From a virus, in the IMG/VR virus record IMGVR_UViG_3300027687_000021, positions 1 through 43,632 of that record: 43,632 nucleotides of DNA. One strand, 5' to 3'. The notes under the pieces are model-generated. The model was not told the DNA's origin, searched no databases, and saw only the letters and a program-made list of their open reading frames with translations. Of the stretch, positions 1-43,632 are shown piece after piece (positions within the stretch are counted from its first letter, which is position 1; each line of letters starts with the position of its first letter). A program made the position numbers and the translations under genes.

Positions 1-606
1 ACAGGTCGCGCTATATCTATTGCGCCAAATGGATCTGGAGGTGAGGCGTTTGTTGGTATTGGAACTGACAGCCCTGACAATAATCTAGATGTAATAGGAG
101 GTATCAGTGCCCAAAAAGACGGTCAGGTATTTTATGGAAAGCCTGTAACAGGTTTGGCCACCGCTATAACAGAGTTTTCTAATTCTACAGGCTCTCTAGA
201 ACCACGTATAAAGTTAGTAAATAGTACGGGCGCAGAGAAAATTATTTTAGATGGTGCAAATTCGCCGGATGGAGGTGTTATATTTAATACTACTTTAGAC
301 GTTGTCCACGATAGCGTCTCCGTCCCCGGCGCAGCCGCTACAATTACCAATGCTACCAACCCCGGCCCAACCTTACTTCTCAAGAGTAGTGCAGGAGGAA
401 ATCTTATTGAGGGTGGCTCGCCCGCAAAGTTAGACTCTTTTACAGTTAATTCTCTGGGACATATAGGAGCCCCACAACTTAAGGTTGACGGTGGTGATAT
501 TGAAGTAGACGATTCTGCAAACGGGCTAATATTAAGATCTCCAGGCGGAACAAGATACAGAGTTACAGTAAACAACTTAGGTGCATTAACCGTGTCAGCA
601 GTGTAA
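1..606 (+). CDS. Tail fibre protein, C-terminal part (5' truncated by window)
   Basis: The frame is open from the first base, so this is the last 201 residues of a longer protein whose start lies outside the window. The C-terminus, with NGLILRSPGGTRYRVTV followed by NNLGALTVSAV, is the ending seen on many phage tail fibre and spike proteins, where a final beta hairpin closes the trimer. The rest is rich in Gly, Asn, Ser and Thr with short beta-strand-like stretches, as expected for a receptor-contacting fibre. No S74 chaperone module is visible at this end. Bases about 301-420 are clearly more GC-rich than the rest of the gene. The fibre call is from composition and the C-terminal motif; the receptor is unknown. 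Confidence 0.7.
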   Translation, partial: TGRAISIAPNGSGGEAFVGIGTDSPDNNLDVIGGISAQKDGQVFYGKPVTGLATAITEFSNSTGSLEPRIKLVNSTGAEKIILDGANSPDGGVIFNTTLDVVHDSVSVPGAAATITNATNPGPTLLLKSSAGGNLIEGGSPAKLDSFTVNSLGHIGAPQLKVDGGDIEVDDSANGLILRSPGGTRYRVTVNNLGALTVSAV

Positions 607-665
607 ATATCAAGTAAAACAAGTAATAATACCATTATGCAACACAGCATATAATTAATGTATAA

Positions 666-683
666 ATTAAATTAAATTAAATC
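666..683 (+). promoter_or_regulatory. ATTAA-repeat leader before groEL
   Basis: The 18 bases directly before the groEL ATG are ATTAAATTAAATTAAATC, an A/T pentamer iterated without any purine-rich Shine-Dalgarno element. The identical 18-mer occurs at 7801-7818, four bases before another start. Bacteroidota ribosomes are known to initiate largely without Shine-Dalgarno pairing and to favour A-rich, unstructured leaders, which this sequence would supply. Its role as a translation enhancer is inference. Confidence 0.4.
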
Positions 684-2237
684 ATGGCGGACGCTATAGT
701 AAAAAACCTTAGTTTTGGAAACGAAGCTAAAGTTAAAATATTTAAAGGAATAGAACAACTCACGAACGCTGTTAGCTCTACTTTAGGGGCTAGTGGTAAG
801 TGTGTAATAATGGAAGATCAATCAGGTAATCCAATTATAACAAAAGATGGTGTGACTGTCGCTAATTCAATTATACTTCAAGATCCCATTGAAAACATGG
901 GTGCAACTCTCTTAAAAGGTGCAGCAAGAAAAACAGTCAATGAAGCAGGAGATGGCACAACAACCGCCACTGTACTAGCTCATGCTATTTTAAACGAAGC
1001 TATAAAGAAAGATATAAACGACAGAGACTTAAAAGATGGTATTCAAAGTGCTGTTAAAAAAGTAGTTAAGTATCTTGAGAAAATAAGTACACCAGTAAAA
1101 GGTACTATGATAGATGATATAGCAACTATATCAACTAATAATGATAGCGAGTTAGGTAAACTGATTGGAGATGCTTTTAGAGAAGTAGGGGAAACAGGTA
1201 TTGTTACATTAGGCGTATCAGAGAATGGTATTACAGAAACAGAAATTGTAGATGGTATAGAATACCATAAAGGGTATTGCCATCAAAACTTTATTACTGA
1301 CCAAGAAAAAGGTATTGCTGAATTAGAAAAACCTTTAGTTTTAATTATAGAATCTAAAATAGAATCTATAAGACAGATCCAGCCAGTTTTAGAATATGTT
1401 ATTAAAAACAACAAACCGTTACTAATAATAGGTGAAGTTGAACCAACAGTTTTATCTGCTTTAGTTATGAATAAACTAAAAGGAAATATAAAAATAAATG
1501 TTGTTGATGCTCCAGCTTTTGGGTTACGTAAAAAAGAAATATTAAATGACTTAGCGTTATTAACTAACTCTACTATTATAAATGAAGATTTAGGTGATGA
1601 TTTAAATGCAATACAAATAGATTATTTAGGTGAATGTATAAAGTCAGTTTCCCAAGAAAATCAAACAGTGATTCAAGTAGAAGAAATACCTGATGAAGCT
1701 AAAGATTTTATAGAAAACATTAAAAAAGATTTAAAGAAAAAACATCCAGCTCATGTTGTAATTAATCTAGAACGTAGATTAGCTAGACTAAGTGCTAAAG
1801 TGGCTATAGTTAAAGTAGGTGCTTTTTCTGATGTTGAATTAAAAGAAAAAACAGATAGAGTAGAAGACGCTATATGTGCTACTAAAGCCGCTATTAAAGA
1901 AGGTATAGTTCCCGGTGGAGGAATTGCTTTGTTAAATGCTTCACAAAATGTTGTATCTAAATCAGCAGGAGAGACAGTGTTGCTAGAAGCAATTAGAGCA
2001 CCATTTAAGACCATATTAGCAAATGCTAATATAACATTAAGTGATGATCAAAACTTTAAGAAAGGAGCAGGTTTAAACGTGGTTACAGGAAAAATGGTAA
2101 ATATGGTAAGGTCAGGAATTATTGATCCTTTGCTGGTAACAAAAAGTGCCTTAATTAATGCGGCTTCCGTAGCTACTACAATTCTTTCTACAGATTGTGT
2201 AATCAATAATATGAGAATAGATGAAAGCAATAGGTAG
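684..2237 (+). CDS. groEL: Phage-encoded GroEL-type chaperonin (Hsp60)
   Basis: This 517-residue protein is a full-length group I chaperonin, slightly shorter than the about 548 of bacterial GroEL. The family forms a double heptameric ring that folds client proteins with ATP. The equatorial nucleotide site is intact: TKDGVTVA near residue 53 (D55 matches E. coli D52), GDGTTTAT at 89-96 (D90 matches D87) and RVEDAICAT followed by GIVPGGG around 392-412 (D395 matches D398). The apical domain has a clear counterpart of the ELE and KPLLIIGE segments. The C-terminus ends NNMRIDESNR and lacks the flexible Gly-Gly-Met tail that normally fills the cavity floor. It precedes and overlaps groES by 17 nt, the reverse of the bacterial order. 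Its place beside virion genes suggests folding of capsid or other large phage proteins (inference). Confidence 0.97.
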   Translation: MADAIVKNLSFGNEAKVKIFKGIEQLTNAVSSTLGASGKCVIMEDQSGNPIITKDGVTVANSIILQDPIENMGATLLKGAARKTVNEAGDGTTTATVLAHAILNEAIKKDINDRDLKDGIQSAVKKVVKYLEKISTPVKGTMIDDIATISTNNDSELGKLIGDAFREVGETGIVTLGVSENGITETEIVDGIEYHKGYCHQNFITDQEKGIAELEKPLVLIIESKIESIRQIQPVLEYVIKNNKPLLIIGEVEPTVLSALVMNKLKGNIKINVVDAPAFGLRKKEILNDLALLTNSTIINEDLGDDLNAIQIDYLGECIKSVSQENQTVIQVEEIPDEAKDFIENIKKDLKKKHPAHVVINLERRLARLSAKVAIVKVGAFSDVELKEKTDRVEDAICATKAAIKEGIVPGGGIALLNASQNVVSKSAGETVLLEAIRAPFKTILANANITLSDDQNFKKGAGLNVVTGKMVNMVRSGIIDPLLVTKSALINAASVATTILSTDCVINNMRIDESNR

Positions 2238-2481
2238 AAATTTAATAATAGAAAAGCTAGAGGAGCAAATACAGAAAACTAAAGGTGGATTACTTTTAGC
2301 TGAAATACACAGAGATGACATTAGGTACTTAAAAGCTAAGATTATAAGCGCCGGAGAAGATGCCTTAGGTGTTAACAAAGGCGACACAGTGTTTTATGAT
2401 AAACACGCTGGCCACAAAATACAAGACAATCAAAAAATATATCACGTTATAAAGTCAACAGACGTGGTCGTTGTTTTATGA
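2221..2481 (+). CDS. groES: GroES-type co-chaperonin
   Basis: This 86-residue protein is the expected length for a GroES cap, which closes the chaperonin cavity as a heptamer. It has the N-terminal barrel strand (RNLIIEKLEE), a mobile loop at about residues 16-31 with the GroEL-contacting hydrophobic triplet as GGLLL, then KAKIISAGEDALGVNKGDTVFYD and a final strand ending DVVVVL. The start lies inside groEL, 17 nt before the groEL stop, so the two are probably translationally coupled and made together. The overlap and the strong match of the first residues to the fold support this start. The mobile loop is more polar than in E. coli (EIHRDD after the triplet), which may tune it to the phage ring rather than the host ring (inference). 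Confidence 0.93.
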   Translation: MKAIGRNLIIEKLEEQIQKTKGGLLLAEIHRDDIRYLKAKIISAGEDALGVNKGDTVFYDKHAGHKIQDNQKIYHVIKSTDVVVVL

Positions 2482-2924
2482 AAAAGCTAGAGGCAGAAGA
2501 TTTAAAAACTCTTAACCTGCTTAAACATTATCGTATAATACGTAAATGGGCTTGTAAGAACAACGATCTAAACGAAGCTGATTTAGAACTACTGATATAT
2601 TTAGATTGTATAGACATGTTTAAAAAGAAAGACTTTGAAGACGGTGTCTATTCTTATAGTTGGGATAATAGAAGATGGAGTAGATTAATAAAAGGTGAGT
2701 GGATAACAGTTTGGAGACAGAGAAACAGAACTACTCAAAAATACAATATCTATAAAGTTTCTTTTAAAGGTAAGCAACTTATTAAAAGAATATATCGAAT
2801 CATGACAGGTGAAGATGATATACCAACAAGTAAAAGAAGAAATAAAATAATAAAAGGAAAAACATATATGGATAAGGTTTTGACTAAATCTATATATAAG
2901 GTTAATAAAGATAAAAACAGATAA
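2478..2924 (+). CDS. Conserved phage protein with winged-helix-like N-terminus
   Basis: This 148-residue basic protein starts with an ATGA overlap on the groES stop. Residues about 5-60 read as helix-turn-helix-like (LNLLKHYRIIRKWA, then LNEADLELLIYLDCIDMF), followed by a region with several Trp residues and ITVWRQRNRTTQKYNIYKVSFKGKQLIKRIYRIMTG, which could be the wing and a closing helix of a MarR-like fold. Small proteins with the phrase 'L.EADLELL.YL' occur in marine Bacteroidota phages, but I know of no assigned function. The C-terminal 35 residues are Lys/Arg-rich and probably disordered or nucleic-acid binding. A transcriptional role is possible but unproven; DNA packaging or virion assembly are alternatives. 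Confidence 0.75.
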   Translation: MKKLEAEDLKTLNLLKHYRIIRKWACKNNDLNEADLELLIYLDCIDMFKKKDFEDGVYSYSWDNRRWSRLIKGEWITVWRQRNRTTQKYNIYKVSFKGKQLIKRIYRIMTGEDDIPTSKRRNKIIKGKTYMDKVLTKSIYKVNKDKNR

Positions 2925-2925
2925 T

Positions 2926-3483
2926 ATGGCAGCAATATCAGCAGCAGCAGCGGGAGCCGTAGGAAGTAGTACGAGTGGAGGAGCACTAGGTACAGCTGGA
3001 GCTATAAACCAATCTATGTTAGGCGGAAGTTCATTTTTACAAGCTGGGAGAGATGTTATGCAAAGTAGAAGTAGCAACGCAATGACACAAGCTCAACAAG
3101 CTGCACAGCAAGCGCAGGCCGATGTACCAGCTACGCCAGAGTTGTCCCCTGAAGAACAAGCTATAGAAAAACAAAAAGCTGAAGGTGGAACTATGGGTAA
3201 TGTTTCACTTTATGGTAATATTAGAAATGGAGTAAATGCCGAGTTTAGTAATAAAGTAGCAAATGAACAAAAAGAATTTGAAAACCGCGAACCAGTTGAA
3301 CTAGCTAATCCTTTAGGAGCACCACTAGAACCAATGGGCGCTGTAGGAGGTATGGGTTCTGCTATTACAGGCGGGGTTTTACCACAAAATGGATCACCTT
3401 TTACTGGTCAAGCTCAAATGAATGCGGGTCAAATGTTTGGACAAACCTATGGCGGTATGTTTGCTGGAGCCTCAAAAAAATAA
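2926..3483 (+). CDS. Ala/Gly-rich low-complexity protein, probable virion component
   Basis: This 185-residue protein opens with an Ala/Gly/Ser run, continues with AQQAAQQAQADV-type helical repeats at about residues 55-70 and ends in a Gly/Met-rich segment (GQMFGQTYGGMFAGASKK). There is no catalytic motif, signal peptide or convincing membrane segment. Composition resembles internal or linker proteins of podovirus heads (for example T7 gp14-like proteins), and the gene lies in the block of small proteins next to the chaperonins. It starts one base after the preceding stop. I do not recognise the family; the virion role is inference from composition and context. Confidence 0.75.
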   Translation: MAAISAAAAGAVGSSTSGGALGTAGAINQSMLGGSSFLQAGRDVMQSRSSNAMTQAQQAAQQAQADVPATPELSPEEQAIEKQKAEGGTMGNVSLYGNIRNGVNAEFSNKVANEQKEFENREPVELANPLGAPLEPMGAVGGMGSAITGGVLPQNGSPFTGQAQMNAGQMFGQTYGGMFAGASKK

Positions 3484-3487
3484 AACA

Positions 3488-3613
3488 ATGGAATCAAAGC
3501 AATTAAAAGAAATAGCTAAAGAATTAAGAGCAGCGTCAGCTATGCATAGAGGGCAAGCTGCTAAAATAGATAAGATGTTAAAGTCGGTAAAACCTAAAAA
3601 AGGAAAAAAATAA
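3488..3613 (+). CDS. Small Lys-rich helical protein (41 residues)
   Basis: The ATG at 3488 gives a 41-residue protein starting MESKQLKEIAKELRAAS and ending KSVKPKKGKK. An in-frame ATG further upstream would overlap the previous gene by 60 nt, so 3488, four bases after that stop and behind an A-rich leader, is preferred. The product is one long amphipathic helix with a basic tail. Very similar tiny proteins ('KEIAKELKKAS..H..Q...I') sit near structural genes in marine flavobacterial phages. The function is unknown; nucleic-acid contact in the capsid is possible. Confidence 0.7.
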   Translation: MESKQLKEIAKELRAASAMHRGQAAKIDKMLKSVKPKKGKK

Positions 3614-3624
3614 AAAACTAAATT

Positions 3625-3843
3625 ATGCACAGCAACAAGTATGACCCAGCAATGGAAAAATTAAAGCCAGGTAGCAAAGTAGGTGTAGTAGGAGAATCTC
3701 ATATTTGGGATGGGCCGCTAGATCAACAAGGAAGACTACACGGCGAAGGAGCCAGTAATGGAATAACTGGAATGCAAATATTAAAAGCAGAAGTGCCTTA
3801 CAAAGGGTTGAATGCTGTTTTATGTGCGCAGCGTAATTCATAA
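3625..3843 (+). CDS. Hypothetical small protein (72 residues)
   Basis: This 72-residue protein contains PGSKVGVVGESHIWDGPLD and QGRLHGEGASNGITGMQI; its Gly-rich turns suggest a small beta fold. It has no signal peptide, membrane segment or recognised motif apart from two Gly-rich loops that are too irregular to be a P-loop. It lies 11 bp after the preceding gene and 18 bp before the next, in the same co-directional run of small probable virion genes. I do not recognise the family. Confidence 0.6.
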   Translation: MHSNKYDPAMEKLKPGSKVGVVGESHIWDGPLDQQGRLHGEGASNGITGMQILKAEVPYKGLNAVLCAQRNS

Positions 3844-3861
3844 ATTTAAAAATTAAAAACA

Positions 3862-4467
3862 ATGGGACAATTTCCAACGAATGACGGTGTAGTAGGACGA
3901 GCTATGCCTTTAACAGCTATTATGGTGAACACTATAGACGCTAGACCAGCTTGGTTATTTCAAAACAGCGGAAAACCAGGCACAAATTTAGATTCTTCAG
4001 TAATATACTGTGGAACTATGCCGGCAGACGCTTTTATTGAGGTTATACTACCAGGCACTGTAGGGCCAAGTGTTGTAAGCGGTTTTGTTTCACCCGGGTA
4101 CGTTGGATCCGGAGGGACTGGATATGAAGATGCTAGATTTAATATTGCTACAACCAAACAAGGTGCAGGTGGAAGCGGTGCTGGTTTAACTGTTAACTTT
4201 ACAGCTGTAGATGGAGTTGTTCAAACAGTAACCGTTAATACGCCTGGCACAGGTTACTTAAATGGAGATTTAATACAAATTGCCCAACCAGGTGTACCTG
4301 GCTCTGGTGCTATATTTAGAGTAGAAACATCAGCTGGATTACCAACAGCGACTCAAGCTGTAAAGTTTGCGGGTTTACAATCTGGATCAATATTACCAGT
4401 AGCTGTAGATTATGTTGTAGCAATAGGTGGTACCACTGTTGTTGCTGATTTTGTAGTGTGCAAGTAG
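3862..4467 (+). CDS. Probable head decoration or structural protein with inserted GTGY-type beta domain
   Basis: The 201-residue protein begins MGQFPTNDGVVGRAMPLTAIMVNT and ends LQSGSILPVAVDYVVAIGGTTVVADFVVCK. Those flanks read as one small beta protein. Between about residues 73 and 155 sits a Gly-rich segment with two GTGY motifs (GGTGYEDARFNI and TPGTGYLNGDLIQI), a repeat type common in phage structural proteins. The layout suggests that a beta domain has been inserted into a small capsid-surface protein. It is preceded by the A-rich leader AAATTAAAAACA. No enzymatic residues are visible. The decoration role is inferred from fold type and position. Confidence 0.75.
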   Translation: MGQFPTNDGVVGRAMPLTAIMVNTIDARPAWLFQNSGKPGTNLDSSVIYCGTMPADAFIEVILPGTVGPSVVSGFVSPGYVGSGGTGYEDARFNIATTKQGAGGSGAGLTVNFTAVDGVVQTVTVNTPGTGYLNGDLIQIAQPGVPGSGAIFRVETSAGLPTATQAVKFAGLQSGSILPVAVDYVVAIGGTTVVADFVVCK

Positions 4468-4504
4468 TTTAAAAAAGTGAATATATAAATATAATAATTT
4501 AGTC

Positions 4505-4702
4505 ATGGCGAATATGTTAATGAATAGAATAGGTGCTGCTAAAGCTGGTAAAGGTTGCGCAGACACAGACGAAGGATGCGTAAGGTCTGCTAGTGATGGA
4601 ACTTACTATATTTTAAATAACAAAAAAGGTGGAACCTGGAGAAGTGGTTTTGCATCTACTGAAGACGCAAAAAAACAAATAGCAGCAATACACGCAAATT
4701 AA
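4505..4702 (+). CDS. Small conserved phage protein (65 residues)
   Basis: This 65-residue protein has an N-terminal helix (MANMLMNRIGAAKAGKG), a Cys pair in GCADTDEGCVRS and a compact C-terminal unit DGTYYILNNKKGGTWRSGF followed by a helix (STEDAKKQIAAIHAN). The strand-turn-strand-helix pattern 'Y.I.N.K.G..WR.GF.S...A...I.A' recurs in small proteins of marine phages. The two cysteines could bind metal or form a disulfide. The function is not known. It starts 37 bp after the previous gene and ends 5 bp before the next. Confidence 0.65.
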   Translation: MANMLMNRIGAAKAGKGCADTDEGCVRSASDGTYYILNNKKGGTWRSGFASTEDAKKQIAAIHAN

Positions 4703-4707
4703 TAATT

Positions 4708-5058
4708 ATGGCATACAATCACAAAGGACACTACGGTGAATATAGCGGAAACGCGAAACACTCAAAACATCACATGGTCAATTCATGGGAAGAAGAAGAT
4801 GTATCAAGAGGTAGAAAAGAAATGGCTGAAGGCAATAAAGGACACGCTGAGGCATTGTTTGATGATGCTCACGGTAGTTATAACTATGACGGTGATAACT
4901 CAACAGGTGCTGAACATTATGGAGCAGCTAAAAAGGTTAGCTGGAAATATGGAGACGGAACTTACTCAGGTGAATTAATACCTAGCAAAGAAACGTCTAC
5001 ACATAGATATGCTAGAACAGAAAACGGTAAAATAAAATCTTTACCAAAAAATAAGTAA
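4708..5058 (+). CDS. His-rich hydrophilic protein of unknown function
   Basis: This 116-residue protein is rich in His, Lys, Gly and Tyr (HKGHYGEYSGNAKHSKHH near the N-terminus), with a central acidic patch (EEEDVSRGRKEM) and a C-terminal region YGDGTYSGEL. There is no signal peptide or membrane segment. The GAA/GNAK-type spacing between basic and aromatic residues is reminiscent of the longer repeat protein encoded at 6044-7012, suggesting that the two may be related low-complexity virion proteins. Metal binding through the His cluster is conceivable but not shown. Confidence 0.6.
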   Translation: MAYNHKGHYGEYSGNAKHSKHHMVNSWEEEDVSRGRKEMAEGNKGHAEALFDDAHGSYNYDGDNSTGAEHYGAAKKVSWKYGDGTYSGELIPSKETSTHRYARTENGKIKSLPKNK

Positions 5059-5124
5059 ACAGAGTAAACTGATAAATCAAAAAATATAACCAAACCAGGC
5101 TTAATAGCCAAAAACAAAAACAAA

Positions 5125-5514
5125 ATGTCAAAATTTTTAAAATTCAACATTGTTAACACAGGAGCCCTAGCAACTCAAGGGACTCAACTAGTTAATGTAG
5201 ATCAAATTCAAAGCGTAGCGTATGTTGTTGCAACAGGAGTATTATCAATTGTGCTAGACGGCGCGGTGGGCGTAGATGTTGCGTCTTATGCAGGTAGAGT
5301 AATAAGCATTACTGTAACAACGACTAAAGATGGAACTGCTGGTATTCCAACAATCACAAATGGAGCCAAGTCACCGCAAAAAGCTGTATATGCAGCATTG
5401 ACTGCTAATCCAGGAGGTGTACAATCAACTGTTCAACTAGGACTTGACGAAGCTGCAACTCCAGTTCAATTGTATTTCTCTGACTTCACAATCGCAACTG
5501 CATTAGTAGCATAA
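5125..5514 (+). CDS. Small beta-rich protein, probable capsid decoration
   Basis: The 129-residue product (MSKFLKFNIVNTGALATQGTQL start) alternates hydrophobic strands and Gly/Thr turns throughout and has no charged or catalytic motif, as in small capsid-surface or cement proteins. The leader is long and A-rich (AAAAACAAAAACAAA before the ATG), the type seen before well-expressed genes here. It resembles the beta-rich flanks of the protein at 3862-4467 in general composition. The structural role is inference; no family is recognised with confidence. Confidence 0.65.
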   Translation: MSKFLKFNIVNTGALATQGTQLVNVDQIQSVAYVVATGVLSIVLDGAVGVDVASYAGRVISITVTTTKDGTAGIPTITNGAKSPQKAVYAALTANPGGVQSTVQLGLDEAATPVQLYFSDFTIATALVA

Positions 5515-5517
5515 TTG

Positions 5518-5676
5518 ATGGAATCTAGGGGATTAGGTGATAGTATAGCTAAGTTCACTACAAAAACAGGTATTAAGACCATTGTAGACAAAGTGTCTGA
5601 TGGTCTTAAAATACCTTGTGGTTGTGAGAAACGACAAGAATGGTTTAACAAAAAATTTCCATACGATGGCATTTAA
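5518..5676 (+). CDS. Small CGC-motif phage protein (52 residues)
   Basis: An ATG three bases after the previous stop opens 52 codons: MESRGLGDSIAKFTTKTGIK, then a helix and IPCGCEKRQEWFNKKFPY. The pattern 'GLGD.I....K.TGI' plus 'CGC..R...LN..FPY' is a recurrent tiny-protein family in Bacteroidota phages that I recognise by motif but cannot assign a function. The CGC pair may coordinate metal. The next gene starts inside its last codons (11-nt overlap), so the two are likely translated in a coupled manner. Confidence 0.7.
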   Translation: MESRGLGDSIAKFTTKTGIKTIVDKVSDGLKIPCGCEKRQEWFNKKFPYDGI

Positions 5677-6019
5677 AGTATTACCTCCTTTCGATTTAAA
5701 CAAGATGAATACATCTGTGTTTGAAAGAGATATGGGTGATGATCCGGTTTACGCCAGAACACCTAAGAACGGAGTTATAGTAATAAATGAAAATTTAACC
5801 GACCCAGTAGAAAAGCAGAAAACATTAACTCATGAACAAGTTCACGTTGATCAATATAAAAGTGAAGCAAAAAATCCAGGTACTGGATTAGATTATGAGG
5901 TGAATTCTGAAGGAGCTGGTAGGGTTATGTGGAAAGGAAAAGAATACGACTATTCAGTTATGCAAGCCGGTAAAGGTCCTTGGGAAAAAGACGCATATAA
6001 CGCAGAAAAAAATATCTAA
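5666..6019 (+). CDS. Small HExxH zincin-like protein (117 residues)
   Basis: The preferred start is the ATG at 5666 (MAFKVLPPFDLNK), which overlaps the preceding 52-residue gene by 11 nt; an in-frame ATG at 5600 would overlap it more deeply. The protein contains THEQVHVDQY, an HExxH motif of the zinc metallopeptidase type, in a helix that follows a beta-rich N-terminus. A Glu-containing segment downstream (DYEVNSEGAGRVMW) might supply the third ligand. It is very small for an active protease and has no signal peptide, so it may be a minimal zincin or a degenerate relative. It lies among probable virion genes; maturation of a head protein is one possibility. Confidence 0.65.
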   Translation: MAFKVLPPFDLNKMNTSVFERDMGDDPVYARTPKNGVIVINENLTDPVEKQKTLTHEQVHVDQYKSEAKNPGTGLDYEVNSEGAGRVMWKGKEYDYSVMQAGKGPWEKDAYNAEKNI

Positions 6020-6043
6020 AAACAAGTATTAAATTAAACAACA

Positions 6044-7012
6044 ATGGCAAAAATGAAAACAAACCAAGACGGCGGAGCTGTTTTGGCTAAAGACCCTAAA
6101 GCTGCTGGAAAGCAACTTGAGAGCAATCAAAAAGGTGCAGCTAAAATTAGAAAAGCTAACTCTACTAAAGGATCGGCTAAGTACGCTCATAAAGGAGCAG
6201 CTGACTATAGTACAGAAAAAGGATCTCATGATCACGGTGCTGCAAGAATGGGATACAATCAATCTTTTGGAGCCGCTAGAATGGGTGGTTATGCAAAAGG
6301 AGCGGCTAAAGTAGCTAACATAATGAGTTTTGGAGCTTCTAAATACATGAAACATGGAGCAGCTAATGCAGGCCATGGTGGTCCTGATGGTCATGATCAT
6401 CCGACAATGACAACAACGACTAGAAACACTAGTGGTGGTGGAGGTTCTGCTTCTACTTCATCTAGCAGTGGAGGCGGAAGTTCTAGCTCTACGCAATCAA
6501 CAGATAATTTATCTAATTACCAAGCGGGTTTAGATCATAATTGGAAGGGAACGGCTACTCCAGAAATGACAGCAGCGGCTAATGCTAAAGTTGCAGCGTT
6601 GAAAGCGAAAGACGCAGCAGCTAAAGCAGCTAATGAAGCTAATGCAACATCTTCTAGTAGTTCAGCCAATACAACCAATAGTGGCAATAGCTCGACTAGT
6701 TCTGAAACAATTATTTCTCCTAACTCAAAGGCGGAAAGTCAATTACAAGGAGAAATTGCAAAAGAAAACAGCTTTCAATTATCGAATTTTAATAGAGGTG
6801 AAGCTGATATAGCAGCGACAAACGATTCTATTTCTGCTGGGCAAATATTTACACAAAAACTCAAGCCATATATGCAGCAAACCGCCAAATCCATTGCTAA
6901 AGCTGAAACAGCTGGGGCAAGAGCAGCATATAAATCAAGAGTAAAAAGTGGAGAATTTAGCCGAGCGGAAGCTAAAGAGATCTACCGAACAAGCCAACCC
7001 CTCAAAAAGTAA
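6044..7012 (+). CDS. Low-complexity protein with Gly-Ala-Ala repeats, probable virion protein
   Basis: The 322-residue protein has an N-terminal third built of repeated short units in which GAA, GSA or GAS is followed by a basic or aromatic residue (QKGAAKI, KGSAKYAH, KGAADYS, HGAARMG, FGAARMG, KGAAKVA, FGASKYM, HGAAN). A His/Asp stretch (GGPDGHDHPT), a Ser/Gly linker (about residues 125-155), an Ala-rich helix (about 175-200), a second Ser/Asn linker and a helical C-terminus with AETAGARAAYKSRV follow. There is no signal peptide. The leader is AAATTAAACAACA. A flexible scaffold or internal virion protein is plausible; I do not recognise a family. Confidence 0.65.
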   Translation: MAKMKTNQDGGAVLAKDPKAAGKQLESNQKGAAKIRKANSTKGSAKYAHKGAADYSTEKGSHDHGAARMGYNQSFGAARMGGYAKGAAKVANIMSFGASKYMKHGAANAGHGGPDGHDHPTMTTTTRNTSGGGGSASTSSSSGGGSSSSTQSTDNLSNYQAGLDHNWKGTATPEMTAAANAKVAALKAKDAAAKAANEANATSSSSSANTTNSGNSSTSSETIISPNSKAESQLQGEIAKENSFQLSNFNRGEADIAATNDSISAGQIFTQKLKPYMQQTAKSIAKAETAGARAAYKSRVKSGEFSRAEAKEIYRTSQPLKK

Positions 7013-7040
7013 TTCATAAAAAGAATAACCAAGGCACGAA

Positions 7041-7442
7041 TTGAAAAAAATAATACAATGGCTTACAGGTGGCGTTATCAAAGAAGTTGGTAGCGTCATC
7101 GATAAGCTTACTACTACGGAAGAAGAAAAACTGCTAATTAAAAAGCAAATCCAAGAAATAATGGAGAAAGCTAATAATGACGCAGATGCCCAAATAACAA
7201 GGCGGTGGGAAAGCGATATGAAATCAGATTCATGGCTTTCTAAAAACACTAGACCTATGGCTTTAATATTCTTATCTTTTATGGCTATAGCTTTTATATG
7301 GGTTGATAGTCATCACGAGATATCTTTTACTGTAGAGCAAGAATGGATTGGATTATTAAAACAGTTACTTACAACTGTTTATATAGCTTATTTTGGATCA
7401 CGAGGGGTGGAAAAATTCAAATCTATAAGTAATAATAAATAG
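7041..7442 (+). CDS. Holin, GTA_holin_3TM-like
   Basis: This 133-residue protein begins at a TTG codon (KKIIQWLTGGVIKEVGSVIDKL) because no in-frame ATG precedes the conserved N-terminus. An amphipathic N-terminal segment is followed by a charged coiled region, then SWLSKNTRPMALIFLSFMAIAFIW (hydrophobic at about 73-89) and a second hydrophobic stretch at about 103-119 (LLKQLLTTVYIAYFGSRG). The order, and the 'W..K..RP' step before the membrane segment, match the holin family of gene transfer agents and many marine phages. It would form lesions in the inner membrane and release the endolysin encoded far to the right (39459-39920). The gene is separated from that enzyme by almost the whole structural block. 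Confidence 0.75.
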   Translation: MKKIIQWLTGGVIKEVGSVIDKLTTTEEEKLLIKKQIQEIMEKANNDADAQITRRWESDMKSDSWLSKNTRPMALIFLSFMAIAFIWVDSHHEISFTVEQEWIGLLKQLLTTVYIAYFGSRGVEKFKSISNNK

Positions 7443-7473
7443 TAAGAGTATTAATCAAATAAAATTAAATAAA

Positions 7474-7815
7474 ATGAAAAAACTAATATTATCATTGGCT
7501 TTTCTTTTTTCTGTCTTTGTTTATTCACAAGATAGAAAACAATTTGCTGGAGTATGGCAAGATATTAATAACGAAGAAAATGTTTTAGTCGTGTATCACA
7601 ATAAAATTATTAAATCTTTAAAATTCTGGAATTTTAGATTAAACAAAGAGTTTAATATTAAAGAGAGTTTTTTATATGAAAAAGATGGTTTAGTCAAAAC
7701 AGAGTATGAAGACAATATTAATAACGTCAAATTTCTTAACGAGTACAAGTTGGATAATAATATATTAACAAAGGAAGCTAACGGTATGCTTCAACAATTC
7801 ATTAAATTAAATTAA
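7474..7815 (+). CDS. Secreted small protein with flavobacterial signal peptide
   Basis: This 113-residue protein has a clear signal peptide (KK, then LILSLAFLFSVFVYSQ), with likely cleavage after the Gln, a boundary very typical of flavobacterial exported proteins. No lipobox Cys is present. The mature part (about 95 residues) starts DRKQFAGVWQDINNEE and alternates strands, which resembles lipocalin-like 'GVW' domains. It sits directly after the holin gene. A role in lysis, in altering the envelope, or in superinfection exclusion is possible; none is shown. It may also be an acquired host gene, since export from the cytoplasm is unusual for phage products. Confidence 0.75.
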   Translation: MKKLILSLAFLFSVFVYSQDRKQFAGVWQDINNEENVLVVYHNKIIKSLKFWNFRLNKEFNIKESFLYEKDGLVKTEYEDNINNVKFLNEYKLDNNILTKEANGMLQQFIKLN

Positions 7816-7821
7816 ATCAAG

Positions 7822-8073
7822 ATGACTAAAGTAAAAGACATTAAAAAAGTAAACGAAGAAGAGTTAAAGGTGATTCAAGATCAACAAAAAAACTACCAAC
7901 AAATAGTAGAGCAGTTAGGTTTAGCTGATGTTAGGAAACATGCTTTATTAGCGCAATTGGATTTGTTAGTACCAAACATTGAAGAAACTAAAAAAGCTCT
8001 TGAAGGTAAATATGGAAACATAAATATCAACGTATCAGATGGCACTTTCGATGAAATAAAATCTGAGGAATAA
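7822..8073 (+). CDS. Small conserved coiled-coil phage protein
   Basis: This 83-residue protein consists of helices (EELKVIQDQQKNYQQIVEQLGL, then ADVRKHALLAQLDLLVPNIEETKKALEGKYG) and a final short strand NININVSDGTFDE. The layout of coiled coil followed by 'YG...INI.DG' is common in marine Bacteroidota phages, of unknown function. The ATG is preceded by the same 18-base ATTAA leader found before groEL. The next gene starts on the last base of its stop codon (TAATG), indicating coupling. Confidence 0.75.
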   Translation: MTKVKDIKKVNEEELKVIQDQQKNYQQIVEQLGLADVRKHALLAQLDLLVPNIEETKKALEGKYGNININVSDGTFDEIKSEE

Positions 8074-8300
8074 TGGACAACGTAATAAGAAAAATAAGTA
8101 TAGGTTCGGACTATAAAAACGATGCTATGCACTATTCAGTTGGACAGGTTGTCTATGGTGGTCATGAAATCGCTTATATAACGTATGACCTAGAAAGTAA
8201 TTCTTATAACATACATATTAAAAAAAACAATGAGGTATTGCCATGGAAGAGATTTAACTCTAACATGGCTATATCTATTGAGTATGATTTGGAATATTAA
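8073..8300 (+). CDS. Small conserved phage protein (75 residues)
   Basis: The protein starts RKISIGSDYKNDAMHYSVGQ after a short leader peptide, continues VVYGGHEIAYI and ends MAISIEYDLEY. The block 'RKISIG.DYKNDAMHY..GQ' with 'W..FN..M..SIEY' is a frequent signature in marine phages located just upstream of the terminase, with no assigned function. The fold is probably a small beta protein. Both ends are joined to neighbours by TAATG overlaps, making it the middle gene of a coupled trio. Confidence 0.75.
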   Translation: MDNVIRKISIGSDYKNDAMHYSVGQVVYGGHEIAYITYDLESNSYNIHIKKNNEVLPWKRFNSNMAISIEYDLEY

Positions 8301-8905
8301 TGAAAAGTGTTTATGACTTTATAATTGAACCGCTAGGTGAAACTTATAATAACAAAAAAAACGTAGCTGGTAAAGAGCTAGTGTTAAATACTAAAATAGA
8401 GAACTACAAGTTTATAAACAACGTAGCGAGAGTACTAGAAACACCTTTGGCTTATGATACACCTATAAATAAAGGTGATTTAATATTAATACATCATAAT
8501 GTTTTTAGAACTTTTTATGACGTAAAAGGTGTAAAGAAAAAATCTAGATCTTATTTTAAAGATGATAGCTACTTCTGTGCTTTAGATCAAATATATCTTT
8601 ATAACCCTGGTGGTAAATGGAAATCAATAAACGATAGGTGCTTTATAAAACCCTTAGAATCTAAAGACTCACTAAGAACTGATAAAGAGCAAAAGCTTGT
8701 TGGTATATTAAAAATAGGTAATAGCTTCTTAGAAGAGCTAGGAATAAACGAGGGAGACTGCGTTGGCTATACTCCTTACGGGGAATATGATTTCGTGGTA
8801 AATGAAGAGCGTTTATATTGTATGAAATCAAATGATATTGTAATTAAATATGGAAGTAAAAAAAACCAAACAGAATATAATCCAAGCTGGGCAAATAGCG
8901 GTTGA
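8300..8905 (+). CDS. Tandem GroES-like (double barrel) protein
   Basis: The 201-residue protein appears to contain two barrels of GroES type. The first half has DFIIEPLGETYNNKK, a loop containing GKELVLNT, NNVARVLETP, then INKGDLILIHHNVF and ALDQIYLY. The second has KLVGILKIG, INEGDCVGYTPYGEYDF, then LYCMKSNDIVIKY. In both halves the order matches GroES: strand, loop, G/A-x-V strand, 'KGD.V' turn, then a final 'DI...' strand. It is not the groES that accompanies groEL here, so the phage encodes two co-chaperonin-like proteins. It lies just upstream of terminase. A cap for the chaperonin or a purely structural use of the fold are both possible; the assignment rests on pattern only. Confidence 0.6.
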   Translation: MKSVYDFIIEPLGETYNNKKNVAGKELVLNTKIENYKFINNVARVLETPLAYDTPINKGDLILIHHNVFRTFYDVKGVKKKSRSYFKDDSYFCALDQIYLYNPGGKWKSINDRCFIKPLESKDSLRTDKEQKLVGILKIGNSFLEELGINEGDCVGYTPYGEYDFVVNEERLYCMKSNDIVIKYGSKKNQTEYNPSWANSG

Positions 8906-9128
8906 AGAATTAATCAAAGTCGCTAAAGAGCCCATTATAGATTTTGGCCCTGACATATCTGCGGATAGATTAAAAAATGCTGCAGCTACAAAAAAGTTAG
9001 CTATATTTGACGCATTCGAGATATTACAAAGAATTCAAGAAGAAGAAAATATTATAAACGAAATACCTAAAGAAGTTAAAGAGGAAAAGTCTTTTAAAGG
9101 TTTTGCTGAAGGAAGATCTAAGAAATAA
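8850..9128 (+). CDS. Terminase-adjacent small helical protein (possible small terminase or packaging factor)
   Basis: This 92-residue protein starts at 8850, overlapping the preceding gene by 56 nt; no other ATG, GTG or TTG in frame preserves the conserved helix. It has a helical core AGQIAVEELIKVAKEPIID followed by ISADRLKNAAATKKLAIFDAFEILQRIQEEE and a basic end. The 'DRLKNAA..KKLAI.DAFEIL.RI' block is conserved upstream of terminase in related phages. The position and helical nature are compatible with a small terminase subunit, but no DNA-binding domain is recognisable, so the role is inference. Confidence 0.65.
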   Translation: MEVKKTKQNIIQAGQIAVEELIKVAKEPIIDFGPDISADRLKNAAATKKLAIFDAFEILQRIQEEENIINEIPKEVKEEKSFKGFAEGRSKK

Positions 9129-11338
9129 TGTATCAACAAGACTTATATAGAGTATTAAAAAACCACGTTAAACCTAAAGTTCTTAAACGAATGAATAGGT
9201 ATAATAAGTGGGAATATGGATATAACGAAGACCATGACATGGTGGTTATATCTAAGACAGGTAAGGTGGGTGAGATATATGAAATTCAAAACCTCAAGAT
9301 AGCACTGCCAGAGAAACCTGAAATTGTTGAAAATTTAGGCGATAATAAGTGGGAAAGAAAACAACTGCCATTAGATTTTAAAAAAATAAAAACAATATTT
9401 GATTGGGAAGGTTATCCACCAGATTTTAAAGAAAAATGGTATGATTACATTGATAAAGAGTTTGTGTATAGGGAAGAGGGTTTTTGGTTTATTAACCAAA
9501 ACAATCCTACTTATATTACTGGTACTCACTACATGTACTTGCAGTGGTCCAAAATTGATGTTGGGAAGCCAGACTTTAGAGAAGCAAACAGATTATTCTT
9601 TATATTCTGGGAGGCTTCAAAAGCAGACAACAGGTGTTATGGAATGTGTTATCTTAAGAACCGTCGTAGCGGGTTCTCATTTATGTCCTCAGCTGAAGCG
9701 GTCAACCTTGCTACAATTTCAACGGATTCACGGTACGGAATATTGTCCAAATCTGGATCGGATGCAAAGACTATGTTCACAGATAAGGTGGTTCCAATTT
9801 CGGTCAACTATCCATTCTTCTTTAAACCGATCCAAGACGGTATGGACAGGCCAAAAACCGAGCTCGCCTATAGAGTCCCTGCCTCCAAGTTTACCCGTAA
9901 AAAACTGGAAGCCAATGAAAAAACTCAAGAAATCACAGGCCTTGATACAACTATCGATTGGAAGAACACAGGTGATAACGCCTACGACGGTGAGAAACTC
10001 AAACTCCTCGTCCACGATGAAAGCGGTAAATGGGAAAGGCCAAACAACATCCTTAACAACTGGAGGGTTACAAAGACAACGTTAAGATTAGGTTCTAGGA
10101 TTATTGGTAAATGTATGATGGGATCAACATCAAATGCTTTAGATAAAGGAGGGGATAATTATAAAAAATTATACTATGATTCAAACGTTAAAGAAAGAAA
10201 CGCCAATGGACAGACTCGCTCAGGACTCTATTCTTTGTTCATACCTATGGAATGGAACTACGAAGGATACATTGACTCTCATGGCATACCTGTATTCGAT
10301 ACACCGAAAACCACAGTAGAAGATCCGCATGGTACTAAAATAAAGCAGGGTGTTATAGAATATTGGCAAAACGAAGTTAATGGATTAAAAGGCGACCAAG
10401 ATGCTTTAAATGAATTTTATAGACAATTTCCAAGAACCGAAGAGCACGCTTTTAGAGATGAAGCAAAGTCATCTTTATTTAATCTAACTAAGATATACGA
10501 GCAAATAGATTATAACGGGGATGTAGGTAAGACAAAGCTAGTCACAAGAGGTAATTTTATGTGGGAAGGTGGAGTAAAAGATACGAAGGTTATATTTGCA
10601 CCTAATACTAATGGAAAGTTCTATATAACGTGGGTACCTGATATACATCAGCAGAATCAAGTTATAATAAAAAGAGGTATAAAATATCCAGCTAATGATC
10701 ACATGGGTGCTTTTGGATGTGATCCGTATGATATATCCGGCACAGTAGATGGTAGAGGTTCTAATGGTTCTCTACATGGTTTAACTAAGTTTAGTATGGA
10801 TAACCATCCAGCTAATCATTTCTTTTTAGAATACATAGCTAGACCTCAGACAGCTGAAATGTTTTTTGAAGACGTACTTATGGCCTGTGTATTTTATGGT
10901 ATGCCAATACTAGCTGAAAATAATAAACCTAGGTTACTTTATCATTTTAAAAGAAGAGGTTACAGGGGTTACGCTATGAACAGACCTGACAAGTTAAAAC
11001 TATCTGTGACGGAAAGAGAAATAGGTGGAATACCTAATTCAAGCGAAGACATAAAACAAGCTCATGCATCAGCTATAGAATCTTATATAGAAGACTTCGT
11101 AGGTTTAAGATCTACAGGAGATTACGGAGATGTGTATCTTCAAAGAACTTTAGATGATTGGTCTAAGTTTAACATAAACAACAGAACAAAGCACGATGCT
11201 TCTATTAGTTCTGGGTTAGCTTTAATGGCTTGTAATAAAAACAAATACAGACCAACACCAATAAACGTAGTGAAAAGCTATAATTTAGGTTTTAAGAGAT
11301 ACAATAACAAGGGAACAATATCAAAAATAATTGAATAA
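9128..11338 (+). CDS. terL: Terminase large subunit
   Basis: This 736-residue ATPase-nuclease pumps DNA into the prohead and cuts it. The ATPase half has a Walker A-like loop at about residues 178-184 (NRRSGFS; such deviant loops without GKS are usual in terminases) and a Walker B at about 293-298 (LLVHDE, with D297 and catalytic E298). The nuclease half begins around FGCDPYDISG, with D532 as the likely first metal ligand of the RNase H-like fold. The C-terminal 80 residues are basic. It starts on the stop of the preceding gene (TAATG) and runs into portal with no gap. Bases about 9600-10080, covering the ATPase centre, are near 45% GC with C-rich codons (CTC, GTC, TCC), unlike the AT-rich rest. 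Confidence 0.92.
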   Translation: MYQQDLYRVLKNHVKPKVLKRMNRYNKWEYGYNEDHDMVVISKTGKVGEIYEIQNLKIALPEKPEIVENLGDNKWERKQLPLDFKKIKTIFDWEGYPPDFKEKWYDYIDKEFVYREEGFWFINQNNPTYITGTHYMYLQWSKIDVGKPDFREANRLFFIFWEASKADNRCYGMCYLKNRRSGFSFMSSAEAVNLATISTDSRYGILSKSGSDAKTMFTDKVVPISVNYPFFFKPIQDGMDRPKTELAYRVPASKFTRKKLEANEKTQEITGLDTTIDWKNTGDNAYDGEKLKLLVHDESGKWERPNNILNNWRVTKTTLRLGSRIIGKCMMGSTSNALDKGGDNYKKLYYDSNVKERNANGQTRSGLYSLFIPMEWNYEGYIDSHGIPVFDTPKTTVEDPHGTKIKQGVIEYWQNEVNGLKGDQDALNEFYRQFPRTEEHAFRDEAKSSLFNLTKIYEQIDYNGDVGKTKLVTRGNFMWEGGVKDTKVIFAPNTNGKFYITWVPDIHQQNQVIIKRGIKYPANDHMGAFGCDPYDISGTVDGRGSNGSLHGLTKFSMDNHPANHFFLEYIARPQTAEMFFEDVLMACVFYGMPILAENNKPRLLYHFKRRGYRGYAMNRPDKLKLSVTEREIGGIPNSSEDIKQAHASAIESYIEDFVGLRSTGDYGDVYLQRTLDDWSKFNINNRTKHDASISSGLALMACNKNKYRPTPINVVKSYNLGFKRYNNKGTISKIIE

Positions 11339-13750
11339 ATGAAAATGTATACTAACTCAAATAGCGCCTTTCCAAGTCAGGTAGTACCGGATGCAGAAAA
11401 AGCCTCGTGGGAATATGGTTCGCAGGTAGCGCAGGCTATTGAGACAGAATGGTTTAATCAAGGAAGAACTAGTGGTAATAGATATCTTACTAGTTTTAAT
11501 AATTTTCATCATTTAAGATTATACGCTAGAGGAGAGCAACCTGTTCAAAAATACAAAGACGAACTATCTATAAACGGCGACTTGAGTTACTTAAACTTAG
11601 ACTGGAAGCCAGTTCCTATTTTGTCTAAGTTCGTAGACATAGTTGTTAATGGTGTGTCTAGTAAAGAATACGACATTAAAGCTTATTCTCAAGATCCTGA
11701 GTCTGTAAAAAAAAGAACTATGTATGCAACTGCTGTTGCTGAAGATATGTTTGCTAGAGAACAAATGGAAGCAGCTCAAAAAACTTTAGGTATAGATTTA
11801 CAAAGAAGTTCATTACCGCCAGATGAAATACCTAAAACTCAGGAGGAGTTAGAATTGCATTTACAATTAAGTTACAAACAATCAATAGAGATTGCAGAAG
11901 AGGAAGCTATAACAACTACATTAGCTAAGAATAAATGGGAATTAACTAAACGTAGATTAAACGAAGATTTAGTAGTTTGTGGTATTTCTTGTGCTAAGAC
12001 AAGTTTTAATACAGCAAATGGTATAACTTTAGATTACGTTGATCCAGCTTATTTAATTTACTCATACACTGAAGATCCTAATTTTCAAGATATATATTAC
12101 GTAGGTGAGGTGAAGTCAATAACTATACCTGAGTTAAAAAAACAATTTCCAGATATTTCAGAAGAGGAACTACAAAGAATTCAAGAAATGCCTGGCAACA
12201 AGCAGTATATAACTGGCTGGGGTAACTACGATAACAACACCGTTCAGGTTATGTATTTTGAATACAAAACTTATATGAACCAGGTTTTTAAGTTAAAAAG
12301 AACTGAGAATGGTTTAGAAAAAATCATAGAAAAAACAGACGAATTCAATCCTCCACCTAATGATGGGTTTGAAAGAGTAAGTAGATCGATAGAAGTTTTA
12401 TACACTGGCGCTAAGGTATTAGGAACAAATACTATGCTTAAGTGGCAATTAGCAGAGAACATGACTAGACCAGCAGCAGACACTACTAAGGTAGAAATGA
12501 ACTATGCTATTGTTGCGCCTAGAATGTATAAAGGTAGAATAGAATCTATTGTAAGCAGGTGTACAGGTTTTGCAGACATGATACAGTTAACACATTTAAA
12601 AATGCAACAGGTGTTATCTAGAATGGTTCCAGATGGAGTATTCTTAGATATGGACGGATTAGCTGAGGTTGATCTAGGTAATGGTACAAACTATAATCCA
12701 GCAGAAGCATTAAACATGTATTTCCAAACAGGTTCTATAGTTGGTAGATCACTTACGCAGGATGGAGATCCTAACAGAGGTAGAATTCCAATACAAGAAT
12801 TACAATCATCAGCTAGTGGTCAAAAATTAGCTGCTTTAATTCAAACGTATCAATACTACTTACAAATGATACGTGACGTAACAGGGCTTAATGAAGCTAG
12901 AGACGGCAGCTTGCCAGACAAAGACGCTTTAGTTGGTCTTGCGAAAATGGCCGCTAATCAATCAAACATAGCTACTAAACATATAAATCAAGGTAGTTTA
13001 TATATTGCTTTGAGAATATGTGAAAACATTTCTTTAAAGATAGCAGACGTATTAAGATTTCCTTTAACAGCAAATGCTTTAATAGAAAGTATATCCGTTT
13101 ATAATGTAGAAACTCTTAGGGAAATATCAAACTTAAATTTACACGATTTTGGTATATTTTTAGAATTAGAACCTGATGATGAAGAGAAAGCAGCTTTAGA
13201 GCAAAACATACAAATAGCTCTACAATCTGGTGGCATAGATTTAGAAGATGCTATAGACATACGTCAAATAAAAAACCTTAAACTTGCTAATCAATTATTA
13301 AAGCAAAGACGTAAGAAGAAGATAGAGAGAGAACAAAATCAACAGCAAGCTATGATAGCTGCTCAAGGAGAAGCTCAATCAAAAACAGCAGAGCAAACGG
13401 CACTAGTAGAAACACAAAAGCAACAATCTTTAACTTCTCAGAAAGTAAGTATAGAACAAGCTAAGTCTCAATTTGAAATACAAAGAATGCAAACAGAAAT
13501 GCAACTAAAAGCTCAACTAATGCAGCAAGACTTTGGATATCAAATGCAATTGGCACAAGTAAAAACTGGAGCAGAAGGCTCTAAAGAAAGTGAAATAGAA
13601 AATCGTAAAGACAAGAGACTGAAAATGCAAGGTACTCAACAGAGTAAATTAATTCAACAACGTCAAAACGATTCTAACCCTGTAGATTTTGAAACATCAG
13701 GAGGAAGTGAGCTTGGATTCAACATAGAAGAGTTGATGCCTAAGATTTAA
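11339..13750 (+). CDS. Portal protein with long Gln-rich coiled-coil C-terminus
   Basis: This 803-residue protein, abutting terminase, is the expected portal (dodecameric head-tail connector and DNA channel). Segments typical of phage portals are visible: an N-terminal helical region with HHLRLYARGEQPVQKYK, the DWKPVPILSKFVDIVVNGV core, a central helical wing/stem region including RDVTGLNEARDGSLPD, and helical crown segments. Beyond about residue 640 lies an extension rich in Gln, Ala and Lys (QQQAMIAAQGEAQSK, then repeated 'QMQ' and 'MQLKAQ' units), probably a barrel or coiled coil reaching into the head. It ends with GGSELGFNIEELMPKI. The protein is longer than T7-type portals (about 535) mainly through this tail. 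Two in-frame ATGs open the gene (11339 and 11345). Confidence 0.85.
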   Translation: MKMYTNSNSAFPSQVVPDAEKASWEYGSQVAQAIETEWFNQGRTSGNRYLTSFNNFHHLRLYARGEQPVQKYKDELSINGDLSYLNLDWKPVPILSKFVDIVVNGVSSKEYDIKAYSQDPESVKKRTMYATAVAEDMFAREQMEAAQKTLGIDLQRSSLPPDEIPKTQEELELHLQLSYKQSIEIAEEEAITTTLAKNKWELTKRRLNEDLVVCGISCAKTSFNTANGITLDYVDPAYLIYSYTEDPNFQDIYYVGEVKSITIPELKKQFPDISEEELQRIQEMPGNKQYITGWGNYDNNTVQVMYFEYKTYMNQVFKLKRTENGLEKIIEKTDEFNPPPNDGFERVSRSIEVLYTGAKVLGTNTMLKWQLAENMTRPAADTTKVEMNYAIVAPRMYKGRIESIVSRCTGFADMIQLTHLKMQQVLSRMVPDGVFLDMDGLAEVDLGNGTNYNPAEALNMYFQTGSIVGRSLTQDGDPNRGRIPIQELQSSASGQKLAALIQTYQYYLQMIRDVTGLNEARDGSLPDKDALVGLAKMAANQSNIATKHINQGSLYIALRICENISLKIADVLRFPLTANALIESISVYNVETLREISNLNLHDFGIFLELEPDDEEKAALEQNIQIALQSGGIDLEDAIDIRQIKNLKLANQLLKQRRKKKIEREQNQQQAMIAAQGEAQSKTAEQTALVETQKQQSLTSQKVSIEQAKSQFEIQRMQTEMQLKAQLMQQDFGYQMQLAQVKTGAEGSKESEIENRKDKRLKMQGTQQSKLIQQRQNDSNPVDFETSGGSELGFNIEELMPKI

Positions 13751-13771
13751 TTAATTATATAATATTTTATC

Positions 13772-15001
13772 ATGTCAGAAGAAACAAAAACAAATGAACC
13801 TGTTAAGCAGGAGGGTGAGTTTAAAATTAAAAAGAAAACTCCTAAAAAACTTGGACACTTAAGTGGAAACGATCCAGTTAAAGTGGACTTAACCAAACCA
13901 GAAGCTACTGGAGATATTACTCCAGATCTTATAAAGGTTAATGTTCCTAGTGAATTAATAAAAAAAGAAGAAAACGACAATGCCATTCGTATCGGAGAAA
14001 CAGGAGAAATTCCTGAAAATAAACAAGCCGGAGATTTGGTTGAAGTGGACAAACAAGTACAAGAGCCCAGCGCGGTTGTTGAAGAAGTCTCTCCAATCCA
14101 AGAAATAACCGATGAAGAAGTCAAAGAGGTTAAGCAAGAAATAAAAGAAGCTTTTAGAGACAAAGAGGTTCTAGGAAAAGCTTTACCTGAAAATGTAGAA
14201 AAACTTGTTACTTTCATGGAAGAAACAGGTGGATCATTACAAGACTACGTAGCATTAAACAAAGACTACTCTAAGCTAAATAGCTCAGAAGTATTAAAAG
14301 AATATTATCTTAAATCTAAACCACACTTAGAACTAGATGAAATTGCTTTCCTAATGGAAGACAATTTTAAGTTTGATGAAGATGTAGATGAAGAGCGTGA
14401 AATCCGTAAAAAGAAACTAGCGTTTAAAGAAGAAGTTGCAAAAGCAAAACAATACTTAGAAGGTTCTAAGAGTAAATACTACGATGAGATCAAGTTGAGA
14501 CCAGGCGTAACTCAAGAACAACAACAAGCATTAAGCTTTTACGACCAGTACAAGGTGCAGCAAGAAAAAGCGCAACAACAACACGGTGATTTTAGAGATC
14601 GTACTAAAAAACTATTCAGCCAAGATTTCAAAGGTTTTGATTTTAATGTTGGAGAAAAAAAATTTAGATACGGTGTTAAGAATCCAGATAAAGTTGCTGA
14701 AACCCAGGTGGATGTTCAAAATTTCGTCAGTAAATATTTAGATAAAGACGGGAATATGATTGATCCAGCAGGGTATCATAAAGCTATGTATGCTGCGATG
14801 AATTCTGATAAAATAGCTCATCATTTTTACGAACAAGGAAGAGCTGATGGTATTAAAAATGTTATCACTAATTCCAAAAACCCTACATCAGAAAAGCCTA
14901 GGCAAGCTGCCGGTGAAGTTTTTATAGGGGGAATGAAAGTAAAATCGATCAGCGGGTTAGATTCATCAAAACTTAAAATACGAACAAAAAAATTTAACTA
15001 A
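13772..15001 (+). CDS. Capsid assembly scaffolding protein (probable)
   Basis: The 409-residue acidic protein lies between portal and major capsid protein, the classical place of the scaffold. The N-terminal 120 residues are disordered and rich in Glu, Lys, Pro and Val. The middle is strongly helical (ITDEEVKEVKQEIKEAFRD; REIRKKKLAFKEEVAKAKQYLEG; QQQALSFYDQYKVQQEKAQQQ). The C-terminus is basic (SSKLKIRTKKFN), as in scaffolds that bind coat protein through a basic helix. An FGD-like globular segment (DFNVGEKKFRYGVKNPDKVAE) precedes it. There is no protease signature. The function is inferred from position and composition. Confidence 0.75.
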   Translation: MSEETKTNEPVKQEGEFKIKKKTPKKLGHLSGNDPVKVDLTKPEATGDITPDLIKVNVPSELIKKEENDNAIRIGETGEIPENKQAGDLVEVDKQVQEPSAVVEEVSPIQEITDEEVKEVKQEIKEAFRDKEVLGKALPENVEKLVTFMEETGGSLQDYVALNKDYSKLNSSEVLKEYYLKSKPHLELDEIAFLMEDNFKFDEDVDEEREIRKKKLAFKEEVAKAKQYLEGSKSKYYDEIKLRPGVTQEQQQALSFYDQYKVQQEKAQQQHGDFRDRTKKLFSQDFKGFDFNVGEKKFRYGVKNPDKVAETQVDVQNFVSKYLDKDGNMIDPAGYHKAMYAAMNSDKIAHHFYEQGRADGIKNVITNSKNPTSEKPRQAAGEVFIGGMKVKSISGLDSSKLKIRTKKFN

Positions 15002-15017
15002 TTAAAAATTAAAAATT

Positions 15018-16484
15018 ATGAGTTTATCTCCACAGTTTGGGACAATTTTACCTTCTCAAACTCAACAAATTTTACAGCAAAACTATCTTCAATTTGATGG
15101 TGCTGCTGGCGGTAACTTTGCTCAGCAATACTTACCAGAGCTTTACGAAGCTGAAGTAGAAAGATATGGTAACAGAACGTTATCAGGTTTCTTAAGAATG
15201 GTTGGCGCTGAAATGCCAATGACATCTGATCAAGTAATTTGGTCGGAACAAAACAGATTACATATATCATATGATGGTTGTACTATAGCTGCAAACGGAT
15301 TAGACGTCGATGTAACAGCTGGTGGAACGATCGCGGTAACTAACGTTATCTCGCCTGCTTCAACAGTAGTTATCATGGATGACTTTGGTGGTGAAGTAAA
15401 AGCATTTGTAAATGCTTCTGACACTACTACAGGTATTGTATCAGTACAACCTTATGCGTTTACAGATTTACAAGCAGTAGGAGCTACTGGAGCTGGGCTT
15501 GCTGGTACTGTAAAAATATTTGTTTATGGTTCTGATTATCAAAAAGGACAAAGTGCTGTTGGTGCTGCGGCTGGAGCTAATGCTATTGCTGCTGCTAACC
15601 CTATGGTTAGTGTGTCTCCTGAATTTACTACTTTCAGTAACAATCCTATTATCGTAAGAAGTCAATACTCTATTAACGGTTCTGACACTGCTCAGATCGG
15701 TTGGGTAGAAGTTGCTACTGAAGACGGAACTGGAGGATACTTATGGTACTTAAAAGCTGAGTCTGAAACAAGATTACGTTTTGAAGATTACTTGGAAATG
15801 TCAATGGTTGAAGGTGAACTTAAAAATGCCGCATCTCCTATCGCTGGAGCTGTTGGTGCAGGTATCATTGGTACTGAAGGTTTATTCGCTGCTATTCAAG
15901 CTCGTGGAAACGTAGAAGTAGGATTTACTGCTGCTGCTGGTATCGATTCTTTCGATGCTATTCTTAAGAACTTAGACACTCAGGGAGCTATTGAAGAGAA
16001 CATGTTATTCTTGAACAGAAACACTGCTCTTGATTTTGATGATATGTTAGCTTCTATCTCTGGAGGATACGCTGGTGGAACTGCTTTTGGTTTATTTGAA
16101 AATTCAGAAGAAATGGCTTTAAATCTTGGATTCTCAGGATTTAGAAGAGGTTCTTATGATTTCTATAAAACAGACTGGAAATACTTAAACGACGCTTCTA
16201 CGCGTGGTGCAATGACTGGACCTGCTTCTATTGAAGGAGTATTAGTTCCTGCAGGTACTTCTACTGTTTATGACCAAATTTTAGGTACAAACATTAGACG
16301 TCCTTTCTTACACGTAAGATATAGAGCTTCTCAAGCAGATGACAGAAGAATGAAATCATGGCTAACAGGTTCTGTTGGTGGTGCATTCACTTCTACATTA
16401 GATGCAATGGAAGTAAACTTCTTATCTGAAAGATGTTTAGTAACTCAAGCTGCTAATAACTTTGTATTATTCAAAGGAATCTAG
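15018..16484 (+). CDS. Major capsid protein
   Basis: This 488-residue protein is the shell subunit by position (after scaffold) and by its sequence: an N-terminal arm (QQNYLQFDGAAGG), a long central domain with FDAILKNLDTQGAIEENMLFLNR, and a conserved end RRPFLHVRYRASQADDRR followed by SWLTGSVGG and a final EVNFLSERCLVTQAANNFVLFKG. I recognise this ending from marine Bacteroidota phage capsid proteins. The HK97 fold is expected but not demonstrable from sequence alone. The leader is AATTAAAAATTAAAAATT. A strong hairpin terminator follows 18 bp downstream. Codons appear smoother (more GCT, GGT, CGT) than in neighbouring genes, consistent with high expression. Confidence 0.9.
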   Translation: MSLSPQFGTILPSQTQQILQQNYLQFDGAAGGNFAQQYLPELYEAEVERYGNRTLSGFLRMVGAEMPMTSDQVIWSEQNRLHISYDGCTIAANGLDVDVTAGGTIAVTNVISPASTVVIMDDFGGEVKAFVNASDTTTGIVSVQPYAFTDLQAVGATGAGLAGTVKIFVYGSDYQKGQSAVGAAAGANAIAAANPMVSVSPEFTTFSNNPIIVRSQYSINGSDTAQIGWVEVATEDGTGGYLWYLKAESETRLRFEDYLEMSMVEGELKNAASPIAGAVGAGIIGTEGLFAAIQARGNVEVGFTAAAGIDSFDAILKNLDTQGAIEENMLFLNRNTALDFDDMLASISGGYAGGTAFGLFENSEEMALNLGFSGFRRGSYDFYKTDWKYLNDASTRGAMTGPASIEGVLVPAGTSTVYDQILGTNIRRPFLHVRYRASQADDRRMKSWLTGSVGGAFTSTLDAMEVNFLSERCLVTQAANNFVLFKGI

Positions 16485-16502
16485 AGTAAATTAATGTAAT
16501 TC

Positions 16503-16529
16503 TTACCCTCGTTATATCAACGGGGGTAA
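16503..16529 (+). terminator. Hairpin terminator after major capsid gene
   Basis: The arms TTACCCTCGTT and AACGGGGGTAA form an 11-bp stem with one G-U pair and a 5-nt loop (ATATC), 18 bp after the capsid stop. The next bases are T/A-rich (TTATTACTCTTATTA) rather than a pure T run, so it may terminate partially or define the 3' end of an abundant capsid transcript. Confidence 0.7.
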
Positions 16530-16566
16530 TTATTACTCTTATTAAATTATTTAATTTTATTATATT

Positions 16567-17334
16567 ATGTCAAAAAAAGAAACACAATTAAAATCAAATG
16601 GTTGGGAAATAAAAGATAGAACATATTTTTTAAGAGACTCAACTTCACCGTTAACTTTAACAATACCTGGTAAGCATACTAAAAAGCATCCTCTACTTTG
16701 GTTTGATAAAGAAACAGGAACTCAAAAAGAATTAAGATACGCTACTAATCAAGCATCTGTATTTGTTGATGAGCAGAAAGGTGAGGCTACTATGGGTCAT
16801 ATAACATTTAGAGACGGAACATTAACAGTTCCTAAAGAAGAACAAGCTTTACAGCATCTTTTGTCTCTGTATCACCCTTTATTAAACACAAAATATAAAG
16901 AACATAAACCACAAGATATAGCTGTTGATCAGTTAGAAGATTTAAACTATGAAATAGATGCTTTAATTGCTGCTAGGGAAATAGATATTGATCATGCAGA
17001 AGCTATTATGAGGGTAGAGATTGGATCTAAAGTAAATAGCATGAGTTCTAAGGAGCTTAAAAGAGATTTACTTATATTTGCTAAGCGTAATCCTAGATTA
17101 TTCATAGAATTAGCATCAGATGAAAATGTCCAACTTAGAAATTTTGCTTTAAGAGCATCAGAGCTAGGTATAATTTCTTTATCTCAAGATCAAAGAACTA
17201 TAACGTGGGCTTCAAACGGAAGAAAGCTTATGAATGTTCCTTTTGATGAAAATCCTTTTTCAGCTTTCGCTGCTTATTTAAAAACAGATGAAGGTGTAGA
17301 AGTCTATAAGTCTATAGATAAAAAAATGAAATAA
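16567..17334 (+). CDS. Conserved phage protein downstream of the capsid gene
   Basis: The 255-residue protein begins with a beta-rich part containing RTYFLRDSTSPLTLTIPGKHT and HPLLWFDKETGTQKELRYATNQ, continues SVFVDEQKGEATMGHITF, and then becomes helical (residues about 115-255). The C-terminal half contains ELKRDLLIFAKRNPRLFIELA and RNFALRASELGI, resembling a small helical repeat. The 'YFLRD..SP.T......H..HPLLWFD...G.....RYATNQ.S.FVDEQ' block is widespread in marine phages directly after the capsid gene. The function is unknown; head completion or decoration is a guess from position. It is isolated between two hairpins. Confidence 0.75.
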   Translation: MSKKETQLKSNGWEIKDRTYFLRDSTSPLTLTIPGKHTKKHPLLWFDKETGTQKELRYATNQASVFVDEQKGEATMGHITFRDGTLTVPKEEQALQHLLSLYHPLLNTKYKEHKPQDIAVDQLEDLNYEIDALIAAREIDIDHAEAIMRVEIGSKVNSMSSKELKRDLLIFAKRNPRLFIELASDENVQLRNFALRASELGIISLSQDQRTITWASNGRKLMNVPFDENPFSAFAAYLKTDEGVEVYKSIDKKMK

Positions 17335-17335
17335 C

Positions 17336-17383
17336 AGGTGATTATAATAATGGGTGATCACTTGCGTGGTCACCTAATTATTA
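17336..17383 (+). terminator. Hairpin in the intergenic region (possible terminator)
   Basis: GGTGATCAC (17353-17361) pairs with GTGGTCACC (17366-17374) across a TTGC tetraloop with one G-U pair. A/T flanks (TAATAAT against ATTATTA) extend the stem with a single bulge. An upstream AGGTGA (17336-17341) could instead pair with TCACCT (17370-17375), giving an alternative fold. No T run follows on the + strand, so it may be a processing or transcript-stabilising hairpin rather than a classical terminator. Confidence 0.55.
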
Positions 17384-17399
17384 AAATAAAAAAAATAAA

Positions 17400-18329
17400 A
17401 TGGCAATAAACGTAAACCAAGTTTATCAAACGGTTCTACTTATCTTAAATAAAGAACAAAGAGGGTATTTAACTCCTGATGAATTTAACAAGATATCTAC
17501 ACAGGTGCAACTTGAGATATTTGAATCTTACTTTGAAGATCTAAATCAACAGTTACGTGTGCCAGACAACGATAGCGAATATAGCGATCGTGTTAAAAAT
17601 ACTCAAGAAAAGATTGCACTCTTTCAAGAATCGGGAACGTGTCCTTACGTTGGCCCGTATTTTAGCACCCCAACAGTATCCGGTGCAACAACATCTCAAA
17701 CATTTACAACCACAACATCTCAGCAGTACGTTATAACAAATATAACCTCTACTGAACTAGATGCTGGTCAACCCAGCGTTACACTAGAAGATGCTAATGG
17801 TAATCAAATAGCTTTAGCTGAGTTTAAAGATTGGACAATATCAGGAACCACTTTAACTTTAACGAGTCAACCAGCGACTGGAAAAAACTTGATACTTACG
17901 GTAAATGAATTTGATTTTTACAAAATAGGAACTGTAATACATAAAGACGAGAACCCTGTTCAATATGTTCAACCAAACGAACTTTTTGAATTAAATCTTT
18001 CTCCAATAACTAAACCATCTACTACTTTTCCAGTGTATAAATATAAAGATAGGCAAATATATGTTTATCCTACAACTATAAAAACAGACATATCTTGCAC
18101 TTATTTAAGAAAACCATTAAGCCCTTTGTGGAATTTCACAGCTGTAGCTCCTAGTTTTCAATATGTATATGACGCAGGCGGATCAGTTAATTTTGAGTTA
18201 CACCCAGTGGAGCAAACTGAAGTTATACTTAGAATTCTTATGTATGCTGGTGTTATCGTTAAAGACGCTCAATTAATACAAAGCGCTGGTCAACAAATAG
18301 CTATAGATAATCAAAACGAAAAACAATAA
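17400..18329 (+). CDS. Head-tail connector (adaptor/ring) protein with inserted beta domain
   Basis: This 309-residue protein starts VNQVYQTVLLILNKEQRGYLTPDEFNK followed by helical LEIFESYFEDLNQQLR, the usual helical start of small connector or ring proteins in Bacteroidota podoviruses. Residues about 85-165 form a Thr-rich beta segment (TSQTFTTTTSQQYVITNI up to LTLTSQPATGKNLILTV) inserted before the core resumes with FDFYKIGTVIHKDENPVQYV and the C-terminal helix VILRILMYAGVIVKD. It directly precedes the second connector gene (3-bp gap). The function is inferred from position between head and tail genes plus the conserved N-terminus. Confidence 0.75.
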   Translation: MAINVNQVYQTVLLILNKEQRGYLTPDEFNKISTQVQLEIFESYFEDLNQQLRVPDNDSEYSDRVKNTQEKIALFQESGTCPYVGPYFSTPTVSGATTSQTFTTTTSQQYVITNITSTELDAGQPSVTLEDANGNQIALAEFKDWTISGTTLTLTSQPATGKNLILTVNEFDFYKIGTVIHKDENPVQYVQPNELFELNLSPITKPSTTFPVYKYKDRQIYVYPTTIKTDISCTYLRKPLSPLWNFTAVAPSFQYVYDAGGSVNFELHPVEQTEVILRILMYAGVIVKDAQLIQSAGQQIAIDNQNEKQ

Positions 18330-18332
18330 GCA

Positions 18333-19592
18333 ATGGCTATACAACCTACAAATAGTGGATTAATAACAGAAACTGGGCGACAATACTTTGAAGGTGCTCA
18401 AGGTTTTAGAGGTGATGGAACTGAGCTTTCATTTCCAACTACATTCAACACAGATCTTTTCTTAGGCAGTTGGAATCAAAACGATAGCGATTACGCTTTA
18501 AATAACTTTAAATTATACACAAGTGTAAGTGGATCACCTGGTTCGGCTTTTCAAGAATATGTTAATAGTTTTTCTGTAGTCAATAACGCAGTGGTATTTC
18601 CTGCTGGTTTTGCTCCAGCTGATGGCTTATTTATAGTAGTTCAGTTAAAAATATTAACAGGTGGTAAGTATGGCTCAACGCCATCTGAAAAAGCATACGG
18701 CCAAACAGTTGAAGATAACTACGGTAGTTACCAATATGTAAAACTAAACGATATTGTAAACAATTTTCTAGTAGGATACGTGGGCCAAGGAAAACTTTTA
18801 CCAGATTCAAAAAGAACTGACGTCATATTTCATGCAAAGCGTGGTATGCAAGAATTTAGCTACGACACTTTAAAAAGTATTAAATCTTCTGAACTAACAA
18901 TTCCAGATGGCTTAACACTAGTACTGCCTCAAGATTACGTTAACTACGTTAAGATGTCTTTCATAGATAATTTTGGAGTTAAAAGACCGTTGTATCCAGC
19001 AAACAACTTAACTATCAGTCCTTACAATACACAAATACAAGATTCAGGTGGTATACCAACTCAGGATAATTTTGGTAACGATATAGAAGGTACTTCTATA
19101 ACTCAAGAAAGATGGCATGAGGCTAATGATTCTTTGATAAATGGTAGTTGGACGATGCAAGACTTTACTAATGATATATGGGCATATAACTGGGATAATC
19201 CAAGCGCATGGTTTGGTGCAAGTCAAGGTCAGATGTATGGAATGGAACCGCAGTTTTCTCAAACAAACGGATGGTTTAATATGAACGAAAGAGAAGGAAA
19301 AGTTTCTTTTTCTAGTAACTTAAAAGGAAGACTAATAGTTTTAGAATATGTATCAGATGGTTTAGCTACAGACTTAGATACTAAACTACCTAAATTAGCT
19401 GAAGAAGCTATGTACGCTTATATACTACACGCTATAATTTCTACGCGGGCTGGTCAGCAAGAGTACTTAGTACAGAGATTAAAAAAAGATAAAAGTTCTA
19501 AATTACGAAACGCTAAAATTAGACTATCTAACATTAAACTAGATGAGATAGTTCAAGTGATGCGAGGTAAATCTAAATGGATTAAAAACTAA
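18333..19592 (+). CDS. Second head-tail connector, tail tubular protein A-like
   Basis: This 419-residue protein carries an N-terminal beta domain (about residues 28-108, GDGTELSFPTTFNTDLFLG to GLFIVVQLKIL) and then the conserved part LNDIVNNFLVGYVGQGKLL, DVIFHAKRGMQEFSYDTL and LTLVLPQDYVNYVKMSFID. That part is the signature of gatekeeper or ring proteins in marine podovirus-like phages. A helical C-terminus (EEAMYAYILHAIISTRAGQQ, then a basic tail GKSKWIKN) fits the ring interface that contacts portal. The N-terminal beta domain looks related in pattern to the one inserted in the preceding connector. It is followed after 3 bp by the large nozzle gene. Confidence 0.78.
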   Translation: MAIQPTNSGLITETGRQYFEGAQGFRGDGTELSFPTTFNTDLFLGSWNQNDSDYALNNFKLYTSVSGSPGSAFQEYVNSFSVVNNAVVFPAGFAPADGLFIVVQLKILTGGKYGSTPSEKAYGQTVEDNYGSYQYVKLNDIVNNFLVGYVGQGKLLPDSKRTDVIFHAKRGMQEFSYDTLKSIKSSELTIPDGLTLVLPQDYVNYVKMSFIDNFGVKRPLYPANNLTISPYNTQIQDSGGIPTQDNFGNDIEGTSITQERWHEANDSLINGSWTMQDFTNDIWAYNWDNPSAWFGASQGQMYGMEPQFSQTNGWFNMNEREGKVSFSSNLKGRLIVLEYVSDGLATDLDTKLPKLAEEAMYAYILHAIISTRAGQQEYLVQRLKKDKSSKLRNAKIRLSNIKLDEIVQVMRGKSKWIKN

Positions 19593-19595
19593 AAA

Positions 19596-22500
19596 ATGGC
19601 AGAAGCTAAAAATACTTTTCTAAAGTCTAAGATGAATAAAGATCTTGATGATAGAATATTACCTAATGGTGAATATAGAGATGCTCTAAATATATCCGTT
19701 GGTAGATCAGAAGATAACGATGTAGGTTCATTAGAAAATATAAAAGGTAATTCATTAATAACAGCTACCTCGGAAAGTAACAGTAACTTACGTTGTATAG
19801 GTAAATTTGAAGACGAAACAGGAAATAGAATATTTCAAGTTTTAACTGATTACACTGATCCTGCTGTTGACTGTACTTCTATAACATACCCTACGGATGC
19901 TTCGTCGCCAGAGATGAAAATAACTGTATTAGAATTAGACACTAATAACTATACCACACTTGTGCAAGGAAAGTTTTTAAATTTTGCAAAAAATAAGTGT
20001 TGGCAAATAACAGGTATAAATTTAGTTGAAGATCTTTTGTTTTGGACTGACAATAGAAATCAACCAAGAAAGATAAATGTACAGACAGCTTTAAATAATA
20101 ATACTTATTACACGGAGGAGCACCAAATATCGGTTGCTAAGTACATGCCTTCTTCACCACCTAAATTATACAAAGAAGTAGACACAACGGTTGTATCTTT
20201 AACTAGCACTAGCTCGTTTGAAGTTGAAGACGTTACTGGTATATCTGTAGGAATGACAGTGGTTTCTAATACACCGGATAATATTGGTGGTCAATATATA
20301 AATGCTAGTGAATTTTTAAAAGTTGCTAGCATTAACGGTGTTGAAGTATTTTTAAATGCAGTTCCGAATCAAACCATTGTTGTTGGTCAAAACATTAGAT
20401 TTATAGAAACAACTATGACTAATGAAAGTAGCGATCCAAATTGGCCTGGAGATCCTAGTTATTTAGAGGATAAGTATGTAAGGTTTGCTTATCGATTTCA
20501 ATACGATGATGGTGAATATTCTATAATGTCTCCGTTTACACAAATAGCTTTTATACCCGATCAAAAAGGTTTCTTTTTATATGGCAATGAAAACCAAGCC
20601 TACGAAAGTAGTATAATAAGATGGTTTGAAAATAACGTAAATAATATAAAACTAAGAATAGAACTACCAGATGTTGGTTCTGATCCCACCAGAGGAGGAA
20701 GTACCTCTAAGAATATTATAACAGAATACAAAATACAAAACATAGATATATTATACAAAGAATCTAATGGTTTAGTTGTTAAAGTTTTAAAAACTATTAA
20801 CGGTACTACCATGGCTTTGGAGATGAATGAAAATGTATATGTATACGAGTATCAATCTGAGAAACCATATAAAACATTAACAGAAGGTCAAACAACTAGA
20901 GTTTATGACAAAGTTCCTGTGAGAGCTGTATCTCAAGAGATAGCTGGCAACAGGGTTATATATGGAAATTTCAAAGATAAACACACACCTTACGATACTT
21001 TAAATTACAACTGTACAGTTCAACCTAAGTTAGATCTATATACTTCTTTTGCTGAATACCCTAATCATACACTAAAGCAAAATAGAACCTATCAAATTGG
21101 TTTTGTTTTATCCGATAAGTTTGGGAGACAATCTTCTGTTATTTTATCAGAGTACGACACTACATCAACCACTGCGGGTTCTTTACTTTTTGGGGGTTCT
21201 ACGGTGTTTCATCCGTACTATGACGAGAATGATTCGTTAGATGTTAAAAAATGGTTTGGTGATGCAGCTCTAGTTTTATTAAATCAAACTATAGGTAATT
21301 TTACTTTAAATCAAAGTGATAGAAATCTAGCAACTGGAGCTCCTGGATTATACGGAGAACCTACAGCTAGCTGGGTTGTAAGTAATTCAACTAACGACTC
21401 TTTAACCCAAAATGGCAACGTGTCCTGGACGTTAACGTTTAGCACACCTACTACAGGTGCTTTGCCAACAACAGATGATTATTTAAGAGGTGAATTTGTT
21501 GATTATACTAAAATATTAAGTATAACAAGCGCGGCAGGTGTTACAACTATAACAACTAAAGATAGACCAAATTCTTACTACTTATATATTATAGAGAATA
21601 CAGACGAAGATACTAAGTTTGCCTATTCTATTAATCCTACAGGTTGGTATTCCTATAAAATTGTAGTCAAACAAAGAGAACAAGATTACTACAATGCTTA
21701 TTTGCCAGGGTTTTTAGATGGTTATCCTGATGAGATGACTCAAGGTTCTCAGGTTAACTACGTTGTAGACTCTGCTAACGACACGTCTTACGCTGAATTA
21801 GAAAACGGAATTAATCAAATACTTTTTCCAGGTGGTGAATTAGACAATACAGCTCATACTGTTTTGCTTAATGATAATATAAATAAAATACCTAGGGATT
21901 TATCAGAAGTTGGACCAGATCAAAGACAATATAGAAGTAGTGTAGAATTATACGGTAGAGTAGACAACATATCCAATAAATTTAGTATAACAGGTTTTTT
22001 GTGGCTTGGACAAAGCACAGCAGGTGCTGATTTTGTTAATGAAATTACTTTTACAGGGGGCAATGATCCTACAAATACAGCGGTTTTTTGTCCATCAGGC
22101 TCTTGCACCGGTTTAGAGCAGCCTTTAGAGGTAGGTATGGGTTTACTTATGGGTAAATGTGAATTTGACACTACGACTGGTGGTTTACCAAACTGCGTGG
22201 AAGGTGACCAAGATTATCAATATCCTAAAAGATTTTCAAATGCAACTACAATAACTAAGGTAGAGACGGTAGTTGATCCGACCACTCAAATTATTACAAC
22301 CACTGTTTCTTTTGCGCCAGGTGGTGCTATAAACGCAGGAGCAAATCATTTAATAATAGAATACGGTGACAATACACAATATTATCCTGTAAAAAAAGCT
22401 GATATAGCTTCTACTATTGGTACTGCTCAAGACTTAGGTTTTTATCAATTCTCAGTTGACAACTTTAACGGTAGCGCAGCTAGAAATCTATATCAATTAG

Positions 22501-24917
22501 AAACAAACCCTATTGTAGCTAGATTTTCTACAAACAAAAAAATAGGTGTTATAGCTGAAGACATGGTGCCTTGGTTGAGTATATACGAGACCGCTCCTGT
22601 AGATTCTTTATTAGATATATTTTGGGAAACAACGACTGGCTGGAATTACATATCAGATATAAACCAGGATGTTTTAGCTGGATCAGATAATCCTACTGGA
22701 TTTACGGATCGTCAATTTAAGTTTATTGAAAACCAAAACTTTGATGGTCAAGATAATAATATATTGACTGGCATAACAGGTGATGCTGATTCTCCTTGGA
22801 TAACAGATATATTTTTTCCTATAAATAATACTGGTGTACGGTTAACAAACACAACCGCTACTATGACAGTGGTAACAGATTCTGGAGATGATGTATCAGG
22901 TGAATTTGCTTTAGAGCAAGTACCAAATACTGATCCTAATGATCCAGGTGGTTACAGGGTTAAGTTTTTAACTAGAAACCACGTGTTTTTAAATTCATCA
23001 GCATCTGTAGAGTCTTTTACTTTTTCTTTATCAATACTTTATCCAGCATCAACTCCACCCGACCCTGATGCTTCAACAACGGTTAGAACTTTTACTGGTA
23101 AATTGCAAAACTTTGCACCTAGCTTTGATCTAGCGTGTAATAGTTACACTACAGTAACAGGTCAATTAAATACAGGCACTGTTATAGATTTTAATGGTAA
23201 GAACGGAACAACTCGTGTATCACAAAATACAGATGATTTATATTGGACAATAACAGCTGGTAATACTAACAATTACTTTGTGATAAATAACCTTACTGGC
23301 ATAGTGACTTTAAACCAAACCTTAGGAACACCAGCAGGAAGTCAACTAGTTCCCTTAGGAGTTTATACTCTAACAGTACAACTACAAGATGCTGTAAGTG
23401 GAGGCAACGCTCTAACTACTGCCAGCGGCGGACTAGACTTTAATAGTAAAACAGCTACGTGCCAGGTTACTATAACTGTAGGACCAGAAATGGTTCCTCC
23501 TTTTTATCAAGGAGAATATCTTTCCGGGCCTGGAGAGATTGTTTGGGGTCAAGAGATAGATTATTCAAGCGGAACCTACCCCAATTGTGTACCAAAATCT
23601 GCAGACAACGCGGATGGTACTCGTAGCGTAGACCGGCGTGGTGGTTGGTATCTTGGGCCAAGACAAAATGGAGTTAATCAAGATCCTCTTCTAGCATCCC
23701 AAGCTCCAGGGTTTGGGAATTCAGCGCTATCGTGTGATCTTATATCATTTCCTAGTGGCGCTTATTCAGGTACGCTTACCCCAGTTGCTCTTGATAAAGG
23801 TACTTTATTAATATACGCAGAAATTGAGAATGAAATGACGTGTTCAGAAGCTGGGTGCGAGCCTCCACAACCTCAGAATAACGCTATAATTGACGAATTT
23901 AATATATACCATAGAGCTGCAGATACCCAAACACCGAATGGAAATTCTTGGGTTTTAATAGACGACGCGAATGGGGCTGCAGGACCTGAGATGGGTGAGC
24001 AAGTATATCAATCAGGTACCATTAATCCACCTAACAAATATGCCACGCTTAAAGCTTTTGCTAGAGGTAGATCCGTTGCAACTAGTACTAACACGTCAGA
24101 CATGACTGGTTATAAAATAATAGATGGTGACAAGCTTCCAGGTGAATACTTCATTACCATAAAAGTTAAGATAGATAACCCAAGTAATGGTTGGGAGTGC
24201 TTTTGTACTAATGATCCAGGAGGCGGTGGAGTTGATGGAACGTATCAAGGAGTAGCTTATTTTGGCTTTGAAGATGCAAATTTTAATTACACAGCTCTTA
24301 ACCAAGGGTCTTTATACTCTTATCCATACACCGTTCAACAACTTGGTGGTGCAAGTTCCGCTTTTCCAACAAGTAGTATTCAAAACACCGAAACGCTATA
24401 TGCTCACGCTAAATATGGTATATCTGTAAGACAATTTTTTACTGACTCAACCCTTTTAACTCCATGGGAGCCAAGTTTAAGTAGCTTAGGTCCATATCAT
24501 AATTTTGAAGGTGGATTTAGACAAGAAGGGGTTTGCACTGATGGCGTTGGAAATCTATGTTCGTCTAGCACATTTTGGGGTAAATATAGAAACAACTCAA
24601 ATACCAATACATGCACGCATCCCGCGAGTTCCTGGACTGCAAACGCTGAACCTTACAACATGGGTAGACCTTCAATACCTAAGTTTAGAGGTAAGTTTAG
24701 CACAGATGGCACTGTAGTGGAGGGTTATTCAACTCCCACTGGATATGGAAGCGCAGCACTGTTTGCTAGAGTTGATATTTTACAACAATTTTATGAAGAG
24801 AATGGGGGCAACCAATTTCTAGATTCTCCATATAATTTTCCAATGACAAGAAATGCTACCTACCGGGGCCAGTATTGTGGCATTGGTGCCGGAAGTGGTG
24901 GAATTGCATGTATCTAG
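19596..24917 (+). CDS. Large tail nozzle protein (tail tubular protein B-like), Cys-rich C-terminus
   Basis: The 1773-residue protein begins with AKNTFLKSKMNKDLDDRILP and EYRDALNISVGRSEDNDVGS, the conserved start of nozzle or stabilisation proteins in marine Bacteroidota phages. A beta-propeller-like region follows (CIGKFEDETGNRIFQVL; LNFAKNKCWQI; DLLFWTDNRNQPRKI). A cadherin-like beta domain lies near 1173-1280 (DLYWTITAG, FVINNLTGIVTLNQ). From about 1290 to the end the sequence is rich in Gly, Pro, Tyr and Cys (TCSEAGCE, ECFCT, and the last residues QYCGIGAGSGGIACI), giving at least ten cysteines. The protein probably forms the hexameric nozzle with a surface-exposed receptor-interaction part. 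Bases about 23520-23700 are near 49% GC, above the surroundings. Confidence 0.78.
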   Translation: MAEAKNTFLKSKMNKDLDDRILPNGEYRDALNISVGRSEDNDVGSLENIKGNSLITATSESNSNLRCIGKFEDETGNRIFQVLTDYTDPAVDCTSITYPTDASSPEMKITVLELDTNNYTTLVQGKFLNFAKNKCWQITGINLVEDLLFWTDNRNQPRKINVQTALNNNTYYTEEHQISVAKYMPSSPPKLYKEVDTTVVSLTSTSSFEVEDVTGISVGMTVVSNTPDNIGGQYINASEFLKVASINGVEVFLNAVPNQTIVVGQNIRFIETTMTNESSDPNWPGDPSYLEDKYVRFAYRFQYDDGEYSIMSPFTQIAFIPDQKGFFLYGNENQAYESSIIRWFENNVNNIKLRIELPDVGSDPTRGGSTSKNIITEYKIQNIDILYKESNGLVVKVLKTINGTTMALEMNENVYVYEYQSEKPYKTLTEGQTTRVYDKVPVRAVSQEIAGNRVIYGNFKDKHTPYDTLNYNCTVQPKLDLYTSFAEYPNHTLKQNRTYQIGFVLSDKFGRQSSVILSEYDTTSTTAGSLLFGGSTVFHPYYDENDSLDVKKWFGDAALVLLNQTIGNFTLNQSDRNLATGAPGLYGEPTASWVVSNSTNDSLTQNGNVSWTLTFSTPTTGALPTTDDYLRGEFVDYTKILSITSAAGVTTITTKDRPNSYYLYIIENTDEDTKFAYSINPTGWYSYKIVVKQREQDYYNAYLPGFLDGYPDEMTQGSQVNYVVDSANDTSYAELENGINQILFPGGELDNTAHTVLLNDNINKIPRDLSEVGPDQRQYRSSVELYGRVDNISNKFSITGFLWLGQSTAGADFVNEITFTGGNDPTNTAVFCPSGSCTGLEQPLEVGMGLLMGKCEFDTTTGGLPNCVEGDQDYQYPKRFSNATTITKVETVVDPTTQIITTTVSFAPGGAINAGANHLIIEYGDNTQYYPVKKADIASTIGTAQDLGFYQFSVDNFNGSAARNLYQLETNPIVARFSTNKKIGVIAEDMVPWLSIYETAPVDSLLDIFWETTTGWNYISDINQDVLAGSDNPTGFTDRQFKFIENQNFDGQDNNILTGITGDADSPWITDIFFPINNTGVRLTNTTATMTVVTDSGDDVSGEFALEQVPNTDPNDPGGYRVKFLTRNHVFLNSSASVESFTFSLSILYPASTPPDPDASTTVRTFTGKLQNFAPSFDLACNSYTTVTGQLNTGTVIDFNGKNGTTRVSQNTDDLYWTITAGNTNNYFVINNLTGIVTLNQTLGTPAGSQLVPLGVYTLTVQLQDAVSGGNALTTASGGLDFNSKTATCQVTITVGPEMVPPFYQGEYLSGPGEIVWGQEIDYSSGTYPNCVPKSADNADGTRSVDRRGGWYLGPRQNGVNQDPLLASQAPGFGNSALSCDLISFPSGAYSGTLTPVALDKGTLLIYAEIENEMTCSEAGCEPPQPQNNAIIDEFNIYHRAADTQTPNGNSWVLIDDANGAAGPEMGEQVYQSGTINPPNKYATLKAFARGRSVATSTNTSDMTGYKIIDGDKLPGEYFITIKVKIDNPSNGWECFCTNDPGGGGVDGTYQGVAYFGFEDANFNYTALNQGSLYSYPYTVQQLGGASSAFPTSSIQNTETLYAHAKYGISVRQFFTDSTLLTPWEPSLSSLGPYHNFEGGFRQEGVCTDGVGNLCSSSTFWGKYRNNSNTNTCTHPASSWTANAEPYNMGRPSIPKFRGKFSTDGTVVEGYSTPTGYGSAALFARVDILQQFYEENGGNQFLDSPYNFPMTRNATYRGQYCGIGAGSGGIACI

Positions 24918-24949
24918 TAATAAAACAAAAAAATAAGTGATAATATAAT

Positions 24950-26524
24950 ATGGCTGCAACAATAGAAGTAAGTTACTTTAACTCTTTTTGGATAAAGAAG
25001 ATAGATTCGATAGTTGAGGTGAAGCCAAGCGTTTCAGAAATAGCAACAACAGCTGATAGTTCTACTCAAGAAATTAGTAATATAAATAGTTTTTTAGGTT
25101 ATGGACAAAGAGTTTTTGCTAAAGATGCCACTGGAGCAGATATACCTACATATCCTAGTAAAGTTTATTTAATAGGTGGTAGTGCTATAGGTGGAACAGT
25201 AGCTCCTTTCAACGTTATACTTTCACAACAAGTTAGTTTGACAGCTACGGATCAATTAATATTTGGAGAAATTGAAGATTTCACAGAAGTACCTAGACTG
25301 TACACAAGTGATGACAGTGATTGGTATGCTGAAGAGTCTAGAATAAGAGGTGGATACAATAACACAAACGTAGACTTAGGTGTTAAAGCTTATTTGGTTG
25401 AAGACGATCCTAGTCAAAACGATAGATTTAATTCTATGATATACTCTGGTATATTCAACTCAAGAACAGGTGTCAATAATACAAATCAGTTTTCAGTTGC
25501 TGAGTCTATAACCAGGAGCGTAGATCCTTCTTATGGGTCCATACAAAAACTTTATGCGGAAGACACTAACTTAGTTATATTTCAAGAATTAAAAGTAAGT
25601 AAAGCATTGATAGATAAAGATGCTATTTATACTCAAGAAGGTCAACCATTACAAGCTGCTTCTAACGTAGTTATAGGTGGTATAGTTCCTTATGCAGGTG
25701 AATATGGTATAAGTACTAACCCTGAATCATTTGCTAAGTTTGGTTATAGAAAATACTTTGTAGATAAAAACAAAAATTTAGTACTAAGATTGTCTCAGGA
25801 CGGGATAACAGAAATATCAATGTATGGTATGGTTGATTACTTTAGAGATAACCTATCTAACATTGGCAGTTCTGATCCTTTGCGGGGTGGTTATGATATG
25901 CACAACAAACAATATGTCGTAAGTTTTAAAGGTAACGCTAATACTCTATCTTTTGATGAAACAGTTAAAGGCTGGACTAGTAGGTTTAGCTATTTTCCAG
26001 ACCAAATAGGTAGTTTAAGAAATAACTTTTACACGTATAACAAAGGAGAGATATGGAAACATTATTCTACCTCAGCAGATAGAGCTGAGTTTTATGGTGT
26101 GAATTACGCTTCTAGTGTTACTTTGGTTTTAAACCCAAGTCCGTCAATGGTTAAAAATTTCACAACAATAAACTATGAAGGCAGTGCCGGTTGGACTATT
26201 CCAGAAAATGGTATAGTAACTGATCAAGATACAGGTTTGCAAATATCAATATATCAATTACCAACTACCTTAGCTGATTTAGAAAGCTCTTTGTTCACTA
26301 ACAACTTTAAAAAGAAAGAAAATAAATACTTTGCCAACATAGTTAATGTGTCAGCACTGCAACCTGGAGAGGTTATATTTGGTCAAACAATGACAGGCGT
26401 GAAAGGATTTACTTCTCAAGTAATATTCTCATCACCACTAGATGCAAACGGAAATGCAATACCACAAGGTAACGCTTTAGAGTTATTTGCCGTATCATCT
26501 AACTTCAATCAATCATCTTATTAA
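24950..26524 (+). CDS. Tail protein, probable second nozzle component
   Basis: This 524-residue beta-rich protein contains MIYSGIFNSRTGVNNTNQF, ESITRSVDPSYGSIQKLYAEDTN, KVSKALIDKDAIYTQEG and GEYGISTNPESFAKFGYRKYF, blocks conserved in marine phage tail proteins. In relatives I recall such blocks in the same polypeptide as the propeller segment of the preceding gene, so the pair may be a split nozzle. The centre (YFVDKNKNLVLRLSQDGITEI, YDMHNKQYVVSFKG) reads as WD-like propeller blades, and the C-terminus is Gly/Asn-rich beta. There are no catalytic motifs. It starts 32 bp after the large tail gene with an A-rich leader. Confidence 0.75.
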   Translation: MAATIEVSYFNSFWIKKIDSIVEVKPSVSEIATTADSSTQEISNINSFLGYGQRVFAKDATGADIPTYPSKVYLIGGSAIGGTVAPFNVILSQQVSLTATDQLIFGEIEDFTEVPRLYTSDDSDWYAEESRIRGGYNNTNVDLGVKAYLVEDDPSQNDRFNSMIYSGIFNSRTGVNNTNQFSVAESITRSVDPSYGSIQKLYAEDTNLVIFQELKVSKALIDKDAIYTQEGQPLQAASNVVIGGIVPYAGEYGISTNPESFAKFGYRKYFVDKNKNLVLRLSQDGITEISMYGMVDYFRDNLSNIGSSDPLRGGYDMHNKQYVVSFKGNANTLSFDETVKGWTSRFSYFPDQIGSLRNNFYTYNKGEIWKHYSTSADRAEFYGVNYASSVTLVLNPSPSMVKNFTTINYEGSAGWTIPENGIVTDQDTGLQISIYQLPTTLADLESSLFTNNFKKKENKYFANIVNVSALQPGEVIFGQTMTGVKGFTSQVIFSSPLDANGNAIPQGNALELFAVSSNFNQSSY

Positions 26525-26534
26525 ATTAAATTAT

Positions 26535-26948
26535 ATGAAAGAATTAAACGCAAGAAGATTAACTCACGATGACTATGATGTATTAGTTGAATGGTGGAAA
26601 TCTTGGCCAGACTGGGTTCCTTTAGGTAGAAGTTTGTTACCTGAAAATGGAACAGGTGGTATTATGATAGAGAAAAATGGTGAGCCAATTGTGGCTGGAT
26701 TTCTATATGGTACTAATTCTAAAATAGCTTGGATGGAGTGGATAGTATCTAATCCAAAAGAGAAAGACAAAGAGACTAGATCAAGTTCTATATTGTTATT
26801 AATAGATTCATTAGAAAAATGGGCTATTGAAGGTGGATTTGAATTGATTCTAAGCATAGGCAGAAGCAAAAGCCTTATAGATAAACATAAGAAATTAGGA
26901 TATACGGTGGATAGTAATCCATCTCACGAAATAGTTAAAAAAATTTAA
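26535..26948 (+). CDS. GNAT-like N-acyltransferase
   Basis: The ATG at 26535 follows a TAAATTAAATTAT leader and gives 137 residues; an in-frame ATG at 26487 would lie inside the previous gene. The sequence fits a short GNAT fold: ELNARRLTHDDYDVLVEWW at the start, IMIEKNGEPIVAGFLYG strands, AWMEWIVSNPKEKDKETRSSS in the acetyl-CoA loop region, a long helix LLLIDSLEKWAIEGGF, and KSLIDKHKKLGYTV at the C-terminus. The R/Q-x-x-G-x-G/A loop is not canonical (KETRSSS), so activity is uncertain. Such genes are common among tail genes of marine phages. The substrate is unknown; modification of a virion protein is a guess. Confidence 0.7.
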   Translation: MKELNARRLTHDDYDVLVEWWKSWPDWVPLGRSLLPENGTGGIMIEKNGEPIVAGFLYGTNSKIAWMEWIVSNPKEKDKETRSSSILLLIDSLEKWAIEGGFELILSIGRSKSLIDKHKKLGYTVDSNPSHEIVKKI

Positions 26949-26953
26949 AAAAT

Positions 26954-27886
26954 ATGGCAGCAGTAGCAGCAATTGGCGCAGCGGTATCAGTAGTAGGTGG
27001 TGCTGTTTCAGCAAATCAAGCAAGTAAGGCCGGCGACAGAGCAGGTAGAAATGCTCAAAGAGCAAGACAAGAAATTGCAGCTATAAAAGCTGCTCGTATA
27101 CCTATCACTAATCCGTATGCTGGTCAAACAGACTTGTCTGGTTTAGCTGAAAACTTATCAGGAATGATGAGTAATCCTTTTGCTAACATGGGTGTAGCAA
27201 CACAAGCTGCTGAAATAAAAATGGAACAAGCTGATATAGCTTTAGCAAACACCTTGGATACTATAAAATCCACGGGAGCCGGAGCTGGTGGAGCAACCGC
27301 GTTAGCACAAGCTGCTTTAGCTAGTAAGAAAGGTGTTGCAGCAGATATTGAAACACAAGAAGCTAAGAACGAACAATTAAGAGCTCAAGGTGAACAACAA
27401 TTACAAGCAATGGAAATAGCTGAAGAACAAAGAATGCAAGCTACTCAAATATCAGAGGGTCAAAGATTACAAGCGGGTGAAGCAGCTGGTCAACAATTTG
27501 TAATGAACATGACAGAAGCTAGATCAAATGCCGACCTAGGGTATGAAGCTGGTAATTTAGCCAATGCTCAACAGGCTGCGGCTAACGCATCGGCGGCAGA
27601 AGCTGGAGCTTGGGGTTCTGCAATATCAGGCGTAGCAGGTATAGCTTCATCTGCCATGGCAATACCACCAAGTGATAGGCGTTTAAAGAAAAATATAAAA
27701 CTTATAAGCAAATCTAATAATGGTTTAAATATATACGCTTTTGAATATATAGATAAAATATTTGGTGAAGGTGTTTTTCAAGGAGTTATGTCTGATGAAA
27801 TACCAACAACCGCTGTTATTAAAGGTAAAGATGGATATGATCGTGTAGATTATTCTAAGCTTGATGTTGAATTTAAAAATATATAA
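26954..27886 (+). CDS. Internal virion protein candidate with C-terminal S74-like chaperone module
   Basis: The 310-residue protein is Ala/Gln-rich and helical for 235 residues (starting with a hydrophobic AVAAIGAAVSVVGGAVSAN, then helices with QASKAGDRAGRNAQRAR and repeated EQRMQATQIS-type units), resembling T7 gp14-like inner proteins. Residues 240-310 (SDRRLKKNIKLI to the end) match the intramolecular chaperone and self-cleavage module of the S74 family. S240 and K245 have the Ser-Lys spacing of the known catalytic dyad, and GVMSDEIP and RVDYSKLD follow. The module is short for the family. Fusion to an internal protein rather than a fibre is unusual. Cleavage before S240 would release the Ala-rich part. 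Confidence 0.75.
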   Translation: MAAVAAIGAAVSVVGGAVSANQASKAGDRAGRNAQRARQEIAAIKAARIPITNPYAGQTDLSGLAENLSGMMSNPFANMGVATQAAEIKMEQADIALANTLDTIKSTGAGAGGATALAQAALASKKGVAADIETQEAKNEQLRAQGEQQLQAMEIAEEQRMQATQISEGQRLQAGEAAGQQFVMNMTEARSNADLGYEAGNLANAQQAAANASAAEAGAWGSAISGVAGIASSAMAIPPSDRRLKKNIKLISKSNNGLNIYAFEYIDKIFGEGVFQGVMSDEIPTTAVIKGKDGYDRVDYSKLDVEFKNI

Positions 27887-27888
27887 CC

Positions 27889-29655
27889 ATGAGCGCATAC
27901 GATAATCCTAAATTAATAAACGATCAATCTGCTTTGGCTTGGGCAGCTGCAGCTCAACAGGTGAGTAGTGCTCTGGTTAGTGGTTATGATAAAATTGTAA
28001 AATTTCAAAACGATCAAAAAGCAATAGCTGATAAGAAACAAGAAGTGTTTGACCTGGCATGGAACGCGCAATCATTATCTCAAAACGAAATCTTAGCACA
28101 GACTACAGAGCAGTTAGAAGATGCTGGAGTACAAAATAGCATTATATTAAACGCTCAAGACATTCAAACAAAACTAATGAATGGAGTAGGTAAAGAAGGT
28201 GATGAAGATTATCAAATGGGTTCTATAGAAGCAGCTACTATACTAAAAACTAGAAGTGTAAGCAAAGAAGAAAGAGAGAAAATAAATGATATAATAACAA
28301 AAGCTAATTCAAACTTAAGAGCTACTACTAAAACAGCTGGAATATTAATGACCGATGTTGGTCAGATAGAACCATTCAAGGACACGCCAGGGCCCGGCAG
28401 AGAACAGTTTTGGCAAGGAAATACTTTTTCAGAACAACTAGGTAGTCAGTTAGCTGGATTCACATTAGCAAACATGAATTCAGATGGTATAAAGTTAGAT
28501 AAAAAAGAATTAACACTAAACGACAGGGGTGATCAAATGTTAACAGTTGTTAATACAGTATCAAAAGATAATCCAATAATTAAAAAATGGGGTATTGATA
28601 TCAATAGCAATAATTTTGATCCAATAGTAGGTAGAAGTGCAGATAAATCAAATTCTTTTAAAGTAAATGACGATGGATCTGTGACATTTACTTTTAAAAA
28701 AAATATGAGTAAGTGGAATGGTGATTTGCTAAAAGAAACTGAAAAAGCTACTGATTACAAAACAATGATGGTGGATCAAAAAATACTAGATGGTAGTGAT
28801 TTAGCTGAAGGGTTTTCTACATATCTTCCTGAACTAGTAACTAGTAGCAATAACGGTAGAACACAAGTTCAAACTAGAGAGTTTGTAGACATTAAAAAAA
28901 TAGATTCAATTATGACCGGTGAGTTGGTAGGAAGACTTGAAATCTTATACAGCTTACCGCCTAGCGAAAAAAAAGCCTATATGGAACAACGTCTAGGTCT
29001 AGGTGAAGTTGATATAAATAAGTTTGCAATGCTGGGCAAAGATAGACAGCAGGAGTGGTTGAGAATTGCTGAGTTAGGAAAAATGCGAGAGCAGTTTGGA
29101 TTAACATCTACGGAAGGTGTAGATGATTTACAACAAAGAATAAACCCTATTACTAATAAAAAATACACAGAAGAAGAAGCAAAAGAGCATCTAAATCAAT
29201 TGCCTGGTTTTAATATGAAGCGTGTGCTAATAGACGAAGACTTACTTGAAGAAATGACAACAGCAGGAGTAGTAGGTTATCAGAAAGGTGAATATGCTTA
29301 TTTTGAAACGTCAGCACCAAAATCAATGCAAAAACCTAAACCTGCCGCTGACACTAGCGCTATAAATACTTATAGAAGAAAACAATCAGGTTTACTTCTA
29401 GACCCTACTTCAACAAAGCAAATTCAAGGTAACAAGTATGGGTATGGATCTCCAGTATCAAAAATAATCGTTTTTGATGATGCTACTAAATCTTGGATGG
29501 CGAAAAGGCTAGTAACTTCTAGGGCTTCAGTAAATGAAGATGGTGTTACAATTTCTAAATCGAAAAGTTCTTGGGAGAACGCTATGGATAATCCTTTATT
29601 AAAAGATATTGACCCAAAAAACAAAGCAGCTTTCTCTGATTGGTTAGGCTATTAA
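27889..29655 (+). CDS. Internal virion protein candidate (588 residues)
   Basis: This mostly helical 588-residue protein starts YDNPKLINDQSALAWAAAA and continues with long helices including KAIADKKQEVFDLAWNAQ. A central part is mixed (GREQFWQGNTFSEQLGSQLAGF; NSFKVNDDGSVTFTFKKN). A C-terminal helix-rich segment follows with INPITNKKYTEEEAKEHLNQ. The position between the S74-bearing protein and the giant matches the gp14-gp15-gp16 order of T7-like internal cores, so an ejection-core role is inferred. There is no catalytic motif. It begins 2 bp after the previous gene. Confidence 0.65.
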   Translation: MSAYDNPKLINDQSALAWAAAAQQVSSALVSGYDKIVKFQNDQKAIADKKQEVFDLAWNAQSLSQNEILAQTTEQLEDAGVQNSIILNAQDIQTKLMNGVGKEGDEDYQMGSIEAATILKTRSVSKEEREKINDIITKANSNLRATTKTAGILMTDVGQIEPFKDTPGPGREQFWQGNTFSEQLGSQLAGFTLANMNSDGIKLDKKELTLNDRGDQMLTVVNTVSKDNPIIKKWGIDINSNNFDPIVGRSADKSNSFKVNDDGSVTFTFKKNMSKWNGDLLKETEKATDYKTMMVDQKILDGSDLAEGFSTYLPELVTSSNNGRTQVQTREFVDIKKIDSIMTGELVGRLEILYSLPPSEKKAYMEQRLGLGEVDINKFAMLGKDRQQEWLRIAELGKMREQFGLTSTEGVDDLQQRINPITNKKYTEEEAKEHLNQLPGFNMKRVLIDEDLLEEMTTAGVVGYQKGEYAYFETSAPKSMQKPKPAADTSAINTYRRKQSGLLLDPTSTKQIQGNKYGYGSPVSKIIVFDDATKSWMAKRLVTSRASVNEDGVTISKSKSSWENAMDNPLLKDIDPKNKAAFSDWLGY

Positions 29656-29671
29656 ATTAAAATAAATTTTT

Positions 29672-32600
29672 ATGAATTATTTTGATCCCTCAACTGGGAG
29701 TATATTAACATACGAGCAAATCGTAACAGAAGCAGGTACTACTCCAGTAGCTGAATACATGTTACAGAAAGGTTATCAAGAACTAGGGGATGATTTTACA
29801 TCACCTGGGAATGAACCCGACATTATTGTTGAAGAAGTAAATTTTCAACCAGCTGCTGCAACGGAGACGGATGCAAGTGTAGTAGCGATAGATCCGATGG
29901 CATCCAACGATATGGGATTAGGGCCGGGAGATGGTTCTTTGGAATCACTCACAAAAAAGTATAACCCTGAAGAACTTTACAAAGAATTAAAAGAAGCTAA
30001 AAAAGCTCTAGCTGAATTAGAAGTTGCTAATGGTAGAAATCTAGGTGGTGGTGGAATGGTTGCTTTAAGTAAAGTAGCTGCTCAATTCAATGCCGCAGAA
30101 AATAGAATAAAATCTGCTACAGAGAAAATAAAGCAATCAGACATGAATCAAAACGTGCCTGAAACTTTAATAGAAAAAGGAGACGAAGAACTAATTGGTT
30201 TTCTAAGAGAAAACTACCCTGGTATTGTTTTTGAAAACAACTCTAGTTTCCTAGACGATACTATATCTTTTAGAGCTAACGGTGAAGATATAAAACTAGA
30301 CATAAATCCTATATCTGACAAAGGTGAAAAGCAGTTTTACGAAAACTATAATAAATTACTAGAATACGACAAGGCTGTAAAAGCTAATGACGTAGCTCAA
30401 CAAGGGGCTTTTTCTAATATAATGAATGCTTTTGACAGTGGAGCTATAAATGCAAAAGATGTTAACGAGAGACTAGAAAAAACTGGTTATACATTTGAGC
30501 CTATATTAAGCGATGTTGGTGCAACTGTAGGTTACGAATTAATACAAGACGGAAAAGTTGTTGCTACAGATAATTTTTTAGATCAAGCAGTACACACGCA
30601 GAGTAAGGGTAGAAAAGGTGAAACAAATAACATAGAGGACTATATATCAAGTAGTTTTACCACGCAAGAAACTAGTGATGCTTTTGGTACACTATACCCT
30701 TTATTTTCTTCTCATTTAAAAAATCTAAGTATAGAAGAAAACGAAAGAATAGAAAAAGTAAATAGTACACCTGACGAAAAACTATTTAATTATGATTCTT
30801 TTTCAGAAATATTTGGAAAACTAAAAGACGTTGATAAACTAGACTTCACAGGATTAGAAAGAAAAGCAATACAATACATGCTTAGCACATCTAATCCAGC
30901 TCAAATTGAAGAGCAAGGAGAGGACGAGTTAACTATATTTGGATACCAAGAAGGCGATAGAACTAGTTTAACACCTGAACAACAACTTGAATACGTTAGA
31001 GATTTACAAGGGTTTAATGATGCAAACTTGAGTATGTTTGAAGGTTTAGATGTTGAACTTTTAAAAGAAAAGCTACAAGCTAACAACCTGTGGTCTAATG
31101 CTGTGGATTATTCTATAAAAGCAAAACGTGAAGAATCTATAGCTATAGCTAAACAAACTGCAGCTGAAAGTATTATGTATGGTTATGATAGAAGAGAAAG
31201 AGAGTTTATTAGAATCTCTCAGCTAGGCCAACAAGCTGGTTATGACAAAATAAAAGATGAAATACTAGCTGACAAAGAAGTAATACAAAACTACAACAAC
31301 ACAACAAGCTCTATAATAAACGGTGAATTACAAAGAATAGTTAATAAGCTAGGCGACATGCCAGCTAAGCTTGATTATATAAAAACAACCGGCGTTGATG
31401 ATAGCTTATTTTTTAGCTTAAAACCATCAGGAGATTTAACACCTGAGCAACAAGTTGGTTTTGATGAAGCTAAGCTTGATATATTTAATTTACAAAAAAC
31501 ATTAAGCAGGCTTGATTCTGACTATACTAAAACGGTGCAAAACTATGTAGGCCATGTATCTGACGCACAGCAATATAAAGATAGTCTTAATGTTGTTGTT
31601 GGTCAAGATGACAAAGGTAAGGACATTGTAAAAAATGGATTAACAGAGTTTTCTAATATATTTAAAGAATACGGAGTAGGTAATTTAATAGCTAAAGATT
31701 TTACAGATGCTACTTATGGTATTTTATTAGCTTTACCAACCTTGGTTAACTCTGACTGGGCCATAGAGGAACAGAAGGCGTTACAAAGAAAAGAAGAATA
31801 CTATAAAACAGCTTTAGCTTACGATGACGCGTGGGGAGAAGGTGAATTTGGATTGTACTCATTGAGAACTTTATCTCAACAAGCCCCTAATATCATTTTA
31901 GCAATAGGAACTGGCGCCGCTGGTAACGCTATTGGCTTAGGTGCTTCTGCTGCTCAATGGTCTATAGCTAGTACTTTTGGTATAACATCAGGTACTGACA
32001 TGTATCGTACGCTTAGCACTCAAGCAGATCTTTTAACCGCAGCTGAAGATCAAAGAGACTTTTTAAATAAAATGTGGGAAGCTGGAAGAATAGATCAATT
32101 TGATTACACACAAGGTCTTTTAGATGCTGAAAAAACAATTGCAATGGGATCAATGACTCCATTTCAAATTGCATCTGCATCTGTAGCTACTGGTATAATA
32201 GAAGGTGGAGTTACACGGTATATAGGTTCTGCTAGTAACACTTTTAAATTTTTAAAAGATGTAAAAGGTCAGGGTCAAATAAACATATACAATCTATTTA
32301 ATAAACCTAGCTTAAACGCTTGGGGTTCATTTATAGGTGAGGGAGCTAAAAGAATTGGTGGTGAACTAGTAGAAGAGAATACTATATATGGTTTAACACA
32401 AGGTATATCTGAAGCAGCTATATTACAGAGAGATGCTGATTGGTCTCAGTTCGATGATACAACCTTAGCGACTCTTATAACAGCCGGTATGGCTAACACA
32501 TCTGGTATAGCTACATCTGCTATGACTCAAATGGCAGCTACTAAAAACTTTAAAGAAAAAATAAACAAAGCTACTTCTGAAATACAAGAAATGGTTACGT

Positions 32601-35600
32601 TGATGAATGGACCTGGCATGACTGAATCTCAAAGAGAAATCTTTACAGTTGCTATAAAAGAAAAGCTTATAGAAATAGGTATGGAGCAGAACTCTTTAGG
32701 AGTAGATGTTATAGCTTTAGGTGCTGATCAAGTTACAAGCTTAGTAGGGTTAAATGTTTTAAAAAATACTCTGTACGAACAAGCAGGTGTGAAACCTGAT
32801 ATGACCGCTGAGCAAGCTCAACAACAACTAGATAAATATAAAGAAGCAACGTTAACTACAGAAGAAGCTGAAAGGTTTGATCAAAATCTAAACTCTGTAG
32901 AGAGCAATATAAACTCTGTAAAAGAAGGACCAAAAAACTACGACAGAGTAGAAGAGTTATTAGGGGATGCCGGTAAGAAAGCTAGGGAAAACTTAGATAA
33001 CAATACACCAGAATGGAATGGTAAGTTAGATAGAAGACAAGAACTAGCCGCTGTAATAGACGAGATGCACAGGATAACAAACGAATCGTATGTTAACAAA
33101 GCTAAAGCAGATCCTAATATAGAAAATGAATGGAACGAAGTTAAGTCAAAAGGTGACGAAAAATACATAGGGCCTAGACCTAAAGGTGAATTAGATTCTC
33201 AAAAAGAAAACTTCTATAGAATAAAAGGTAAACAACTTTTCGCTCAAGACAATAGAATCATTACGACAAGCACTGATATAGACTATAAAGCTGACATGCT
33301 TTTAACTAAAGAAAATGTTAATAATCTACAGATAATAGAAATACCAGAAGTTGATGATCAAATTTCTTATTTATATGATTTAGTAGAGCAGGGTAAATTA
33401 CCGTTTGATGCTGTGGCTGGTATTAAAGAAGGCTTAGAAGAAGGTGGAAATGGTTTTATAGTTGATAATCAATACATAGTTACCGACAAAAAAGCAGCTG
33501 AAGAGGCTTTATTAAATGGAGACATAAGAGCTGGAGTAGTTACTTACCATGAAATTGGTCACGCTATTGATAATACTTATTTTGAAACTCCGGAACAATT
33601 TAATAAATATGCTGAGAGTTTATATAACGCAGTTTCTAATAGCAGTAACTTATCTCTAGTGGCTTTACACAACGAGGTAGAAGGCGCGCTTACTAATCCT
33701 GATTCTCCTTACTACGATGATGCAACTGACAAAGATGGTAATTTATTACCTTTTGCTTCTAGAAGTGATACTTATAAAGATGAGTACACGAAGGAAATGC
33801 AAAGTTTATCTTATGCATATGAAAAAGAATTAAAACTAGAGGACAAATACGGGACTGAAAGTATTTTATCTAAGTTAAGTAATAGAATAGGTGTTGGATT
33901 AAAAGTAAACACTCCAGAGCAAGCGTTAAGCTACATGATTGGAAACAACGCTGCTTTCAGAAGAGGTGAATTTACTAGTCAAGTAAGAGCTAAAATTGGA
34001 AAAGAAGGTATTAAAACTACTAAAGGAAAACAATCATCTTTAAGTATAGCTGGTACGATAAACAAAAAATTTGAGAACGATACTAACTTCACGCCTATAA
34101 CATCTAAGCAAGTAGATGAAATGGTAAACAAAGTTTCTAGTAGAGCTTGGTCTAGATTTGGCAGTGGAGTACCGCTTAATATAAGAGAAGTACATTACAA
34201 TAGAAAAACATATCTAGATCATGCTAAAAGTAAGCTTCGTGAAATAGCTTTAAAATGGAATCCTTCATTAGGTACTTTTCCTAGTTTTATGGCGAATAGA
34301 GGAATGCAGAGAGCTAATGCCTTTGCTACAGAACTAGGTGTACCAAAAGGAAAAGCTAATGTTAGGATAGGCGAAGATAATGCAGCTGAAAACATACAGT
34401 CAACAGACAATACAGAAGCCTTAAACAAAAGAGCCGAAGCAGAAGCAACAGAGGTAACTCCCGCTTTAAAGAACAAATTAAAAGGTAAAAATATTCCTGA
34501 TTTAGTTAGTAAAATAAATAAAAATCTAAAAAAAGAAATAAAATATAAACTACCAAAATACAACGCCGACACTACTACTAAGCAAAAAACAGATTTTGTA
34601 AAAGAGTTAGGTAAGGGAATGCAGGTATCTTTTAAAGATGTTATTGATTCGATGGGTGCTCGTAATAAAACCATTGATCAGTACGAAACATTTTTAAACG
34701 AAAACTACGCAAGTCTATTAGGTCCAAACGGACTAACAACAACCTACCTTTCTAAAGCTTTTCCTCAAGCCATTGAGAAATATGTTAACGGTATGGGCTG
34801 GGTTAAGTATGACAAATGGAAAGGTAGAAAAAAGGGTACAGGAAAAGGTGAAATAGATTTTTACAATTCTACCGAACTAGGCCCAATGACTGGTAGTACT
34901 GCTGGTAACCAAAAAATTCGTAGAGTAAAAGATATTAAGAATGCAATACCTTTAGCTAAGTTTAAATCTAAATACATACAGCTTGATGGTAAAAATCTAA
35001 AAATACCTCAAATGCCTACAGAAGCTTTAGCTAAACAGATAGCTCAAGAAATAGGCTTAGATATTTTTAATGAAGAAATTCAGGATGTAGATAGTGATAT
35101 TAGAAATGAATTTGTTGAAAGACAAAAGCTTTTTGGAGCTGATATTTTAGACAACTATGTTGAGCAATTAATGTATGATGTTTCTAGACCTAGCATTAAA
35201 AACCAATTAGCTTTATTTAGTGATCCACAGAGAACCAATTGGTTAGGTAATAGATTTAGATTTTATGAAGAGGTTAAAAAAATAGACCTTCAGTCTCTGA
35301 ACTCAACACAAATAACTAGTAAATTAAAAAATGCTCACAAAGGTGTTTACGGAGATACTTTTACGGACGAAGAGCATTTAGGTGTTGCTAAGCAGTTTGG
35401 CAAACTTCTTACGCCTCAAAGAAAAACAGGAGTATTACAAACAAAGCAAGAATGGTTTGATTACTTAGAAACAGTTATAACAAATGTAGATAACATAGAG
35501 ACTGTAGTTGGATACACAGGTGCTACGCAGGCGAATTCTGTTTCTCTTAGAGATATGAGTACTATGCAAAGCGCTAGAGACTTTGTAGAGATTAATTTGT

Positions 35601-38600
35601 ACAAAGCATTAAAAGCTCGTTATGGTTCTGAAAAAGCTTTAGACATGATGGTTGCGTTTGTTCCACCGTCCTTTAGTAACGGCATGAAGAAAGCAGGTGG
35701 TTTTACACCTCAACCAAACAATACTTTACTTCGTAATTCTTCTGATATGAGCGTAAGAGCAGGTATCTTTGGAGATATGTCTGACACTCTTAGATTAATT
35801 CAAAGAATAGACGACGGGGTTGTAAGCATTAGTGATAAAACTATAAAGTTTAACGATGGAAGACCTGATAGAAAAGTAGATATAAATACTAGTGCAGATG
35901 TTTTAATGCAGTATGTAAACGGTAAGTTTGAAAAAAGCAAAGAAAACACTGAAGATAAAGACGGTAACACAGTAGTGTCTTTACAAAATAAAAACAAATT
36001 AGATGCTGATTTAGCTTGGAACTTTTTTATAGACTTTGTAAAGGCTTTAAAATCTTCAGGAGTAGATAATAACACTGTTTCATTACTAATGGGTGTTATG
36101 AATGGTAGTAATAATAGTGCACTTAGATTAGGTGCTCCGGTGTGGGGTAGATCTACTGTAATGGGTTATGATACTTTAAAAATTCCAAAAGTAAGAAACG
36201 GTAAAGTAGAAAAACATAAAAAAGGGAAAAAGAAAGGTGAAGTAATTTATGAACCAGCTTATAGATACGAGCACGCTATACCTGCTAGAGCTGTTTTGTT
36301 TTTTGCATATGAATCTATATTCAATGGTAACAAAGAAATTGATTTAGACTTACTTAAAGACGACTACAGGGTTACTATAATTCCGGTTAAAGAAATGGAT
36401 AATATCCTGGGCAATACAGGCTTTACACAGTCAATGCTTATAGGTTATCAACCAGGAAAACAAGAATGGTGGAAAAGATATTACAACATATTTACAAAAG
36501 GTAAAATGCCTTTTGGTTTACAGTCTTATGAGAGTGGTGACGTTGTAGGTCAAGAGTTTGAAGATTTTTACAATGAAACAAACGGAACACCTGGTGTTTC
36601 TTTAGACGCTCAGCAAGTTATAGATAAAAACAACAACGCTGATATAGCGATGGAAGCTGCTAGGAATAGTATTGAATATTCTAGAAAAATAAGAAAAATA
36701 AGAATATTTGATTTTGATGATACATTAGCTCAGTCTAATAGTATGGTAATAGTAAACATGCCAGATGGTACAACTTCTAAAATTAACGCTACAACTTTTG
36801 CAAAAGACGCTGCGAGGCTAGAAGCTGAAGGGGCTGAGTTTGATTTTACAGAGTTTAGTAAAGTTGTTGAAGGTAGAAAAGGACCACTGTTTGATGTTGC
36901 TAAAAAAATACAAGACGTTAGAGGATCAGAAGATATATTTGTATTAACAGCTAGACCTCAAAACGCAGCTAGACCTATACAAGAATTCTTATCTTCAATA
37001 GGATTAGATATACCTATTCAAAACATAACAGGTTTAGCAGACGGAAAAGCTCAAGCTAAAGCTGATTGGGTTATAAATAAATTCGCCGAAGGTTACAATG
37101 ACTTTTATTTTACAGATGACGCTGTTAAAAATGTAAAAGCCGTTAAAGATGCTCTTGATGTTTTAGATGTTAAGTCCAAAGTTCAAATAGCTAGAATTCA
37201 ATTTCAAAAAGACTTAGATTTTGAGTTCAATAAAATGATTGAAAGAAATAAAGGTGTTGATGTAAATAAAAGATATTCAGAGGTTGTTGCGCAAAGATTA
37301 GGTAAGGATAAAAAACGTTTTAATTTATTTATACCTCCTTCTGCTGATGACTTTAGAGGTTTAACAATGTATATGTTTGCCGGTAAAGGTAAACAAGGAG
37401 AGCTAGATCAAGACTTTTTTGACAAAGCTTTAATAAAACCCTATACATCTGGTATAAACGCTATTGAGTTAGCTAAGCAAAGGGTTTCTAATGATTATAG
37501 AGCTTTGATGAGTAATTTTCCAGAGCTTAAGAAGATATTAAGAAAAAAAATAACAGGTCAACAGTATACTTATGATGAAGCTGTTAGAGTGTATCTGTGG
37601 GATAAGCAAGGTGCTTCAGTACCTGGTATATCTAAAAGAGATCAAGCTAACTTAGTTAGAATAATTAGAGAAGATCCAAACCTACAATCATTTGCTGATG
37701 GCGTTTTGCTTATAACTAAAAAAGATTCTTATATAGATCCACCTAACTATTGGCAAGGACAAACTATAATAGGCGATCTAAATACAATAACTACTAAAGT
37801 AAATAGATCTGAATATATAAAAGAATTTATTACAAATGTTGATATTATATTTAGTGAACAAAACTTAGTAAAAATAGAAGCCGTATATGGCTCAAGAGTA
37901 AGAGAGTCTATAGAGAATTCTATATTTAGAATGAAAAATGGAACAAATAGAACTAGTGGTAATGACCGACAAACCAATATGTGGTATAATTGGTTAAATA
38001 GATCTATTGGTGCTATAATGTTTTTTAATAGAAGATCAGCCATACTTCAACTTATATCTAGTGTTAACTTTATAAACTGGAGCGATAACAATCCTTTTAT
38101 GGCTGGTAAAGCATTTGCTAATCAAACACAGTATTGGTCTGATGTAGTAATGTTATTTAACTCTAGCAAATTAAAACAACGTAGAGCAGGTTTAAAAGGT
38201 GATGTTAATGAAGCTGAAATAGCGGCTGCTGTAAAAGGTTCTAAAAACAAAATGGGTACTTTTATAAGTATACTATTAAGAAATGGATTTGTTTTTACAC
38301 AGGTAGCAGATAGTGTTGCTATAGCAACAGGTGGTGCTACATTCTATAGAAATAGAGTAAATACATATAAAAAACAAGGGCTAGACCAGGCTGAAGCTGA
38401 AAAAAGAGCTTTTCAAGACTTTTCTAATACTGCTGAAGAATCTCAACAGTCAGCTGATCCAATGATGATATCTCAACAGCAAGCAGGTTTCTTAGGTAGA
38501 TTTATATTGTCTTTTCAAAATACGCCTATGCAATATACTAGGCTTATGAAAAAAGCTGGCTTAGATATTATCAATGGTCGAGGAGATCTTAAAACTAATA

Positions 38601-39475
38601 TATCAAAAATAGTTTATTACGGATTTGTGCAAAATCTAATATTCTCTGTATTACAGAATTCTTTATTTGCTTTAATACCAGGATTTGATGAGCCAGACGA
38701 TGAGTTGACAGAAGAAGAACAGTTAGAAAAATACAATCAAGTATTAAGTAAAAAAGAAGATAGAATAATAAACGGAATGCTTGACACTGTTTTAAGAGGA
38801 TCAGGTGTTGCTGGAGCTGTTATATCTACTGTAAAAAATGCCATAAGAAGATATGATTACGAAGAAGAAAAAGGATTTACAGCTGATCATACTTACACTA
38901 TATTAGAATTAGCTAATTTATCCCCTGCATTAGGTTCTAAATTAAGAAAAATATACTCCGCAATACAAACTAGAAAGTTTGAAAAAGATGTTATAGCTGA
39001 GCAAGGTTTTAGTGTAACTATTGATGGAAAGTTTCAATTAAGTCCCGCCTACCAAGTAGTAGGAGACGTTGCTTCTGGTGCGGCTAATATACCTTTAGAT
39101 AGACTAGTAGCTGAAATAAACGCTATAACAGAATCTTTTGACAATAGGAATACTAACTATCAAAGAATAGCCTTAGCTTTAGGTTATAGAAATTGGGATG
39201 TTAATGCTAAAATAGAAGAATTTGATTTAATCAAAGTTGAAGGAAAAGAAAGAAGAAAAGAAGAAGGTAAAATTAAAGCAAAGGAAACGAGAGAAAGAAA
39301 GAAAGAAGAAAAAGCAAGACTTAGAAAAGTAAAGCGAGATAAATACGAAGCTATGAGTGCTGGTGATAAGTTAGAATATGATTTAAAAAAAGATAAAGAG
39401 TTGCAAGGTAAAATAGATGGAGCATTGGAAAAAGCTTTAGAAAAAATAGACAAACTTTATGGAACTGATTTCTAA
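29672..39475 (+). CDS. Giant internal virion (polyvalent-type) protein with zincin and HAD phosphatase modules
   Basis: The 3267-residue protein occupies almost a quarter of the window, in the place of the T7 gp16-like ejection protein. In order: a helical N-terminus; Ala/Gly-rich hydrophobic segments near 741-775 (LAIGTGAAGNAIGLGASAA) and 828-855; HEIGH at 1293-1297 (metallopeptidase zincin); and a complete HAD phosphatase set, D2347-F-D2349-DT (motif I), T2426 in VLTARP (II), K2459 or K2463 (III) and DD2482-2483 (IV). Near 2919 comes AEESQQSADPMMISQQQ then FQNTPMQYTRLMKKAG, recurrent in marine phage inner proteins. A highly charged Lys/Arg/Glu helix spans 3189-3230. It is best read as a multi-enzyme protein carried in the head and ejected with DNA. 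The substrates of the enzymatic parts are unknown. Confidence 0.85.
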   Translation: MNYFDPSTGSILTYEQIVTEAGTTPVAEYMLQKGYQELGDDFTSPGNEPDIIVEEVNFQPAAATETDASVVAIDPMASNDMGLGPGDGSLESLTKKYNPEELYKELKEAKKALAELEVANGRNLGGGGMVALSKVAAQFNAAENRIKSATEKIKQSDMNQNVPETLIEKGDEELIGFLRENYPGIVFENNSSFLDDTISFRANGEDIKLDINPISDKGEKQFYENYNKLLEYDKAVKANDVAQQGAFSNIMNAFDSGAINAKDVNERLEKTGYTFEPILSDVGATVGYELIQDGKVVATDNFLDQAVHTQSKGRKGETNNIEDYISSSFTTQETSDAFGTLYPLFSSHLKNLSIEENERIEKVNSTPDEKLFNYDSFSEIFGKLKDVDKLDFTGLERKAIQYMLSTSNPAQIEEQGEDELTIFGYQEGDRTSLTPEQQLEYVRDLQGFNDANLSMFEGLDVELLKEKLQANNLWSNAVDYSIKAKREESIAIAKQTAAESIMYGYDRREREFIRISQLGQQAGYDKIKDEILADKEVIQNYNNTTSSIINGELQRIVNKLGDMPAKLDYIKTTGVDDSLFFSLKPSGDLTPEQQVGFDEAKLDIFNLQKTLSRLDSDYTKTVQNYVGHVSDAQQYKDSLNVVVGQDDKGKDIVKNGLTEFSNIFKEYGVGNLIAKDFTDATYGILLALPTLVNSDWAIEEQKALQRKEEYYKTALAYDDAWGEGEFGLYSLRTLSQQAPNIILAIGTGAAGNAIGLGASAAQWSIASTFGITSGTDMYRTLSTQADLLTAAEDQRDFLNKMWEAGRIDQFDYTQGLLDAEKTIAMGSMTPFQIASASVATGIIEGGVTRYIGSASNTFKFLKDVKGQGQINIYNLFNKPSLNAWGSFIGEGAKRIGGELVEENTIYGLTQGISEAAILQRDADWSQFDDTTLATLITAGMANTSGIATSAMTQMAATKNFKEKINKATSEIQEMVTLMNGPGMTESQREIFTVAIKEKLIEIGMEQNSLGVDVIALGADQVTSLVGLNVLKNTLYEQAGVKPDMTAEQAQQQLDKYKEATLTTEEAERFDQNLNSVESNINSVKEGPKNYDRVEELLGDAGKKARENLDNNTPEWNGKLDRRQELAAVIDEMHRITNESYVNKAKADPNIENEWNEVKSKGDEKYIGPRPKGELDSQKENFYRIKGKQLFAQDNRIITTSTDIDYKADMLLTKENVNNLQIIEIPEVDDQISYLYDLVEQGKLPFDAVAGIKEGLEEGGNGFIVDNQYIVTDKKAAEEALLNGDIRAGVVTYHEIGHAIDNTYFETPEQFNKYAESLYNAVSNSSNLSLVALHNEVEGALTNPDSPYYDDATDKDGNLLPFASRSDTYKDEYTKEMQSLSYAYEKELKLEDKYGTESILSKLSNRIGVGLKVNTPEQALSYMIGNNAAFRRGEFTSQVRAKIGKEGIKTTKGKQSSLSIAGTINKKFENDTNFTPITSKQVDEMVNKVSSRAWSRFGSGVPLNIREVHYNRKTYLDHAKSKLREIALKWNPSLGTFPSFMANRGMQRANAFATELGVPKGKANVRIGEDNAAENIQSTDNTEALNKRAEAEATEVTPALKNKLKGKNIPDLVSKINKNLKKEIKYKLPKYNADTTTKQKTDFVKELGKGMQVSFKDVIDSMGARNKTIDQYETFLNENYASLLGPNGLTTTYLSKAFPQAIEKYVNGMGWVKYDKWKGRKKGTGKGEIDFYNSTELGPMTGSTAGNQKIRRVKDIKNAIPLAKFKSKYIQLDGKNLKIPQMPTEALAKQIAQEIGLDIFNEEIQDVDSDIRNEFVERQKLFGADILDNYVEQLMYDVSRPSIKNQLALFSDPQRTNWLGNRFRFYEEVKKIDLQSLNSTQITSKLKNAHKGVYGDTFTDEEHLGVAKQFGKLLTPQRKTGVLQTKQEWFDYLETVITNVDNIETVVGYTGATQANSVSLRDMSTMQSARDFVEINLYKALKARYGSEKALDMMVAFVPPSFSNGMKKAGGFTPQPNNTLLRNSSDMSVRAGIFGDMSDTLRLIQRIDDGVVSISDKTIKFNDGRPDRKVDINTSADVLMQYVNGKFEKSKENTEDKDGNTVVSLQNKNKLDADLAWNFFIDFVKALKSSGVDNNTVSLLMGVMNGSNNSALRLGAPVWGRSTVMGYDTLKIPKVRNGKVEKHKKGKKKGEVIYEPAYRYEHAIPARAVLFFAYESIFNGNKEIDLDLLKDDYRVTIIPVKEMDNILGNTGFTQSMLIGYQPGKQEWWKRYYNIFTKGKMPFGLQSYESGDVVGQEFEDFYNETNGTPGVSLDAQQVIDKNNNADIAMEAARNSIEYSRKIRKIRIFDFDDTLAQSNSMVIVNMPDGTTSKINATTFAKDAARLEAEGAEFDFTEFSKVVEGRKGPLFDVAKKIQDVRGSEDIFVLTARPQNAARPIQEFLSSIGLDIPIQNITGLADGKAQAKADWVINKFAEGYNDFYFTDDAVKNVKAVKDALDVLDVKSKVQIARIQFQKDLDFEFNKMIERNKGVDVNKRYSEVVAQRLGKDKKRFNLFIPPSADDFRGLTMYMFAGKGKQGELDQDFFDKALIKPYTSGINAIELAKQRVSNDYRALMSNFPELKKILRKKITGQQYTYDEAVRVYLWDKQGASVPGISKRDQANLVRIIREDPNLQSFADGVLLITKKDSYIDPPNYWQGQTIIGDLNTITTKVNRSEYIKEFITNVDIIFSEQNLVKIEAVYGSRVRESIENSIFRMKNGTNRTSGNDRQTNMWYNWLNRSIGAIMFFNRRSAILQLISSVNFINWSDNNPFMAGKAFANQTQYWSDVVMLFNSSKLKQRRAGLKGDVNEAEIAAAVKGSKNKMGTFISILLRNGFVFTQVADSVAIATGGATFYRNRVNTYKKQGLDQAEAEKRAFQDFSNTAEESQQSADPMMISQQQAGFLGRFILSFQNTPMQYTRLMKKAGLDIINGRGDLKTNISKIVYYGFVQNLIFSVLQNSLFALIPGFDEPDDELTEEEQLEKYNQVLSKKEDRIINGMLDTVLRGSGVAGAVISTVKNAIRRYDYEEEKGFTADHTYTILELANLSPALGSKLRKIYSAIQTRKFEKDVIAEQGFSVTIDGKFQLSPAYQVVGDVASGAANIPLDRLVAEINAITESFDNRNTNYQRIALALGYRNWDVNAKIEEFDLIKVEGKERRKEEGKIKAKETRERKKEEKARLRKVKRDKYEAMSAGDKLEYDLKKDKELQGKIDGALEKALEKIDKLYGTDF

Positions 39476-39920
39476 ACACATAGCCTACGCTGAGGCTATA
39501 CATTCAAACACTGCTAAAAGAAAGTGTATTGATAATACACCTAGTCCAACGCATGTTGAGACAATGAAAGAAACTGCTGAAAAAATATTTGAGCCATTAA
39601 GAAGGTTTGCAAATGGACCAATAAAAATTAATAGCATGTTTAGATCAGCGGCTTTAAACGAAGCTATAGGAGGAGCAAAAAGCTCACAGCATATGAAAGG
39701 CCAAGCAATGGATTTGGACGATGTCTATGGTTATAAAACTAACGCAGAAATGTATCATTGGATAAAAGAAAACTTAAACTTTGATCAATTGATATGGGAG
39801 TTTGGGACAGATACAAATCCTAATTGGATACATGTGTCTTATGTCAGTGAAGATGAAAATAGAAATAGATGTCTAAAAGCTTATAAAGAAAAAGGTAGAA
39901 CAAAATATAAAGTAATATGA
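39459..39920 (+). CDS. Endolysin, M15A-type D,D-carboxypeptidase-like
   Basis: This 153-residue protein has the M15 zinc signature: H78 and D85 in SSQHMKGQAMDLDD and H125 in NWIHVSYV, with E114 in LIWEFG nearby. The family cleaves cell-wall peptides, and free-standing phage members serve as lysins. The N-terminus shows RFANGPIKINSMFRSAALN, the usual substrate-groove strand. There is no signal peptide, so it needs the holin (7041-7442) to reach the wall. It overlaps the giant protein gene by 17 nt, and the next gene overlaps its stop (ATGA), which suggests coupled translation. Confidence 0.88.
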   Translation: MELISKHIAYAEAIHSNTAKRKCIDNTPSPTHVETMKETAEKIFEPLRRFANGPIKINSMFRSAALNEAIGGAKSSQHMKGQAMDLDDVYGYKTNAEMYHWIKENLNFDQLIWEFGTDTNPNWIHVSYVSEDENRNRCLKAYKEKGRTKYKVI

Positions 39921-40180
39921 ACAATAAATCTTACGAAGAGTCTAATCGCAAAATGCGATCTAAGTATAAAAAAGAAACAGGCACAACGCTAGGTAAAAGA
40001 CTTACTTCCGGAACTAGCAAGCGTAGAGTTTCATTTGCTTGTAGATTTGCAGGTATGGCTGGAGCTATGAAAGACGCTAAAGGAAAGCCAACAAAGAAAG
40101 CTATGGCTTTAAAAAAATGGGGTTTTGGTAGTATTGCAGCTGCTAAAAGTTTTTGTAATTCTAATAAAGAAAAAAAATGA
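39917..40180 (+). CDS. Small basic conserved phage protein (DUF6321-like)
   Basis: This 87-residue basic protein carries TSKRRVSFACRFAGMAGAMKD followed by KPTKKAMALKKWGFGSIAAAKSFC, a block I recognise from cyanophage and other marine phage proteins of the DUF6321 type. Two Cys residues flank the helical core. The N-terminus is Lys/Arg-rich. ATGA overlaps exist on both sides (with endolysin and with the next gene). The function is unknown; binding to DNA or a virion protein is compatible with the charge. Confidence 0.75.
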   Translation: MNNKSYEESNRKMRSKYKKETGTTLGKRLTSGTSKRRVSFACRFAGMAGAMKDAKGKPTKKAMALKKWGFGSIAAAKSFCNSNKEKK

Positions 40181-40725
40181 GAAATAAAATTAGAGGAATT
40201 AAAGGTTTTCATCACGGGCCTTCTAAAGATGATAATCCAAAGTCTTTGAATCAGTATAGATCAGTTGCTCCCAGAAGCAATCAAGCTACTATATCCGCAC
40301 CTACACCTGAAGATAGTACTTGGCAGCAATTTAAAACTCTTGTTAGTAATCCTTTTGATGGCGCAAGAGCTTTAGTGAACGATGCTAGAACAAGTATTAG
40401 AGAATCCGTGGGTTTAGATGACGACAATATAACAAGTGGTCCATATGCTAATTTAAGTAATTTAAGAAGAGCTAATTTGTCAGAAGACGAGCAGACTAAA
40501 AAAATTTTAAGTAGATCAAGCGCTTTAAATTCAGCAAGTTCTATGTTTCCACCTGCTTTAACAGCTCAAACATTTTCTTCTGCACTTAGTGGTGATGTTA
40601 CTGCATTGGCCACTAAAAAGTTAAACAAAATACCCGGTGTTAAGCAACTACTTAAAGACCCTAAAAAAGTTGCTAAAGCTGGTTATACACTTTATAAAAC
40701 AAACGCCAACCTAAACGAAACTTAA
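40177..40725 (+). CDS. Hypothetical protein (182 residues)
   Basis: The protein begins MRNKIRGIKGFHHGPSKDDN, continues with a disordered Ser/Pro/Thr segment, a helical part (WQQFKTLVSNPFDGARALVND) and an amphipathic C-terminus with KLNKIPGVKQLLKDPKKVAKA. There is no signal peptide or catalytic motif. It overlaps the preceding gene by ATGA and sits in the short-gene tail of the late operon. I do not recognise the family. A virion-associated or late accessory role is the only context clue. Confidence 0.65.
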   Translation: MRNKIRGIKGFHHGPSKDDNPKSLNQYRSVAPRSNQATISAPTPEDSTWQQFKTLVSNPFDGARALVNDARTSIRESVGLDDDNITSGPYANLSNLRRANLSEDEQTKKILSRSSALNSASSMFPPALTAQTFSSALSGDVTALATKKLNKIPGVKQLLKDPKKVAKAGYTLYKTNANLNET

Positions 40726-40728
40726 AAT

Positions 40729-40806
40729 ATGAAAAAATTTATTGACAAATTACAGCACTTTTGGAATAAATTGCTATATAAGCTAATGTTTAAAAAATAC
40801 AGATAA
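40729..40806 (+). CDS. Tiny basic amphipathic peptide (25 residues)
   Basis: An ATG at 40729 opens 25 codons: MKKFIDKLQHFWNKLLYKLM then FKKYR. The peptide is an amphipathic cationic helix with aromatic residues, the kind that could insert in or disturb a membrane. The next gene begins on the last base of its stop codon (TAATG), so it may be a leader or coupling peptide. No homology is recognised, and the reading frame is short enough to be chance. Confidence 0.4.
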   Translation: MKKFIDKLQHFWNKLLYKLMFKKYR

Positions 40807-40952
40807 TGACAGAGCAATTAAAGTTATATGCAATAAACGCATCTACACTAGGCGTTACAACTTTCACAAAATTAGAGATGGGATTAAAAATACTACTTTT
40901 AGTGGTTACTATAGGATATACGATAACAAAGTGGTATAAAACTAAAAAATAA
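40806..40952 (+). CDS. Small single-membrane-segment protein (48 residues)
   Basis: This 48-residue protein has a short polar N-terminus (MTEQLKLYAINASTLGVTTF), then LEMGLKILLLVVTIGYTITKW, one hydrophobic transmembrane segment, and a basic end YKTKK. Near-identical layouts ('A...STL.V.....E..LKI.LL..TI.YT..K') occur beside lysis genes in marine flavobacterial phages. It could be a second holin-type or antiholin-type component. It begins by TAATG overlap and ends 3 bp before the following gene. Confidence 0.65.
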   Translation: MTEQLKLYAINASTLGVTTFTKLEMGLKILLLVVTIGYTITKWYKTKK

Positions 40953-40955
40953 AAG

Positions 40956-41306
40956 ATGAAAAGTATAGATCGTTTAAGAGTAGCGGCTAAAAGAGGTGCG
41001 GCTAACAATTATAGTAACTTTGGACAAGCTATTCAAAACGCTGTTAGTGCTATGCCAAGCATGTCACCAACTCCTTTTGATAGTGAAATTCCATTTTCTA
41101 CTGAAATATCTGTAGAAGATAGACAAAAGCTTATTGACAAAGCAGATGTACAAGTTGGAATAAATAACATAGAAGATGTTATTAAAAATCAAGACAACTA
41201 TAGGAAAAGTGGTAAAATGAAGGGTAAGGCTAGAAGAGAAATAAGAAAAAATCAAAGAGAAATAAAACCTAAAAGAGAAGAATACAGAAAAACATATAAC
41301 GAATAA
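40956..41306 (+). CDS. Hypothetical protein with basic C-terminus, last gene of late operon
   Basis: This 116-residue protein starts MKSIDRLRVAAKRGAANNYS, has a Pro/Ser-rich middle (MPSMSPTPFDSEIPFSTE), a helical part (DRQKLIDKADVQVGINNIEDV) and a strongly basic end (KGKARREIRKNQREIKPKRE). There is no signal peptide or known motif. It is the last + strand gene before the convergent terminator at 41351-41383. Nucleic-acid binding through the basic tail is possible; the family is not recognised. Confidence 0.6.
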   Translation: MKSIDRLRVAAKRGAANNYSNFGQAIQNAVSAMPSMSPTPFDSEIPFSTEISVEDRQKLIDKADVQVGINNIEDVIKNQDNYRKSGKMKGKARREIRKNQREIKPKREEYRKTYNE

Positions 41307-41350
41307 GGAACAACATATATAGGCGTACCATACCTAAAGTTCCTGTAACC

Positions 41351-41383
41351 AAGAAAGGGCCCTCATAACGAGAGCCCTTTTTT
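41351..41383. terminator. Convergent (bidirectional) terminator between late and metabolism blocks
   Basis: The arms GGGCCCTC (41357-41364) and GAGAGCCC (41370-41377) pair with a single C/A mismatch and loop ATAAC. The flanking AAGAAA and TTTTTT extend the stem and provide a T run on the + strand, and an interrupted T run (TTTCTT) on the minus strand. It lies between the last + gene and the minus-strand reductase gene, which end 45 bp and 5 bp away. Its position marks the boundary of two opposing transcription units. Confidence 0.85.
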
Positions 41384-41387
41384 GATT

Positions 41388-43106
41388 TTACCCATCACAA
41401 GCCAAACAATCTTCATTCATTGCCGTGGCTGCAATATCACCTCGCAAAACACTTTCTGTTCTAGTATAATACAAAGTCTTTACTCCATTTTTCCAAGCAT
41501 CAAAATGTACTTTATTTAGCCACTTAGGTGTTGCTTCACTAGGAAAAGCTAGGTTTAAACTAACCGATTGATCTATATATTGCTGCCTTAAACCTGCTTG
41601 ATTAACTAACTCTAGTTGATTAATCTCTTTAAAAGTTTTAAAAACTTCTTTAGCCGGTATGTCATGTCCAACTGTAATATCATCAAGCTCACTGATATCT
41701 TGAACTGAACCTCCGTCAGCCAATATTTTATTCCAAATTTCATTTGTATTTAATTTATGTTTTCTTAATAACTTAACTAAAGTTGGATTTTTCCTAATGA
41801 AGGTTCCATTTGCTCCCTGCTCTGTGAAAACGTTTGCAGCCCAAGGTTCTATTCCTGGCGAAACATTTCCCGAAAGCTTACTATTACTAACAGTGGGAGC
41901 AACAGCACGCAAATGAGTATTACGCATACCAGTGCCAGCGCACCACAGAGGTTCACCGTATGTCTCAGCAAGAGCCATAGATGCTCTTTCACTTTCAATT
42001 TTAATTTGTGAAAATATTTTCCTAGTTTCAAACTGAGATAATAAACCTTCAAAAGGAATGCTTTTTTCTTGGAGATACGTGTGCCATCCGAGGACTCCCA
42101 AGCCCAATGCCCTTCCTTTTTGAGCTGATCGTATAGCATTCTCGAAGCCTCTAAGTCCTTTGGCTTTTTGAATAAATTCTTCCATAACGCCATCAAGAAA
42201 CCAAGTGGTGTCGTATATAATATTAGTGTCTTTCCATTCTTCATATTTCGCTAAATTTAATGATGACAAACAACATACAAAACTATGGTTTTCATCTGTG
42301 TGTAATGCTATTTCACTGCATATATTAGTCATATGGACTTTTAATCCGTTGTCTTTATATGCTTTTGGATTTGCTTTGTTAACGTTTCCTTTAAACATAA
42401 TATAAGGTTCGCCAGTTGCTTTTCGCTTCCTAAGTAATTTGGACCATCTATTTCTAGCGTCTGCATCTCCTTGTTCAAGCTTACGCATAAACTTATCACC
42501 AACAACTGCGCATTGATGTAAGTTAAGTGATTGTCTGTTGACGTCTCCTTTAGGTTCTCTAATTTCAAGCCATTCGTCGAAATCGTCGTGTTCAATATTG
42601 ATGTTAACTGAGGCTGCGCCTCGTCTAACTGATCCTTGATTAGTTGCAAGGATCGTGCTGTCATAGATCTTGCAAAAAGGTACGACTCCGTCTGATGTTC
42701 CATTTCCTGTTATTGTTGCGCCAGCGGGTCTGATTTGATTAATACCAATGCCAACTCCACCGCCGTGCTTAGCGAGTAGCATCATTTCTAAATTCTTTTG
42801 TCCTATATCCTGTATAGAATCAGCTACATCTATACCAAAACAGCTAATAGGCAAGCCGCGATCAGTACCGGTGTTAGATAGTACAGGGCTAGCAAGACAC
42901 AGCCAACCGTTCCAGATATACTCGAAGAATGTTTCTGCCATTTCTGGTTTGAATAATCTACGAGCAACTGTTTTACTGACGCGTATGTATGCTTCTTTAG
43001 GACTTTCTCCGTCAAATAAATATCCCCCGGATATAGTCTTCTTGTATACGTCTGTATTACCCCACGAAGGGTAATCTTCTCCTTTAATCCATTTTTCATT
43101 CCACAT
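41388..43106 (-). CDS. nrdA: Class I ribonucleotide reductase, alpha (catalytic) subunit
   Basis: The preferred start is the ATG at 43106 (MWNEKWIKGEDYPSWGN), which overlaps the preceding stop by one base (TAATG) and gives 572 residues. An in-frame ATG at 43169 would add 21 residues inside the neighbour. Catalytic parts are present: C89 in LPISCFG, N261-x-C263-x-E265 in TNICSEI, C278/C279 in VCCLSSLNLA, the radical-transfer pair Y546-Y547 in TLYYTRTES, and a C-terminal redox pair C567-x-x-C570 (EDCLACDG). No N-terminal ATP cone is present, so dATP feedback at the activity site is probably missing, as in other short phage reductases. It supplies dNTPs for phage replication with a beta subunit. 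Confidence 0.93.
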   Translation of the reverse strand: MWNEKWIKGEDYPSWGNTDVYKKTISGGYLFDGESPKEAYIRVSKTVARRLFKPEMAETFFEYIWNGWLCLASPVLSNTGTDRGLPISCFGIDVADSIQDIGQKNLEMMLLAKHGGGVGIGINQIRPAGATITGNGTSDGVVPFCKIYDSTILATNQGSVRRGAASVNINIEHDDFDEWLEIREPKGDVNRQSLNLHQCAVVGDKFMRKLEQGDADARNRWSKLLRKRKATGEPYIMFKGNVNKANPKAYKDNGLKVHMTNICSEIALHTDENHSFVCCLSSLNLAKYEEWKDTNIIYDTTWFLDGVMEEFIQKAKGLRGFENAIRSAQKGRALGLGVLGWHTYLQEKSIPFEGLLSQFETRKIFSQIKIESERASMALAETYGEPLWCAGTGMRNTHLRAVAPTVSNSKLSGNVSPGIEPWAANVFTEQGANGTFIRKNPTLVKLLRKHKLNTNEIWNKILADGGSVQDISELDDITVGHDIPAKEVFKTFKEINQLELVNQAGLRQQYIDQSVSLNLAFPSEATPKWLNKVHFDAWKNGVKTLYYTRTESVLRGDIAATAMNEDCLACDG

Positions 43107-43282
43107 TATGTTAAATATAGTATTGTGTAGGCTATTGCTACGTTTAAATTTACTGCTACTAAGTTCCATTGTTTTGCCACAAACACTTGAGGTAATGATA
43201 GTATACCTGCAAGCATATATGTAAAAACTCCTATTTGATCGGGTAGTAAATGGGGAGACATCATCATAAATGCCGTCCCCAT
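43106..43282 (-). CDS. Small membrane protein (start uncertain)
   Basis: The conserved core is LANRLGYMGTAFMMMSPHLL then FTYMLAGILSLPQVFV and LVAVNLNVAIAYTILYL, that is three hydrophobic stretches. Homologous small phage proteins begin a few residues before 'NRLGY', but no usual start codon lies there. The ATG given here starts at MGTAFMMM and yields 58 residues; an ATG at 43378 or 43411 would include the core but overlap the upstream gene by 71 or 104 nt. The stop overlaps the reductase start (TAATG), which suggests coupling. A membrane role is likely; the function is unknown. Confidence 0.6.
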   Translation of the reverse strand: MGTAFMMMSPHLLPDQIGVFTYMLAGILSLPQVFVAKQWNLVAVNLNVAIAYTILYLT

Positions 43283-43307
43283 ATACCCTAATCTATTAGC
43301 TAGTCTT

Positions 43308-43532
43308 TCAACTGGCTTTAACTTCCTCTGTTTTACCAGACTCTTTAGCCACTTTTTCCTTAAGCTTTTCAAGGGCATCTTCATAATCGTCCATGAGTTT
43401 AATTGTTTCAAAAGTACCTACTGCTAGATCCTTTAAATATGCATTCTCATCTAACAGCTGTTGTACAACCTTAATAAGTGCATCGACTTTTTTCTCTAAT
43501 AAATCTGTTCTACTTTGTTTTTGTCCTTTCAT
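43308..43532 (-). CDS. Small conserved coiled-coil phage protein
   Basis: This 74-residue protein (SRTDLLEKKVDALIKVVQQ, LLDENAYLKDLAVGTFETI, KLMDDYEDALEKLKEKVAKE) is helical throughout, with heptad-like leucines. The pattern 'L..KV..L...L...L.E...L..L..G.FE..K.M..YE.A...L' is common in marine phages near nucleotide-metabolism genes. The function is unknown. Its ATG overlaps a TGA in another frame. It belongs to the minus-strand unit upstream of the reductase gene. Confidence 0.7.
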   Translation of the reverse strand: MKGQKQSRTDLLEKKVDALIKVVQQLLDENAYLKDLAVGTFETIKLMDDYEDALEKLKEKVAKESGKTEEVKAS

Positions 43533-43571
43533 TCTAAATCTTCTTTTAATTCTTTATTAGTTAATCCTATT

Positions 43572-43632
43572 TTACCAAATGTCTTCAAAGTCTTCTCCTT
43601 CACCAGCTTTCGAATAGTCCGTCGGCCTAGTT
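43572..43632 (-). CDS. C-terminal end of an upstream gene, possibly ribonucleotide reductase beta
   Basis: On the minus strand one frame is open from the window edge to a TAA at 43574-43572 and reads TRPTDYSKAGEGEDFEDIW. An acidic, aromatic C-terminal tail after a 'Y.K' turn is the kind of end found on class I reductase beta subunits, which dock on alpha by the C-terminus. The gene lies three positions upstream of nrdA in the same direction. With only 19 codons the identity is a guess from context. Confidence 0.4.
   Translation of the reverse strand, partial: TRPTDYSKAGEGEDFEDIW

Follow-up and report, generated by a model that had tools for sequence, protein, structure and literature searches.

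Introduction

Polyvalent proteins, known from phages and conjugative elements, are very long multidomain proteins that combine a zincin hub domain with swappable enzyme domains and are presumed to be delivered at entry (PMC5512222). In the main text of that 2017 survey the terms haloacid, phosphatase, polynucleotide kinase and zeta toxin are absent. T4 Pnkp (PseT) is a free 301-aa enzyme in which a kinase is followed by a phosphatase. In crAss001 the cargo proteins gp45-gp50 are encoded after the muzzle gene, have been found in virions by mass spectrometry and were modelled as ejected with partial unfolding, the large ones being RNA-polymerase-related (PMC10172136). Elemovirus gp18 (3694 aa), Cellulophaga phi18:3 gp123 and phi38:1 gp101 are also giants, each closing its structural operon; the annotation comes from virion MS/MS for phi18:3 gp123 and from similarity for phi38:1 gp101, and Elemovirus gp18 is listed as a structural protein.

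The gene described here occupies the same position in a viral contig (IMG/VR record IMGVR_UViG_3300027687_000021; the window is the whole stretch analysed, 43,632 nucleotides). Its product shows those features of polyvalent proteins that can be examined in sequence: a zincin, a HAD domain and a C-terminal module lie in one long polypeptide, and among homologues HAD, kinase, DUF6934-like and ART-like modules vary at one slot, one relative having a weak ART-PolyVal-like insert. It differs from polyvalent proteins in that the HAD, with or without a kinase, usually fills one fixed slot across the family. As in T4 Pnkp, the HAD motifs are in register and some relatives join kinase and phosphatase in one polypeptide, but the giants embed the HAD in a larger protein, and those with a kinase mostly have it between motifs I and II of the HAD. 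The window also has a gene with the crAss muzzle C-terminal domain, whereas sequence-level searches of Pfam, PHROG and PDB with the giant gave no match to an N4 or crAss virion RNA polymerase domain.

Results

Genome context of the giant gene

By terminase and portal identity the window virus is closest to Manatee Spring podovirus (63% and 49%), next to Flavobacterium Elemovirus (43% and 40%) and then to Cellulophaga phages. The giant is the last gene of the structural operon, lying after muzzle-type and weakly gp14-like genes and before a peptidase M15 gene (Table 1). The muzzle gene was present in all eight relatives having enough upstream DNA and 55 of 84 had the gp14-like gene. PF25729, the C-terminal domain of the crAssvirus muzzle, is encoded here by a podovirus whose relatives are Elemovirus and Cellulophaga phages. 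Elsewhere in the window are a phage GroEL gene at 684-2237 (phrog_5725, 1.7e-135), as in Elemovirus and phi38:1, and a ribonucleotide reductase large-subunit gene at 41388-43169 on the minus strand (593 aa, phrog_84).

Table 1. Positions in the window of the giant gene, its domains and motifs, and neighbouring genes of the structural operon
Feature	Position	Strand	Basis
Muzzle-type tail gene, crAss_MUZ_C at residues 378-464	24950..26524	+	Pfam PF25729, E 6.1e-11, above cut-off
Structural protein gene, weak N-terminal T7 gp14 similarity	26954..27886	+	phrog_6121 virion structural protein, 1.2e-13; T7_gp14, E 0.0071, below cut-off
588-aa gene directly upstream of giant, candidate second cargo protein	27889..29655	+	Position only; no weighty family match
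Giant cargo/polyvalent-type protein gene, 3267 aa	29672..39475	+	Single open frame; about 100 distinct IMG/VR relatives
Zincin-like metallopeptidase domain, residues ~1200-1400	33269..33871	+	HExxH and invariant Glu in 99 relatives
HEIGH (1293-1297), predicted two zinc ligands and general base	33548..33562	+	HExxH in 99/108 giants and in 68/68 giants retrieved by C-terminal module
E1371, candidate third zinc ligand	33782..33784	+	Glu column 99/99; shuffles at most 44/99
HAD phosphatase domain, residues 2337-2511, Pnkp 3'-phosphatase-like	36680..37204	+	phrog_415, E 1.2e-7; hhalign to Pnkp alignment, E 6.6e-7
HAD motif I, D2347-F-D2349 (nucleophile, acid/base)	36710..36718	+	Invariant in all relatives covering the motif
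Cap position between motifs I and II (P2364/D2365), no insert in window giant	36761..36766	+	Insertion site in relatives: P-loop kinase, DUF6934-like or ART-like
HAD motif II, T2426 (LTAR)	36947..36949	+	104/104
HAD motif III, K2463	37058..37060	+	104/104
HAD motif IV, D2482-D2483	37115..37120	+	104/104
Conserved C-terminal module, residues 2560-3100; proposed packaging or docking part	37349..38971	+	About 100/108 giants; most conserved part of family

A full-length homology search against the giants of the cultured relatives found a match for the zincin region only; neither the HAD nor the C-terminal module was detectable in the Elemovirus, phi18:3 and phi38:1 giants, so the MS/MS evidence carries over to the window giant by position only. 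By this synteny, the window giant is probably cargo of a marine podovirus particle, passed to the bacterium as infection starts.

An earlier sequence-only reading had described a single 3267-residue polypeptide, T7 gp16-like in position, with two enzyme modules and membrane-active regions. The frame is indeed unbroken from ATG to stop, and a two-enzyme giant of polyvalent type in a cargo or ejection position is upheld. The protein resembles T7 gp16 in its great size and in coming last, behind a gene with weak gp14 similarity, but searches of Pfam and PDB revealed neither a transglycosylase domain nor sequence similarity to gp16, and homology to it is not supported. Hydrophobic segments are moderate, the maximum 19-residue Kyte-Doolittle mean being 1.45 (residues 741-759), and membrane activity is thus not indicated.

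Extent and layout of the giant family

At full length the window giant matched nothing in Pfam or, by sequence, in PDB; tblastn detected no similarity to it in a phage record collection, and two of its relatives found no match among 50,697 phage records. Relatives came from viral contig scans and were mostly giants of 2,100-3,600 aa (L-numbers below label relative giants or loci). Broad scans confirmed at least 520 relatives by the HAD and at least 583 by the C-terminal module, of which 80 were kept from each; the family is therefore large and the counts given here are samples. Slices of the window giant from about residue 2160 onward were detectable in 93-107 of 108 giants and most N-terminal slices in 8-19, a count biased by retrieval of most of this set via the HAD, whereas retrieval by the C-terminal module is independent of it. 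The chassis of the family consists of the zincin and the conserved C-terminal module, a layout that is new here. Family giants were also seen on MAG contigs binned as Aliivibrio (Ust_30: L142, L145 and L147), Woesearchaeota, Ilumatobacteraceae and others (including L144 and L146), which are probably misbinned phage contigs.

A zincin-like site is conserved in the family

The HEIGH motif noted earlier at residues 1293-1297 is present, and the frequency of HExxH among the related giants (Table 1) compares with 0.004 per protein predicted from composition. Alignment of the downstream region alone placed a Glu in all 99 sequences at one column, whilst the best Glu column in eight shuffles reached 44 of 99. 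The zincin site in the window giant is well supported by this recurrence of HExxH together with the invariant Glu, the combination found in zincins of polyvalent type, where the Glu lies in a second helix; the corresponding helix in the window giant is putative. A zincin profile built from the giants and searched against six sequences detected the giants of the cultured Elemovirus (E 1.4e-12) and of the Manatee podovirus (E 1e-8), and one relative had a Pfam Peptidase_M78 match at 7e-4, just under cut-off. AlphaFold gave poor, uninformative models of the HAD region (mean pLDDT 41.8) and the zincin region (61), from shallow alignments of 6 and 8 close relatives.

Residues 1480-1620 (window 34109-34531) have a sigma-70 region-2-like look (ALKWNPSLGTFPSF), and relative L059 has Sigma70_r2 at 0.023; a sigma-70 region-2-like reading of residues ~1510-1560 was dropped, there being no Pfam sigma match there.

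The HAD domain is related to T4 Pnkp 3'-phosphatase

The HAD superfamily motifs occur in order in the window giant (I DxD, II T/S, III K/R, IV DD). D2347, D2349, T2426, R2428, K2463 and D2482-D2483 are unvarying in the HAD-bearing relatives covering them (up to 104 sequences), and T2351 shows a single T-to-S change. Each residue previously proposed for this site (D2347, D2349, T2426, K2459 or K2463, D2482 and D2483) is present; K2463 is the conserved motif III lysine, whilst K2459, replaced by T in most relatives, is not the catalytic residue. That the zincin or HAD motifs arose by chance, neither domain being real, would fit the failure of the whole window protein to match Pfam or PDB sequences, but is contradicted by motif invariance over about 100 divergent giants, far past shuffles and composition, and we regard it as highly improbable.

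Profile similarity to Pnkp 3'-phosphatase extends across the whole domain. The phrog_415 profile, which also finds T4 PseT in its phosphatase half (8.6e-26), aligns with the window HAD over profile positions 16-175 of 218 and is the best match for 21 of 23 members; because it also matches in all 14 cellular control genomes, as a HAD profile should, part of this signal is general HAD. Comparison by hhalign with eight Pnkp phosphatase halves put all four motifs in register, at a probability of 92% and a single-comparison E of 6.6e-7. Pfam matches were weak: the window HAD hit DUF2608 at 2e-4, and 3 of 23 members hit PNK3P at 0.03. These profile comparisons relate the HAD to the T4 Pnkp 3'-phosphatase family.

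A variable slot accepts a nested kinase

The HAD usually ends about 50 residues ahead of the C-terminal module, and in one clade (L033, L035, L037 and L038) it lies about 700 residues upstream, ahead of the zincin. In the 68 giants retrieved by the C-terminal module, the slot before this module held a full HAD in 47, a HAD with nested kinase in one, a kinase without HAD in six, a partial HAD in one and neither in 13. Kinase-directed retrieval yielded 38 loci, some sharing one contig. About 30 of them have the kinase nested in the HAD between motifs I and II; it is located elsewhere in a giant that also carries a HAD in L189 and L192, and is present without a HAD in L187, L188, L195 and L197. 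A HAD with a kinase in the cap position is an unusual build for a kinase-phosphatase. The cap-position inserts of L040 (DUF6934-like) and L135 (ART-PolyVal-like) are both below cut-off. A weak DUF6934-like module is common to L246, L261, L040 and L043, being found ahead of the C-terminal module, within the HAD cap or past the HAD core depending on the giant. In a giant lacking the HAD (L264:8741-10000) the slot has PDVIFEYEGVPINWEIKKGK, which resembles a PD-(D/E)xK nuclease; Pfam gives this no support.

This distribution bears on whether the main role of the giant is structural or that of an ejection channel, with the zincin (processing) and the HAD (assembly) acting as helpers in the producing cell. 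In favour, conservation is highest in the C-terminal module, and in N4 vRNAP and P1 DdrB zincin regions are tied to packaging or processing (PMC5512222). However, 20 of the 68 giants have no full HAD, six of these carrying a kinase there instead, and the HAD is shifted upstream in one clade and takes inserts, like swappable delivered enzyme domains; a helper role of this kind appears unlikely.

The P-loop kinase matches AAA_33 (1.5e-11) and Zeta_toxin (9.5e-11) in Pfam, the polynucleotide kinase profile phrog_505 (2.9e-13) and a zeta toxin in PDB (0.0076), and by these matches is equally zeta-toxin-like and polynucleotide-kinase-like. It is conceivable, if somewhat doubtful, that the HAD is instead a delivered small-molecule phosphatase for nucleotides, signalling nucleotides or phosphosugars, blunting nucleotide-based host defence or remodelling pools rather than acting on nucleic-acid ends. 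HAD subfamilies are hard to tell apart by sequence, weaker matches linked 21 of 23 members to DUF2608 and 9 of 23 to a phosphoheptose-type PHROG, and a sugar nucleotide is the substrate of zeta-toxin-type kinases. The 2H phosphoesterases of polyvalent proteins, too, are predicted to counter nucleotide signalling (PMC5512222). Against these points stand the predominance of the T4 Pnkp phosphatase family profile as best match and the pairing of the HAD with a polynucleotide-kinase-like domain. Host proteins, nucleic-acid 3' phosphates and nucleotides had all been left open as substrates in the sequence-only reading; given the match to the T4 Pnkp phosphatase family and the nesting of a kinase inside the HAD of relatives, nucleic-acid 3'-phosphates are now the favoured candidate.

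Discussion

The explanation we prefer, at about even confidence, is a delivered cargo protein of polyvalent type whose HAD, of Pnkp 3'-phosphatase type, would heal nucleic-acid ends. The giant would be packaged with the ejection proteins, docked in the virion by its conserved C-terminal module, and delivered with or before the genome, as its synteny suggests. The zincin may then cut the giant into active pieces or attack host proteins. The HAD is predicted from its invariant catalytic residues to be an active phosphatase, and could strip 3'-phosphates from RNA or DNA ends left by host defence nucleases or by genome entry, after which such ends might be religated or extended. Relatives whose HAD has a kinase nested in it would combine 5'-kinase and 3'-phosphatase in a complete end-healing enzyme.

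Across hundreds of related viruses the giants retain a zinc-protease site, usually together with a phosphatase akin to that with which T4 mends broken RNA and DNA ends, and these phages may thus bring an end-repair enzyme along. To our knowledge, T4-type end healing has been described only for an enzyme made after infection. Tentatively, a widespread class of marine phages may eject a pre-made end-healing enzyme, a 3'-phosphatase with a nested 5'-kinase in some, that would protect against nuclease-based immunity before phage gene expression. The claim of end healing concerns a 175-residue domain and is amenable to simple assays. If true, end healing would be virion-borne in hundreds of marine viral contigs, and repair or counter-defence would begin at entry.
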